Source: Patescibacteria group bacterium
GTDB lineage: Bacteria; Patescibacteriota; Minisyncoccia; UBA6257; GWB1-50-10
Length of the DNA: 50,501 bases
Assembly: GCA_030017555.1 (NCBI GenBank)
Contig: JASEIC010000004.1
Coordinates: 1-50,501, forward strand
Reading direction: 5' to 3'
The notes beneath the pieces are model-generated. The model saw nothing but the letters and a program-made list of their open reading frames with translations. It was not told where the DNA came from and did no database searches. Made by a program: the position numbers and the translations under genes. Numbering within the stretch: the first letter of the stretch is position 1; the number at the start of each line of letters is the position of its first letter. Below, one piece after another: positions 1-50,501 of this stretch.

Positions 1-2
1 TT

Positions 3-65
3 GAATCAAAAGACGGCGGTAATAATGATGAGTGGTATGAAGTTGGCAGTAATTTGAGTTTGTAG
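3..65 (+). CDS. C-terminal tail of a pilin paralogue (partial)
   Basis: The window opens inside an open frame that ends at TAG (63-65). The last 20 codons end in DEWYEVGSNLSL. Bases 1-55 are identical to 619-673, the end of the next gene, so this is the 3' end of a tandem duplicate of the pilin at 87-683. The two copies differ only in their last few codons (NLSL against NLNF). It presumably encodes a type IV pilin, but the N-terminal prepilin signal lies outside the window. Confidence 0.8.
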   Translation, partial: ESKDGGNNDEWYEVGSNLSL

Positions 66-86
66 CAAAAGTAAGTAATTAGGAAA

Positions 87-683
87 ATGACACGTGGTTT
101 TACTTTAGTTGAATTATTGATTGTTATTGCCATTTTGGTGGTTTTATCCGTGGCAGTTGTTTTAGTATTAAACCCAGCGGAACTTATTAAGCAGGGTCGT
201 GATTCCACAAGAATTTCTGATCTTTCAACTTTAAACAGCGCAATTGCGCTTTATCTTGCTGATATGATTAATCCTAATTGGGCGACTACAACAGTTCGTT
301 TTTGCACTAAAGGTGCAATTTTTCCGGAAGCAACCGCTACTATAACTACTTGTTTATCTAATAGTATTTCAGCGGTTGATGGAACTGGTTGGGTTAATAA
401 TATTGAATTTAGGAAAATTTCATTTGGCTCGCCGATTTCTCGTTTGCCTTTAGATCCATTAAATACTACAAGTACTGCCAGTTGTCCAAGTATAGTATAT
501 GCTACAACCACTCAAATCGGTTGCTTTTATGGATTTAGAGCAAGCACGACAGTTGGTGTTTATGAAATTAATGCCAATATGGAAAGTACTAAGTATAAAA
601 ACGGCGGTGCGGCGGACGTTGAATCAAAAGACGGCGGTAATAATGATGAGTGGTATGAAGTTGGCAGTAATTTAAACTTCTAA
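87..683 (+). CDS. type IV pilin / pseudopilin (major-pilin-like)
   Basis: A 198-aa prepilin with a class III signal peptide. A very short leader, MTRG, is followed by FTLVELLIVIAILVVL; cleavage would fall after Gly4 and the conserved Glu lies at +5. Residues 5-30 form the hydrophobic alpha1 helix that packs in the pilus core. The globular part holds four cysteines (in RFCTKG, TTCLSN, SCPSIV and IGCFYGF), enough for two disulfides. ATG 87 is preceded by AGGA at very short spacing. It is the downstream member of a tandem pair and is followed by pilB and pilC, so it is probably the structural pilin of this machine. It could instead be a GspG-type pseudopilin. Confidence 0.85.
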   Translation: MTRGFTLVELLIVIAILVVLSVAVVLVLNPAELIKQGRDSTRISDLSTLNSAIALYLADMINPNWATTTVRFCTKGAIFPEATATITTCLSNSISAVDGTGWVNNIEFRKISFGSPISRLPLDPLNTTSTASCPSIVYATTTQIGCFYGFRASTTVGVYEINANMESTKYKNGGAADVESKDGGNNDEWYEVGSNLNF

Positions 684-726
684 TCTACTTATTGTTAGTA
701 TTATTAAGCAGTACTATATCGATGTA

Positions 727-752
727 TCCCGCCACTCCAAGGAGTGGCGGGA
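727..752 (+). terminator. perfect 12-bp hairpin after the pilin gene
   Basis: TCCCGCCACTCC (727-738) is followed after AA by its exact complement (741-752). No U-run follows. It may end pilin transcripts, protect their 3' ends, or sit in the leader of pilB. Confidence 0.55.
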
Positions 753-755
753 TTC

Positions 756-764
756 TGTTATAAT
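756..764 (+). promoter_or_regulatory. extended -10 promoter for pilB
   Basis: TGTTATAAT matches an extended -10 (TGnTATAAT) and lies 23 nt before the pilB ATG. The -35 position falls in the hairpin at 727-752, so the hairpin may affect this promoter as well as terminate upstream transcripts. This is inferred from sequence only. Confidence 0.5.
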
Positions 765-787
765 TAAATTAATATAAATATGTTTCA

Positions 788-2503
788 ATGATTAGTCTTC
801 CCCCAGTCAAATTAAAAGAAATTCTTATAAAATCAGGCATTATTAATGCGGAAACATTTGATGCGATTGAAAAAGAAGCAATTCACAAGAGACAAGGTTT
901 AATAGATATTCTTCTTTCTCGAGGTCTTATTAATAAGGATTATTTTTTGATATTAGTTGCGCAAGCATTAGGCGTTGAGCGTGTGAATTTGGGTGTTGTA
1001 AAAATTGATGAAGAAGTTTTGCGGCTTTTACCGGAGGATATTGCTCGTCGGAGGAAAGTAATTGTTTTTGGTCGCGAGCCGGATGGTAAGTTTAAGGTAG
1101 CTATGGAAGATCCGAATGATCTTGAAACCGTTGATTTTCTGCGTTTAAAGCTTGGCGTGCCCGTGAAGCCTTATCTTGCCGCCGAAGATGATTTAAACCG
1201 CGGCTTTTCTCTTTATGAGAAGCAATTAACTCAGGATTTTAAAACTGTTATTGAAGATAGTATTCAGCAATCGCTTCGTTCTAAAGCTCGAGGCGATTTA
1301 AAGGAAGCAGCCGAAGATTTACCGATTGTGGCGATTGTGGATAATCTTTTGTCATACGCGATTTCTTCTTGCGCTTCTGATGTCCATTTTGAAATTTTGG
1401 ATGATGCGATTTTAGTTCGTTATCGAATTGACGGCATTCTTCACGAAATTATCAGAATGCCGAAGGAGATTCATATGGCCGTCGTGGCAAGATTAAAACT
1501 TCTTTCAAATTTGCGTCTTGATGAACATACTCATCCGCAGGATGGTCGTTTTCGTTATCGAATGGGAGATAATATTATTGATGTTCGTGTTTCAATAATT
1601 TCAACTTTTTATGGAGAAAAAGTTGAAATGCGTCTCTTAGCGAGCGCTCAAAAACCGCTTTCGCTTCGCGACTTGGGTCTTTTTGAAGAAAACACACGGC
1701 TTATTGAAGAAGCGATTAGAAAAAGTTACGGCATGGTTTTAGTAAGCGGTCCTACAGGTTCCGGTAAAACTACCACGCTTTACTCGATGATGAATCTTTT
1801 AAATCGGCCGGAAGTAAATATTGTTTCAGTTGAAGATCCAATTGAATATGATATGCGTTATGTAAATCAAATGCAGGTGAATCAACAAGCCGGTGTTACT
1901 TTTGCTTCCGGGCTTCGATCAATCTTGCGGCAAGATCCAAATGTTATTATGGTCGGTGAAATTAGAGACGGCGAGACCGCGAATATCGCCGTCCAAGCCG
2001 CGCTCACGGGACATCTTGTTCTTTCTTCGCTTCATACGAATGACGCGCCGACCGCCATTCCTCGTTTGATTGATATGGGCGTGCCGCCATTTTTAGTTGG
2101 CGCGGTATTAAATGATATTTTGGCTCAACGTTTGGTAAGACATATTCATATTGATTGCATTGAATCGTATTTGCCGGAAGCTGGCGTTTTAACCGCTATA
2201 AAAGAACAATTAAGATTATCAGATGTTAATCCGCAAACAATCAAACTTCCTAAAACACTTTATCGCGGACGGGGTTGTAATGCTTGCGGTCATACCGGTT
2301 ATTTAGGACGACTTGGTATTTTTGAGATTTTGAACGTGACTGAAGAGGTGAGAAAATTAATAATTAGTCCTGATTTTAGCTTGAGTAATCTTCAAAAATT
2401 TGCGCGATCGCAAGGTATGATTACAATATTCGAGGACGGTTTAAAAAAGGTTGAGCGGGGCATAACAACCATTGAAGAAGTTTTTAGAGTGGTAAGAGAG
2501 TAA
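788..2503 (+). CDS. pilB: type IV pilus assembly ATPase PilB (GspE family)
   Basis: A 571-aa cytoplasmic ATPase that powers pilus extension. The N-terminal MshEN/GspE-N domain spans about 1-150. The ATPase core carries Walker A GPTGSGKTTT at about 321-330, an Asp box around VEDPIEYD, Walker B-type DPNVIMVGEIRD and a His box in ALTGHLVLSSLHTNDA. The usual zinc site (two CxxC pairs) seems reduced: CNAC is present at 497-500, but the expected first pair is replaced by HIHIDCIESY near 455-464. No SD is visible before ATG 788. It is followed by pilC and two prepilin genes in the same direction, a standard pilus operon. Confidence 0.95.
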   Translation: MISLPPVKLKEILIKSGIINAETFDAIEKEAIHKRQGLIDILLSRGLINKDYFLILVAQALGVERVNLGVVKIDEEVLRLLPEDIARRRKVIVFGREPDGKFKVAMEDPNDLETVDFLRLKLGVPVKPYLAAEDDLNRGFSLYEKQLTQDFKTVIEDSIQQSLRSKARGDLKEAAEDLPIVAIVDNLLSYAISSCASDVHFEILDDAILVRYRIDGILHEIIRMPKEIHMAVVARLKLLSNLRLDEHTHPQDGRFRYRMGDNIIDVRVSIISTFYGEKVEMRLLASAQKPLSLRDLGLFEENTRLIEEAIRKSYGMVLVSGPTGSGKTTTLYSMMNLLNRPEVNIVSVEDPIEYDMRYVNQMQVNQQAGVTFASGLRSILRQDPNVIMVGEIRDGETANIAVQAALTGHLVLSSLHTNDAPTAIPRLIDMGVPPFLVGAVLNDILAQRLVRHIHIDCIESYLPEAGVLTAIKEQLRLSDVNPQTIKLPKTLYRGRGCNACGHTGYLGRLGIFEILNVTEEVRKLIISPDFSLSNLQKFARSQGMITIFEDGLKKVERGITTIEEVFRVVRE

Positions 2504-2537
2504 TTACCTTACCCTTCAAATCAAAGATAGAAATATT

Positions 2538-2605
2538 CACCCCGCTGATGGCGGGGTGCTTAAATTTATGATAAAATTTATACAAGAAAAGGTTTATAAA
2601 TTTTA
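2538..2605 (+). promoter_or_regulatory. two hairpins in the pilB-pilC gap
   Basis: A GC-rich hairpin pairs CACCCCGC (2538-2545) with GCGGGGTG (2551-2558). An AT-rich hairpin pairs TAAAATTTATA (2572-2582) with TATAAATTTTA (2595-2605), 11 bp, ending 11 nt before the pilC ATG. Neither has a terminator-like U-run. The first may be an mRNA stability or partial termination element; the second may mask the pilC start. At 2509-2526 the text CCTTACCCTTCAAAT resembles the left arm of the leader hairpins at 8617 and 11188, but I find no matching right arm. Confidence 0.5.
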
Positions 2606-2616
2606 ATAAATTTAGC

Positions 2617-3834
2617 ATGCAATTTCGTTATATCGCATCACAACCAAATGGTAAATTGATTCAAGGTGATATTGAAGCGCGGGATGAGGATGAAGTTTTA
2701 TCTTTTTTGGGCAGTCGAAATCTCACGCCTGTAAGTATTGAAAAATTAAGTACGCCAAAGACGCGCGGTTTAGCAAGTATGTTGCGTCGAGGCGTAAATA
2801 TCAGCGACCAAATATTTCTTTCGAAATATTTGGCGCTTATGCTTAAAATCGGCACCGGTTTAATTGAAGCAATTAATATCTTAATTGTTGATTTTGATAA
2901 ACCAGCGGTCAAGGCAATTCTTTTGGAAGTGAAGACCGCTTTAGAAAAAGGCGACCCCTTTTATTCGACTTTTGCCCGTTATCCGAAAATTTTCAGCTCG
3001 GTTTATGTAAATTTAATAAAAGCCGGTGAAACATCGGGTAATCTTGAGAAAACTTTTGAAGAATTAACTGAAATGCTTACGAAGCAAAAAGGTTTGAGTG
3101 ATAAAATCAAAAGCTCTCTTATTTATCCAGTTATTCTTCTTGTCAGTTCAATATTAGTGTTAACGTTTATTGTTATGTTTGCGTTGCCAAAAATTGCTAA
3201 TGTTTTTATCGAGGGTGGATTTCAAGCGCCCGGTTTTTCTCGTGTTGTTTTTAGTGTTGGTTTGTTTTTCAATAAATTCGGTTTTTATATTTTCGGCGCC
3301 GCGGCAATTATCGCGATTGCATTTTTTAGATTTTTTAAATCTTCAGTGATTTTCAAAAAATTTGTAGTAAGCATTATTGGTGAAATTCCGGTTATTCGCG
3401 ATGTTATGAAAAAAATTGCGCTTCAGAGATTTGCAAGCGTGTTTTCTTCATTAATTAGAGCCGGTTTACCCATCACCGATGCGTTAGAAATTACCGCGCA
3501 AGCAGTAGGCAATATCAATTTAAAAGAAAGTTTATTGAGAATTTCAAAAGAAGGCTTGGCGAAAGGTTTAACTATTGGCGAAGCTTTTAAGCGGGAACCA
3601 TTTTTTCCAATGACTGTGACGAATCTTGTGGCGATTTCAGAAAAAGCCGGACATCTTACGGATGTTTTAAGCACCTTAAGTGATTTTTATGTTAAAGAAA
3701 TTGACAGTTCAATAAAGATTATGGTTGCGTTTTTGGAACCGGTCTTACTTCTTTTTATTGGCGGTATTATTGGGCTTATCGCGCTTTCGGTTATTATTCC
3801 GATTTATCAACTTACGACAGCAATCGGCGGTTAA
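2617..3834 (+). CDS. pilC: type IV pilus inner-membrane platform protein PilC (GspF family)
   Basis: A 405-aa polytopic protein with two T2SSF domains (about 70-190 and 270-395), each ending in a membrane segment, for example VILLVSSILVLTFIVMFALP and the C-terminal LEPVLLLFIGGIIGLIALSV. The N-terminal MQFRYIASQPNGKLIQGDIE is the usual GspF start (Y.A....G....G.I.A). It forms the platform that couples PilB ATP hydrolysis to pilin insertion. It lies 9 bp before the next prepilin gene. No SD precedes ATG 2617. Confidence 0.95.
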   Translation: MQFRYIASQPNGKLIQGDIEARDEDEVLSFLGSRNLTPVSIEKLSTPKTRGLASMLRRGVNISDQIFLSKYLALMLKIGTGLIEAINILIVDFDKPAVKAILLEVKTALEKGDPFYSTFARYPKIFSSVYVNLIKAGETSGNLEKTFEELTEMLTKQKGLSDKIKSSLIYPVILLVSSILVLTFIVMFALPKIANVFIEGGFQAPGFSRVVFSVGLFFNKFGFYIFGAAAIIAIAFFRFFKSSVIFKKFVVSIIGEIPVIRDVMKKIALQRFASVFSSLIRAGLPITDALEITAQAVGNINLKESLLRISKEGLAKGLTIGEAFKREPFFPMTVTNLVAISEKAGHLTDVLSTLSDFYVKEIDSSIKIMVAFLEPVLLLFIGGIIGLIALSVIIPIYQLTTAIGG

Positions 3835-3842
3835 TTGCGAAA

Positions 3843-4361
3843 ATGCAAAATTTATATAAGAAAATTTTCAGAAATAAAAACGGTTTCACCCTCGTTGAGC
3901 TTATTGTTGCTATTGCTTTAATCGTAATAATCGCAACAATCACGGTTCTTAATTTGAGCAGTTATTCAAGAAGCCGGCAATTAGAAAGTGAGAGCAAAAA
4001 AATAGTTGCTGTTCTTCGCGATACTCAAAGTAAGGCTATGACTGGTCAAGGAGGAGGAAGATGGGGGGTGAATTTTACCAATGTGGTCGATGCGGGAGAC
4101 AAATATGAAGTTTTCAGCGGTTTAAATTATGCGAACGGCATTATAGAAAAAGTTATAAATTTTAATCCAGCGATTCAATTCAGTGATCCTTCTTCTGGTT
4201 CAGCAAAAGAAGTGGTATTTCAACCTGTTTCTGGGGATATAGGAGGTGATTTTTCAATTATCATAAGTTTGGTTTCAAATCCGCAGTTGCAAAAACACAT
4301 TAAAATCAGCCCGATAGGAGTGATAACCATTGAGGAAGTGACGCCCTTACCGGATTATTAA
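3843..4361 (+). CDS. minor prepilin (GspH/FimT-like)
   Basis: A 172-aa protein with a class III signal: a basic leader ending KNG, then FTLVELIVAIALIVIIATIT, with cleavage expected after Gly14 and Glu at +5. The next segment, SYSRSRQLESESKKIVAVLRDTQSKA, is typical of GspH/FimT minor pilins. The rest is a beta-rich domain without cysteines. It starts 9 bp after pilC and is probably co-transcribed. Minor pilins of this kind prime assembly or form the pilus tip. Confidence 0.85.
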   Translation: MQNLYKKIFRNKNGFTLVELIVAIALIVIIATITVLNLSSYSRSRQLESESKKIVAVLRDTQSKAMTGQGGGRWGVNFTNVVDAGDKYEVFSGLNYANGIIEKVINFNPAIQFSDPSSGSAKEVVFQPVSGDIGGDFSIIISLVSNPQLQKHIKISPIGVITIEEVTPLPDY

Positions 4362-4388
4362 TCAAATATGAAATTTTAAACCATTATA

Positions 4389-5036
4389 ATGATTTGCGAT
4401 AAATACTATAAGAATATCTTTTCTAAAGCGGGCCAATCTTTAATTGAAGTTATTATTGGACTGGCTATTGGCGCTCTTATTATTGGCGGTGCGACTTTTG
4501 CGATTTTTGCAACGCTTACTACCAGCGCTTCGCTTCAAAAAGCTCAAAGCGCTTTGGCTTTAAGCCAAGAACTTTTGGATAAAATTCGTTTGGTGGCCGG
4601 CTCTAATTGGAACGAAATTTACAATGTTCCAAACAAAGGTACTACCAGCACCTACCATGTTGTTGTTTCCGGCACCATTTTAATAGTGGCTACCGGTACC
4701 CAGTCGCGCATCATTGATGGTGTGGAATACACCCGCTATTTTTCGGTGGAGAACGTCAACCGCGGCGCTTTCGATAATATTGTTACTTCCGGCGGCACTA
4801 ATGATCCTTCAACTCAAAAAATTTCAGTTTCAACTGAATGGCTTGGTCAAGGAAAAATTGGCGTTGTTAAACTTGTCGATTATGTTACGCGTTGGAAAAA
4901 TGCGTTTTTTAGACAAACTGATTGGTCGGTTGGGCCGGGCATATCCACGCCTTTAAATGAACCGAGTAATAATTTTAGCACCTCTACAAATATTGATTTT
5001 TCGGAAGTCGGTTCAATCAAATTAAAAGGTTTCTAA
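4389..5036 (+). CDS. minor prepilin (PilV/GspI-like)
   Basis: A 215-aa prepilin-like protein. The leader MICDKYYKNIFSKAG precedes QSLIEVIIGLAIGALIIGG, with the Gly-cleavage site and Glu at +5 retained, although +1 is Gln rather than Phe. This QSLIE form is typical of PilV/GspI-like minor pilins. The globular part has a WN/VYR-like pattern of secreted pseudopilins and no disulfide pair. It closes the pilus block; the next gene lies behind a separate promoter and leader. Confidence 0.8.
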   Translation: MICDKYYKNIFSKAGQSLIEVIIGLAIGALIIGGATFAIFATLTTSASLQKAQSALALSQELLDKIRLVAGSNWNEIYNVPNKGTTSTYHVVVSGTILIVATGTQSRIIDGVEYTRYFSVENVNRGAFDNIVTSGGTNDPSTQKISVSTEWLGQGKIGVVKLVDYVTRWKNAFFRQTDWSVGPGISTPLNEPSNNFSTSTNIDFSEVGSIKLKGF

Positions 5037-5052
5037 CTTGTTAATTTTGGTT

Positions 5053-5202
5053 TATAATTAGTATTATGCCCAGTAGTGAAAACTCGATTGCTCCGACTGT
5101 GTCGGAGGGGGTTTTAAAGAAAGACATTATTGGGAAAGAAAACAATGATTAACCAAAGGTCAAATAATTGTTGTAAAAATTAATCGAGTTTCTACTACTG
5201 GG
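5053..5202 (+). promoter_or_regulatory. promoter and long leader hairpin ending at the 5204 start (AGTAGTG family)
   Basis: TATAAT at 5053-5058 places a start of transcription near 5065-5069, the beginning of the left arm. The left arm CCCAGTAGTGAAAACTCGAT (5069-5088) pairs with the right arm ATCGAGTTTCTACTACTGGG (5183-5202): 18 Watson-Crick pairs, one G-U and one A-C mismatch. The ATG follows after one base and can extend the stem. Between the arms are about 94 nt containing a GC-rich CTCCGACTGTGTCGGAG hairpin. The same arms recur at 23263-23331 and 33759-33889. Function is inferred: control of initiation by masking the start. Confidence 0.65.
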
Positions 5203-5203
5203 T

Positions 5204-5620
5204 ATGGTTAAAGTTATTAATTTTCATGAAAAAATCGAACAGGATCTTGCAAAACTTTCTTTAGAAATAAAAGAACAAAGAAATCGGCCGGATATTCAAA
5301 AATTGCCAGAACGGGAAATCGTGAAAAGATCTCTTAAATCTTTCTCGGCAAATTTAGGCAATGAACCGGTTTCTGCGCCACCGCCTCCGCCGGCAGTAAA
5401 ACACGATCATGTTAGATTGCCAGCGTATTTAGAAAAAGAAAATGTCGATTCCAGTGTTAAATATGAGATTGAAAAATTAATTGATATGGTTTTTCACGAA
5501 GGTTTGGAAAAAGCAGTTCGGGAAGCCAAGAATCGTTCGCCTTTTGTCGAAGATTCTTTTCACGACGCTTTAGTTGATAAATTATTGCCAGAATTGAAAA
5601 AAACAGACGTTTTTAAGTGA
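5204..5620 (+). CDS. hypothetical protein, 138 aa, in the pilus/ATPase cluster
   Basis: I do not recognise a family. The protein is soluble and charged. It has a helical N-terminal stretch (about 6-45, possibly coiled coil), a proline run APPPPPA near 65 that looks like a linker, and a helical C-terminal domain (about 75-138). There is no signal peptide or membrane segment. It ends 20 bp before the ATPase gene at 5641, so it is probably co-transcribed and could be an accessory factor for that ATPase. The start is supported by the leader element that ends one base before ATG 5204. Confidence 0.6.
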   Translation: MVKVINFHEKIEQDLAKLSLEIKEQRNRPDIQKLPEREIVKRSLKSFSANLGNEPVSAPPPPPAVKHDHVRLPAYLEKENVDSSVKYEIEKLIDMVFHEGLEKAVREAKNRSPFVEDSFHDALVDKLLPELKKTDVFK

Positions 5621-5640
5621 TTTATTAAATTAATTGTTTT

Positions 5641-8001
5641 ATGTTCTTTTTTTTATTTTATATTCTTCCGTTTTTAGTAATAGTTGTCGGCGGTATCGGA
5701 ATTTTTTTGTTGCGGCGAAAAATAAATCGTAAGAAATTTTTAGAAATTTTAGATTTAAAGCTTTTTTTAATTCGTTTACCGATTAGAAGTACGGATGGTA
5801 AGGACTTGAAGCAGGAAATTAATATAACAGAACAGCTTTTAAGTTCTCTTGCCTCTTTTAAACGTCCTTTTATTTTTGAGATAGCCGTTCCTCATATTGG
5901 TGAGGAAATTCATTTTTACGCGGCGGTACCAAATGAACTTAGCGAACCGTTTGTGAGACAAGTTCAATCACTTTGGAATGATGCTGAAGTAAAATTTGTC
6001 GATGATTATAATATTTTTAATTATATTGGCGTAACCAATGGCGTTTTTATAAAACAAAAAGAAAGGTTTATTATCCCCATCCGCACTTATCAAGAAGTCG
6101 GTTCTGATACTTTTTCACCAATATTAGGCGGTTTTTCTCAATTAGATGAAATAGGAGAGGGTGCGGCTATGCAGATTATCGTGAAGCCGGCAGGAGAATC
6201 GTTTCGAAAAGAGATTTTTGGAGCGCTTCAAGTTTTGAAAAAAGGATGGAAATTGAGAGATGTATTAAATAATAAAATGTCAGCTTCAATTTCCGATTTT
6301 AGCGAAGCTATTTCATCTCATAAAAAAAAGGGAGATGAAACACAAAAAATTATTGATGAACCGGCGGTTAAAGCCCTTGAGGCAAAAGTCGCCAAACCGC
6401 TTTTTGAAATCAATGTTCGTGTTTTGACTTCAGCGGCAGATCAAGCGCATGCCAACTCGATATTAAATGGTATTGCGGCCGGTTTTTCTCAATTTAGCGC
6501 TCCAATGCGCAATGAATTGTTGGCGGTGAAACCGAAGAATATAAAAAATCTCGTTTTTGAATTTTGTTTTCGTAAATTTAATAAAGATGAGGCGATGATT
6601 ATGACTTCAGAAGAACTCGTCAGTCTTTTTCATTTTCCCACGCCATTTACCAGTATTCCAAGAGTAAAGTATCTCAAAGCAAAAGAAGCGTCACCGCCTA
6701 TGAATCTGCCGGAGATTGGCGTGCTTTTGGGACAAAGCGTATTTCGCGGTCAGGCGAAAAATGTTTTGATGGCTGATGATGACAGGCGTCGGCATCTTTA
6801 TGTTGTCGGCCAAACCGGTACTGGAAAAACAGTGCTTCTAAAAAATATTGCCGTTCACGATATTCGGGCCGGGAAAGGAATCGCTATTATTGACCCTCAT
6901 GGTGAGTTTGTAAATGATGTTTTAGGTTTAGTGCCAAAGAATAGATTAGAGGATGTGATTGTTTTTGATCCAAGCGATTTAGAGCGACCTTTAGGTCTTA
7001 ATATGCTTGAATATGACTTTGAAAAACCCGAGCAAAAAACCTTCATTATTAATGAAATGATTGGAATTTTTGACAAATTATATGATTTAAAAATAACGGG
7101 TGGTCCGATGTTTGAGCAATACATGCGAAATGCTCTACTTCTTTTAATGGAAGACGCTCCCAATGAATCGGCAACGCTTACTGAAATACCGCGGGTGTTT
7201 ACTGATGTTACATTCCGTGAAAGAAAACTAAAACGGATTCACAATCCGCTAGTTATTGATTTTTGGACCAAAGAAGCGACGCGAGTTACCGGCGAAGCGT
7301 CGCTTGCTAATATGACTACTTATGTTGGTTCAAAATTTAATGTTTTCTTAAACAACGATTATGTTCGACCGATTATTGGTCAAGCTAAATCAGCTTTTAA
7401 TTTCAGAAAAATAATGGATGAAGGAAAAATTTTATTGGTGAATTTATCTAAAGGCAAGATTGGCGATTTAAATGCCGGTTTATTAGGCATGGTCGTCACA
7501 GGAAGGCTTTTAATGGCGGCTTTAAGCCGAACCGATCTTCAAGAAATAAACCGGCGTGATTTTTATCTTTATATTGATGAGTTTCAAAATTTTACGACTG
7601 ATTCTATTTCAACGATTCTTTCTGAAGCTCGCAAGTATCGATTAAATTTAGTTATTACTCACCAATTTATTGCTCAACTTGCGGAAAAAATTAGAGATGC
7701 GGTTTTTGGCAATGTCGGTTCAATGGTTTCTTTTCGTGTTGGCGCCCAAGATGCCGATGTGCTTGTTAAACAATTTGAACCGGTTTTTAACGTGCATGAT
7801 CTTGTAAACATTGATAATTTTAATGCTTACGCAAAGCTTTTAATGCGCGGCGAAACAACAAAACCATTTAATATAAAAACTATAAAACCCGAAACACCAG
7901 ATTTAAAAACTGCGATGGATATTAAAAATCTATCTCGATTAAAATACGGTCGTGATCGCAATGAAGTGGAGGAAGAAATTTATAAACGACTTAGAGAATG
8001 A
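5641..8001 (+). CDS. membrane-anchored type IV secretion-type ATPase (VirD4/VirB4/TraG-like)
   Basis: A 786-aa protein. The N-terminal segment FYILPFLVIVVGGIGIFLL (about 6-24) anchors it in the membrane. Residues about 40-370 form a large N-terminal domain. The motor domain begins with Walker A VVGQTGTGKTVLL near 388-400, followed by IIDPHGEFVNDVL, Walker B-like FYLYIDEFQNF, and a conserved SEARKYRLNLVITHQ segment. This is the arrangement of conjugative coupling/VirB4-type ATPases. In CPR genomes such proteins usually sit next to pilus genes, as here. A role in moving DNA or protein across the envelope is inferred. The stop overlaps the next start by 4 bp. Confidence 0.85.
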   Translation: MFFFLFYILPFLVIVVGGIGIFLLRRKINRKKFLEILDLKLFLIRLPIRSTDGKDLKQEINITEQLLSSLASFKRPFIFEIAVPHIGEEIHFYAAVPNELSEPFVRQVQSLWNDAEVKFVDDYNIFNYIGVTNGVFIKQKERFIIPIRTYQEVGSDTFSPILGGFSQLDEIGEGAAMQIIVKPAGESFRKEIFGALQVLKKGWKLRDVLNNKMSASISDFSEAISSHKKKGDETQKIIDEPAVKALEAKVAKPLFEINVRVLTSAADQAHANSILNGIAAGFSQFSAPMRNELLAVKPKNIKNLVFEFCFRKFNKDEAMIMTSEELVSLFHFPTPFTSIPRVKYLKAKEASPPMNLPEIGVLLGQSVFRGQAKNVLMADDDRRRHLYVVGQTGTGKTVLLKNIAVHDIRAGKGIAIIDPHGEFVNDVLGLVPKNRLEDVIVFDPSDLERPLGLNMLEYDFEKPEQKTFIINEMIGIFDKLYDLKITGGPMFEQYMRNALLLLMEDAPNESATLTEIPRVFTDVTFRERKLKRIHNPLVIDFWTKEATRVTGEASLANMTTYVGSKFNVFLNNDYVRPIIGQAKSAFNFRKIMDEGKILLVNLSKGKIGDLNAGLLGMVVTGRLLMAALSRTDLQEINRRDFYLYIDEFQNFTTDSISTILSEARKYRLNLVITHQFIAQLAEKIRDAVFGNVGSMVSFRVGAQDADVLVKQFEPVFNVHDLVNIDNFNAYAKLLMRGETTKPFNIKTIKPETPDLKTAMDIKNLSRLKYGRDRNEVEEEIYKRLRE

Positions 8002-8603
8002 GAGATTATTATTTAGTCACCCTTATCGGCTTTTTGGTCGGTTGGTTGGTTTTATTGCCAATTAAGAATTTTGGTTTTGAAATGATGCCGTTATTGATAA
8101 TTGGTTCTGTTATATTTTTTACTTTTTTAGGACCATTTTGTATGTGGATTTTGAAAAAATTAAGTTTTTTTTGGCCGGTTTTGGACCAATTCGGCAAGTT
8201 CGCGGCTGTTGGGTCTCTTAATTCATTTATTGACCTTGCGGTTCTTAATTTGTTAATACTCATGACGGGTATCTCGGTTGGAATTTTCTTTACAATATTT
8301 AAGACTGTTTCTTTTTTGTTAGCCAAGACCAGCAGTTATTTTTGGAATAAGTTTTGGACTTTTGAAAGTAAAGAACCTGTTTCTTGGCGGGAGTATATAA
8401 AATTCGGTATTTTTACGGGAATTGGTTTATTGCTTAACGTTGGCATTGCCACGTTGATTGTTAATTTTTTAAAGTCACCCGGTTATGTTGATGATAAAAT
8501 TTGGGCTAATGTTGGAGCGGTGGGGGCAATAATTATATCAATGTTTTGGAATTTTTTGAGTTACAGAAATATAGTTTTTAAAAAGGAGCTGATTGTGAAA
8601 TAA
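7998..8603 (+). CDS. GtrA-like membrane protein
   Basis: A 201-aa polytopic protein. Two N-terminal membrane segments (about 5-25 and 28-52) precede a GtrA-type four-helix core starting at QFGKFAAVGSLNSFIDLAVL and including KTSSYFWNKFWTFE, the family's hallmark, and a C-terminal FWNFLSYRNIVFK. GtrA proteins are thought to flip undecaprenyl-phosphate-linked sugars. The following glycosyltransferase (8750) is the kind of enzyme that makes such lipid-linked sugars, so the two probably work together. ATG overlaps the previous stop (ATGA). Confidence 0.85.
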   Translation: MRDYYLVTLIGFLVGWLVLLPIKNFGFEMMPLLIIGSVIFFTFLGPFCMWILKKLSFFWPVLDQFGKFAAVGSLNSFIDLAVLNLLILMTGISVGIFFTIFKTVSFLLAKTSSYFWNKFWTFESKEPVSWREYIKFGIFTGIGLLLNVGIATLIVNFLKSPGYVDDKIWANVGAVGAIIISMFWNFLSYRNIVFKKELIVK

Positions 8604-8616
8604 TTAAACGGGATGA

Positions 8617-8751
8617 ATCCCTCACCCTTCAAAGATTGTTTGATTTAAATAAATCAAGGAAATATCCCATGAATTATAAAATAAAGAAAATAATAAATTT
8701 AAATAACGCTTCCCTGGTCGCGGAGCGACTTATCTTTGAAGGATGAGGGAT
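8617..8751 (+). promoter_or_regulatory. leader hairpin that includes the 8750 start codon (CTTCAAAGAT family, copy 1)
   Basis: ATCCCTCACCCTTCAAAGAT (8617-8636) pairs with ATCTTTGAAGGATGAGGGAT (8732-8751) over 20 positions with a single C-A mismatch. The right arm contains the A and U of the start codon and an SD-like AAGGA six bases before it, so the ribosome site would be buried. Inside lie TTGATTTA/TAAATCAA and a conserved hairpin (CGCTTC/GGAGCG or alternatively GTCGC-GGA-GCGAC). Copy 2 at 11188-11323 keeps the fold with different bases. Confidence 0.7.
8669..8746 (+). CDS. possible 25-aa leader peptide inside the hairpin
   Basis: ATG 8669, preceded by AAGGA at 8-nt spacing, opens a 25-codon frame (starting MNYKIKKIINLNNASLVAER). 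It ends at TGA 8744-8746, three bases before the ATG of the glycosyltransferase. Translating ribosomes would open the right arm of the hairpin, giving translational coupling. The second copy of the element also has an open frame ending at the downstream start, but in a different register, so coding is uncertain. Confidence 0.35.
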   Translation: MNYKIKKIINLNNASLVAERLIFEG

Positions 8752-9496
8752 GAAACCTTTTTTATCAGTAATTATTCCAACTTATAATGAGGCAAAAAGC
8801 TTGCCTTTAACGTTAATTGACGTTGATCGTCACTTGAGTCAGGTTGAGTACTCATCGGAAATTATCGTTGTTAATGACGGTTCAGTTGATGAGACGCGTG
8901 AAATAGCGGAGCGCTTTAGTCATCTTATAAAAAATCTTCAGTTAATCGATAATAATGAAAATCATGGCAAGGGGTATGTCGTAAGAAAAGGAATGCTTGC
9001 TGCGCGCGGTAATTTTAGGATTTTTATGGATGCTGATAATTCAACTTCAGTTGGTCATTTTGACAAGGCCTTTCCGTATTTGCGGGAGGGCTATGACGTG
9101 GTGATTGGTTCCAGGGCCCTAAAAGGTTCTAAACTTGAACCGCCCCAGCCGTTATTTAAACGTTTGTTGGGAAAAATGGGCAATCTTTATGTTAGATTAA
9201 TAGGTCTTCGCGGATTTCACGATACTCAATGCGGATTTAAATGTTTTTCCGAGGAAGCCGCAGAAAAAATCTTTAAATTAGCTCAAATCGATCATTGGGC
9301 GTTTGATGTCGAGATTTTGTTTTTAGCAAAGTCATTGGGTTTAAAAATAAAAGAAATTCCGGTTGTTTGGGTTAATAATATCCATTCACAGGTCAGCTTT
9401 ATGGGTTATTTTCAGACTCTTATTGATGTCGCAAAAATAAAGTATAGGATTTCAAAAGGAAAGTACGATTTATCGATTTTAAATCAGAAAAAGTAG
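8750..9496 (+). CDS. family 2 glycosyltransferase (dolichyl/undecaprenyl-phosphate sugar transferase type)
   Basis: A 248-aa GT-A fold enzyme. FLSVIIPTYNEAKSLPLTL is the nucleotide-binding start; EIIVVNDGSVDET and FRIFMDADNSTS (the DxD-type motif) follow, then VVIGSR and HDTQCGFKCF. This pattern is typical of dolichyl-phosphate beta-glucosyltransferase-like enzymes that move a sugar from UDP or GDP to a polyprenyl phosphate. There is no C-terminal membrane segment. It lies behind GtrA (7998) and a structured leader. Surface glycan or glycoprotein synthesis is the likely role. Confidence 0.85.
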   Translation: MKPFLSVIIPTYNEAKSLPLTLIDVDRHLSQVEYSSEIIVVNDGSVDETREIAERFSHLIKNLQLIDNNENHGKGYVVRKGMLAARGNFRIFMDADNSTSVGHFDKAFPYLREGYDVVIGSRALKGSKLEPPQPLFKRLLGKMGNLYVRLIGLRGFHDTQCGFKCFSEEAAEKIFKLAQIDHWAFDVEILFLAKSLGLKIKEIPVVWVNNIHSQVSFMGYFQTLIDVAKIKYRISKGKYDLSILNQKK

Positions 9497-9759
9497 ATTT
9501 GGTCGGTTTATTAATTAAATTAGGATTTAATTAATTTTTAACGTCTAAAAACTCGCTAAAAACCGGAAAATAATTGATTTTCCCTATATGTGGATTTGTT
9601 GTATATGGCATGTACATAATTTTAGCTTAGGGTGTTGCAAAGGTATTGAAACATTACGAGGTAACTTGACAGAATATGGGTAGTATGCTAAACTTACATC
9701 AGAAACTTACGAACTTAATAAACTAATTTCATTAATAACTACTAAGAAAGGAACGCATT
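9497..9759 (+). promoter_or_regulatory. intergenic region with a consensus promoter and RBS for the 9760 gene
   Basis: TTGACA (9666-9671), a 17-nt spacer and TAAACT (9689-9694) form a sigma-70-type promoter, giving a leader of roughly 60 nt. AAAGGA (9747-9752) is a strong SD 7 nt before ATG 9760, unlike most neighbours. Further upstream, GGAAAAT/ATTTTCC (9562-9580) forms a 7-bp hairpin without a U-run, perhaps the 3' end of the glycosyltransferase transcript. I see no gene in 9497-9660. Confidence 0.65.
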
Positions 9760-10293
9760 ATGTGCGATTTTATATCATGGAAAGAAAAAGCCAAAAAGCA
9801 ACTCCTTGCTCAGAAGTCCATGCTCTTGAAAACCTTTTCCCTTACGGTTCCGAAGGGCTACAAGCACAAAACCCAGCTCAGCACGTTGAAGCGCAAAAAC
9901 TTCCACTATTTTAACGATGCTGTGACGGACAAGAACTTTCGGAACGCAACAAAGAAACTCATCCCCGGCAAGACCTATGAGGTCAAGATCGTGAATATTG
10001 GTTCGCGCTTGACCTCTGAGGAATGCATGGATGTGTACACACGTGAGAAAGCGATCTTCACGGGTGCTCAAGGTCTTTTATTAGTCTGTCAGCTAAAGAA
10101 AGAAGAGTTTCCGAAAGGGAAACGGACTCTCTCTTTTGATGAAAAGAAAGCTCTCTATAAAGACGTTTACGGCGACCACATGGTGCCGTACGTGGACTGC
10201 CGCTCGGGCGGAGACTACAGATTCCGCCTCGCCTACTTCGCGAATAGCTGTATCGCCGACGACTGTTTGCTCCTCTTCTGCGACGGTGAATAG
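9760..10293 (+). CDS. hypothetical protein, 177 aa, with foreign-looking codon use
   Basis: I do not recognise a family. The protein starts MCDFISWKEKAKKQLLAQKS, is rich in lysine, has no signal peptide or membrane segment, and ends with a cysteine-containing segment (YVDCRSGGDYRF, NSCIADDC, LLFCDGE). Codon choice differs visibly from neighbours: AAG, CTC, ATC and GAG are frequent and the gene is more GC-rich, while adjacent genes favour AAA, TTA and ATT. It is a self-contained unit with its own consensus promoter, strong SD and GNRA-loop terminator. This suggests recent transfer or selection for high expression. Function unknown. Confidence 0.65.
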   Translation: MCDFISWKEKAKKQLLAQKSMLLKTFSLTVPKGYKHKTQLSTLKRKNFHYFNDAVTDKNFRNATKKLIPGKTYEVKIVNIGSRLTSEECMDVYTREKAIFTGAQGLLLVCQLKKEEFPKGKRTLSFDEKKALYKDVYGDHMVPYVDCRSGGDYRFRLAYFANSCIADDCLLLFCDGE

Positions 10294-10353
10294 CTCTTTG
10301 ACGCTTACGTCCATCAATAATGACCTTAGGTCTTTTAGACCATTTGATTTAAG

Positions 10354-10379
10354 CCTTTCATGCAAATGAGAGGTTTTTT
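10354..10379 (+). terminator. intrinsic terminator of the 9760 gene
   Basis: CCTTTCAT (10354-10361), a GCAA tetraloop and ATGAGAGG (10366-10373) are followed by TTTTTT (10374-10379). The stem can be extended by AAG/UUU. A smaller GGTC-TTTTA-GACC hairpin lies just upstream (10329-10341). Confidence 0.85.
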
Positions 10380-10434
10380 ATATAAATTTCAATTCAAGAG
10401 GAAATTTTAAATAAAAATTGCTATTATTATAGTA

Positions 10435-11187
10435 ATGAATAAAAAGTTAATTATTGCTAACTGGAAAATGAATCCAATTATGAGGAACGAAGCGATAAAA
10501 TTAGCGCGCCAAAGCGATTTTTCTAATATAGTTATTGCCCCGCCGTTTTTGTTTTTGTCGGATATTTCAAAAGTTTTAAAAAAAGCTTGTCTTGGCGCTC
10601 AAGATGTTTTTTGGGAGAATCCGCCAACTGGCGGAGGCGCTTATACCGGCGAGATTTCTCCGTCAATGTTAAAAAGTTTCCGTGTCGAGTATGTTATTAT
10701 CGGCCATTCTGAAAGACGTTGTTCTTTAAATGAAAGCGATGAGCTTATAAATAAAAAAGTTTTAGCTTGTTTGAAAAACGGATTAAAAGTTATTCTTTGT
10801 ATTGGTGAAGATTGGTCAAAAAGAAAAATGGGTTTGATTCACGCGAAAAAATTCGTAGAAAATCAGTTATTGAAAGACATTGCCGGTTTAAAAGAAAACG
10901 ACTTAAAAGTCGGCAAGTTAATAATTGCTTATGAGCCGGTTTGGGCCATTGGTACCGGCAAAAGCGATAATCCAAAAGAAATCAGAGAAATGACGAGTTT
11001 TATAAAAGATATTCTTTATTCAAAATTCAAGACAAGAAATATAAAAGTTTTATATGGCGGTTCAGTGAATTCAAAAAATATCAAATCTTTTTTAAGTGTA
11101 GGAGAAATAGACGGCGCTTTAGTGGGAGGCGTCAGTTTAAAGCCAAATGAATTTAAAAAAGTGATAAAATTTTCTCAAACAAGATGA
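10435..11187 (+). CDS. tpiA: triosephosphate isomerase
   Basis: A 250-aa TIM barrel that interconverts glyceraldehyde-3-phosphate and dihydroxyacetone phosphate. Catalytic motifs are intact: NWKMN with Lys near 12, IIGHSERR with the catalytic His, AYEPVWAIGTGK with the catalytic Glu and the mobile loop, and YGGSVNS for phosphate. A short insertion, WENPPTGGGAYTGE, is encoded by the palindrome TCCGCCAACTGGCGGA (10620-10635), where other TIMs have a shorter loop. TATTAT lies a few bases before ATG 10435, suggesting a leaderless transcript. Confidence 0.95.
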   Translation: MNKKLIIANWKMNPIMRNEAIKLARQSDFSNIVIAPPFLFLSDISKVLKKACLGAQDVFWENPPTGGGAYTGEISPSMLKSFRVEYVIIGHSERRCSLNESDELINKKVLACLKNGLKVILCIGEDWSKRKMGLIHAKKFVENQLLKDIAGLKENDLKVGKLIIAYEPVWAIGTGKSDNPKEIREMTSFIKDILYSKFKTRNIKVLYGGSVNSKNIKSFLSVGEIDGALVGGVSLKPNEFKKVIKFSQTR

Positions 11188-11323
11188 ATTCCTCACTTTT
11201 CAAAGATTGATTAATAAATATAAAGACAAAAAAACATTATTGTGAATAATAAACAATTAAAAACAATAAATTTCAAAACGCTTCTCTGGTCGCGAAGCGA
11301 CTTATCTTTGAAGGGTGAGGGAT
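11188..11323 (+). promoter_or_regulatory. leader hairpin that includes the 11322 start codon (CTTCAAAGAT family, copy 2)
   Basis: ATTCCTCACTTTTCAAAGAT (11188-11207) pairs with ATCTTTGAAGGGTGAGGGAT (11304-11323) over all 20 positions, three of them G-U. The right arm contains the start codon's A and U. The internal hairpin CGCTTC/GAAGCG is kept relative to copy 1 (GGAGCG) by an A-U for G-U exchange. A 27-codon frame from GTG 11242 ends at TGA 11323-11325 and overlaps ATG 11322. The sequence between the left arm and the internal hairpin has diverged from copy 1. Confidence 0.7.
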
Positions 11324-12104
11324 GAACCGGACTGTTAAGCAAATTATATACGGCACTTTTTTTGCGCTGGTTTTTATTTTTTTGATTTTCGGCTTAAGCC
11401 AATTTTTTTCTGAAAAAGAAAAAATTCCAACTTGTTTTGACGGTATAAAAAACCAAAGGGAGAAAGATATTGATTGCGGCGGGCCTTGTATTTCTTGCGA
11501 GATTATTAAGCTCAAATCTATAGAGAGTTCCTCGCCGATTAAGATTTTACATTTAAGTAATGGCCGGCTTGCGCTCTTGGCAAAAATATTAAATCCAAAT
11601 GAAACTTACGGAACAGATAGATTTTTTTATAACTTCAAACTTTATGACGGCGATAGTAATTTATTAGAGACTTTATCCGGCGGTGATAATATTTATCCAG
11701 CTGAAACAAAGTATTTATATGTTGTGCCGCTTGAGGCAAGTTTTATTAAGTTAAAACGAGTCGAGGTGGAGTTCTCAAAAGCTCAAGATATTGAGTGGCG
11801 TGCCAGTCATCTTTTTTTGAGATCAAATCTTAACGATCCGATAAGTGTGTCAACGAAAATAATTGACGGACGAATTCATGTTGGTGGAATTATAAAGAAC
11901 TCCAGTTCGATTGGCGCCGAAGAAGTTAAAATCATCGCTCTTATTTTTGATAAATTTGATGACGATTTGTTTGCAATGCAAACAGTTCTCAATAATTTAG
12001 AAGCATTTAGCGAGAAAACATTTAATATTATTTTTCCGGCGGATATAAGGCTTATTAATAATGTTGATTTGAAGTCGACTAAACTTTTTATAAGCAGTAG
12101 ATGA
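11322..12104 (+). CDS. membrane-anchored DCGGPC-motif protein, 260 aa
   Basis: One N-terminal membrane segment (about 8-27: IYGTFFALVFIFLIFGL) is followed by a cysteine motif with the pattern C-x2-DGIKNQREKDIDCGGPCISC (about 38-60). This DG..N..E.DIDCGG.C..C pattern is common in CPR envelope proteins. The remaining ~200 residues look like two extracytoplasmic beta-sandwich domains (GRIHVGGIIKNSSSIGAEEV resembles a FxxLyD/CARDB-like repeat). Function is unknown; a surface or periplasmic role is likely. It overlaps rodA by 4 bp and is probably co-transcribed with it. Confidence 0.65.
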   Translation: MNRTVKQIIYGTFFALVFIFLIFGLSQFFSEKEKIPTCFDGIKNQREKDIDCGGPCISCEIIKLKSIESSSPIKILHLSNGRLALLAKILNPNETYGTDRFFYNFKLYDGDSNLLETLSGGDNIYPAETKYLYVVPLEASFIKLKRVEVEFSKAQDIEWRASHLFLRSNLNDPISVSTKIIDGRIHVGGIIKNSSSIGAEEVKIIALIFDKFDDDLFAMQTVLNNLEAFSEKTFNIIFPADIRLINNVDLKSTKLFISSR

Positions 12105-13174
12105 GTGTTCGTTGGAGTAAATTTGATTGGGTTCTTTTGAGTAGTTTAGCGGTCATTGCTTTTGCCAGTTTGATTTCGTTGGCTAGTTTTGATAACGATT
12201 CTTTTTGGCGACAACTCGTATGGTATATTTTTGCATTCATTATTATTTTTTTTGGCGCTCGTCTTGATTGGCGTTGGCTTGGGGGACAGTCCTGGTTTCG
12301 AAACGGTTTATATTGGTTGAGTATCGCTTTTCTGGTTTTCTCGAATCTCCAATCACGAACCGTGCGTGGTACGCGCGGTTGGTTGTTTGTTGGTGATTTT
12401 CAATTTCAACCGGCAGAATTAATGAAACTTGCTTTAATTTTACTTCTTGCTAATTTTTTTTCACGCCGACATATTGCTGCTTGGCAAAGTAAAAATATTT
12501 TTTCTTCTTTTCTTTATACATTGATTCCGACGTTTCTTGTCGTGATTCATCCGGATTTCGGTTCAGCGATTGTGATTTTTGGTATTTGGATAGGTTTTTT
12601 GCTTTTAAGTGGTGTAAATAAGAAAAGATTTTTGCTTGGTTTCGCTATTGCTGTTTTTGCTGGAATTTTTCTTTGGATGTTTTTTTTGAGGCCATATCAA
12701 CAAGACAGACTTGTTGGTTTTATTTTTCCTGAGCGTGATCCTTTAGGAATCAATTACAATGTGAATCAATCAAAGATCGCTATTGGTTCAGCGGGATTGT
12801 GGGGAAAGGGTTTTGGGGGAGGAACTCAAACTCAACTTGGCTTTTTGCCGGCTGCGCCAACGGATTTTATTTTCGCGGCTTTTACTGAGGAATGGGGCTT
12901 TGCGGGGGGGTTAGTTATCATCTTGACATATATTATTATTATCTATAGATTGATTAGTACTGGTCTGAAAGCAAGAGATAACCATTCCCGTTTTATTGTT
13001 CTTGGTGGAATATTGTTTTTAGCGATTCATTTTTTCATAAATATAGGTTCAAATTTAGGCTTAGTGCCGGTTACTGGTATTCCTTTGCCTTTTTTCAGCT
13101 ACGGAGGATCTAATCTCTTGACAATGGCCATTCTCATAGGTATTATTGAACATATTAAACTTGAATCTCGTTAG
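12101..13174 (+). CDS. rodA: SEDS-family peptidoglycan polymerase (RodA-like)
   Basis: A 357-aa protein with about ten membrane segments. SEDS motifs are present: PAELMKLALILLLANF, VIHPDFGSAIVIF with the catalytic-type Asp, NQSKIAIGSAGLWGKG, FLPAAPTDFIFAAFTEEWGF and the C-terminal GIPLPFFSYGGSNLL. SEDS proteins polymerise lipid II glycan chains with a class B PBP. The sequence is closer to RodA than FtsW by the QSKIAIGSAG and PTDFIF blocks. No PBP gene is visible nearby. mltG follows. The end of this gene forms the left arm of the mltG leader hairpin. Confidence 0.88.
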   Translation: MSVRWSKFDWVLLSSLAVIAFASLISLASFDNDSFWRQLVWYIFAFIIIFFGARLDWRWLGGQSWFRNGLYWLSIAFLVFSNLQSRTVRGTRGWLFVGDFQFQPAELMKLALILLLANFFSRRHIAAWQSKNIFSSFLYTLIPTFLVVIHPDFGSAIVIFGIWIGFLLLSGVNKKRFLLGFAIAVFAGIFLWMFFLRPYQQDRLVGFIFPERDPLGINYNVNQSKIAIGSAGLWGKGFGGGTQTQLGFLPAAPTDFIFAAFTEEWGFAGGLVIILTYIIIIYRLISTGLKARDNHSRFIVLGGILFLAIHFFINIGSNLGLVPVTGIPLPFFSYGGSNLLTMAILIGIIEHIKLESR

Positions 13175-13271
13175 AAAACAAAACTAATGGTTTTTCGTTG
13201 TTATTAGTTATATTTGCAAGAAAATAAACATTTTTGTATACTTTAATATAAATTAATTTTCTAAACGGGAT
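13165..13271 (+). promoter_or_regulatory. leader hairpin that includes the mltG start codon (ACGGGAT family)
   Basis: ATCTCGTTAGAAAA (13165-13178, overlapping the rodA stop) pairs with TTTTCTAAACGGGAT (13257-13271) with one bulged A and one G-U. The right arm holds the A and U of the mltG ATG. Between them AACTAAT/ATTAGTT gives a second 7-bp hairpin. The right-arm core (TCTAAACGGGAT) recurs at 36310-36323 and on the minus strand before murA. Confidence 0.6.
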
Positions 13272-14319
13272 GAATCCTCAAATTGAACAAAGAGGGCGGT
13301 TTTCTTTTGGTCTCCCGATTATTTTAGGGATTATTTTATTGTTCATTTTAGTAATCGCGTATTTTTTTTATGGCTTGCAACCAGTATCGTGGAGTGATAC
13401 TGCTCAAGGCGATTTAAAAGGAGCAGAGAACGGTTTAATAAAATTTAAAATTATACGCGGTGAGAGTTTTAAAAATATTGGGGCAAGACTATCAAGAGAG
13501 TCGCTCATAAAATCAATTACTATTTTTAAATTGTATTCGCTTTTAACTGGTAACGCTCAAAAGTTTCAACCGGGCATATACGATTTATCACAAACGATGA
13601 GTGTGCCTCAAATTTTAAGAATTTTAACCGAAGGCGGCAAAAATGAAGCGACCGTCACAATTCCTGAAGGTTCAACCCTACGTGATATAGATAGTATTCT
13701 TACTTCACATTCAATCCTTGAAAAAGATGCGCTAACTAGTTATTCGTTAAAATACTTATCGTTAGAATATCCATTTCTTACCGAAGCAGGTTCTCTGGAA
13801 GGATTTCTTTTCCCCGACACCTATCGTTTTAATATAAATTCAAAAGTTGATAATGTTGTCAGAATATTTCTTGATAATTTTAAAATGAAAGCTTGGCCTC
13901 TTCTTTCTGGAACAAAAAAATGGTATGAGTTTTTGATTTCGGCTTCTTTTTTAGAGCGAGAGGTGCCAGAATTTGATGATCGGCAAATTGTGGCTGGAAT
14001 TTTAATGAAACGTTTAGAGCTTGGCATTCCTCTTCAGATTGATGCGACTATAAGCTATATCAAATGTGATGGTTTATTAAAAGATTGTAATGAGATTTTA
14101 GTAACTAAGGCAGATTTGAAAATTCCGTCAACTTATAATACTTATCAGCATTTAGGTTGGACGCCAACACCCATCGCGAATCCGGGGCAAGCCGCAATAA
14201 AGGCCGCTCTTACGCCAAAAACCACCCCTTATTTGTACTTTTTATCATCGAAAACAAACGAAACTATGTTTTCAAAAACATTGGAAGAACACAACATAAA
14301 AAGGGCTAAATATTTATAA
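13270..14319 (+). CDS. mltG: endolytic murein transglycosylase MltG (YceG-like)
   Basis: A 349-aa protein with one N-terminal membrane anchor (about 14-35, LPIILGIILLFILVIAYFFY). A LysM-like subdomain (IIRGESFKNIGARL) and the YceG catalytic domain follow: TIPEGSTLRDI, LEGFLFPDTYRF, SASFLEREVP with the catalytic Glu, IPLQIDATISY and PTPIANPGQAAIKAAL. MltG cuts nascent glycan strands and sets their length, acting with the elongation machinery; rodA lies immediately upstream. Translation may be controlled by the leader hairpin ending in its start codon. Confidence 0.92.
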   Translation: MNPQIEQRGRFSFGLPIILGIILLFILVIAYFFYGLQPVSWSDTAQGDLKGAENGLIKFKIIRGESFKNIGARLSRESLIKSITIFKLYSLLTGNAQKFQPGIYDLSQTMSVPQILRILTEGGKNEATVTIPEGSTLRDIDSILTSHSILEKDALTSYSLKYLSLEYPFLTEAGSLEGFLFPDTYRFNINSKVDNVVRIFLDNFKMKAWPLLSGTKKWYEFLISASFLEREVPEFDDRQIVAGILMKRLELGIPLQIDATISYIKCDGLLKDCNEILVTKADLKIPSTYNTYQHLGWTPTPIANPGQAAIKAALTPKTTPYLYFLSSKTNETMFSKTLEEHNIKRAKYL

Positions 14320-14343
14320 AATAAGGTCGCAATTTTTAAAAAT

Positions 14344-17300
14344 ATGATAAATACATTTAAACCTAAGGTTTTTTCGTCTTATCTTGGTTCGGTTCATGCT
14401 CAACCGAATCTAATTGAAATTCAGACAGAATCTTTTAAGTGGTTTATAGAAAAAGGTCTGCGGGAACTTTTTAATGAAATTTCACCAGTTAAGGATCATA
14501 CCGGAAAAGAGCTTGAACTTCATTTTTCAGATTATAAATTTGATTCGCCGAAATATGATGAAGAACAAACCAAAGAAAAAGATCAAACTTATGAAGCGGC
14601 GTTACGGGTAAAATTAAAGCTTGTAAATAATCAAACCAAAGAAGTAAAAGTCCAAGAAGTTTATCTTGGTGATTTTCCAATGATGACAAAACGAGGCACC
14701 TTCATTATTAATGGTGTCGAAAGAGTTGTTATTTCTCAACTTGTTCGTTCGGCTGGCGCGTATTTTACCGCTGAGGTCTTTAAAGGAAAAAAACTTTTTG
14801 GCGCTAAAGTAATTCCTAACCGCGGCGCTTGGCTTGAGATTGAAACTGAGTCGGACGGATTTATTGGCGTTAGAATTGATCGAAAAAGAAAAGCGCCGGT
14901 AACTCAACTTTTGAGAATTTTTGGTTTGAAAGATAATAATGCAATACTCAAGGCCTTTGCTGACATTGATCGCGGTGAGATCAAACATATTGAGGCAACT
15001 CTTAAAAAAGATGACGCTCAAAATCAAGATGAGTCGTTTTTAGGCATTCATCAAAGACTTCGACCAGGCGATCTTACAACTACTGATAATGCTCGACAGC
15101 TCATTGAGGCAATGTTTTTCCGTTTTGATCGGTACGATCTAAGTCGTGTTGGTCGGTTTAAATTCAATCAGCGCTTAAATCTAAGCAGTAAAAAAACTAG
15201 TGGTCTTTTAGATCAAGACGATCTAACGGCATTAGTTCGTGAAATTATTCGCTTAAATAACGATCCGCGCGCTAAAGAAGATGATATTGATCATTTGGGT
15301 AATAGGCGAGTGAGGGCCGTTGGTGAACTTGTTCAATCGCGACTCCGGGTTGGTTTTGCAAGGCTTCGTCGCGGTGTTCAGGATAGAATGTCTACTTTTG
15401 ATCGCCGTTTACTTCAACCAGTTCAGCTTGTTAATTATAAGCTTTTGACTGCCGTAGTTAGAGATTTTTTTGCATCGTCTCAGCTTTCTCAATTTATGGA
15501 TCAAGTAAATCCTTTAGCGGAACTTGAACATAAACGAAGGTTATCAGCTATGGGTCCTGGCGGACTTACAAGAGAACGAGCCGGTTTTGAGGTTCGTGAT
15601 GTTCATCCATCTTATTATGGTAGAATTTGTCCGATTCAAACTCCTGAAGGCGCAAACATTGGTCTTGTGAGTTATTTAGCTAATTATGCGCGTATTAATG
15701 AGTTAGGATTTATAGAAACGCCTTATTCTAAAGTGAAGAAAGGAATTATTACTTCTGAAATTATTTGGCTTGATGCAATTGAAGAGCAAAAATATAATAT
15801 TGTGCAATCCGACTTATCTGCCGATGTTAAAGGGCATATTTTTGAAAAAGTAGTTGCTGCTCGGATAAATGGTGTGCCAGGTACTTGTGATCGTGATGAG
15901 GTTGATTTTATTGATGTTTCGCCGAATCAACTTGTCAGTATTTCGACTTCTCTTATTCCATTTCTCGAACATGATGATGCTAATCGCGCTCTTATGGGTT
16001 CTAATATGCAGCGTCAAGGCGTTCCTTCTGTTAAATCTCAAATGCCCCTAGTTGGTACTGGTCAGGAAGAAAAAGCGGCTCGCGATTCTGAACAAATGGT
16101 TATTTCTGATGTTGATGGAACGGTTTTAGAGATTGATGGCCGAGCCATTATTATAAAAACATCATCGGGTAATAAAACTTTCCCGCTTCTTAAATTTAAG
16201 CGATCAAATCAATCAACTTGTATTTCTCAAAAACCAATTGTAAAAGTCGGTGACAAGGTTAAAAAAGGAACGCTTCTTGCCGACGGTCCGGCGACTAATC
16301 AAGGCGTTTTAAGCTTGGGTCAGAATTTATTAGTGGCATTTTTACCGTGGCGTGGCGGAAATTTTGAAGACGCAATTATTCTTTCTGAAAGAGTAGCGCG
16401 CGATGATCGATTTACTTCTATTCATATAGAAACGTTTATTTGTTCGGTTCGCGACACTAAACTTGGTCCAGAATTAACTACACCCGATATTCCTAATGTT
16501 TCTGAAGACAAATTAAGAAATTTAGACGAAGAAGGTATTGTTCGGATTGGCGCCGAGATGAGGGTCGGTGATATTTTAGTTGGTAAAATTTCTCCCAAAG
16601 GCGAATCGGAACTTTCATCCGAGGAAAGGCTTCTTCGAGCTATTTTTGGCGAAAAAGCTCGTGACGTTAAGGATACTTCTCTTACTTTGCCTCATGGTAA
16701 ACAAGGTCGTGTTATCGGTATTAAAATATTTGCTCGCGACAAAGGTGATAAACTCGAACCGGGAATTATAAAAAAGATTCAAATTGAAGTGGCGCAGCTT
16801 AGAAAGATTAAAGCCGGCGATAAACTTTCCGGTCGTCATGGAAACAAAGGGGTTATTTCTCAAATTAGACCAGTTGAAGATATGCCTTATTTGGAAGATG
16901 GAACGCCGGTTGATATTGTTTTAAATCCTTTGGGTGTTGCTTCTCGTATGAATTTGGGTCAAATTTTGGAAACTCATCTTGGTTTTGCGGCTTTTAAACA
17001 GGGATATCGTGCTGTGGTGCCTAATTTTGTCGGTGCCGATGAAAAAGACATTGAAGAAGAATTAGTAAAAGCCGGTTTGTCACCAACTGGCAAGGTTAAG
17101 GTTTTTGATGGCGTGACTGGAAATGTTTTTCGAGAGCCAGTAACAGTCGGTTTTATTTATATGATGAAATTAAGTCATTTAGTTGAAGATAAGATTCATA
17201 TGCGTTCTACTGGACCATATTCATTAATCACTCAGCAACCTTTAGGCGGTAAAGCTCAATTAGGTGGACAGCGTTTTGGTGAAATGGAGGTGTGGGCGCT

Positions 17301-17532
17301 TGAAGGTTACGGAGCAGCTCATACCCTACAAGAAATGCTTACCATTAAATCAGATGATGTTTTGGGTCGTTCAGCCGCTTTTGAAGCAATAATTCGCGGT
17401 ACTGACATTAAAAAACCTAATATTCCAGCTTCGTTTAATGTTCTTGTAAATGAATTAAAATCGTTAGGACTTGCGGTTAGCTATGAATATGAGCAAAAAG
17501 AATTAGAACAACAAGAAGAAAACCATGGATAA
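14344..17532 (+). CDS. rpoB: DNA-directed RNA polymerase subunit beta
   Basis: A 1062-aa beta subunit, much shorter than the 1342 aa of E. coli because lineage-specific insertions are absent. Typical blocks are present: NLIEIQTESFKWF, GTFIINGVERVV, the rifampicin-region SQLSQFMDQVNPLAELEHKR with RRLSAMGPGG, the catalytic-region GRNFEDA-like GGNFEDAI, KLSGRHGNKGVIS and the C-terminal GGQRFGEMEVWALEGYGAA. It overlaps rpoC by 8 bp, so the two are co-transcribed. It starts 24 bp after mltG; no SD is visible. Confidence 0.98.
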   Translation: MINTFKPKVFSSYLGSVHAQPNLIEIQTESFKWFIEKGLRELFNEISPVKDHTGKELELHFSDYKFDSPKYDEEQTKEKDQTYEAALRVKLKLVNNQTKEVKVQEVYLGDFPMMTKRGTFIINGVERVVISQLVRSAGAYFTAEVFKGKKLFGAKVIPNRGAWLEIETESDGFIGVRIDRKRKAPVTQLLRIFGLKDNNAILKAFADIDRGEIKHIEATLKKDDAQNQDESFLGIHQRLRPGDLTTTDNARQLIEAMFFRFDRYDLSRVGRFKFNQRLNLSSKKTSGLLDQDDLTALVREIIRLNNDPRAKEDDIDHLGNRRVRAVGELVQSRLRVGFARLRRGVQDRMSTFDRRLLQPVQLVNYKLLTAVVRDFFASSQLSQFMDQVNPLAELEHKRRLSAMGPGGLTRERAGFEVRDVHPSYYGRICPIQTPEGANIGLVSYLANYARINELGFIETPYSKVKKGIITSEIIWLDAIEEQKYNIVQSDLSADVKGHIFEKVVAARINGVPGTCDRDEVDFIDVSPNQLVSISTSLIPFLEHDDANRALMGSNMQRQGVPSVKSQMPLVGTGQEEKAARDSEQMVISDVDGTVLEIDGRAIIIKTSSGNKTFPLLKFKRSNQSTCISQKPIVKVGDKVKKGTLLADGPATNQGVLSLGQNLLVAFLPWRGGNFEDAIILSERVARDDRFTSIHIETFICSVRDTKLGPELTTPDIPNVSEDKLRNLDEEGIVRIGAEMRVGDILVGKISPKGESELSSEERLLRAIFGEKARDVKDTSLTLPHGKQGRVIGIKIFARDKGDKLEPGIIKKIQIEVAQLRKIKAGDKLSGRHGNKGVISQIRPVEDMPYLEDGTPVDIVLNPLGVASRMNLGQILETHLGFAAFKQGYRAVVPNFVGADEKDIEEELVKAGLSPTGKVKVFDGVTGNVFREPVTVGFIYMMKLSHLVEDKIHMRSTGPYSLITQQPLGGKAQLGGQRFGEMEVWALEGYGAAHTLQEMLTIKSDDVLGRSAAFEAIIRGTDIKKPNIPASFNVLVNELKSLGLAVSYEYEQKELEQQEENHG

Positions 17533-20500
17533 AAACACAAATCTTAAATACATTTCAATAAAAGTTGCCTCACCTGAGGAAATACTTGCTTGGTCGCATG
17601 GCGAAATTATTAAGCCGGAAACTTTAAATTATAGAACTCAACGACCAGAAAAAGACGGTTTATTTTCTGAACGAATTTTCGGTCCAACCAAAGATTATGA
17701 ATGTTATTGTGGTAAGTATAAAAAGGTAAGATATAAAAATTTAGTTTGTGAAAAATGCGGCGTCGAAGTTACTCGGTCGGTTGTTCGAAGAGAGCGAATG
17801 GGTCACATAACTTTAGCGGCGCCAGTTGCTCATGTTTGGTTTTTAAGAACCGTACCTTCACGGCTTAGTCTTCTTTTGGATATTTCCGTGCCTAAACTGG
17901 AAAAAGTTATTTATTACGCCGCTTATATCGTGACTAATGTTAATGATGAAAATAAGCTTCGCGCTCTCAATTCTATTGATAAAGAATTTAAATCAATTAA
18001 ACGTGATAAAAAACGCGAGGTGAAATTTATTAATGAAGAAGCGGAAAACTTAAAAACTATTTTAACCTCGCTTCGACCTGGATTGATTTTAAGCGAAACG
18101 GAATATTACGGCTTAGCTGAACGTTTTGGCGATGTTTTTGAGGCTGATCGAGGCGCGGGAGCGGTTAGAAAGATTTTGGAGCAAATTGATTTGAAGGTTG
18201 CGGCACGCGAGCTTAATAAAGAATTTAAAAATGTGAAAGATGAGAATAGGATGCGTCGACTTTCGCGTCGATTACGTCTTATTCAGTCTCTTCTTAAAGC
18301 AAATCTTCGGCCCGAATGGATGATTCTTACGGTTTTGCCGGTATTACCGCCGGAACTTCGACCAATGGTTCCATTGGATGGCGGTCGTTATGCTACAGCC
18401 GATTTAAATGACCTTTATCGCCGTGTTATTAATAGAAATAACCGCCTTAAGAAGCTTATTGATTTGAAGTCACCCGATGTCATTGTTACCAACGAAAAAA
18501 GAATGCTTCAAGAAGCCGTTGATGCTTTAATTGATAATTCGGCGAGATTAGGAAGTCAAATGCTTTCAACCAGGCGTCGTCCGCTTAGGTCGCTAGCTGA
18601 TATGTTAAAGGGAAAGCAAGGACGTTTTCGTCAGAACCTTCTCGGTAAAAGAGTTGATTACTCCGGTCGTTCGGTAATTGTTGTTGGTCCGGAACTTAAA
18701 CTTAATCAATGCGGTTTGCCGAAAAATATGGCCCTTGAGCTTTTCCGTCATTTTGTGATTAACAAAATTATTGAACGCGGACTCGCTTATAATATCAAAC
18801 AAGCTAATCGTCTTATTGAACAAGGGTTGCCTGAAGTTTGGGCGATTTTAGAAGAAGTTATCTCGAATAAAATGGTACTTTTAAACCGCGCACCTACTTT
18901 ACACCGTTTAGGCATTCAGGCATTCAAACCTCTTCTTATTGAAGATTTAGCCATTAGAATTCCGCCGCTTGTCTGTGCCGCATTTAATGCTGATTTTGAT
19001 GGCGATCAGATGGCGGTTCATTTACCTCTTACACTAGAGGCTCAATATGAAGCTCGTGAACTTATGGATGCTAATCATAATCTTTTAAAACCCGCTAACG
19101 GTGATCCGATTGTAAGTCCTACGCAAGATATTGTTTTAGGATGTTATTTTTTAACTAAGATCATTAAAAACGGGAAGGGGGAAGGGAAGATTTTTTCCGG
19201 TTTTAGAGAAGTAGAGCATGCTTATGAAAACGGTTTTCTCGACATAAACGCGCTTATTAAGATTAAAGTTGAAGGAAAGTTTACTGAAACTACTTATGGC
19301 CGTCTTATTTTCAATAATGTTTTACCTCCAGATTTTGGTTTTAAAAATATTCATTTTAATAGAAAGCTTTTATCCAAATTAGTCTCCGAAATTATTGAAC
19401 GTTACGGCATTGAAGATACTCACGAATATTTAGATAAAATTAAAGATTTAGGTTATACTTACGCAACCACGTCGTCAATTACTTGGGGTATGGGCGATAC
19501 TAGAATTCCGGAAGGAAAGGAAAAAATTATCAAAGAAGCTGATAAAAAAATAAGGGTTGTTGATGAACAATTTCATGAAGGTCTTTTAACTGAAAAAGAG
19601 AAAAAAGAAAAAGCAATAAGTATTTGGACTGAAACTTTGGATAAAATTTGGGGTTTAGTACCGCAGACTTTAGATCCAAAAAATCCGATTTATACAATCA
19701 TTGATTCTGGTGCGCGTGGTAGTTGGTCTCAACCTAATCAGATGATGGGCATGAAGGGTTTGGTGATTAACCCGCAGGGTGAAATTATTGAATTGCCCGT
19801 GAAATCTTCATTTAAAGAAGGATTAAGAATTTTAGAATACTTTATTTCAACTCATGGCGCTCGAAAAGGTTCTACTGATACCGCTTTAAAAACCGCATCG
19901 GCCGGATATCTTACTCGCAGATTAGTTGACGTATCTCAGGATATATTTATTAGAGAAGAAGATTGTAAAACGAACGAGGGAATTAATATTTATAGAAAAG
20001 AAGGTGATGAGTATAGTTATGTTTTTGCTGATCGATTGTATTCACGCGCAAGTCTTGAAGATATCAGAATTGAGAGAAAACTTATTGTGAGAGCCGGAGA
20101 AGTAATAACGCGCGCGTCAGCTAAACTTATTCAAGCATCAAATATTGAGACGGTTAGAGTTCGTTCGCCAATTTATTGCAAGACTTTTCATGGAATTTGC
20201 GCTACCTGTTATGGTCTTGATTTAGCGAGAGGTAAACCAATTGTGGTTGGAGAAGCGGTGGGTATTGTCGCCGCTCAATCAATTGGCGAGCCTGGTACTC
20301 AGCTTACTATGAGAACTTTCCATATTGGCGGCGTGGCAGCGGTTGATATCACTCATGGTTTACCGCGCGTTGAAGAAATCTTCGAAGCTCGGCCGCCAAA
20401 AGGCAAGGCGCCAATTGCTCGAGCAGACGGTATTGTTCAAATTATTGAAGAAAAAGGGCTTATTAAAGTTATTAAAGTGAAACAAGCGATAATGAAAAAA

Positions 20501-21190
20501 GGGAAAAAACCCAAACCAGTTGTTGATGAATATGTTGTGTCAGCCGGTGTTAGTCTTTTTATTAAAGAAGGTGACAAAGTTTGTAAGGGCGACCAACTTT
20601 CTGAAGGGCCACTCGATTTAAGAGAAATTCTCGCTTATCGCGATGCAGAAACGGTTGAACACTATATTATTAATGAAGTTCAGAAAATTTATGTTGCTGA
20701 AGGCGCTTCAATAAACGATAAACACATCGAAATAATTGTAAGACAAATGTTATCTCGTTTGCTTATTACCGAGCCAGGCGATACCAATTTTATGGTTGGC
20801 GATGTTACTGATAAATCAGAATTTATTCGGGTTAACAAAGAAATGAAGAAATTGAAGAAACAGCCAGCCAAAGCCGTACTTAAAGTTTTGGGCATAACTC
20901 GCGTTGCTCTTGATTCTCCAAGTTTCCTTTCAGCAGCTTCTTTTCAGGAGACAAGTCGTGTTTTGGTTAGTGCTGCGGTAGAAGGCAAAATTGATACACT
21001 TCAAGGCTTAAAAGAAAATGTGATCATCGGGAAACTTATCCCGGCAGGCATAGGTCTTCGTGGTATACCCGAAGAAGCAATAAAAAAGATAAAAGAAGAA
21101 AGTAAACCTTTTGAACCCGTAGTTGAACAAGTTTCAGTTTCTCACGATACAGAAACGGTCGCGGAAGAAAAGTCTGATTTGACCTTGTAA
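17525..21190 (+). CDS. rpoC: DNA-directed RNA polymerase subunit beta'
   Basis: A 1221-aa beta' subunit. The N-terminal zinc site has Cys60, Cys62, Cys75 and Cys78. The catalytic Mg motif NADFDGD is at 488-494. The second zinc site is CKTFHGICATCYG. The bridge-helix/trigger-loop region (GARGSWSQPNQMMGMKG, STDTALKTASAGYLTRRLVD) and the C-terminal GIGLRG block are present. It overlaps rpoB and is followed 29 bp later by rpsF. It is shorter than the E. coli protein (1407 aa), as is usual in CPR genomes. Confidence 0.98.
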   Translation: MDKNTNLKYISIKVASPEEILAWSHGEIIKPETLNYRTQRPEKDGLFSERIFGPTKDYECYCGKYKKVRYKNLVCEKCGVEVTRSVVRRERMGHITLAAPVAHVWFLRTVPSRLSLLLDISVPKLEKVIYYAAYIVTNVNDENKLRALNSIDKEFKSIKRDKKREVKFINEEAENLKTILTSLRPGLILSETEYYGLAERFGDVFEADRGAGAVRKILEQIDLKVAARELNKEFKNVKDENRMRRLSRRLRLIQSLLKANLRPEWMILTVLPVLPPELRPMVPLDGGRYATADLNDLYRRVINRNNRLKKLIDLKSPDVIVTNEKRMLQEAVDALIDNSARLGSQMLSTRRRPLRSLADMLKGKQGRFRQNLLGKRVDYSGRSVIVVGPELKLNQCGLPKNMALELFRHFVINKIIERGLAYNIKQANRLIEQGLPEVWAILEEVISNKMVLLNRAPTLHRLGIQAFKPLLIEDLAIRIPPLVCAAFNADFDGDQMAVHLPLTLEAQYEARELMDANHNLLKPANGDPIVSPTQDIVLGCYFLTKIIKNGKGEGKIFSGFREVEHAYENGFLDINALIKIKVEGKFTETTYGRLIFNNVLPPDFGFKNIHFNRKLLSKLVSEIIERYGIEDTHEYLDKIKDLGYTYATTSSITWGMGDTRIPEGKEKIIKEADKKIRVVDEQFHEGLLTEKEKKEKAISIWTETLDKIWGLVPQTLDPKNPIYTIIDSGARGSWSQPNQMMGMKGLVINPQGEIIELPVKSSFKEGLRILEYFISTHGARKGSTDTALKTASAGYLTRRLVDVSQDIFIREEDCKTNEGINIYRKEGDEYSYVFADRLYSRASLEDIRIERKLIVRAGEVITRASAKLIQASNIETVRVRSPIYCKTFHGICATCYGLDLARGKPIVVGEAVGIVAAQSIGEPGTQLTMRTFHIGGVAAVDITHGLPRVEEIFEARPPKGKAPIARADGIVQIIEEKGLIKVIKVKQAIMKKGKKPKPVVDEYVVSAGVSLFIKEGDKVCKGDQLSEGPLDLREILAYRDAETVEHYIINEVQKIYVAEGASINDKHIEIIVRQMLSRLLITEPGDTNFMVGDVTDKSEFIRVNKEMKKLKKQPAKAVLKVLGITRVALDSPSFLSAASFQETSRVLVSAAVEGKIDTLQGLKENVIIGKLIPAGIGLRGIPEEAIKKIKEESKPFEPVVEQVSVSHDTETVAEEKSDLTL

Positions 21191-21219
21191 TTAAACTTTG
21201 ATACTTTAGAGATACTATT

Positions 21220-21651
21220 ATGGATAAAAAGGAAGTATTAGAAAACATTTATGAATTCACTTTTGTGAGTTTAATTGAAATGTCGCCGAAAATTCGTCAA
21301 ATAATTGAAAAAAATACCGGCGTTGTTATTCTCGAAAAAGAACTTCAAAAAATAAGATTGGCTTATCCTGTTAAAAAACAACAATACGGTTTTTTGGGTA
21401 TGATTGAATTTAAAGTAAAACCAAATTCAATTGAGACAATCACAAAAGATATAAAACTGGAAAATAATATAATTCGGAATCTGATTTGCAGTCTGAAATT
21501 TAAAAAACCTTCGGAGCATAAGAGAAAAAATCAGTATAGTAGAGATAATAAAGATAGGATTGGGGCAATATCAAGGGTCGCTAAAAAGACAGCGGATACT
21601 GGATTAACCAATGAAGCGCTCGAGAAGAAAATCGAAGAAATATTAAAATAA
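21220..21651 (+). CDS. rpsF: small ribosomal subunit protein bS6 (divergent)
   Basis: A 143-aa protein that is weakly conserved but fits bS6. LAYPVKKQQYGFLGMIEF matches the family core (LAYPI.K...G.Y....F), and DIKLENNIIRNLIC matches the following helix. A basic C-terminal tail (about 90-143) is longer than usual. The strongest support is position: it is followed by ssb and rpsR, the classical rpsF-ssb-rpsR operon. It helps form the 30S platform with bS18. The leader is short, with ATACTAT just before ATG 21220. Confidence 0.85.
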   Translation: MDKKEVLENIYEFTFVSLIEMSPKIRQIIEKNTGVVILEKELQKIRLAYPVKKQQYGFLGMIEFKVKPNSIETITKDIKLENNIIRNLICSLKFKKPSEHKRKNQYSRDNKDRIGAISRVAKKTADTGLTNEALEKKIEEILK

Positions 21652-21699
21652 AAAATATCTTTTTAGTCGGGAAGGTATTTGCATTGCAAAAATCTTCAG

Positions 21700-22164
21700 A
21701 TGAATTTAAATAAAGTTTTTTTAATAGGAAGATTGACTGCAGATCCGCAGCTTCGTACCACGCCTGCCGGACAATCGGTTGCGAGTTTTTCAATTGCCAC
21801 GAATCGTGTTTGGGTCAATAAACAAGGAGAAAAACAAGAAGATGTCCAATTTCATAATGTTGTTGTTTGGGGAAGGCAAGCAGAAGTGGCAAACCAATTT
21901 TTAAAGAAAGGCGGATTAGTGTTGGTTGAGGGTAGGATTCAGACAAGAAATTGGCAAGATAAACAAGGACAGAAGCGTTGGACAACCGAAATTATTTGTG
22001 AGAGAATACAACTTGGTCCAAGAAGCGGTGGATTTAGTCCTGATCGGGCGCCAATGTCTAGCGCTACTGACCAGAAAATTCCTGCCGATGTTATCAAAGA
22101 AGAATTACCCGAGATTAATATAGATGATAGCGGTGAGATAAAACCAGAGGATATCCCGTTTTAA
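21700..22164 (+). CDS. ssb: single-stranded DNA-binding protein
   Basis: A 154-aa SSB with an N-terminal OB fold (MNLNKVFLIGRLTADPQLR, SVASFSIATNRVW, FHNVVVWGRQAEV, KGGLVLVEGRIQTRNW) and an acidic tail ending EDIPF, the docking site for partner proteins. I chose ATG 21700, because SSBs begin just before the N-K-V-x-L-I-G block; an in-frame TTG at 21679 would add only MHCKNLQ. It coats single-stranded DNA in replication and repair and lies between rpsF and rpsR as usual. Confidence 0.95.
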   Translation: MNLNKVFLIGRLTADPQLRTTPAGQSVASFSIATNRVWVNKQGEKQEDVQFHNVVVWGRQAEVANQFLKKGGLVLVEGRIQTRNWQDKQGQKRWTTEIICERIQLGPRSGGFSPDRAPMSSATDQKIPADVIKEELPEINIDDSGEIKPEDIPF

Positions 22165-22190
22165 AATAATATTTTAATATTTTGATTATT

Positions 22191-22391
22191 ATGAGACAGT
22201 GTGTTTTTTGTTCACAAAATGCAAAAGAAATAGATTACCGTGAGGTTGAAACCTTGAGGCGTTTTGTTTCAAGTCAAGCAAAAATTATTGATCCGCGCCA
22301 TACTGGTCTTTGCGCTAAGCATCAGCGACGCGTTGCTCGCGCGATAAAACGAGCGAGAATTATTGGTCTTTTGCCGTTTGTTAGAAGGTAG
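22191..22391 (+). CDS. rpsR: small ribosomal subunit protein bS18
   Basis: A 66-aa basic protein. It starts MRQCVFCSQNAKEIDYREVE, then LRRFVSSQAKIIDPRHTGLC and KHQRRVARAIKRARIIGLLP, all typical of bS18. The CxxC with a later Cys suggests the zinc-binding form. ATG 22191 is preferred; an in-frame TTG at 22182 would add three residues. It is the last gene of the rpsF-ssb-rpsR operon. Confidence 0.96.
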   Translation: MRQCVFCSQNAKEIDYREVETLRRFVSSQAKIIDPRHTGLCAKHQRRVARAIKRARIIGLLPFVRR

Positions 22392-22429
22392 TTTTTGATT
22401 TTTACTAATTTTATATCTTAAGATCATTT

Positions 22430-22975
22430 ATGGATCTTTTTATTTTTCAAAGCATCCATTCGTTTGCTGATAAATTCAAGATTTTAGATTTTTTTGGAGT
22501 TTTTTTAGCCGATTATTTGCCTTATCTTTTATTTATCGCGGTGTTAGTTTTTTTGTGGCGGGAAAAATTAAAAAAACGCAAACTTATTATTCTTTTTTCG
22601 TTGGTTTTGGCAGTAATTATTTCTTGGGGGTTTTTAGTCGACGTTATTAGATTTTTTTATGATCGACCAAGACCGTTTTTAACCCTTAGTTTTGTGCCGC
22701 TTATTGATGAGTCATCGCCGTCTTTTCCATCACGACACGCGGCTGTTCTTTTTGCTGTTGCTTTTGTTATTTTTTCTTTTAACAAAAAATGGGGTTACTG
22801 GTTTTTTGGTTTAGTATTTTTAGTTGGTTTAGCGCGAATTTTCGTTGGTGTTCATTGGCCCTCTGATATTTTAGGCGGTTTTGTTACTGCTCTTTTGTCA
22901 TTTTTGATTGTTAACAAATTGATTCTGCAAACAGAGGAAGATAAAGAGATAAATCTTTCTAAAATAGGAGAATAA
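22430..22975 (+). CDS. PAP2-family membrane phosphatase (undecaprenyl-diphosphatase-like)
   Basis: A 181-aa protein with about five to six membrane segments. The three PAP2 phosphatase motifs are present: DRPRPF (K/R-x6-RP type), PSFPSRHAAVLF (PSGH type, with Ser-Arg-His) and ARIFVGVHWPSDILGG (S-R-x5-H-x3-D type). Related enzymes (BcrC/PgpB) regenerate undecaprenyl phosphate from its diphosphate for peptidoglycan and O-antigen-like synthesis. Substrate cannot be told from sequence. It lies alone after rpsR. Confidence 0.88.
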   Translation: MDLFIFQSIHSFADKFKILDFFGVFLADYLPYLLFIAVLVFLWREKLKKRKLIILFSLVLAVIISWGFLVDVIRFFYDRPRPFLTLSFVPLIDESSPSFPSRHAAVLFAVAFVIFSFNKKWGYWFFGLVFLVGLARIFVGVHWPSDILGGFVTALLSFLIVNKLILQTEEDKEINLSKIGE

Positions 22976-23000
22976 TAAAAAGTGGAGTTGCGAAATAAAA

Positions 23001-23028
23001 ATCCCTCCAGTCCATGAACTGGAGGGAT
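23001..23028 (-). terminator. terminator downstream of tRNA-Leu (minus strand)
   Basis: ATCCCTCCAGT (23001-23011) and ACTGGAGGGAT (23018-23028) form a perfect 11-bp stem with a 6-nt loop. Read on the minus strand it is followed by TTTTTATTT, so it ends transcripts coming from tRNA-Leu. It may also act weakly on the PAP2 gene from the other side. Confidence 0.75.
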
Positions 23029-23136
23029 AGTGATGTAATAATTGGTTTAATTTTTTTCTCGATAGCGTTTTTCCGACCCCACCAGTTAAAATATTTATTA
23101 ATCCCATAATGTTTCTATTATAACATAAGTTACTAC

Positions 23137-23222
23137 TGGTGCTTGGGGGGAGAGTCGAACTCCCACGGGCTTGCGCCCAAAGGTTTTTGAGACCTTCGCG
23201 TATACCATTCCGCCACCCAAGC
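23137..23222 (-). tRNA. tRNA-Leu (anticodon CAA)
   Basis: On the minus strand the acceptor stem GCTTGGG (from 23222) pairs with CCCAAGC; the anticodon arm is AAGGT-CTCAAAA-ACCTT, giving anticodon CAA (codon UUG). A long variable arm (GGGCGCAAGCCC) marks a class II tRNA, and the T arm contains GTTCGAC. The 3' CCA is encoded (23137-23139). Confidence 0.95.
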
Positions 23223-23231
23223 GTATCTTTG

Positions 23232-23397
23232 TTGATACTGCCATAAAAAGAAGTTAGAGTAAACCCAGTAGTAGAAACTTGATCATTTGCAGAATTCACT
23301 ATGCGAACCAATCAAGTTTTCACTACTGGGTAAAGAAAAACAAAAACAATTTTTAGAAGAATATTTAACCTCGAGGAAAAATCGGGGTTTTTATTTT
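23232..23397 (+). ncRNA. candidate small RNA built from an AGTAGTG-family hairpin
   Basis: On the plus strand TTGATA (23232-23237), 17 nt and TAGAGT (23255-23260) form a possible promoter. CCCAGTAGTAGAAACTTGAT (23264-23283) then pairs with ATCAAGTTTTCACTACTGGG (23311-23330), and the hairpin at 23367-23389 with its T-run ends the unit. Its first arm is complementary over 20 positions (one G-U) to the start-proximal arm 5183-5202 and nearly so to 33870-33888, so it could act in trans. No coding frame is apparent. Alternatively it is a decayed leader element on the minus strand between topA and tRNA-Leu. Confidence 0.4.
23367..23397 (+). terminator. plus-strand terminator at the topA 3' end
   Basis: AACCTCGA (23367-23374) pairs with TCGGGGTT (23382-23389; one U-G) and is followed by TTTATTTTTT. 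Read on the minus strand the stem has a C-A mismatch and no U-run, so it acts on plus-strand transcripts. No plus-strand protein gene lies just upstream, which supports a small RNA in 23232-23397. Confidence 0.6.
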
Positions 23398-25607
23398 TTC
23401 AATTTATGCGGATTGTGATTTAGGCACGTTTTATTACTACACCTCTCGGGAATTGTTTTTGTTCCTTCCATTATTAATGATCCGCAAATATTGCATTTAT
23501 TGCCGGTTGGGCGTGATTTTATAATAAATTTACAATCCGGATAATTAGAACAGCTGTAAAATACGCCAAATCGTCCTCGCCGGCCAGTAAGCTCGCCCTT
23601 ATTGCATTCGGGGCAGGTAATGCCAGTTTTGTTTTTAGTTTCTTCTTCTTCGCTTTTTTTCACATATTTGCATTTTGGATAATTAGAACAAGCAATAAAT
23701 TTACCAAATCGTCCTTCGCGTTCAATAAGTTTTCCTCCGTGAGTTGGCGGACATTTTGGGCAAGATTCACCGGTTTCTTTTGGCGGCTCCATTGTATTGC
23801 CATCAATTTTTCTTGCGCCCAGACAATCGGGAAATTCTCGGCAACTTAAGAATTTTCCAGTGCGGCCGAGCTTAATAAGCATTGTACCGTGACCTTCGTC
23901 TAAAGGGCATTTAAATCTTCGATCTTCGCCAAGAGTAGTGATTTTTTCAGTATCTTTTGTTTTATGTTTTACATCTTTTGAAAAAGGTCCATAAAAATCT
24001 TTTAAGGTTTTAGTGTAATCGCGTTTGCCAAGAGCAATTTCATCCAGATCGTTTTCCATTTCTGCGGTAAAAGAATCGCTAATATAAGTTGTGAAGTTCT
24101 GTTCTAGGAAAGTGCTTACCACATCGCCGGTATCAGTTGGTTTTAGCGATCTTTCTTCTTTTTCTACATACCCGCGCGCAAGTAAGGTAGAAATAATTGT
24201 GGCGTAAGTTGAAGGACGGCCGATTTCTCTTTTTTCCAGTTCTTTAATGAGGCCGGCTTCAGTGTATCTGGCTAGTGGTTCGGTTTGTTTTTCTTCGCTT
24301 CCAATATCATTTAGTTTAAGCGGTTCTTTTTCTTTTAATTTTGGCAGTTCTATTTCTTCGCCGTTTGCGCGCGGATCAGCCCTAAGCCAACCGGGAAATA
24401 AAATAACGCTTCCGGAAATAGAAAAATTCGGTATTGATTCTCCTTCGGTTATATTCGCAGAAACTTTTGTGCGGAGTATTTTTGCATTAGCCATTTGAGA
24501 TGCAATGGTTCGTTCTCTGATTAAAGTGTAGAGTTTTTTCTGATCCTCGGTGCTACCGGCGTTTTTAATTGCAATTTTTGACGGTCGGATTGCTTCGTGA
24601 GCTTCTTGGGCGCTTTTACTTTTTGTTTTATAAGTACGCGGTTCTAAATATTCTTTTCCAAACGTTGATTCAATCTCATGATAAATTTGACCCAAAACAT
24701 CCTTGCTTAATGCAGGGCTATCTGTGCGCATATAAGAAATAAAACCTTGTTCGTAAAGTTTTTGAGCAATAGACATAGTGCGGGATGGTGAATATCCTAA
24801 GCGGGAACTTGCCGCTTGTTGTAAAGTTGAAGTAATAAACGGTGGTTTTGGCGAACGTTTTACTTCGGTTTCTTTAATTTGAACAATTTGCCATTGATGG
24901 GCGCGAGCAATTTTTATGATTCTTTGAACTTCTTCTATATTTTTTGGTTCTTTTTCGCAAGTAAGAAAGAGGATTTTCTTTTTATTTGTTTCTCCGCCAG
25001 AGGCGGATCCGCCTTCGACGGAAAATCTTCCTGTGATTACCCAGAATTTTTCTGGAATGAAAGCGCGAATTTCCCGCTCACGCTCCATTAAAATGCGGAG
25101 GGCGGGGGATTGGACGCGGCCAGCAGAAAGTCCATAGCGAACCTTTTTCCAGATTAGACCTGAAAGGTCATAGCCAACAAGACGATCAAGCACTCGACGG
25201 GCTTCTTGAGCTTTTAATAGGTTTAAATCAATATCTCGCGGGTGTTCTAGAGCTTCTTTTACCGCACCTTCGGTAATTTCGTAAAATACAATTCGTTTTG
25301 GATTTTTTAAATCACAAGCTTCTTTTATGTGCCAGGCAATAGATTCTCCTTCGCGATCAGGGTCAGTGGCGAGATATATATTTTCAGCTTTTTTTGCTAA
25401 TTTTTTGATTTCTTCAACGATTTTTTCTTTACCTTTTGAAATTTCATAATGGGGGATAAACCCGCCGGAAATATCAATGGCTTTTTTATTGTTTTTGGGT
25501 AGATCGCGAATATGTCCTACGCTTGCGTGGACTTCGAATGATGGGTCAAGATATTTTGAAATTGTTTTCGTTTTTGTCGGACTCTCAACAATAACTAGAT
25601 TTTTCAT
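23391..25607 (-). CDS. topA: DNA topoisomerase I
   Basis: A 738-aa type IA topoisomerase that relaxes negative supercoils. The TOPRIM domain starts MKNLVIVESPTKTKTISKYL and contains LATDPDREGESIAWH. The catalytic Tyr (about 292) sits in FISYMRTDSPALS. Four C-terminal zinc-ribbon repeats follow (CPLDEGHG..CREFPDC, CPKCPPTHGG..CSNYPKC, CPECNKGELT..CSNYPDC, CNICG..CSNKTC). Residues around FSVEGGSASGGETN come from two adjacent TCCGCC palindromes inserted in frame (24993-25022). dprA overlaps its start by 4 bp, as in many bacteria. Confidence 0.97.
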   Translation of the reverse strand: MKNLVIVESPTKTKTISKYLDPSFEVHASVGHIRDLPKNNKKAIDISGGFIPHYEISKGKEKIVEEIKKLAKKAENIYLATDPDREGESIAWHIKEACDLKNPKRIVFYEITEGAVKEALEHPRDIDLNLLKAQEARRVLDRLVGYDLSGLIWKKVRYGLSAGRVQSPALRILMEREREIRAFIPEKFWVITGRFSVEGGSASGGETNKKKILFLTCEKEPKNIEEVQRIIKIARAHQWQIVQIKETEVKRSPKPPFITSTLQQAASSRLGYSPSRTMSIAQKLYEQGFISYMRTDSPALSKDVLGQIYHEIESTFGKEYLEPRTYKTKSKSAQEAHEAIRPSKIAIKNAGSTEDQKKLYTLIRERTIASQMANAKILRTKVSANITEGESIPNFSISGSVILFPGWLRADPRANGEEIELPKLKEKEPLKLNDIGSEEKQTEPLARYTEAGLIKELEKREIGRPSTYATIISTLLARGYVEKEERSLKPTDTGDVVSTFLEQNFTTYISDSFTAEMENDLDEIALGKRDYTKTLKDFYGPFSKDVKHKTKDTEKITTLGEDRRFKCPLDEGHGTMLIKLGRTGKFLSCREFPDCLGARKIDGNTMEPPKETGESCPKCPPTHGGKLIEREGRFGKFIACSNYPKCKYVKKSEEEETKNKTGITCPECNKGELTGRRGRFGVFYSCSNYPDCKFIIKSRPTGNKCNICGSLIMEGTKTIPERCSNKTCLNHNPHKLKK

Positions 25608-26497
25608 TTCTTTTTGAGAATGAATTTACCCTGCCTTTCGTCAATGGTTCCATCTAGTGTTAAAAAAGTCAATTGTTGGTGAACTACCTCGGGCTCCAAA
25701 TTAGTTATTTCAACAATTTCGTGAACTGAAATCGGTTTTTTGTTATTATAGATAGTTTTCATAACAGCAGTTTTTATTGGATCATTGGATTTTTCTAATT
25801 CCGTTTCGATATTCATTATTTGTTTTGTTTGATCTAACGGTTTTAAATCTAAATCTTCTAAAATATCGTCTATATTAGCAACAAGACGAGCGCCACTTCT
25901 TATAAGCATGTGTGAACCTTTGAAATTGGAGTGATTTACGTTTCCTGGAAAAATAAAAACTTCTCGGCCTTGTTCGCCGGCATATTTGGCTGTTGCAAGC
26001 GTTCCGGAATGAATTGGCGCTTCAATAATAATGGTCGCAATGCACAATCCGCTTATAATTCTGTTTCGCTCTAAAAATTGATTAGGATAAGCCGGCGTGC
26101 CCGGTTGATATTCAGAGAAAATACCGCCGCCTGTTTCTATTATTTTTTTTGCTAATTGTTCGTGTTGACGGGGGTAAATTGTATCAAGGCCATTAGCAAG
26201 AATTGCATAAGTTTTGCCATTACTAAAAAGCGTACCTTCGTGAGCTGCGGCATCAATCCCTAAAGCAAGACCGCTTACTATTGAAATGTTTTGCTTGGTT
26301 AATTCCTTCCCGATTTGTTTCGCAAGAGTTTTGCCTTCGCTAGTTGCTTTTCTTGTGCCGACGATAGCAATTAGTTTTTCGTTTTTGCTTGGCAAGCTGC
26401 CTGAATAATAAAGAATTGACGGAGGATTGGGAATTTCGCGAAGAAGTGCTGGATAATCCTGATCTTTTAATTTTATTATCTTGATAGCAGATTTCAT
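25604..26497 (-). CDS. dprA: DNA-processing protein DprA
   Basis: A 297-aa Rossmann-fold protein that loads RecA onto incoming single-stranded DNA during transformation. Motifs: IAIVGTRKATSEG, SGLALGIDAAAHEG, AILANGLDTIYPR, NRIISGL, SGTLATAKYAGEQGREVFIFPG. A C-terminal winged helix (PISVHEIVEITNLEPEVVHQ, about 235-297) matches the DML1-like domain. The N-terminal SAM domain is short or absent. It is translationally coupled to topA. With the pilus genes it suggests DNA uptake. Confidence 0.93.
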   Translation of the reverse strand: MKSAIKIIKLKDQDYPALLREIPNPPSILYYSGSLPSKNEKLIAIVGTRKATSEGKTLAKQIGKELTKQNISIVSGLALGIDAAAHEGTLFSNGKTYAILANGLDTIYPRQHEQLAKKIIETGGGIFSEYQPGTPAYPNQFLERNRIISGLCIATIIIEAPIHSGTLATAKYAGEQGREVFIFPGNVNHSNFKGSHMLIRSGARLVANIDDILEDLDLKPLDQTKQIMNIETELEKSNDPIKTAVMKTIYNNKKPISVHEIVEITNLEPEVVHQQLTFLTLDGTIDERQGKFILKKK

Positions 26498-26606
26498 AAA
26501 ATTGTGTTAATATATTAAAAGTTAGATAAAAAGCGTTAACGAGAAAATAATATTCTATTTATTTTAGGTTTGCAAATAATTATCACATTTGATTAAAAAT
26601 TCTTGT

Positions 26607-27137
26607 ATGAATAATTTTCACAAACGTTTAATATTTCGACTTATTTCCGGTTTTATTATTATAACTGCTCTTACTACAGGCACGATTTATTTTAGTAAAA
26701 GTATTAATCGATATAGCAATCAACTGGTAGATAGCCGTCGAGAACTCATTGAACGTTCTGTGGCTCTTGATAATTTAGCGTCGCTTTCTGAACAGTACAA
26801 CGTTAAAGCCAAGAATTATTTAAACGTTCTTTATGGCGTAGTTCCTAAAAAAGACGAACTTTTTGTTATTAGTTTAAATCAAGATTTTCAAGAGCTTGCG
26901 ATTCAAACCAGTCTTGAATATTCTTTTTCAGTAATTGATGAAATAAAACCTGCCGATGATAAACTTGGTTTCCTTAGATTTAAACTAACTCTACGCGGTA
27001 AACTTGATAATGTATTAAAATTTATAAAAGCCCTTTATCAGTTTCGATATCTTACTACCATTGACGGTTTTGTGATTACGCGTCAAGATGAAAATAAAAC
27101 AGAAATAGTTTTAAGAGGTCAGGTATTTTATCGTTGA
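26607..27137 (+). CDS. PilO-like type IV pilus protein
   Basis: A 176-aa bitopic protein. One membrane segment (about 10-27, FRLISGFIIITALTTGTIYF) is followed by a helical stretch (28-60) and a ferredoxin-like domain (about 62-176; LDNVLKFIKALYQFRYLTTI, VLRGQVFYR). Topology and fold fit PilO, which with PilN links the outer and inner parts of the pilus machine. ATG 26607 is preferred to the upstream TTG 26589. The gene is divergent from dprA and is followed by a small membrane protein. Confidence 0.65.
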   Translation: MNNFHKRLIFRLISGFIIITALTTGTIYFSKSINRYSNQLVDSRRELIERSVALDNLASLSEQYNVKAKNYLNVLYGVVPKKDELFVISLNQDFQELAIQTSLEYSFSVIDEIKPADDKLGFLRFKLTLRGKLDNVLKFIKALYQFRYLTTIDGFVITRQDENKTEIVLRGQVFYR

Positions 27138-27147
27138 TTAATTTGGG

Positions 27148-27369
27148 ATGAAAAAAAAATCATTTCGCAAAATTAGAATTATACAACAATGGATTTTTCC
27201 GTTAGCAGTAGTTATTCTTATTATTTTTATTTCTGGTTTTATTATTTATTCTTCCGGTTTTTTGATTTCCCATTTAAATAAGGCTTTGAATGTCGATGTT
27301 AAAGCTGCTAGTCCTATTCAGTTTGACATTGAAGGTTTTGAAAAGTTAAACTTGGTAAGGTTAAAATAG
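27148..27369 (+). CDS. small single-pass membrane protein, 73 aa
   Basis: A basic N-terminus (KKKSFRKIRII) precedes one long membrane segment (about 17-40), and the C-terminal part is predicted outside (LNKALNVDVKAASPIQFDIE). I do not recognise a family. It begins 10 bp after the PilO-like gene and is probably in the same operon, so it may be a pilus accessory protein. GGG directly precedes ATG. Confidence 0.55.
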   Translation: MKKKSFRKIRIIQQWIFPLAVVILIIFISGFIIYSSGFLISHLNKALNVDVKAASPIQFDIEGFEKLNLVRLK

Positions 27370-27435
27370 TGTGGTTTTTGAGCGTGTTCTAACGTAAAGT
27401 TGGGATAAATAGTTTAACTTGTTCTGGTTAGACTT

Positions 27436-27510
27436 GGGCGACTAGTTCAGTGGTAGAACGCTGTCCTGATAAGACAGAAGTCGAAGGTTCGATTCCTTCG
27501 TCGCCCACCA
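27436..27510 (+). tRNA. tRNA-Ile (anticodon GAT)
   Basis: The acceptor GGGCGAC pairs with GTCGCCC; the anticodon arm CTGTC-CTGATAA-GACAG gives anticodon GAT (AUC). The T arm GAAGGTTCGATTCCTTC is complete and CCA is encoded. Confidence 0.97.
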
Positions 27511-27538
27511 AAATTTCGGATTGGCTTTGACAGGTGGG

Positions 27539-27625
27539 TAAGACAGAGGTCGAAGGTTCCCTGCCCGCCGTATCCGCCGACTGGCGGAGCAGGCGGAGAT
27601 TTCGTCCGTGCGCACAAAGTAGAAT
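27539..27625 (+). pseudogene. broken tRNA-Ile copy split by a palindromic repeat
   Basis: 27539-27559 repeats the anticodon-stem-to-T-arm part of tRNA-Ile (TAAGACAGAGGTCGAAGGTT, one base changed). The copy is then interrupted in the T loop by a GC-rich palindrome (27560-27597, containing TCCGCCGACTGGCGGA), after which GATTTCGTCC resembles the remaining T arm and acceptor. No functional tRNA can form. Confidence 0.65.
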
Positions 27626-27635
27626 TTTAATTAAG

Positions 27636-27711
27636 GGGCCCGTAGCTTAGTTGGTAGAGCGCCACATTTGCAATGTGGAGGTCACCGGTTCGAGTCCGGT
27701 CGGGTCCACCA
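27636..27711 (+). tRNA. tRNA-Ala (anticodon TGC)
   Basis: GGGCCCG pairs with CGGGTCC (one G-U); the anticodon arm CCACA-TTTGCAA-TGTGG gives anticodon TGC. The T arm is CCGGTTCGAGTCCGG and CCA is encoded. A genomic island begins directly after it, so this tRNA may be the integration site. Confidence 0.97.
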
Positions 27712-27724
27712 GACAGGAAATTGC

Positions 27725-28033
27725 CTCGCTAATAAACTTTGGTGGTGTTTATTTGATAAAATCCGAACCCATTTTGAGCAAAATCCCGACTGATTTACCC
27801 CTTCGTTCACCCCTTCGTTCTGATCTGCTCTTAACGAAGGGGTAGTGATGGCGATTTACTCAATGATTACGCTCATTTCTTGACTTTGGCCTCTTCAATT
27901 TCCAACCCCGACTATACTCCGCTTTACCCCGTTCCGCGCCAGTGGTGCTTCCACGAAATCCGCCTTCGGCGGATTGGCTCGCCGCCCTGCTGGTCGGCTC
28001 GCTTCGGACACGCCGCAATTCCTCCCCTCACAT
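27725..28033 (+). repeat. left inverted repeat of the island
   Basis: This is a non-coding GC-rich stretch. Its outer part (27725-27800, GGTGGTG, CATTTTGAGCAAAATCCCGA) matches the reverse complement of about 32310-32400. The middle holds a CCCCTTCGTT/AACGAAGGGG hairpin (27810-27842) followed by a conserved tail ending near CTCCGCTTTACCCC (27928). The inner 27958-28004 is a perfect 47-bp inverted match to 31977-32023, and AATTCCTCCCCTCA continues the match. Confidence 0.8.
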
Positions 28034-28035
28034 TA

Positions 28036-28078
28036 TATTCCACTTTGGCATATTACGCTATGGAATATACCATAGAGG
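28036..28078 (+). promoter_or_regulatory. operator palindromes and RBS of the Xre gene
   Basis: CTATGG-AATATA-CCATAG (28058-28075) is a perfect palindrome 10 nt before the ATG and overlaps a second inverted repeat TATTCCA/TGGAATA (28036-28042/28061-28067). TATACC lies inside the first palindrome. GAGG (28075-28078) is an SD 7 nt before ATG 28086. Overlapping operator, promoter and SD is what autoregulated restriction-modification controller genes show. Confidence 0.6.
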
Positions 28079-28085
28079 TATAAAT

Positions 28086-28307
28086 ATGCCAAAGACGATT
28101 TACTCAAAAGATCACAGATACATCGTGGAGAGACTAAAAAAGGCTCGTCAAGAAGCTGATTTGGGTCAGATAAAAGTTGCTAGATTGCTTAAAAAGACTC
28201 AGTCCTATATTTCAAAAATTGAAGCCGGGCAGAGGCGGATTGATATCGTTTCGCTGAAAGAATTTGCTCGGATTTATAAAAAGCCGATTGATTATTTTTT
28301 GAAATAA
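28086..28307 (+). CDS. Xre/C-protein-like HTH regulator, 73 aa
   Basis: A small single-domain Cro/C1-type DNA-binding protein: IVERLKKARQEADLGQIKVA, LLKKTQSYISKIEAGQRRID and LKEFARIYKKPIDYFL give the five helices with the recognition helix around QSYISKIEAG. Size and domain match controller (C) proteins of type II restriction-modification systems. I chose ATG 28086 because it follows an SD; the longer upstream frame reads through the inverted repeat. The next gene begins 2 bp later, as in C-R operons. A palindromic operator overlaps its promoter, so autoregulation is likely. Confidence 0.85.
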   Translation: MPKTIYSKDHRYIVERLKKARQEADLGQIKVARLLKKTQSYISKIEAGQRRIDIVSLKEFARIYKKPIDYFLK

Positions 28308-28309
28308 TT

Positions 28310-29353
28310 ATGCCCTCACAAACACAATCCGAAAATAACATGATTGATTATGCTGCTTTAATTGCACAACATCCTTGGACTACAGCAAGAGATCGCTACT
28401 GTATTCTTAGCCCGGATAGCGATGGCTTTCTCTGTGGGCTTTTGGTTACAAATTTCCTTAATTGGGAAGTGGCTGGTTTTTACGATGGAAAGATATTGAT
28501 TTCGAAAAGCGGAGTAGATTTTAATGAGTGTATTTTTCTTGATGTTGAAATAAATAGACGTGACGTTGGAAGTATTGGGAATCACCTAGTCGAATTTAAT
28601 CGTAATCTTGTTATCAACAATCATAATTTTGGCGAGTGCATTCAGCCAAATATACTAAGAGGGTTTGACGGGAAAACATCCTTTCAACGAAAGTATCCTT
28701 TTGCAACTATTCATCTACTGTTAGGCATTTTGCAGGAAGGTGGAGTAATTAACAATCTTCCAGAAAGTGCCATTAGCCCACTACTTTTTGCTGACGGTGT
28801 AGGAAATAACCTTTTCGGATACCCAGAGAATTGTCTTGATTGGATTAATTACCTTAAAATCAATCAGGACACGCATATTCTACATAAATTTCTATGTGAG
28901 AATAATCTTAACTTTTATCAAATAATGCAGTACCTTGGGAGATTCTTCGCTATGCGAGATCGCTTCAATGCCACGGGATATTTCAATGGAGCAAATTTTG
29001 TCCAAGGCGGAAACAACAAGAGAACTGGACATAAGATTAAGATAACCAACGGCCAAGGCGCACAAATTAATTTAGTCAGTAATGGTTCTAATTTTAATAT
29101 TCACTCAATAGAGGCCCAAAGAGTTCAGGGTTTCATCGGGGAAGTTGCAAGAATGATGGGTTGGCAATATCTGGATAGAAAGTGGAACTGGAGCAACTTT
29201 GATCTTAAAGTGCTTCAAAAGGGTATGCTGTCTGGCGATTCAACGATTGCGAGCGCGCGCCTTAATAATCAAACTTACAAGGCGTTGTTTGATAGAAATC
29301 CATTCTCACTTGCTATGACAGCAAGTAATAGAATTGAGTATACGATTGAGTAG
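28310..29353 (+). CDS. unknown protein, 347 aa, with a DHH-like N-terminal pattern; candidate restriction or effector protein
   Basis: No family recognised with confidence. Residues about 30-50 (CILSPDSDGFLCGLLV) resemble DHH-phosphoesterase motif I (DxDG); CIFLDVEI (about 74-81) resembles motif II; LVINNHNFGE (about 100-109) sits where a DHH triad is expected but reads NHN. These residues could bind metal or be degenerate. The C-terminal half has a KRTGHKIKITNGQGAQINLV stretch and a Trp-rich segment (MMGWQYLDRKWNW). No membrane segment or signal. It follows the Xre gene by 2 bp and converges on the LexA-methyltransferase gene 11 bp away, the place of a restriction endonuclease in C-R/M loci. 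Confidence 0.55.
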   Translation: MPSQTQSENNMIDYAALIAQHPWTTARDRYCILSPDSDGFLCGLLVTNFLNWEVAGFYDGKILISKSGVDFNECIFLDVEINRRDVGSIGNHLVEFNRNLVINNHNFGECIQPNILRGFDGKTSFQRKYPFATIHLLLGILQEGGVINNLPESAISPLLFADGVGNNLFGYPENCLDWINYLKINQDTHILHKFLCENNLNFYQIMQYLGRFFAMRDRFNATGYFNGANFVQGGNNKRTGHKIKITNGQGAQINLVSNGSNFNIHSIEAQRVQGFIGEVARMMGWQYLDRKWNWSNFDLKVLQKGMLSGDSTIASARLNNQTYKALFDRNPFSLAMTASNRIEYTIE

Positions 29354-29364
29354 GCGGATTCGAC

Positions 29365-30807
29365 TTATTCGAACAGGGAATGTCCGACTGCTTTTAGTCT
29401 TTCTTCAGATAATTTGCAATACTCTTTTGAAATATCTATACCGATGTAGTTTCGGCCTAATTGTTTTGCGGCAACGGCGGTCGATCCACAACCAATAAAC
29501 GGGTCAAGGACAACTCCCCTGGGCGGGCAGAAACACTGAATAAAATCCGTCGGAATTTTATCTGGAAATGTCGCCGGATGTTTTCTTTTAAGTGGATTTT
29601 TATCTCCTGCATTTAGATAATCCCACACAGTGCCTCTGCACTTCATCCCATTTATCTCTCGTGTAATAGTTTTGGTTGTCGTTCCATTGGTGCGACGATT
29701 ACCACTTCCAGTCATTGTTTTCCCGCCATGTTTCGAGGGCACTTTCAGTGGCTCCTTATCAAAATAAGCGGGACGATCTCCTTTTAGGAAAATTGGCATA
29801 TATTCATGATCAACACGAAATCGTTTTGTCCACCATGCCCCCTCCGTTCCATATTTTCTGTAAATTACGGTTTCAAAAAGTTTAAAACCAGCATTATCGC
29901 ACCAATCTATAATTGTCTTAAATGATGTAAGAGTTTTCCCAAAATTACGAGTTGCGTCTTGTATAACCATCGCAGCGATGCCGCCTTCTTTTAGAATACG
30001 ATTAAGCTCCCTTCCAACAGCGGGCAAATTTAATGAAAAACCGTTATAAGTTCTAATATCGTCATAAGGTGGCGAAGTGACAACTAAGTCCACGGAGTTT
30101 GAGGGAATTTTCTTTAAAATCTCAACTGCGTCTCCACAAAGAATTTTATTTAATGGCAGTTCTTTATATTTTTCGGTTTCCTTATATTCAGGAAACTGAA
30201 TTATTGATCTCACTTCCTCGCGGATAACATCAAGCACGACGCCTTGTATCGAAACATCTCGCCCATTTCTGAAAATAAGCGGCTCCATGCTTTTGTTGGC
30301 GGGCTGTAGACGGATATGCCCTCTCTCTTTATAGAATTTCTTTAAGGTTGCTTCGTGGTTATCTATAAGAGCCACTACTTTCTGTCCGTTTTCGGCTGTC
30401 TCTTGTTGACGCACTAAAACAATATCGCCATCGTTTATATTTTCATCAATCATGCTATTGCCGACTACGCGGAGAGCATAAACTTCCGATGAGAAAGGGA
30501 TTTTACTTTTAGGAACGGCGATCATTTCTTTGTTTTGAATTGCTTCTATTGGTTGGCCCGCAGCAATGGTTCCTAGAAGTGGAATTTTTATCATTGTCTC
30601 GCGTCCAAACGCCTCAATGGAACGCGGTTTGTTTTCTTCTTTTGATAAGTATCCCAAATCTCGGAGTTTAGAAACGTGGAAATGGGCCGTTGAGACAGAC
30701 GCGAGTTTGAATTTCTTGCGAATCTCATCAAGAGAAGGGGCATACCCTTTCCGTCCCTGATAATCAGTTATAAAATCTAGGACTTGTTTTTGCTTTTTTG
30801 TTACCAT
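29365..30807 (-). CDS. LexA-like repressor fused to a DNA methyltransferase
   Basis: A 480-aa fusion. Residues 1-65 are a LexA winged helix (KQKQVLDFITDYQGRKGYAP, SVSTAHFHVSKLRDLGYLSK). Residues 70-200 are an S24 autocleavage domain with Ala83-Gly84 (GTIAAGQPIEA), Ser118 (VVGNSMID) and Lys156 (HEATLKKF), almost the E. coli spacing of 84/85, 119 and 156. Residues about 215-480 are a beta-class amino-methyltransferase: LCGDAVEILKKIPSNSVDLV, motif IV TSPPY (244-248), then HPATFPDKIP and motif I DPFIGCGST (435-443). It should methylate cytosine N4 or adenine N6; the SPPY form suggests N4-cytosine. TATAAT lies 6 nt before ATG. No frameshift is needed to join the parts. Confidence 0.92.
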   Translation of the reverse strand: MVTKKQKQVLDFITDYQGRKGYAPSLDEIRKKFKLASVSTAHFHVSKLRDLGYLSKEENKPRSIEAFGRETMIKIPLLGTIAAGQPIEAIQNKEMIAVPKSKIPFSSEVYALRVVGNSMIDENINDGDIVLVRQQETAENGQKVVALIDNHEATLKKFYKERGHIRLQPANKSMEPLIFRNGRDVSIQGVVLDVIREEVRSIIQFPEYKETEKYKELPLNKILCGDAVEILKKIPSNSVDLVVTSPPYDDIRTYNGFSLNLPAVGRELNRILKEGGIAAMVIQDATRNFGKTLTSFKTIIDWCDNAGFKLFETVIYRKYGTEGAWWTKRFRVDHEYMPIFLKGDRPAYFDKEPLKVPSKHGGKTMTGSGNRRTNGTTTKTITREINGMKCRGTVWDYLNAGDKNPLKRKHPATFPDKIPTDFIQCFCPPRGVVLDPFIGCGSTAVAAKQLGRNYIGIDISKEYCKLSEERLKAVGHSLFE

Positions 30808-30864
30808 ACTGATATTATAGAAAATAAATAGAAAGTGTGAAAGGGGTAGTTATCCACAACCAAT
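30808..30864. promoter_or_regulatory. divergent promoter region between lexA-methyltransferase and the AlbA_2 gene
   Basis: On the minus strand TATAAT (30814-30819) sits 6 nt from the methyltransferase ATG, so its mRNA is probably leaderless. Direct repeats ATAGAAAA (30817-30824) and ATAGAAAG (30828-30835), one helical turn apart, overlap that promoter and are a candidate operator. TTATCCACA (30850-30858) exactly matches a DnaA box just before the plus-strand ATG 30865. Confidence 0.5.
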
Positions 30865-31911
30865 ATGAAATTTATAAACTCTGAAGATTATAAAAAAATA
30901 TTTACATTTAATCCCTCGACCCCGAACAGGATCACTGCGAGAGAAAGTGGCTGGCTTGAATTCAAGGAATCATTTAATTGGCTGTCTAAACAAGGCTATA
31001 CAAAAAGTATGGCCGCCTTCGCAAACAACAAAGGGGGCTATATAGTCTTTGGAGTTAAAAACAACCCTAAGGAATTAGTTGGCCTGCAGTCAAATAACTT
31101 TGAGGCGACAGATGAAGAAAAAATAACTTCTTACCTAAATAGCTGTTTCTCGCCTGAAATTGAATATGAGAAATTCATAGTCAATGTTAAAAGTAAAACC
31201 GTAGGTATAGTTAGGATTCATCAGAATAGAGATAAACCAGTAGTGTGCATTAAAAACGATGGCGAATTGAAAGAATCCGATATTTATTATCGCTATAGCG
31301 GTAAAAGCGAAAGGATTAAATACCCAGAATTAAAAGCTCTGTTAGAAAAGTTGAAAGAGACCGAGAGAAAGAGCTGGATGGAACATCTTGAAAAAATATC
31401 AAAGGTTGGTGCAAATAATGCCGCGATACTTGATGTTCTTAACGGTGAAATTAGTGGGGAGGGAGGAACATTAGTTATTGATAGAAAACTTATACCAAAA
31501 TTGAGATTTATAAGTTCGGGAAGTTTACAAGAAAGCGGTAAGCCTGTATTAAAACTGATTGGTGATGTTAAACCAGTTTCTGTCGTAACTTCTAAAAATG
31601 GGACGAAACTAATTAGGGGTACTGGGTTTCAGATAACGGATAATCCCAAGGCACCCATAATTAGATTAGAAGAGTTGGATATTCTCAAAAAATATCCTCT
31701 AAATTATAGAACCCTAGCTAAAAAGTTATCAGGGCGCTATACAGATTTTAAGCAGAATAAAAAATTTAATGACCTGAAAAAGAAGTTGCTTGGAAACAAA
31801 AAGTTCTCCCTTACACGACGGTTAGATCCGAGTAATCCTAAAAGCACCAGCCAGACCTTTTATAGCTATTCAGTATACAAGGAGTTCGATAAGCATTATA
31901 AAAAAAGATAA
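30865..31911 (+). CDS. AlbA_2 (schlafen-like) domain protein
   Basis: A 348-aa protein. ARESGWLEFKESF followed by SMAAFANNKGGYIVFGVKN (about 20-70) is the AlbA_2/COG2865 signature (E-x-x-EFK, N..GG.I..GV.D). Residues to about 150 complete that domain (GIVRIHQNRDKPVVCIK, IYYRYSGKSERI). The C-terminal half (about 165-348) is unrecognised and may be a DNA-binding or winged-helix part. AlbA_2 proteins occur as regulators and in phage-defence islands; nuclease activity has been described for schlafen relatives. It is divergent from the LexA-methyltransferase and ends at the right inverted repeat, so it belongs to the island. Confidence 0.75.
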   Translation: MKFINSEDYKKIFTFNPSTPNRITARESGWLEFKESFNWLSKQGYTKSMAAFANNKGGYIVFGVKNNPKELVGLQSNNFEATDEEKITSYLNSCFSPEIEYEKFIVNVKSKTVGIVRIHQNRDKPVVCIKNDGELKESDIYYRYSGKSERIKYPELKALLEKLKETERKSWMEHLEKISKVGANNAAILDVLNGEISGEGGTLVIDRKLIPKLRFISSGSLQESGKPVLKLIGDVKPVSVVTSKNGTKLIRGTGFQITDNPKAPIIRLEELDILKKYPLNYRTLAKKLSGRYTDFKQNKKFNDLKKKLLGNKKFSLTRRLDPSNPKSTSQTFYSYSVYKEFDKHYKKR

Positions 31912-31934
31912 CGATAATACTCCCCCTATGAGGA

Positions 31935-32400
31935 CACGCCAAAAGGAGGGGTTTGAGGGGAGGAATTTCGGCGACTAAGCGAGCCGACCAGCAGGGCGGC
32001 GAGCCAATCCGCCGAAGGCGGATATTGTGGGAAACAGCACAAGCGTGGAATGGGGGCGTAGCGGAGTGAAGTCGGGGTAAGAAATTAGGAGTGTCAAAGT
32101 CAGGAAAGCCCCATAGTGATTGGCTAAATTGCCCTCGCTACCCCTTCATTCAGAGGCAGAGCGAATGAAGGGGTGCGTGAAGGGGTAAACCGGAGTGAAG
32201 TCGGGTTTGTAAATTGAGGGAGGCGAAGTCAGAAAAGCGAGGAATGATGGGCGGTTTCAGCAACGCAGGGTAGTCATTCCAAGGTAGGGCGAATGACTAC
32301 CCGTATGACTAGGTAAATCACTCGGGATTTTGCTCAAAATGAGTCCGAACAGTATCATAAAGACACCACCATATTGAATTAGTCGCCTCGCTCGGGGCTT
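31935..32400 (-). repeat. right inverted repeat of the island, with two tandem modules
   Basis: It is the reverse counterpart of 27725-28033. The 47-bp core is 31977-32023. Outside it are two related modules, each with GGAGTGAAGTCGGG near one end and a hairpin at the other: CCCCTTCATT/AATGAAGGGG (about 32141-32176) and GGGTAGTCATT/AATGACTACCC (about 32268-32302). The left repeat has only one such module. About 32310-32400 matches the left outer edge (GGGATTTTGCTCAAAATG). No protein gene is seen in this stretch. Confidence 0.75.
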
Positions 32401-32460
32401 CGCCCCTCGCTTCGGCGGGCAGATTTGCGAGAAAATTAAAAGGATTTTTAAAATCAATTG

Positions 32461-32540
32461 AGAGTTTTTAGAGTAAAACTTTCTCCAGCGCAGGTGTTAT
32501 CACTCATATCTTCTTCTCTTACTGGTTGGCATGCTTTTTT
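32461..32540 (+). pseudogene. relic of the 37141 gene at the island edge
   Basis: AGTAAAACTTT, GCGCAGGTGTTATC, CATATCTTCTTC and CTTACTGGTTGGCATGCTTT occur in the same order as in 37264-37361, with scattered substitutions and a gap of about 33 nt that removes the segment coding SLREKKDIGFS. The fragment has no start and stops abruptly at both ends. It looks like duplicated material left by a rearrangement. Confidence 0.7.
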
Positions 32541-32572
32541 TATCTTATCTAGTGTACAATAAAGAGGAATTT

Positions 32573-32578
32573 GGTATA
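32573..32578 (+). promoter_or_regulatory. extended -10 promoter for the first GH130 gene
   Basis: TGGTATACT matches an extended -10 (TGnTATACT), with TATACT 12 nt before ATG 32591. Transcription would start about 6 nt before the ATG, supporting 32591 as the real start. Confidence 0.5.
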
Positions 32579-32590
32579 CTTAATAAGCAT

Positions 32591-33754
32591 ATGGCGTCCT
32601 ATACAAAAAAAATAAAAATAACAAAACAACTTATCAAGTCTGAACGACCTAAAAAATCAGTCACGGCCAAAACTGGACTAAAGAAAAAGGTACAAAAAAG
32701 AGCAAAGAAACTAGCCAATCCGATTATTTTGGTTAAATTAGAACAAAATCCGATAATTTCGCCGAAGGTAGAGAATAGTTGGGAGGCTTGGCAAACTTTT
32801 AACCCCGGTGTCATTTTACTTGACGGCAAAATTCATTTTCTTTATCGAGCTATTGGCGAGGACGGCATTTCTCGTTTGGGATACGCGGTTTCAAGCGACG
32901 GATTTACAATTGATGAGCGGTTGCCATATCCCGTTTACGAGCACAAGACGGGAAAACGAGCATTTCCGCCAAAGGCGGATCAACCTATGGCTGATAATAT
33001 TTTTCCTTATTATTCTTTTCTTTCCGGCGGCAGTTGGGGCGGTTCCGAAGACCCCCGTCTTGTTCGCGTAGACGAGGAAGATGTTTTGTATATGACTTAT
33101 ACCGCCTGCGACAATGGCCTGCGTGTTGGTTTGACTTCCATAAAAGTTGATGACTTTTTAAATAAAAAATGGAAGTGGCAACCACCGACTTTAATTTCGC
33201 CGTTGGATGAGGTTCATAAAAATTGGCTGATTTTTCCGGAAAAAATCAATAACAAATACGCTATTCTTCATAGTATCAAGCCGACTATCCAAGTAGAGTA
33301 TATTGATAGTTTGGAATTTGATGAGAATGATTATATAAATAGTTTCCATGGCGGCGGACCGCGAAAGGGCTGTTGGGATAAATGGCTTCGAGGGGCCGGC
33401 GCGCCACCCTTAAAAACCAAAGAAGGCTGGCTTTTGTTTTATCATGCAATGGACGATGACTGGAGCAAATATAAAGTTGGAGCCATGCTTCTTGATTTAA
33501 ACGATCCGGCAAAAATATTGTGCCGTTCAAAAGAGCCCATTCTTGTGCCCGAAGAGTCTTATGAAAATAACGGCTATAAACCAGGCATTGTTTATGTTTC
33601 TGGGGCGGTCGTGAAAGACGGAAACCTTTTAGTTTATTATGGAGGCGCGGACAATTATGTTTGTGTTGCTTACACTAATTTAGAAGAATTTTTAGAAGCG
33701 CTGAAAAAAGAAATTAAACCAAAACTTAAATTAAAAACTTTAAAGAAAAAGTAA
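32591..33754 (+). CDS. GH130-family glycoside phosphorylase/hydrolase
   Basis: A basic N-terminal tail (about 1-45, many Lys) precedes a five-bladed beta-propeller of GH130 (DUF377): NPIISPKVENSWEAWQTFNP, KIHFLYRAIGEDGISRLGYA, GGSEDPRLVRVDEEDVLYMTY, LIFPEKINNKYAI, GAPPLKTKEGWLLFYHA and VSGAVVKDGNLLVYYGGAD. Known members phosphorolyse or hydrolyse beta-mannosides. ATG 32591 (MASYTKK) is chosen; the earlier in-frame ATG 32531 lies inside the pseudogene relic. FPPKADQP is encoded by an in-frame TCCGCCAAAGGCGGA palindrome (32965-32979). A paralogue follows. Confidence 0.85.
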   Translation: MASYTKKIKITKQLIKSERPKKSVTAKTGLKKKVQKRAKKLANPIILVKLEQNPIISPKVENSWEAWQTFNPGVILLDGKIHFLYRAIGEDGISRLGYAVSSDGFTIDERLPYPVYEHKTGKRAFPPKADQPMADNIFPYYSFLSGGSWGGSEDPRLVRVDEEDVLYMTYTACDNGLRVGLTSIKVDDFLNKKWKWQPPTLISPLDEVHKNWLIFPEKINNKYAILHSIKPTIQVEYIDSLEFDENDYINSFHGGGPRKGCWDKWLRGAGAPPLKTKEGWLLFYHAMDDDWSKYKVGAMLLDLNDPAKILCRSKEPILVPEESYENNGYKPGIVYVSGAVVKDGNLLVYYGGADNYVCVAYTNLEEFLEALKKEIKPKLKLKTLKKK

Positions 33755-33758
33755 GATG

Positions 33759-33889
33759 TCAGGTAGTGAAAATTCGATTCGTTTAACCGAAGACGGATAG
33801 ATTTCAAAAAATCACTACTTGGTAGAAAAATCCAGATGATTCAAAAAGTCGTAATAAATTTTAATTATAATCGAGTTTCTACTACCTGA
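33759..33889 (+). promoter_or_regulatory. leader hairpin before the double GH130 gene (AGTAGTG family)
   Basis: TCAGGTAGTGAAAATTCGAT (33759-33778) pairs with ATCGAGTTTCTACTACCTGA (33870-33889); ATG follows after one base (33891). Compared with 5069-5202 the outer pairs changed together (CCCAG/CTGGG there, CAGG/CCTG here). A TATAAT (33866-33871) just before the right arm could give a second, short transcript lacking the left arm and so escaping the hairpin. Confidence 0.65.
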
Positions 33890-33890
33890 G

Positions 33891-35870
33891 ATGTTGGTTG
33901 AACGATCTGATAAAAATCCAATACTAAAACCAAATAGGAATCATTCTTGGGAAGCCGAGGCGGTTTTTAACGGTTGCCCGGTAAAAAAAGGAAAAAATAT
34001 TTATCTTGTTTACCGAGCTCTTTCCTGGCCCCATTACCATACGACAGCCGGGACAAAACTTATGGTTTCTGACGTCGGCATTGCTGAAAGTAAAGACGGC
34101 ATTGAATTTCATAATCGAAAGCGTTTTATTGTCCCGGAAGAACCTTGGGAGCGATTTGGTTGTGAGGATCCGCGGGTGACAAAACTTGGAAATAAATATT
34201 ACATTTTCTACACCGCTCTTTCAACTTTTCCCTTTCGAGCCGAAGGAATCAAAGTTGGAGTGGCGATAAGTAAAGATTTAAAAACAATTCAAGAAAAACA
34301 TCTAGTTACTCCTTTTAATGCTAAAGGCATGGCGCTTTTCCCGGAAAAAATAAAAGGGAAAATATGGGCGGTTTTGACTGTTCATACTGATTTACCGCCG
34401 TCAAAAATCTGTCTAGCTTCTTTTGACAAAGAAGAAGATATTTGGAATGAAGCGCATTGGCAAAAGTGGTACAAGAATTTTTCCGCCAAAGGCGCCGCGC
34501 CTGCCGGCGGGCAGGGATCCGCCTTCGGCGGAGAAAAATTCGTTCTACCGCTTCAACGCAGACCAGAAGACCAAATTGAAGTTGGCGCGCCACCCCTAAA
34601 AACCAAAGAGGGCTGGCTCTTGATTTATTCGTATATTCAAAATTATTTTTCGCCTCAACGGCTTTTTGGCATAGAAGCAGTTCTTTTAGACCTTAAAAAT
34701 CCTCTTAAAGTTATTACTAGGACTAAGGCGCCGTTTTTAACACCAGAAGAGTATTATGAAAGAATTGGTTTAGTGTCCAATGTTATTTTCCCTTCAGGCG
34801 CTCTTTTGGAGAAAAACTCAATTCGTCTTTATTACGGCGCCGCTGACACCACTTGTTGTTTAGCTATAATTAATACTCAAGCTTTATTGGCTTTATTGGA
34901 AAAACTCTTAAAAAGCGAAAAGTTAATTAAGTTCAGTCGGGCTAAAGAAAATCCAATAATTATTCCCAACCCTGAACATTCTTGGGAATCAAAAGCCACA
35001 TTTAATCCCGGAGCAATTTATCTTGACGGTAAAGTTCATCTTATATACCGAGCGATGTCGGAAGATAATACTTCTGTCTTGGGTTATGCCACAAGTCAAG
35101 ACGGCATTCATTTTAATTATCGTTCGCCAAATCCCGTATATATTCCACGGGAGTCTTTTGAACAAAAATTAGTGCCGGGTGGAAATTCCGGTTGTGAGGA
35201 TCCACGACTGACAAAAATCGGCAGTAAAATTTATATGCTCTACACCGCTTTTAATGGAAAGAATCCGCCTCGGATAGCCCTTACTTGGATTAAGGCAGCC
35301 GATTTTGTAAAACAAAAATGGAATTGGGCAAAGCCGGTTCTTATCTCGCCGCCCGATATAAGCAACAAAGACGCTTGCATTTTTCCGGAAAAAATTAACG
35401 GTCAATACTTTATTATTCATCGTATTGCCGATAGCATTGATTTAGCTTTTAGCGCCACTTTAAATTTTGACGGTCAAACTTGGATTGAAGAATATCGCTG
35501 GATTTTTCCCAGAGCTGGGATGTGGGATAGTAAAAAAATCGGGATAGCCGCGCCGCCAATTAAAACTAAAAAGGGGTGGGTTCTTTTTTATCACGGTATT
35601 TCCGAAGAAGATAGTTTTTATCGAGTGGGCGCGATTTTGCTTGACTTAAAAGATCCGACAAAAATTATCGCCCGTTTCGACGAGCCAATTTTTGAACCGG
35701 AAACTAATTATGAAAAAGAAGGCCAGATTTTAAATGTTGTTTTTCCTTGTGGCGCCGTTCTTCTTGATGATAAATTCTTTCTTTATTACGGCGGAGCCGA
35801 TAAGGTCGTGGGGGTGGCGACGATAAGCAAAGATGAATTGCTTAAACATCTTGAATCATGCAAGTGTTAA
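33891..35870 (+). CDS. tandem double-domain GH130 protein
   Basis: A 659-aa protein with two GH130 propellers in one chain. Domain 1 (about 1-335) has NPILKPNRNHSWEAEAVFNG, CEDPRVTKLGNKYYIFYTAL, GAPPLKTKEGWLLIY. Domain 2 (about 345-659) has NPIIIPNPEHSWESKATFNP, CEDPRLTKIGSKIYMLYTAF, AAPPIKTKKGWVLFYHG. Domain 1 carries an extra segment (KGAAPAGGQGSAFGGEKF) encoded by a compound TCCGCC palindrome at 34482-34532. The two domains could cooperate on one glycan or one may be regulatory. The gene sits in a sugar-metabolism cluster with a cupin and a HAD phosphatase. Confidence 0.85.
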   Translation: MLVERSDKNPILKPNRNHSWEAEAVFNGCPVKKGKNIYLVYRALSWPHYHTTAGTKLMVSDVGIAESKDGIEFHNRKRFIVPEEPWERFGCEDPRVTKLGNKYYIFYTALSTFPFRAEGIKVGVAISKDLKTIQEKHLVTPFNAKGMALFPEKIKGKIWAVLTVHTDLPPSKICLASFDKEEDIWNEAHWQKWYKNFSAKGAAPAGGQGSAFGGEKFVLPLQRRPEDQIEVGAPPLKTKEGWLLIYSYIQNYFSPQRLFGIEAVLLDLKNPLKVITRTKAPFLTPEEYYERIGLVSNVIFPSGALLEKNSIRLYYGAADTTCCLAIINTQALLALLEKLLKSEKLIKFSRAKENPIIIPNPEHSWESKATFNPGAIYLDGKVHLIYRAMSEDNTSVLGYATSQDGIHFNYRSPNPVYIPRESFEQKLVPGGNSGCEDPRLTKIGSKIYMLYTAFNGKNPPRIALTWIKAADFVKQKWNWAKPVLISPPDISNKDACIFPEKINGQYFIIHRIADSIDLAFSATLNFDGQTWIEEYRWIFPRAGMWDSKKIGIAAPPIKTKKGWVLFYHGISEEDSFYRVGAILLDLKDPTKIIARFDEPIFEPETNYEKEGQILNVVFPCGAVLLDDKFFLYYGGADKVVGVATISKDELLKHLESCKC

Positions 35871-36238
35871 TGGAAAATAAAACAATTTTAAAACCGTGGG
35901 GCAAATATATTATTTTGGAAAAGAAACCAAGCTTCTGGATTAAAAAACTATTTGTTTATCAGGGCGCGAGACTAAGTTTGCAAAGTCATAAAAATAGGTC
36001 TGAATTTTGGATAGTGCTCTCTGGCGAAATTGAGGTTGTTAAAGGAAAGTCAAATTTTAAACTTAGACCAGGAGAATTTTTAAATATAAAGGAAAATGAA
36101 AAGCATAGAATAACCGGACGGAAAGATTCCTGGATTCTTGAAGCGGCTTTTGGTCAGGTTCGAGAAAATGATATTATACGTTTTAAAGATGATTATGGAC
36201 GAATTAAATCTCGTAAGAAGCCGCGATCGCTTTGCTAA
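35870..36238 (+). CDS. cupin, mannose-6-phosphate isomerase type II-like
   Basis: A 122-aa single cupin: ILKPWGKYIILEK, LSLQSHKNRSEFWIVLSGEI, LRPGEFLNIKENEKHRI and EAAFGQVRENDIIRFKDDYG. These match the C-terminal isomerase domain of bifunctional mannose-1-phosphate guanylyltransferase/phosphomannose isomerase. The metal-binding H, E and later H are visible (SHKNRSE, KHRI). ATG 35870 overlaps the previous stop as TAATG; a start at 35858 would add four residues. It likely interconverts mannose-6-P and fructose-6-P, or binds a related sugar, and fits the GH130 neighbours. Confidence 0.75.
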   Translation: MENKTILKPWGKYIILEKKPSFWIKKLFVYQGARLSLQSHKNRSEFWIVLSGEIEVVKGKSNFKLRPGEFLNIKENEKHRITGRKDSWILEAAFGQVRENDIIRFKDDYGRIKSRKKPRSLC

Positions 36239-36323
36239 ATAACATAATTTTATCCAATGTATAGTCGTTACCATAAAATAATTTTGCAGATCCGCATTGA
36301 TCGTGATCTGTTTCTAACGGGAT
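36208..36323 (+). promoter_or_regulatory. leader hairpin that includes the HAD gene start codon (ACGGGAT family)
   Basis: ATCTCGTAAGAAGC (36208-36221, inside the end of the cupin gene) can pair with GTTTCTAACGGGAT (36310-36323) with one A-A mismatch and two G-U pairs; the right arm contains A and U of ATG 36322. A CAGATC/GATCTG hairpin (about 36286-36309) abuts the right arm. Pairing is weaker than in the other copies, but the geometry is the same. Confidence 0.5.
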
Positions 36324-37125
36324 GAATAAACCATTAGAAAAATTGGGATACAGTTTTATTAGAGAGAATATTAAAGCAGTAACTTTTGACATAGATGGCG
36401 TTATTGTGCCAACTGGCACTTTTTTGCGTGAAAATATTGACGGGACAGAATTGACAATTAAGACTTATAAATTGAGCGCCGAAATGGTGAGTATGCTCAA
36501 AGAGCTCAAAAAATATGTTTGGATTAATTTTTCCAGTGGTCGGGCATTGCTTTATCTTCAAAATATGCTCGGTGATATTTTGTGGGACAGGGTAACACTC
36601 ACGGCTGAAAATGGCAATTTTATTTTAATGAATGGAAAAGTTGAACAAATTGCCGAATATGATCAAAAGTACTTTCAAAAAATCACCGATATTAGGCAAG
36701 ATTTAAAAAGATTAAAAGAGGAAAAACCAGATAGTGTTTACGGATTTGAACCTAAGCATGTCATTATTACGATTCACACAGCTAAGAAAATGTCCGAAAT
36801 AGAAGAGATTGTAAAAAAGCATGATAAAAAGCGAGAGCTTTATTGCTTATGGACAAGCGAAGGGTATGATATTGGGCATATGAAAACAAATAAACGGACC
36901 GCCCTTCTATATCTGACTGGAAAATTAGAAATTAAACCAGAACAGATGATTACGACTGGTAATAATCTAAACGATAAAGAAATGCTTGGTTTTGGGATTG
37001 GCGTTAGCGTTGATCCAGAACAAGTGAGCGGAGAGTATGCTATTCCCAAGAAAAAAGGTGAGCTGGGTGGAGAAATTCTTGCCAAATATCTTCTGGAGGC
37101 ATTTGTTACACAACGGACAGAATAA
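36322..37125 (+). CDS. HAD-superfamily (IIB type) sugar phosphatase
   Basis: A 267-aa phosphatase. Motif I is VTFDIDGVIVPTGT with nucleophile Asp23 and Asp25; motif II is the INFSSGRAL block; the C-terminal TTGNNLNDKEMLGFGIGVSV is motif IV, with NND-type metal ligands replacing the common GDxxND. The cap region (about 95-190) is of the Cof/sucrose-phosphatase class. Context with GH130 and a phosphomannose cupin suggests a mannosyl- or hexose-phosphate substrate, but sequence alone does not fix this. Confidence 0.78.
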   Translation: MNKPLEKLGYSFIRENIKAVTFDIDGVIVPTGTFLRENIDGTELTIKTYKLSAEMVSMLKELKKYVWINFSSGRALLYLQNMLGDILWDRVTLTAENGNFILMNGKVEQIAEYDQKYFQKITDIRQDLKRLKEEKPDSVYGFEPKHVIITIHTAKKMSEIEEIVKKHDKKRELYCLWTSEGYDIGHMKTNKRTALLYLTGKLEIKPEQMITTGNNLNDKEMLGFGIGVSVDPEQVSGEYAIPKKKGELGGEILAKYLLEAFVTQRTE

Positions 37126-37140
37126 GGAAAAGAAAGAGTT

Positions 37141-37824
37141 TTGATAAAGTTATCAAGCGAGATAAGAATAGATACAATAAAGAAAAGCAATAATCTGGTT
37201 TCAATTAGCACAGATGTAGTCCGCATTTTTATGCTATCCGCTAATAAAAAAATTGAGTTTAAAGTAAAACTTTCGCCGGCGCAGGTATTATCGCGCATAT
37301 CTTCTTCGCTTCGGGAAAAAAAAGATATTGGGTTTTCATATCTTACTGGTTGGCATGCTTTTCCTTATCATTGGTGGCATCTATGGATTATTTCGCCGGA
37401 ACTTAAAAATGATTCAAAACTGCCGTTTCGTTGGCTTGTGGGTAAAATCGATGGCGCTTCTTTTGAGATTTTAAAAATAAGGGTAGATTGGGTTGCCACG
37501 CCGGTTAGGTTGGTTGGTGCGGTTGAAGAAAGTGATGATGGGGCCAAATTAACTTTTAGAGTAGAAAAAAACAGAAATATCGAGAATATTATTATCTTTC
37601 TTATGATAGTTTATGGCATTTTTTATTTTAAGGAGACAATCCAACTCTTACTTTCTTTTTTTGGTTTTGGTATTGGTATTTTTGGTTTCGAGTTAACTCT
37701 TAAACGGGAGGAGGGTGAATTAGTTGATTTTATGGATAATTTATTTTCTGATGTTAAGATTAATAGTGAGGCGGGTAATCGAGAATTAAAAAAGGGCGTA
37801 AGATCAAATTTAAATTATGACTAA
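37141..37824 (+). CDS. uncharacterised protein with a C-terminal membrane segment, 227 aa
   Basis: I do not recognise a family with confidence. The middle part (about 40-150) looks like an SRPBCC/START-type alpha/beta domain (EFKVKLSPAQVLSRISSSLR, GWHAFPYHWWHLWII, RVDWVATPVRLVGAVEE). A membrane segment follows (about 155-190). The listed start is TTG 37141; ATG 37231 (MLSANKKIEFKV) is a good alternative and would give 197 aa. It overlaps the glutaredoxin gene by 8 bp. A decayed partial copy lies at 32461-32540. Confidence 0.55.
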   Translation: MIKLSSEIRIDTIKKSNNLVSISTDVVRIFMLSANKKIEFKVKLSPAQVLSRISSSLREKKDIGFSYLTGWHAFPYHWWHLWIISPELKNDSKLPFRWLVGKIDGASFEILKIRVDWVATPVRLVGAVEESDDGAKLTFRVEKNRNIENIIIFLMIVYGIFYFKETIQLLLSFFGFGIGIFGFELTLKREEGELVDFMDNLFSDVKINSEAGNRELKKGVRSNLNYD

Positions 37825-38053
37825 AGTTATTATTTATACGACTCCATCATGTGTTTATTGTAAGGTGGCCAAAACCTTTTTTACTGATAAAAAAATTGAA
37901 TATGTCGAAAAAGACGTTGCTACCGATCTAAAAGCTCAAGAAGAAATGATTAAGAAATCCGGGCAATTTGGAATACCGGTTATTGATATCGACGGCGAAA
38001 TCGTGATTGGTTTCGATAAATCAAGATTAATAGAGCTTTTAAAGCTTAATTAG
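37817..38053 (+). CDS. glutaredoxin-like (NrdH-type) thiol protein
   Basis: A 78-aa thioredoxin-fold protein. VIIYTTPSCVYCKVAKTFF contains the active-site CVYC (11-14); FGIPVIDIDGEIVIGFDKSR contains the cis-Pro and the GFD glutathione-region pattern. Size and sequence match the small glutaredoxin/NrdH group that reduces ribonucleotide reductase or other disulfides. It overlaps the preceding gene by 8 bp. Confidence 0.88.
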   Translation: MTKVIIYTTPSCVYCKVAKTFFTDKKIEYVEKDVATDLKAQEEMIKKSGQFGIPVIDIDGEIVIGFDKSRLIELLKLN

Positions 38054-38175
38054 TCGGGGTCGCCGGACATCGCGGTTTTTGACGGTTCTTTATAGCATTC
38101 TTGCTTATTTAAATTCTATTGGGAATCATTAATTTAATCTTTCTTCTCGAATTAGATTTAGATTAGAATAATAAT

Positions 38176-39249
38176 ATGAGAATTATTGCGCATCTTGATA
38201 TGGATGCTTTTTTTGCGGCGATTGAGGAACGCGACCAGCCGCGGTTTAAGGGTTTGCCGGTTGTTGTTGGCGCCGATCCAAAAGACGGCAAGGGTCGGGG
38301 AGTGGTTTCAACTGCTAATTATAAAGCGCGGGAATACGGAATTCATTCCGCGCTGCCAATTTCCAAAGCGTGGGAACTTTCAGAAATTGCGAAATCGCAA
38401 GGTAAACCAAAAGCAGTTTTTGTTGGCGTTGATTTTAAACATTATGAAGAAGTTTCAGAAAAAATAATTGAGATTATTAAAAAATATGTAACCCTTATTG
38501 AAATTGCGAGCATTGATGAAGTTTATTTTGATTTAAGTAGTTTTAAGTCGTATAAAAAAGCTCAAGAGGTTTGCAAAAAAATAAAATATGAAATTAAAAG
38601 TAAGGAAAAACTAACGGCGTCAGTTGGTATTGGATCCAATAAGCTTGTAGCCAAAATCGCATCTGATATGCAGAAACCGGACGGGCTTACAGTTGTGAAA
38701 TCAGAAGATGTAGAAAGTTTTTTTGAGCCGCTTTCTTTAAGAAAAATCCCGGGTATTGGTCCGAAAACCGAAGAATTTTTTAAAAAGCTGGGCGTATCTA
38801 CCGTAAAAGATATAAAAAAGTATTCTCAGGAAGATTTAAAATCTATGTTTGGCAAGCTCGGAATAGATTTTTACGAAAAAGCTCGCGGCATAGATAATTC
38901 GCCAATTGAGGAGTGTTATGATACAAAATCAATTGGTGAGCAAGAGACTTTTGAAAAAGATACGTTTGATTCGGGGTTTATTTCAGAGCGATTAAAGTTT
39001 CTTACAGAAAGCGTGTGGCAAAGATTTAAAAAAAGCGATTTTAAAAAATTCCGAACTATTGCACTCACGGTTCGATTTCAGGGATTTGAGACAAAAAGCC
39101 GGTCTTATACACCTAAAGAGAACATTAGGGATCTCGACGGGTTCCGATTTGAGGCACTGAAGATTTTTATACCATTTTTGGATAGGCGGGAAAATCCAAA
39201 TCATAAATCAATCCGTTTAATAGGTTTAAGAATTAAGAATTTGAAGTAA
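38176..39249 (+). CDS. dinB: DNA polymerase IV (Y-family translesion polymerase)
   Basis: A 357-aa polymerase. RIIAHLDMDAFFAAIEERD has catalytic Asp8; KGLPVVVGADPKDGKGRGVV, YKAREYGIHSALPISKA and IEIASIDEVYFDLS (second catalytic Asp/Glu) follow. VGIGSNKLVAKIASDMQKPDG and the helix-hairpin-helix IPGIGPKTEEFF precede the little-finger domain. The C-terminal beta-clamp peptide is not obvious. It copies past damaged bases and is usually LexA-controlled; I found no clear LexA-like operator upstream. A TAGAAT lies about 8 nt before ATG. Confidence 0.95.
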   Translation: MRIIAHLDMDAFFAAIEERDQPRFKGLPVVVGADPKDGKGRGVVSTANYKAREYGIHSALPISKAWELSEIAKSQGKPKAVFVGVDFKHYEEVSEKIIEIIKKYVTLIEIASIDEVYFDLSSFKSYKKAQEVCKKIKYEIKSKEKLTASVGIGSNKLVAKIASDMQKPDGLTVVKSEDVESFFEPLSLRKIPGIGPKTEEFFKKLGVSTVKDIKKYSQEDLKSMFGKLGIDFYEKARGIDNSPIEECYDTKSIGEQETFEKDTFDSGFISERLKFLTESVWQRFKKSDFKKFRTIALTVRFQGFETKSRSYTPKENIRDLDGFRFEALKIFIPFLDRRENPNHKSIRLIGLRIKNLK

Positions 39250-39300
39250 GGTATAATTATAATTAATTGATTAATAAAAAGGTCGTTATTTATTAAAATT

Positions 39301-39579
39301 ATGAACGAACAACAAATACAAATTCGCGCTACCGATCAAGATTTAAAAGGCGTTTATTCAAACGTTGTATTAATAGGTCATTCGCAAGAGGAATTTACGC
39401 TAGATTTTCTAAATGTTATAGGAAAGGCCGGTATTCTTTCTTCTCGTGTTATTGTAACCCCAGGGCATTTTAAAAGAATTATTCAGGCGTTTAGCGAAAA
39501 TTTAAAGGCTTATGAACAAAAATTTGGTACGGTTATGCCAACTGAAGCGCCGAAACAGGATTTTGGTTTTAAGGCTTAA
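39301..39579 (+). CDS. DUF3467 protein
   Basis: A 92-aa protein matching DUF3467: IQIRATDQDLKGVYSNVVLI, EEFTLDFLNVIGKAGILSSR and VIVTPGHFKRIIQAFSENLK. Members are small, widespread and of unknown function, related to immune-sensor-like folds in some predictions. It stands alone with a TATAAT repeat in the 51-nt gap after dinB. Confidence 0.85.
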   Translation: MNEQQIQIRATDQDLKGVYSNVVLIGHSQEEFTLDFLNVIGKAGILSSRVIVTPGHFKRIIQAFSENLKAYEQKFGTVMPTEAPKQDFGFKA

Positions 39580-39929
39580 ATTATTTGATTTTTTAAAACT
39601 TAAAGCGTCAACTTTTGGTTGGTAAAATTCAAATTAAAATTTTATGGCTATTAAAAAAAAATGCCAGAAATAAAAGACTTATTTCAAGGCAGTAAAGTAA
39701 CACTTTACAAAAAACGTGAGGCAAAAAACCTTATAAAAGCGAGCAAAATAGCTCTTAATATCAAAAGAATTGTTTTATGCTTGACAATTCAATTTAACTA
39801 GTGTAACCTTTATCTGTTTGTAGGTTTCTCAGGTGGTTTTCACTTAAATTAGTTTTAAGGATCAGCTGAATTCTAAAATTTTCAGCGTATGCCAGATGAG
39901 TGGTCGCCCTACTTTAAAATATAAATACG
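39580..39929 (+). promoter_or_regulatory. 350-nt gap with the promoter and long leader of the RRM gene
   Basis: TTGACA (39781-39786), 17 nt and TAACCT (39804-39809) form a promoter for 39930, giving a leader of about 115 nt, much longer than its neighbours. The leader has GCTGAA/TTCAGC, a small hairpin near 39866-39888. A 46-codon frame from ATG 39661 to TAG 39801 (starting MPEIKDLFQGSKVTLYKKRE) is open but lacks an SD and overlaps the promoter, so I do not call it a gene. Confidence 0.5.
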
Positions 39930-40244
39930 ATGGCGAAAAGAATATATGTCGGCGGTTTAGCTTATAGCACTTCCGATGAAGCATTGAAAGACGCATTTTC
40001 TAAAGCTGGTACGGTTGCTTCAGCCTCAGTAATTATGGACAAAATGACTGGCCGATCAAAAGGATTTGGTTTTGTTGAAATGTCTACTGATGATGAAGCT
40101 AAAAAAGCTATTGAAATGCTGGACGGCAAAGAGCTTGATGGCCGCACTTTAAGAGTTAATGAAGCGCGTCCCATGGAAGCTCGTGCTCCACGAAGTGGAG
40201 GAAACTTCAGGCGTGGAGGCTTTGACAGCGGTTCCCGCTACTAA
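39930..40244 (+). CDS. RRM-domain RNA-binding protein
   Basis: A 104-aa protein with one RRM (1-80): RNP2 RIYVGGLAY, RNP1 KGFGFVEM, and DGKELDGRTLRVNEARP closing the domain. A short Arg/Gly-rich tail (RSGGNFRRGGFDSGSRY) follows. Such proteins in bacteria resemble cold-inducible RNA chaperones. Its long leader, own promoter and strong terminator mark a single-gene, probably highly expressed unit. The segment coding APRSGG lies on a CTCCAC-GAA-GTGGAG palindrome. Confidence 0.92.
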   Translation: MAKRIYVGGLAYSTSDEALKDAFSKAGTVASASVIMDKMTGRSKGFGFVEMSTDDEAKKAIEMLDGKELDGRTLRVNEARPMEARAPRSGGNFRRGGFDSGSRY

Positions 40245-40257
40245 AAAGCTAACAAAA

Positions 40258-40287
40258 AAATCAGCCCTTACCAGGGTTGATTTTTTT
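40258..40287 (+). terminator. intrinsic terminator of the RRM gene
   Basis: AAATCAGCCCT (40258-40268), loop TACC, and AGGGTTGATTT (40273-40283) form an 11-bp stem with one G-U, followed by T to 40287. It is the clearest terminator in the window. Confidence 0.9.
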
Positions 40288-40329
40288 AATTTGAACTTTG
40301 AAAATAACCAATTTATAATAATTAGACTT

Positions 40330-40995
40330 ATGGCTTTAAAGTTAAATGATATTAAGAAAAATGAAGAAGTTTTAGCCGCAATAAGAGAAAGCGATAAAGC
40401 TCTCGAAATAATGGGTTTCACTGAACATGGTTTGCGCCATTTAAATATTGTTTCGGATCGGGCTCAAGAAATCGCTAAAGATATCGGCATGAATGAGCGT
40501 GAAATAGAGCTTTCCGCTATTGCGTCTTTTTGTCATGATATGGGAAATTTTATGGGCCGGACCCAGCATCATTATTGGGCTGCGATTTTATTCAGACAAA
40601 TTTTTGGTAATGAAATGGATGGAGATGAGCTTGTGACAATAACGCAGGCGATTGCTAATCATGATAAAGAAGAAATGAAATTTACTAATAAAGTTGCGGC
40701 AGTTTTGGTAGTTGCCGATAAATCTGATGTTCATAAATCTCGTGTACGCAATCAACCAATAGAGGCAACTATGCTTGATATTCATGATCGGGTAAATTAC
40801 GCAGTTGTCGATTCCAGCATAAAGATTGATAAAGAAGAAAAAACCATAATTCTAGCTCTTACTATTGATGTAAATTTAGTGCCTATTATTGAGTATTTTG
40901 AAATTTTTACGGAGAGAATGAGCTATTGTCGGAAGGCGGCGGGGTATTTAGGATATCGCTTTAGTTTGATAATAAATAATTTTAAGTTATCTTAA
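40330..40995 (+). CDS. HD-domain phosphohydrolase
   Basis: A 221-aa HD protein: EHGLRHLNIVSDRAQEIAKD (first His), SAIASFCHDMGNFMGRTQHH (HD pair), TQAIANHDKEE and a later Asp in VLVVADKSDVHKSR complete the H...HD...H...D set. It probably hydrolyses a phosphodiester or nucleotide. ATG 40330 is used: a longer in-frame reading from 40159 runs back through the RRM gene and its terminator and cannot be real. It is followed 7 bp later by the YggT-like gene. Confidence 0.85.
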   Translation: MALKLNDIKKNEEVLAAIRESDKALEIMGFTEHGLRHLNIVSDRAQEIAKDIGMNEREIELSAIASFCHDMGNFMGRTQHHYWAAILFRQIFGNEMDGDELVTITQAIANHDKEEMKFTNKVAAVLVVADKSDVHKSRVRNQPIEATMLDIHDRVNYAVVDSSIKIDKEEKTIILALTIDVNLVPIIEYFEIFTERMSYCRKAAGYLGYRFSLIINNFKLS

Positions 40996-41002
40996 ATTTT
41001 TT

Positions 41003-41335
41003 ATGACAATTGTTTTAAAAATTAAATCAATTATTGATCATGTTTTTGTACGCGCTTTTATTCTTTTTGAATTTATTATCTTTTTAAGATTAGTTCTTAA
41101 ATTTTTAGGCGCTAATCCTGAATCATTTATTGTAAAGCGCTTTTACGGATTTACCGAAAGCGTTATTTGGCCGTTTAATTCAATTTTTAGCGATTATATC
41201 TGGGACAGTCATCAAGTTGAAATGACAACTGTTTCAGCAATTATCGGATATGCTATTCTATTTTTTATTTTTTATGTTATTCTTCTTTTTGTTTTTACTG
41301 CAATTCAAAAGATTTTTTCAAAGAATTATTTTTAG
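41003..41335 (+). CDS. YggT-family membrane protein
   Basis: A 110-aa protein with two membrane hairpins (about 15-35 and 75-100). LRLVLKFLGANPESFIVKRF and TESVIWPFNSIFSDY match the YggT core (R.LL...G......I...T.P...P.R). In other bacteria YggT proteins relate to osmotic tolerance or cell division. It lies between an HD hydrolase and a sigma factor. Confidence 0.75.
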   Translation: MTIVLKIKSIIDHVFVRAFILFEFIIFLRLVLKFLGANPESFIVKRFYGFTESVIWPFNSIFSDYIWDSHQVEMTTVSAIIGYAILFFIFYVILLFVFTAIQKIFSKNYF

Positions 41336-41370
41336 AATTGTAACAAACTCTTTTCTAAGTCGTATATTTT

Positions 41371-41937
41371 ATGGATAAAGGAATCCTTGATAAATTTAAA
41401 TTTAACCGCTTGGCAGAGAAAATGCGGAATGGCGATGAACGTGCCGCCCAAACGCTTTATAAAGAGCTTATTGATAAGGTTTATGGTTTTTGTTTAAGCC
41501 GCGTGAGGGAAAAAGCCGCTGCTGAAGATTTGACTCAAGATATTTTTGTGAAATTAATCGGCAAGATTGGAACATTTGATAAAAAGCGCGGTAATTTTTT
41601 GGGTTGGTTTTGGCAACTTGTGAGAAATACGCTTACGGATTATTACCGGAGTGGCGGGCGAAATGTTTTGTCTTTTTCCGAATTTCCGGAAGAAGCAAAA
41701 ATTGAAGAAGTTGCTTCTTACGATATTCGCGATCAGCTTCAGCAAAAAATTGAATGTATAAACCTAAGTGAACTCATAAGAACTTTTGCGGCAGACGAGC
41801 AAGAACTTTTTGAGTTTAGGTTTGTTGCCGAACTGCCTTATGAGGAGATAAGTAATATTATTGGAAAATCTGAAGGCACATTACGCGTTGCCGCAAATCG
41901 TTTGAAGTCAAAAATAAAAAATAGTTTTAAAATATGA
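41371..41937 (+). CDS. ECF-type sigma factor
   Basis: A 188-aa sigma-70 family protein with only regions 2 and 4. Region 2 (about 20-95): YKELIDKVYGFCLSRVREKA, AEDLTQDIFVKLIGKIGTFD, GWFWQLVRNTLTDYYR. Region 4 (about 135-186): LFEFRFVAELPYEEISNIIG followed by SEGTLRVAANRLKSKIK (HTH). It directs RNA polymerase to a special promoter set. The next gene overlaps by 4 bp and encodes a membrane protein likely to be its regulator. Confidence 0.92.
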   Translation: MDKGILDKFKFNRLAEKMRNGDERAAQTLYKELIDKVYGFCLSRVREKAAAEDLTQDIFVKLIGKIGTFDKKRGNFLGWFWQLVRNTLTDYYRSGGRNVLSFSEFPEEAKIEEVASYDIRDQLQQKIECINLSELIRTFAADEQELFEFRFVAELPYEEISNIIGKSEGTLRVAANRLKSKIKNSFKI

Positions 41938-42686
41938 AATTGCCTAAAGAATTTAAAACTACAAAAGAGTTTAATGAAAAAACGAATTCAATTTTCTTGA
42001 ACGCATATCGCGCTAAATTCGGCATTCATCATAAAACAGCATCTTTTGTATTTCGCTATTTTCTTCGCGGCGCTATTACGGGCGTGGCTTTTATGCTTGT
42101 AATTGGCAGTACGGCAGTTTTTGCGGATCAACAAAACGTAAACCCAGATCATCCGCTTTATCCACTAAAGCGTTCCTATGAATCAGTAAATTTAGCTTTA
42201 AGCAAAGAGAGTGAAAAACCGGTAGTTTATTTGAAATACGCGGAAAGACGGTTTGGTGAAATACGCGAGATTAAACTTCAGAATAAACAACATAAAAATA
42301 TACCCACTTTGATTAATGATTTAAGAGAAGACCTAAAAAAATCTTTTAGTACTTTGGAGAATGAGCCGTTAGAAATTAAATTAACTTCTGAAAATCAATC
42401 AGCAATGTCAAGAGTCTCAAACGTGATTCTTGCGACAAGTTCATTAGAAGAAGACCAACCGCCCACTCCAGCTAATCGAAAGGATAATTTACGTAACAAT
42501 AGTAAGCGTGAGTCGTCTGCTAAAGCAGAGAAGAATATCGCAAAGAATAAATCCATTTGTAAGTCTTGGCGCGAATTAATTGGCAGTGAATTTCCTGAAG
42601 TAAGGCAGCTTATTGAAAATCAGCCTAATTTTATGCAAAGGTTTGAAAGAGGTTGTTCGCCGATAATTCAAAAAGTAGAAGATTGA
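41934..42686 (+). CDS. DUF5667 membrane protein, probable anti-sigma partner
   Basis: A 250-aa protein. The cytoplasmic N-terminus (1-45) is followed by one membrane segment (about 47-65, FLRGAITGVAFMLVIGSTAV) and an outside domain starting NPDHPLYPLKRSYESVNLAL, the DUF5667 signature. The tail is charged and helical, with three late cysteines. Overlap with the sigma gene (ATGA) and topology fit an anti-sigma factor. Direct binding to the sigma factor is inferred only from this arrangement. Confidence 0.75.
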   Translation: MKLPKEFKTTKEFNEKTNSIFLNAYRAKFGIHHKTASFVFRYFLRGAITGVAFMLVIGSTAVFADQQNVNPDHPLYPLKRSYESVNLALSKESEKPVVYLKYAERRFGEIREIKLQNKQHKNIPTLINDLREDLKKSFSTLENEPLEIKLTSENQSAMSRVSNVILATSSLEEDQPPTPANRKDNLRNNSKRESSAKAEKNIAKNKSICKSWRELIGSEFPEVRQLIENQPNFMQRFERGCSPIIQKVED

Positions 42687-42690
42687 TATA

Positions 42691-42719
42691 TTGACGAAAA
42701 ATCTGTTTAGCATTATATT
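42691..42719 (+). promoter_or_regulatory. sigma-70 promoter of the attenuated acetyltransferase unit
   Basis: TTGACG (42691-42696), a 17-nt spacer and TATATT (42714-42719) give one of the best promoters in the window. Transcription would start around 42726, giving a ~220-nt leader before ATG 42947. Confidence 0.75.
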
Positions 42720-42767
42720 GCTATTATGAAATATTTATTAAAATGTCATATTACATTTAGCGCTTGG

Positions 42768-42839
42768 ATGAATCTCGTGTGCGACGAGGCTTATTCTTCG
42801 TTGTCTAACCAAGGTGTTTTTATGTTTATTAAATCCTAA
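42768..42839 (+). CDS. leader peptide of the acetyltransferase attenuator, 23 aa
   Basis: ATG 42768 opens a 23-codon frame starting MNLVCDEAYSSLSNQGVFMF and ending at TAA 42837-42839. An in-frame ATG at 42726, at the predicted transcription start, would give 37 codons. The frame runs across the first arm (42801-42822) of the alternative hairpins, so ribosome position can decide which hairpin forms. It is called from position and logic rather than homology. Confidence 0.6.
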   Translation: MNLVCDEAYSSLSNQGVFMFIKS

Positions 42840-42902
42840 CTTAAATATTTACTTCCGTCCTTAAAAACACCTTAGCTAGACAAAGAAAGGTGTTTTTCTT
42901 TT
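42801..42902 (+). promoter_or_regulatory. transcription attenuator with mutually exclusive hairpins
   Basis: Segment 1 (42801-42822, TTGTCTA-ACC-AAGGTGTTTTTA) pairs with segment 2 (42862-42883, TAAAAACACCTT-AGC-TAGACAA) over 19 bp around a 3x3 internal loop. Segment 2 (42863-42873) pairs equally with segment 3 (AAGGTGTTTTT, 42887-42897), a perfect 11-bp stem followed by CTTTT, a terminator. Segments 1 and 3 are identical in this core. A ribosome moving through the leader peptide covers segment 1 and lets 2:3 terminate; a stalled one leaves 1:2 free to antiterminate. Confidence 0.75.
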
Positions 42903-42946
42903 GTCTAGGCAAAAAAGCACATTAAAAATCAAAGAAAGGAGCAGTT

Positions 42947-43531
42947 ATGCGTAGAAAAGATAAAATAATATTCTTGAAGGGTGAAAAAGTTATTTTGCGA
43001 CCGCTTCGAAAAAATACCGATTTAGAAAAAGCATTGCGTTGGATTAATGATCCGGAAGTTAATCAATATTTGAGCATTTATTTTCCCATTAATGATAAAA
43101 AAGAAGAAGAATGGTTTGATGGTTTATATAAAAACGATGATAATTTGCCGTTTGCAATAGAGACTTTAGATGGTAAATTCATTGGCGTTATCGGTTTGCA
43201 TCGGATTAACTGGAAAGATCGGGTAGCAACAACCGGCGCTTTGATTGGTGAAAAAGATTATTGGGGCAAAGGATATGGTACCGATGCTAAAATGACTCTT
43301 TTAAATTATGCTTTTAATGCGCTAAATTTGCGTAAAATTTGTTCAGCGGTTATTGAATATAATAAACGCAGTTTGCGCTATAGTTTGCATTGCGGTTATA
43401 AAATTGAAGGCTGTTGGAAAAAACAGATTTTTAAGAAAGGGAAGTATTGGGATGAAATTCTGCTTGGTATTTTTAGGAAAGATTGGTTGAAAATTTGGCG
43501 AAAATACGAAAAAACAGGAAGAATTAAATAA
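42947..43531 (+). CDS. GNAT N-acetyltransferase (RimJ/RimL-like)
   Basis: A 194-aa acetyltransferase using acetyl-CoA. GEKVILRPLRKNTDLEKAL, RWINDPEVNQYL and FAIETLDGKFIGVIGLHRIN lead to the acetyl-CoA loop GEKDYWGKGYGTDAKMTLLN and LNLRKICSAVIEYNKRSLRY. This is the RimJ/RimL/SpeG subgroup, which includes ribosomal-protein, polyamine and antibiotic acetyltransferases. AAGGAG (42936-42941) is a near-perfect SD 5 nt before ATG, unusual here. The inducible-style leader suggests response to translation inhibitors. Confidence 0.85.
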   Translation: MRRKDKIIFLKGEKVILRPLRKNTDLEKALRWINDPEVNQYLSIYFPINDKKEEEWFDGLYKNDDNLPFAIETLDGKFIGVIGLHRINWKDRVATTGALIGEKDYWGKGYGTDAKMTLLNYAFNALNLRKICSAVIEYNKRSLRYSLHCGYKIEGCWKKQIFKKGKYWDEILLGIFRKDWLKIWRKYEKTGRIK

Positions 43532-43538
43532 ATAATTA

Positions 43539-43571
43539 CCTCCGATCCAAGGTCGGGGGATTTTTATTTTT
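43539..43571 (+). terminator. terminator between the acetyltransferase and murA
   Basis: CCTCCGATC (43539-43547) and GGTCGGGGG (43551-43559) pair with two U-G and are followed by ATTTTTATTTT. It ends the acetyltransferase transcript and may also act on the converging murA transcript. Confidence 0.75.
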
Positions 43572-44865
43572 CCACAATTTCTATTTTCGCGCCTAATCTT
43601 TTTAATCTGCGGCTTAAATCTTCATAACCGCGATTGATTGAATAAACATTTCTTAAAAGCGATGTGCCTTTAGCCGCAAGCATGGCAATCATAATAATAG
43701 TAGCCGGGCGAAGCGCTGGCGGACAAATTACTTCCGCTGCCTTGAGTTTAGTTGAGCCATTAATATAAACGCGATGCGGATCAGCAAGAATAATATCAGC
43801 GCCGAGTTTTGTAAGTTCCAAATAATAAATCGCTCGATTTTCAAATACCCAATCATGAATCAAGGTTTGGCCCTTGGCTTTAATGGCAATCGGCACGAAA
43901 AACGGGAGATTATCAATGTTTAGTCCCGGGAAGGGCCGCGCATATATTTTTTCTTCAAGAGCTTCTAGTTTAGAAGGAAAAGTTTTTAGATCAATAAGAT
44001 TGGTTGCGTTATTTTTTGATTTGTAGCGTTTTAAAATTTTATATTTAAATCCCATTTTCTCAAGTTTTAAAAGTTCAAGTTCAAGAAAATCAACAGGACA
44101 TTTTTTAATAATTATTGATGAATTAGTGGTTGCGGCAATTGCAATAAAAAGCATGGCTTCAATGGGATCTTCGCTTGGATGATAAGTAATTGTTTTATTA
44201 ATGCGCGGTGTGCCATAGACCGTAATTGTCGTAGTACCAATTCCTTCAACCCGTACGCCTAGTTTCTTTAAAAATAAGCAAATATCCTGAACTTGATAAT
44301 TAGCCGAAGCAAGTTTTATTATGGTTTTATCTTTAATTTTAGCCGCTCCAAGCAAAGCATTTACGGTAACGGTATCGCCTGATTCATAAAGCACGATTTC
44401 AGCCGGTTTTAAGCGTTTAGATGTGATTTTGTAGGCTTCTTTTACGATTTTGATTTTAACACCCATTTTTTCTAAAGCAAAAAAATGCGGCCTTACTGTC
44501 CGTTTGCCTAAAGCACAACCGCCGGCGCGGGGAATGTAGAAGGTTTTAAATAAATGAATAAGCGGTCCTATAAACATCAAGATGCTCCGAGTTTTTAGGG
44601 CGGACTCGGTATTAATATTTTTTAAAGTTATTTTTTTAGGAGGAATAATCGTAAGGTCATTATTTTTGGACTACGAAACGTAAAAACCGATACTTGAGAG
44701 CACTTCAATTAGACGATTTACTTCTTCAATGCGCGGCATTTGTTTTAAGATTGTTTTACCGCTATTTAAAAGCGACGCGCAAATAAGAGCAACCGCGGAA
44801 TTTTTGGCGGTATTTATTTGGATAATACCAGAGAGTTTTTTGCCCCCTCTAATTTGGAAATTCAT
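43564..44865 (-). pseudogene. murA: UDP-GlcNAc 1-carboxyvinyltransferase with an in-frame amber codon
   Basis: The reading frame from ATG 44865 to the stop at 43564 is 433 codons, normal MurA length, and continuous except for one TAG at 44671-44673 (codon 65). N-terminal part: MNFQIRGGKKLSGIIQINTA and KNSAVALICASLL. After the TAG the frame resumes at SKNNDLTIIPPKKI and includes RAGGCALGKRTVRPHF with the fosfomycin-target Cys, and GLNIDNLPFFVPI. MurA makes UDP-GlcNAc-enolpyruvate, the first peptidoglycan step. At the TAG other MurA proteins often have Trp (V.W...N.L.I), so TGG to TAG is a simple explanation. An internal start at 44580 would lack the first domain. Confidence 0.85.
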
Positions 44866-44986
44866 CCCGTTAGAGACAGGTCGTCTTTAGACGACCGTAA
44901 ATTAGCCGCTTTAACGGCAATCGACTTTTCTTGATATATAATAAGTCGTACTTTGAAAATCATAGAATTGTTGTCTCTAACGGGAT
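44864..44986 (-). promoter_or_regulatory. leader hairpin that includes the murA start codon (ACGGGAT family)
   Basis: On the minus strand ATCCCGTTAGAGACA (44986-44972) pairs perfectly with TGTCTCTAACGGGAT (44878-44864), 15 bp, the latter containing A and U of the ATG. A perfect hairpin GGTCGTC-TTTA-GACGACC (44896-44879) stacks directly on the right arm, and GCCG-TTAAAG-CGGC lies further up. This is the cleanest example of the architecture. Confidence 0.75.
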
Positions 44987-45054
44987 TTATGGTAAAAAAT
45001 TGCCGTCTACTTATATTGTAGGCGGCAGAAATAAAAAAGAAAAGATATAGAAAC

Positions 45055-45501
45055 TTAGCGTTGGGTTGTTGCGAAACTAAGCTCCTGATTCATAATTATA
45101 ATTTTGGTTTGATGAATTCCGAATTCTATTGCTAATTCTTTGCTGGGCATCCAAACATCAATAAAATTTTTCTTCCTTTCGTGCATTCGATCCTCGACGA
45201 CAAAAACTTTATCTTCAAAAAGATCTGGAATTAAGATTTTTGTGCCGAACGGAAGAAAATTAGCGGCAATAATGCCGTCACGCGTATCTGTGCCAAAAGC
45301 AGTAATAAATGGCGTATCATCAGTTTCTTCTGGCGTACTCGAGTAAGCAGTTACCCATACGGTTTTGACTTTATGCGGCGATTCTGAAGTAGCGGCTTCA
45401 ACCACCTCATTTACCGGGTCGAATAAAGCGCTTGTTGTAATAACTGTCGGGTAAAAAATAAGCATTAAGCTTATGACAGTTGGAAATATGTGTCTTTTCA
45501 T
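45055..45501 (-). CDS. secreted 3D-domain protein
   Basis: A 148-aa protein. An N-terminal signal segment (about 5-25, FPTVISLMLIFYPTVITTSA) precedes a 3D domain: VWVTAYSSTPEETDD, GIIAANFLPFGTKILIPDLF, VFVVEDRMHERKKNFIDVWM and ELAIEFG. The three conserved aspartates of this double-psi-barrel family are visible (EDRM, IDVW and the earlier GTDTRDG). Relatives include RpfB/YabE-type and MltA-type cell-wall hydrolases. ATG is preceded by a hairpin and seven T on the minus strand (45502-45523). Confidence 0.8.
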   Translation of the reverse strand: MKRHIFPTVISLMLIFYPTVITTSALFDPVNEVVEAATSESPHKVKTVWVTAYSSTPEETDDTPFITAFGTDTRDGIIAANFLPFGTKILIPDLFEDKVFVVEDRMHERKKNFIDVWMPSKELAIEFGIHQTKIIIMNQELSFATTQR

Positions 45502-45523
45502 AAAAAAACGCCCTTTTAAGGGT
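45502..45523 (-). promoter_or_regulatory. terminator-like hairpin touching the 3D gene start
   Basis: On the minus strand CACCCTT-AA-AAGGGCG is followed by TTTTTTT and then the ATG of the 3D gene. It looks like an attenuator, or AAAAGGG may be an SD partly held in the stem. The stem has one A-C mismatch in this direction and is better paired on the plus strand. Confidence 0.35.
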
Positions 45524-45642
45524 GCTATTGTTTATTAATAGTATTCTACATATTTTATATGTTTTGCAAGCTCTAAAGACCATATAATGCGAAAAAGCCC
45601 TATTTTATTCACCTTTTTTGGGTTTTGAGGTAGTATTAGACT

Positions 45643-46377
45643 ATGGTATTTGATTCTGAAATAAGAATTATTTATGAAGATAAGGATTTTGTAGCGATTA
45701 ATAAACCAGCCGGTGTTTTGGTGCATCCGACTGTGGAAGGCGCTGATTATACAGGAACGATTGTTGGATGGCTTTTAGAACATTATCCGGAGATAAAAAC
45801 CGTTGGGGATAAACCAAACGTGAGGCCCGGAATCGTTCACCGGCTTGATAAAGATACGTCCGGCGTGCTTCTAGTTTGTAGAACACAGGCATTTTTTGAG
45901 CATATGAAGACGCAGTTTCAGTTGCATCAGGTAATAAAGTCTTATTTGGCGTTAGTTTACGGCGCTCCAAAAGCGGAAGGTGTTATAGATCGCGCTATTG
46001 GGTTGCGTTCGGGGAGTGTAAAACGAAGCGTTTCGGCGCGCAAAATGAAAATGATAAAACCGGCGATTACGGAATATAAAACGATTGAGACATTTGAGCG
46101 GGATGGGGAAAAGTATTCGTTGGTGCGGCTTGTTCCTAAAACCGGGCGAACGCACCAGCTGCGGGTGCATATGGCGTTTATTGGTTGCCCGGTGGTGGGG
46201 GATTCGCTCTATGGGCGGAAAGAAAACACGCTTGGAATTACTCGGCAGTTTTTGCATGCTGAAAGCATAGAATTTTCGTTGTCTAATGGAAAACGCATTC
46301 GGACAGAAGCAGAATTATCAGAAGACTTGCAGCAAGTTTTAGATCGATTAGAAAAAAATATCCCCGAAGCCCAATAA
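45643..46377 (+). CDS. RluA-family pseudouridine synthase
   Basis: A 244-aa synthase without an N-terminal S4 domain. IRIIYEDKDFVAINKPAGVLVHP, GIVHRLDKDTSGVLLVCRT (catalytic Asp in RLDKDTSG) and LVPKTGRTHQLRVHMAFIGC with VVGDSLYG are RluA/RluD motifs. It isomerises uridine in rRNA or tRNA; the exact site cannot be told. TAGTAT and TTAGACT lie just before ATG, fitting a short leader. A terminator follows directly. Confidence 0.9.
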   Translation: MVFDSEIRIIYEDKDFVAINKPAGVLVHPTVEGADYTGTIVGWLLEHYPEIKTVGDKPNVRPGIVHRLDKDTSGVLLVCRTQAFFEHMKTQFQLHQVIKSYLALVYGAPKAEGVIDRAIGLRSGSVKRSVSARKMKMIKPAITEYKTIETFERDGEKYSLVRLVPKTGRTHQLRVHMAFIGCPVVGDSLYGRKENTLGITRQFLHAESIEFSLSNGKRIRTEAELSEDLQQVLDRLEKNIPEAQ

Positions 46378-46395
46378 ATAAACTTCGGGGGATAT
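46358..46395 (+). terminator. hairpin at the end of the pseudouridine synthase gene
   Basis: ATATCCCCGAAG (about 46358-46369) pairs with CTTCGGGGGATAT (46383-46395; one bulged G). It overlaps the stop codon and is followed by ATCCTTTTATCG, a weak U-run. Confidence 0.7.
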
Positions 46396-46465
46396 ATCCT
46401 TTTATCGTTTCCTAGAATAACCAAAGGATTTAACATTATTCCAGTCAATCCTCCACGTTCATATT

Positions 46466-46520
46466 TAAGTTCCGGACCAGAACTTAGATACTAGACCTCA
46501 TCGTACCTCAGGTCATTTTT
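46466..46520 (+). other. two hairpins before rplS, second with a U-run (possible small RNA end)
   Basis: TAAGTTC/GAACTTA (46466-46472/46480-46486) is followed by GACCT/AGGTC (46494-46498/46510-46514) and ATTTTT. The 220-nt gap has no coding frame. The second stem could end a short RNA starting after 46400 or be a backup terminator. I see no consensus promoter for a small RNA. Confidence 0.35.
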
Positions 46521-46560
46521 AAGTATAGTTATTAAAAAGTATTTGTCAATAGCCAATATT

Positions 46561-46589
46561 CTTGCTTATTTTTTTAATATTAGTATAAT
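46561..46589 (+). promoter_or_regulatory. promoter of rplS
   Basis: TTGCTT (46562-46567), 16 nt and TATAAT (46584-46589) lie 9 nt before ATG 46599, so transcription would start only about 2-4 nt before the start codon: a nearly leaderless ribosomal-protein mRNA. Confidence 0.65.
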
Positions 46590-46598
46590 AATTTAACC

Positions 46599-46919
46599 AT
46601 GGAAGAATTAATCCTCAAGAAAATTAAACCGGGTGCCAAAGTACGTGTCTGGGAGCGAATTAAAGAAGGTGAAAAAGAGCGGCAAAGCGCTTTTGAAGGT
46701 ATAGTAATTGCCCGTAAGCACGGCAAAGAAGCGGGTGGAACTTTTACTGTTCGAGCCGTACTTCAAGAAGTGGGCGTGGAAAAGGTTTTCCCAATTCATT
46801 CGCCTGTTATTGCTAAAATTGATGTTTTGTTTTCACCAAAAAAAGTTCATCGCTCAAAACTTTATTATCTTCGCGGTTTTTCAAGTAGAAAAATAAAAGA
46901 AAGGCTCAAGACAAAATGA
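46599..46919 (+). CDS. rplS: large ribosomal subunit protein bL19
   Basis: A 106-aa protein matching bL19: KPGAKVRVWERIKEGEKERQ, AFEGIVIARKHGKEAGGTFT, VGVEKVFPIHSPVIAKIDVL and RSKLYYLRG. It lies at the 30S-50S interface. ATG 46599 is set by the promoter immediately upstream. A terminator hairpin follows the stop. Confidence 0.97.
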   Translation: MEELILKKIKPGAKVRVWERIKEGEKERQSAFEGIVIARKHGKEAGGTFTVRAVLQEVGVEKVFPIHSPVIAKIDVLFSPKKVHRSKLYYLRGFSSRKIKERLKTK

Positions 46920-46921
46920 TT

Positions 46922-46949
46922 AAAAATCTCCGTTTGAAACGGGGATTTT
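46922..46949 (+). terminator. terminator of rplS
   Basis: AAAATCTCCGTTT (46923-46935), loop GA, then AACGGGGATTTT form about 12 pairs with one U-G, followed by GTTTTAG. Confidence 0.8.
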
Positions 46950-46986
46950 GTTTTAGAAAAGCAAAAACCGGTTTATAATAAGAATA

Positions 46987-47106
46987 ATGAAGCAACATTC
47001 CAAAGTGGGAAATCGTCCGGGGAAACCCACGTACCGTACGCCAGCGAAGTTCCGCTATCAGCAATACATAAAAATAAAAAATGCCAAAGCTCAAAAAAAT
47101 AAATAA
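46987..47106 (+). CDS. small basic protein, 39 aa
   Basis: ATG 46987 opens a 39-codon frame starting MKQHSKVGNRPGKPTYRTPA and ending in a Lys-rich tail before TAA 47104-47106. TATAAT (46974-46979) lies 7 nt before ATG, the same leaderless spacing as rplS. The composition (many Lys, Arg, Gln and Tyr, one Gly-Arg-Pro-Gly turn) is like a small ribosome-associated protein. It overlaps the next gene by 26 bp in another frame. Unlike random intergenic DNA here, the first 25 codons are GC-rich. No family recognised. Confidence 0.5.
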   Translation: MKQHSKVGNRPGKPTYRTPAKFRYQQYIKIKNAKAQKNK

Positions 47107-47566
47107 TCCGAAGAAAAAATCCACGCGTCCTAGTTGGGAAGAATATTTTTTGAATATTGCCGAAATTGTATCAAGTCGTTCTACTTGCGATCGATTGCAT
47201 GTTGGCGCTGTAATCGTGAAAAACAAAGCGATTTTATCTACCGGATATAATGGTTCGCCTCGAGGATTGCCGCATTGCGATGATATTGGCCATGAAATTG
47301 CTGGCGGACATTGTGTTCGGACAATTCATGCTGAAGCAAATGCTTTGGTTCAGGCCGCTCGGCATGGTACGGCAGTTGATGGCGCAACGCTTTTTTTAAC
47401 TAATTCGCCTTGTTATGATTGTTTTAAAATGATCGTAAATGCCGGTATCAAAGAAGTGATTTATGAAAATTTTTACATGAGCCGTTATGAAGCATCTAAA
47501 AAAGTTTTGGCACTAGCTAAAAAAGCTCAAGTGAAAATTAATTGCTTTAAAAAGAAGCACGCTTGA
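47081..47566 (+). CDS. dCMP deaminase (ComEB-like)
   Basis: A 161-aa zinc deaminase. TIHAEANALVQAARHG has the zinc His and catalytic Glu; TNSPCYDCFKMIVNAGIKEVIY has the paired zinc Cys. The upstream SRSTCDRLHVGAVIVKNKAI and STGYNGSPRGLPHCDDIGH match dCMP deaminases. It converts dCMP to dUMP for thymidylate synthesis. ATG 47081 gives a basic leader (MPKLKKINNPKKKSTRP), which is longer than usual. Confidence 0.93.
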   Translation: MPKLKKINNPKKKSTRPSWEEYFLNIAEIVSSRSTCDRLHVGAVIVKNKAILSTGYNGSPRGLPHCDDIGHEIAGGHCVRTIHAEANALVQAARHGTAVDGATLFLTNSPCYDCFKMIVNAGIKEVIYENFYMSRYEASKKVLALAKKAQVKINCFKKKHA

Positions 47567-47578
47567 ATTAAAAAGAAT

Positions 47579-48250
47579 ATGGGGATTTTATATATTGTTG
47601 CCACGCCTATCGGCAATTTAAAAGATGTTACTTTGCGGACCATTGAAACATTTAAAAATATTGATTTAGTGTTGGCGGAAGATACAAGAGTGATAAAACG
47701 ATTACTTCAGCATTTCGAGATCAAAAAAACTGTTTGGCGGTTTGATGAATATGCGAAAAATAATACTTATCGCGAGGTTAAAAAATTACTTGAAGAAGGC
47801 AAAAATTTGGCATATGTCACTGATGCCGGCACGCCTGGTATTGCTGATCCCGGTTGGAAATTAGTAAATTTTTTACAAAAAGAATTGCCAAACGTAAAAA
47901 TTATTCCAATTCCCGGAGTTTCCGCGATTACAACCGTTTTTTCCGTGTCCGGTATTAATGGCGATCAATTTACATTTTTAGGTTATCCGCCTCATAAAAA
48001 AGGCAGGCAAAAGTTTTTTAACGAGCTAAAAGACATAAAAATTGCACCGATTGTTTTATATGAATCACCTCACAGATTTCAAAAAACACTTGATAATTTA
48101 AAACAGGTTTTTGATGATAAAAAAGAAATTATTGTTGGCCGGGAACTTACAAAAATTCATGAAGAGATTCTAAAGGAAAATATCAGTTTTCTTAAAAAGT
48201 ATTTTGTTGGAGAGCGCAGTCGAGGTGAGTTTACAATTATTATCCCTTAA
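47579..48250 (+). CDS. rsmI: 16S rRNA (cytidine-1402-2'-O)-methyltransferase
   Basis: A 223-aa tetrapyrrole-methylase-fold enzyme. GILYIVATPIGNLKDVTLRT, DLVLAEDTRVIKRLL, LAYVTDAGTPGIADPG, IIPIPGVSAITTVFSVSGIN, FLGYPPHKKGR and YESPHRFQKTL are all RsmI blocks. It is shorter than the 286 aa of E. coli because the C-terminal HTH-like part is missing. It methylates ribose of C1402 in the decoding centre. TAATG joins it to the next gene. Confidence 0.95.
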   Translation: MGILYIVATPIGNLKDVTLRTIETFKNIDLVLAEDTRVIKRLLQHFEIKKTVWRFDEYAKNNTYREVKKLLEEGKNLAYVTDAGTPGIADPGWKLVNFLQKELPNVKIIPIPGVSAITTVFSVSGINGDQFTFLGYPPHKKGRQKFFNELKDIKIAPIVLYESPHRFQKTLDNLKQVFDDKKEIIVGRELTKIHEEILKENISFLKKYFVGERSRGEFTIIIP

Positions 48251-48837
48251 TGAGAAGGTTTTTCGATATTATTGGATCAATTTGCGGCCTTATTTTTTTA
48301 CTGCCGTTTTTACTTTTTGTTGCGTTTGCAATAATTTTGGAAAGCGGGTTGCCGATTTTTGTTAAACTCGATCGAATAAGCAAAGGAAAGATTATTAAAG
48401 TTTATAAATTTAGGACAATGATAAAAAACGCGCATGCTATGAAAAAAGATTTGAAATCATTGAATGAAAGAAAAAACGGGCCATTTTTTAAAATCAAGAA
48501 TGATCCGCGATTAACTAAAGTCGGCAAGTTTTTAAGAAAATTACGTTTTGATGAATTTCCACAGTTTTTCAATGTTTTAAAAGGAGAGATTTCGCTTGTT
48601 GGTCCGCGGCCGCACGAGCCAGAAGAAATGTTAGCGTATCCACTGGAGTTTAAAAAACTTTATTTTGCAAAAGCCGGACTTACGGGTTTATCGCAAGTAA
48701 ATGGCGCGTCGGCTCTGCCATTTATCAAAGAATTGGAATTCGATCTTTATTATCTTGAGCATCAATCTTTTCTACTCGATCTAAAAATTCTTTTTAAAAC
48801 TGTGTGGATTTTCTTTTTTGACCCGACTGGGGTGTAA
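48250..48837 (+). CDS. bacterial sugar transferase (undecaprenyl-phosphate sugar phosphotransferase)
   Basis: A 195-aa protein of the WcaJ/PglC family. A membrane hairpin (about 8-32) is followed by KVYKFRTMIKNAH, KIKNDPRLTKVGKFLRKLRF, DEFPQFFNVLKGEISLVGPR and GLTGLSQVNG, the catalytic domain with the Asp-Glu dyad (FDEFPQ). It moves a sugar-1-phosphate from UDP-sugar to undecaprenyl phosphate, starting polysaccharide synthesis. It is the first gene of a glycosyltransferase run. Confidence 0.93.
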   Translation: MRRFFDIIGSICGLIFLLPFLLFVAFAIILESGLPIFVKLDRISKGKIIKVYKFRTMIKNAHAMKKDLKSLNERKNGPFFKIKNDPRLTKVGKFLRKLRFDEFPQFFNVLKGEISLVGPRPHEPEEMLAYPLEFKKLYFAKAGLTGLSQVNGASALPFIKELEFDLYYLEHQSFLLDLKILFKTVWIFFFDPTGV

Positions 48838-49022
48838 AAATAATTATTTCTTTTATTCATCAAACAAAATTTTCTTTATAAATGAAATATTTTTCTAATG
48901 CTAATATAAGTATAGCATACTTTATTTTAAAAGTCAATAGTCTGAAAAATGTAGGAAAATTAAGAGTTTTTAAGGTTAAAAAACTGTGGTAATAATCTAA
49001 AAAACAAGATAAAATATAGAGA

Positions 49023-50120
49023 ATGAAAGTTGCGATTCTTCATGATTATTTAAATCAATTTGGCGGGGCTGAAAGAGTGCTTCAGGCAATACTTGAAATA
49101 TTTCCTGATGCCGATTTATACACTCTTTTATATGACAAAAATCGGACTTTCGGTTTTTTTGAACAAAATATCAAGAAAGCGAGTTTTCTTAATTATTCCT
49201 GGATAAAGAAAAGGCATCGACTTTTTATTCCTTTTATGCCCATTGGGGCAAAGTTTTTAAAATCCAAAGAAAAATACGATTTAGTGATTTCATCATCAGC
49301 CGGTTACGGCAAAGCAATAAATATTGATGCGCCGTATCATATTAGTTATTGTCACAGCCCTTTGCGTTATGCGTGGGAAATTGATTATTTAAAAGATTTG
49401 CCGTTCACTCCTTGGCTTTTAAAAGAAGCAATTGTAAAACCGATTGCTAATTGGCTTAAGGCTTGGGATAAGCGCGCATCATCAAACGTTAATATTTTTG
49501 TTGCCAATTCAGAATATATTGCGGGAAAAATTAAAAATTATTACGGTCGAGACGCGACGGTTATTTATCCGCCGGTTGACTTGGATATTTTTTATCCCGA
49601 AACAACAACCCGTCCGGAGAGAGATTATTATTTAATGGCTGGTCGGCTTTTGTATTACAAAGGTTTTGATTTGGGCATAAAAGCTTTTAATCGTTTAAAA
49701 AAACCATTGAAGATCGTTGGTCGGGGACCAGAAATGAAAAAATTAATTTCTTTAGTAAGAGCTCCTTATATTCAATTTATACCCTCGGTTTCAGACGAAG
49801 ATTTGCGTTTGCTTTATAGCAATGCCCGGGGCTTTATTTTTCCGCAAATAGAAGATTTTGGATTGGTCGCGGCCGAAGCCCAAGCCTGCGGTTTGCCGGT
49901 TATTGCTTATAATCAAGGCGGCGGCGCCGAAATTGTTGTAAATAGAGTAACCGGGTTGCATTTTAATGAACAATCTCCGCAAGCGATAGTTCAGGCAGTT
50001 CAAGAATTCGAAAATCTTAAATTTGACCGCCGAAAAATAAGACAAAACGCAGAGCGGTTTTCAAAGCCCGGATTCAAAGAAAAGTTTAGAGAATTAATTC
50101 GTAATGCCGGTTTTGTTTAG
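49023..50120 (+). CDS. family 4 glycosyltransferase
   Basis: A 365-aa GT-B fold enzyme. N-terminal domain: KVAILHDYLNQFGGAERVLQ, DLVISSSAGYGKAI, ISYCHSPLRYAWE. C-terminal domain: NSEYIAGKIKNYYGRDATVI, LMAGRLLYYKGFDLGIKAF, the nucleotide-sugar motif FPQIEDFGLVAAEAQACGLP (E-x7-E) and VIAYNQGGGAEIV. It resembles WbaZ/mannosyltransferase-type enzymes. A TATAGA sits about 7 nt before ATG. The 185-nt gap before it is AT-rich and holds only a small AAGTAT/ATACTT palindrome. Confidence 0.9.
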   Translation: MKVAILHDYLNQFGGAERVLQAILEIFPDADLYTLLYDKNRTFGFFEQNIKKASFLNYSWIKKRHRLFIPFMPIGAKFLKSKEKYDLVISSSAGYGKAINIDAPYHISYCHSPLRYAWEIDYLKDLPFTPWLLKEAIVKPIANWLKAWDKRASSNVNIFVANSEYIAGKIKNYYGRDATVIYPPVDLDIFYPETTTRPERDYYLMAGRLLYYKGFDLGIKAFNRLKKPLKIVGRGPEMKKLISLVRAPYIQFIPSVSDEDLRLLYSNARGFIFPQIEDFGLVAAEAQACGLPVIAYNQGGGAEIVVNRVTGLHFNEQSPQAIVQAVQEFENLKFDRRKIRQNAERFSKPGFKEKFRELIRNAGFV

Positions 50121-50135
50121 ATTTAACCACTAATA

Positions 50136-50501
50136 ATGAAAATACTTGTCGATGCGCGATTGCTTAGTAAGGGCAGAACATCGGGTATTGAAGAATACAC
50201 CCGGTCGCTTATTAATCATTTGTTGGCGATTGACAGGAGAAACGAATATGCGTTTTTTTATAATGGTTTGCGAAAAATTGAATTACCTTCAAATTGGCTA
50301 AAGCACGAGAATGTTTCAGTTATTAATTGGCGGTTCCCCAATAAAGTTTTCGATCTTTCGCTTAAACTTTTGAATTGGCCAAAACTTGATAAATTTATTG
50401 ATTTTGATTTGGTTTTCAGTCCTCATTTTAATTTACTCAGATTAAGCGAAAACAAAAAAAAGATAATTACTTTCCATGATTTATCATTTATTCATTTTCC
50501 G
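50136..50501 (+). CDS. glycosyltransferase (partial, cut by the window end)
   Basis: ATG 50136 opens a frame that is still open at 50501 (122 codons). It starts MKILVDARLLSKGRTSGIEE, with YTRSLINHLLAIDRRNEYAF and later FDLVFSPHFNLL and KKIITFHDLSFIHFP. This is the N-terminal domain of a GT4 family enzyme. It follows the previous glycosyltransferase by 15 bp and belongs to the same surface-glycan cluster. Confidence 0.85.
   Translation, partial: MKILVDARLLSKGRTSGIEEYTRSLINHLLAIDRRNEYAFFYNGLRKIELPSNWLKHENVSVINWRFPNKVFDLSLKLLNWPKLDKFIDFDLVFSPHFNLLRLSENKKKIITFHDLSFIHFP

Follow-up and report, generated by a model that had tools for sequence, protein, structure and literature searches.

In the trp attenuator, four RNA segments act together with a leader that carries a run of regulatory codons, and the genes under control form a biosynthetic operon. 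In Firmicutes, the erm(K) and mef-mel attenuators place a leader ORF, an antiterminator and a terminator 5' of a resistance gene, and mef-mel includes an efflux gene (PMC5418344). Mycobacteria use leaderless short ORFs with contiguous cysteine codons as attenuators that respond to cysteine, according to Canestrari et al. (2020) as cited in PMC9031893. The uORF of the E. coli toiL-topAI-yjhQ operon reacts to several classes of ribosome-targeting antibiotics, with tetracycline stalling ribosomes at its start codon (PMC12121999).

Region 42691-42946 of the window (the whole 50,501-nt stretch of patescibacterial DNA analysed here) is, with high probability, a ribosome-mediated transcription attenuator of a GNAT acetyltransferase gene, with translation stress as its most likely signal. 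The observations behind this reading are the ORF, all pairings with their covariation, the family of related elements and the genes that they precede. To our knowledge, almost nothing is known about how the uncultured bacteria of the candidate phyla radiation (CPR) regulate their genes. Our literature search on leader peptides, attenuation, uORFs and leaderless transcripts turned up no paper that deals with these topics in Patescibacteria, CPR or Parcubacteria, and a survey of the CPR resistome does not mention leaders (PMC8651080).

The promoter, leader frame, antiterminator arm and terminator of the original prediction were all recovered in place (Table 1), with comparative evidence far beyond chance, and the proposed Shine-Dalgarno site was present before the GNAT gene. 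The inverted repeat formed by segments 1 and 2 was 26 nt long and 88% complementary, and that of the two terminator arms was 11 nt long and 100% complementary. The core AAGGTGTTTTT was identical at 42811 in segment 1 and at 42887 in segment 3, as had been noticed. The claim that segment 2 pairs equally with either partner did not hold, as the antiterminator reached about -22 to -23 kcal/mol and the terminator -10.1 kcal/mol. The masking of segment 1 by segment 0 and the fourth arm were absent from the original prediction. Of 200 dinucleotide shuffles of region 42750-42910, 199 folded less well than the native sequence (z -3.5). Near the site, no Rfam family reached its gathering score and the only matches were at chance level. 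Promoter-like matches in the stretch were also at chance level (21 found, 19.9 expected from shuffles), so the promoter assignment in the window rests on the comparison with the family. Since one sequence cannot prove a switch either, comparative work was needed. Just 5' of the attenuator promoter (41371-42686), an ECF-type sigma factor gene overlapped a gene for a DUF5667 membrane protein; a 54% identical homologue of the latter protein was found in a genome of the same genus.

Table 1. Parts of the attenuator and of the gene behind it, in window coordinates
Feature	Position	Strand	Basis or remark
Promoter, TTGACG - 17-nt spacer - TATATT	42691-42719	+	-35 at 42691-42696, -10 at 42714-42719; same -35/-10/ATG spacing in relatives
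Leader ORF, 37 codons, MKYLLKCHITFSAWMNLVCDEAYSSLSNQGVFMFIKS, predicted leaderless	42726-42839	+	ATG 6 nt past the -10 box
Segment 0, AGCGCUUGG, masks segment 1 via 42809-42818	42759-42767	+	Fold of 42726-42824; family covariation
Segment 1, antiterminator 5' arm, within leader ORF	42797-42822	+	Inverted repeat, covariation
Segment 2, antiterminator 3' arm; 42863-42873 doubles as terminator 5' arm	42862-42887	+	Inverted repeat, covariation
Segment 3, terminator 3' arm and U-rich tract (runs on CTTTTG)	42887-42897	+	Inverted repeat, covariation
Segment 4, partner of 42876-42884	42900-42908	+	Inverted repeat; third conserved helix, weaker covariation
Shine-Dalgarno site AAGGAG of GNAT gene	42936-42941	+	Sequence
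GNAT acetyltransferase, 194 aa, PF13302, SpeG-like fold	42947-43531	+	Domain search, structure comparison

The GNAT was nearest in sequence to spermidine N-acetyltransferases, and its fold matched SpeG with a TM score of 0.77 at 27% identity. It scored 52.7 bits against the SpeG model NF011709, below the cut-off of 218, and stayed below all antibiotic-acetyltransferase cut-offs. By these comparisons, the enzyme looks SpeG-like. Its relatives were patchily distributed in the order (23 of 99 and 34 of 244 genomes). Across 84,980 scanned genomes, 80 GNAT loci were recovered, mostly from Parcubacteria/Paceibacteria as judged by title, and one distant GNAT (31%) turned up in a scan of viral_contigs. 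The GNAT was absent from the same-genus genome G001, where homologues of its flanking genes sit at contig ends. Most patescibacterial GNAT copies were preceded by a promoter of the sigma-70 type, a short ORF and a terminator, an arrangement that was absent 5' of the non-CPR GNAT homologues. Promoter, leader ORF, antiterminator and terminator followed each other in the same order at 42 patescibacterial GNAT loci, with 16-31 nt between the leader stop and the terminator.

When segment 1 was paired with the segment 2 of its own GNAT locus, the mean energy was -20.75 kcal/mol, compared with -13.0 kcal/mol for swapped and -11.35 kcal/mol for shuffled partners; the best of 2000 permutations reached -15.3 kcal/mol, far from the value for own partners. 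RNAalifold chose the antiterminator in an alignment of 20 elements, and 15 of the 18 pairs had changed on both sides with the pairing kept. In counts on the named structure, the antiterminator was 90.3% paired, compared with 33-52% for slid versions, and it was 90.8% paired in 38 sequences fitted to a covariance model. The terminator helix, which uses the segment 2 arm of the antiterminator, covaried too. An arm shared by two mutually exclusive helices, each maintained through compensatory changes, is the signature of an attenuator. The third helix joins the terminator loop to the downstream arm; it was kept in relatives with weaker covariation (86% paired in 20 sequences) and would form only after readthrough. 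Segment 1 lies inside the leader ORF, and the family median from its start to the stop codon was 33.5 nt. The early leader codons in turn hold an RNA pairing with segment 1 (own -13.4, swapped -8.6 kcal/mol; 62 loci), and none of 5000 permutations was as good; with this protector, the scheme becomes trp-like, with four segments. The element thus has the defining parts of an attenuator, namely a leader ORF, an exclusive terminator and antiterminator that share an arm, an arm inside the ORF and a protector. Covariation, together with conservation in tens of genomes, lends strong support to the attenuator logic originally proposed for leader frame, antiterminator, terminator and GNAT.

The covariance model was trained on GNAT copies only and then applied to 244 genomes of the order. 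Besides the GNATs, strong matches with the parts in the same order were found 5' of 14 MFS transporter genes. By NCBIfam, the best model for nine of these was TetA(P) or Tet(40) tetracycline efflux, all below the curated cut-offs; the other five were assigned by sequence similarity. Three further matches in the order lay in GNAT operons (L134, L144 and L146). Seven preceded other genes, among them a GAPDH-II-like gene (L138), a prephenate dehydratase gene (L153) and genes for small membrane or unknown proteins; the GAPDH-II-like, prephenate dehydratase and small membrane protein targets are not resistance genes. Matches at E <= 1e-3 were obtained in 31 of 384 genomes of the class, where the downstream genes were GNATs, six MFS, one ABC exporter and a few others, and several of these GNAT loci coincided with those of the 84,980-genome scan. 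Beyond the class, matches were mostly 5' of MFS or GNAT genes on inspection of the proteins. No match at E <= 1e-3 was observed in 12 non-CPR genomes. Antisense matches, the mirror image of the inverted repeats, were left out. The element is widespread in Patescibacteria, and the view that it is unexpected in a CPR genome is wrong.

Several of these loci differed in what follows the attenuator. In L134, L144 and L157, the gene behind it encodes a membrane protein of 60-62 aa, with a GNAT gene next in L134 and L144, which suggests a two-gene operon of membrane protein and GNAT in these two. Unrelated phosphatase-type genes (His_Phos_1, Ocnus/Janus) lay directly behind the attenuator in L146 (1633-2053) and L180 (1675-2013), and the GNAT closest to the window copy was found about 1.1 kb downstream in G103, the genome of L146. 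The ORF of L138 (422-1513, - strand) showed weak similarity to glyceraldehyde-3-phosphate dehydrogenase of type II (archaeal) and scored far short of the cut-off for that family.

All 45 covariance-model matches, picked without regard to ORFs, carried an ATG-started frame into segment 1, compared with 5.6 ± 2.2 expected. In a scan that permitted gaps of 3-15 nt, 26 of the 27 loci with a good promoter had their ATG 6-9 nt past the -10 box, and for 14 of the 27 the gap was exactly 6 nt. Since transcription usually starts 7 nt past the -10 box, the transcript would begin at or just before the ATG, and the leader is predicted to be leaderless. The original prediction allowed a leader of 23 or 37 codons. 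The window ATG at 42726 shares the 6-nt gap of the 14 relatives, favouring the 37-codon frame over the 23-codon start at 42768. No run of codons for a single amino acid was found between segments 0 and 1 in the GNAT or MFS leaders, the window leader included, and the residues enriched in the sensing zone (N, G, M, K and A) were scattered. The lack of such a run makes starvation for a single tRNA unlikely as the signal for the main group.

In the mechanism that we propose, RNA polymerase would start at or next to the AUG of the 37-codon leader ORF, and a 70S ribosome would enter the leader without a Shine-Dalgarno site; this leaderless initiation is predicted, as is termination in vivo. With no ribosome on the leader, segment 0 would mask segment 1, segment 2 would pair with segment 3 and transcription would stop. 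An unhindered ribosome would cross segment 1, which would refold on segment 0 behind it or stay covered, and the terminator would form. A ribosome stalled or slow to initiate at the early codons would cover segment 0 and free segment 1; the 1:2 helix would then break the terminator and turn the GNAT gene on. Work in E. coli has shown that tetracycline traps ribosomes at start codons, where their downstream edge lies at +16 to +18, and that it induces an operon controlled by a uORF (PMC12121999). At most loci, a ribosome trapped in this way on the leader start codon would extend over the first part of segment 0. The signal would most likely be translation stress, for example from a compound that targets the ribosome and is cleared with the help of the downstream enzyme or pump. 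That the element precedes pumps and an acetyltransferase is consistent with ribosome-targeting compounds or with translation stress in general, and a signal of ribosome stress or antibiotics is our best inference.

Other explanations of the same layout were weighed. In an amino-acid attenuator of the trp, his or pheA kind, shortage of one charged tRNA would stall the ribosome on its leader codons. Such a system shares the four-segment logic, but it fits poorly with leaders in which no residue forms a run and with GNAT and efflux genes, which are not biosynthetic, and we consider it improbable. The locus that comes closest is L153 (G142; match 1501-1604, - strand), 5' of the prephenate dehydratase gene, with the leader cluster NFYFAGYF just before segment 1. 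This leader is possibly a Phe-sensing version of the attenuator platform; however, it is one case only, its total of F and Y was not above that of several other leaders, and the reading was not retained. The SpeFL leader peptide arrests the ribosome with ornithine, and a nascent peptide that binds a small molecule such as a polyamine could arrest the ribosome here as well. The closeness of the GNAT to spermidine N-acetyltransferases in sequence and fold would suit such a sensor, as would an N-terminal motif that recurs in the leaders (e.g., NRHMN and HRCQMN, resembling [NCHY][RH][QH][MIL]N). However, this motif coincides with the RNA pairing to segment 1, covaries with it and is explained by it, and in 5 of 38 loci segment 1 is read in another frame with the RNA kept, both of which argue against a specific nascent-peptide sensor; the same element also stands 5' of MFS pumps and other genes. 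We judge a peptide sensor to be somewhat less probable again than an amino-acid attenuator. Since RNA pairing explains both the motif and the segment 1 codons, the leaders single out no particular stall codon or class of drug.

The helices alone would yield a terminator/antiterminator pair and no Rfam family matches them, and a switch that works independently of translation (a riboswitch or an antiterminator bound by an RNA-binding protein), with the ORF incidental, was also considered. The ATG-started frame in every one of the 45 matches, where about six were expected, and the fixed distance of the ATG from the -10 box are difficult to reconcile with an incidental ORF, and the sequence between the arms showed no aptamer core that was both conserved and unpaired, leaving such a switch very unlikely. 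Finally, a long, nearly perfect inverted repeat with a weak terminator in the window might be no regulator at all but, for example, what is left of a mobile element, or simply an upstream terminator. No second copy of the repeat was found elsewhere in the genome, on which ground the mobile-element reading was rejected, and layout and covariation were conserved across orders and classes. Absence of regulation is barely credible for the family, and for the window it could amount only to a decayed single copy.

Within the family, the window copy of the attenuator was a weak one. The window terminator (-10.1 kcal/mol) ranked 41 of 42, with a family median of -19.0 kcal/mol, and its U tract was interrupted. 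The pairing of segment 0 with segment 1 (-8.0 kcal/mol) was among the weaker ones. When segment 1 was left out of the window RNA, the lowest-energy fold was 2b:4 instead of the terminator. The weak terminator, the weak protector and the 2b:4 fold indicate that the window copy may be leaky or decaying.

The element provides a defined RNA switch in the CPR that can be searched with a covariance model, and it marks genes that these cells may use against translation inhibitors. It would show ribosome-sensing attenuation on leaderless translation far beyond Actinobacteria and Firmicutes. On balance we lean, by a small degree, toward a broader reading, in which Patescibacteria share a modular leaderless-uORF attenuator that serves as a general sensor of translation stress and stands in cis 5' of individual defence genes (SpeG-like acetyltransferase, Tet(40)-like MFS pumps and ABC exporter). 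If true, these genes would in effect form a distributed resistance regulon that has no protein regulator of its own.

Compared with the systems described so far, the element is like the trp attenuator in its protector 0:1, antiterminator 1:2 and terminator 2:3 and in a leader ORF that runs over segments 0 and 1. It differs in having no regulatory codon run and in not serving a biosynthetic operon, with L153 as a possible exception. The mycobacterial attenuators, as far as they are described in PMC9031893, share with it a leaderless short ORF (here predicted) and the control of downstream genes by translation speed; unlike them, the element has no cysteine run and its output is an intrinsic terminator. 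A uORF before the regulated genes is common to toiL-topAI-yjhQ and the element, and the drug response known for toiL would be shared only by inference; in contrast to the element, toiL carries a Shine-Dalgarno site and works through translation and Rho termination, and its first target is a toxin (PMC12121999). The likeness to erm(K) drawn in the original prediction is apt in the sense of how the system works, and extends to mef-mel, since a stalled ribosome would favour the antiterminator in each (PMC5418344). The likeness drawn to vmlR is weaker, as no dedicated leader peptide is detectable there (PMC5418344). Unlike erm(K) and mef-mel, the element occurs across Patescibacteria, its leader is predicted to be leaderless, its targets are a SpeG-like GNAT and Tet(40)-like MFS transporters, and Rfam gives no sign that the sequences are related. 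On all testable features, the element is a ribosome-mediated attenuator, and it is at most a candidate drug-resistance leader.
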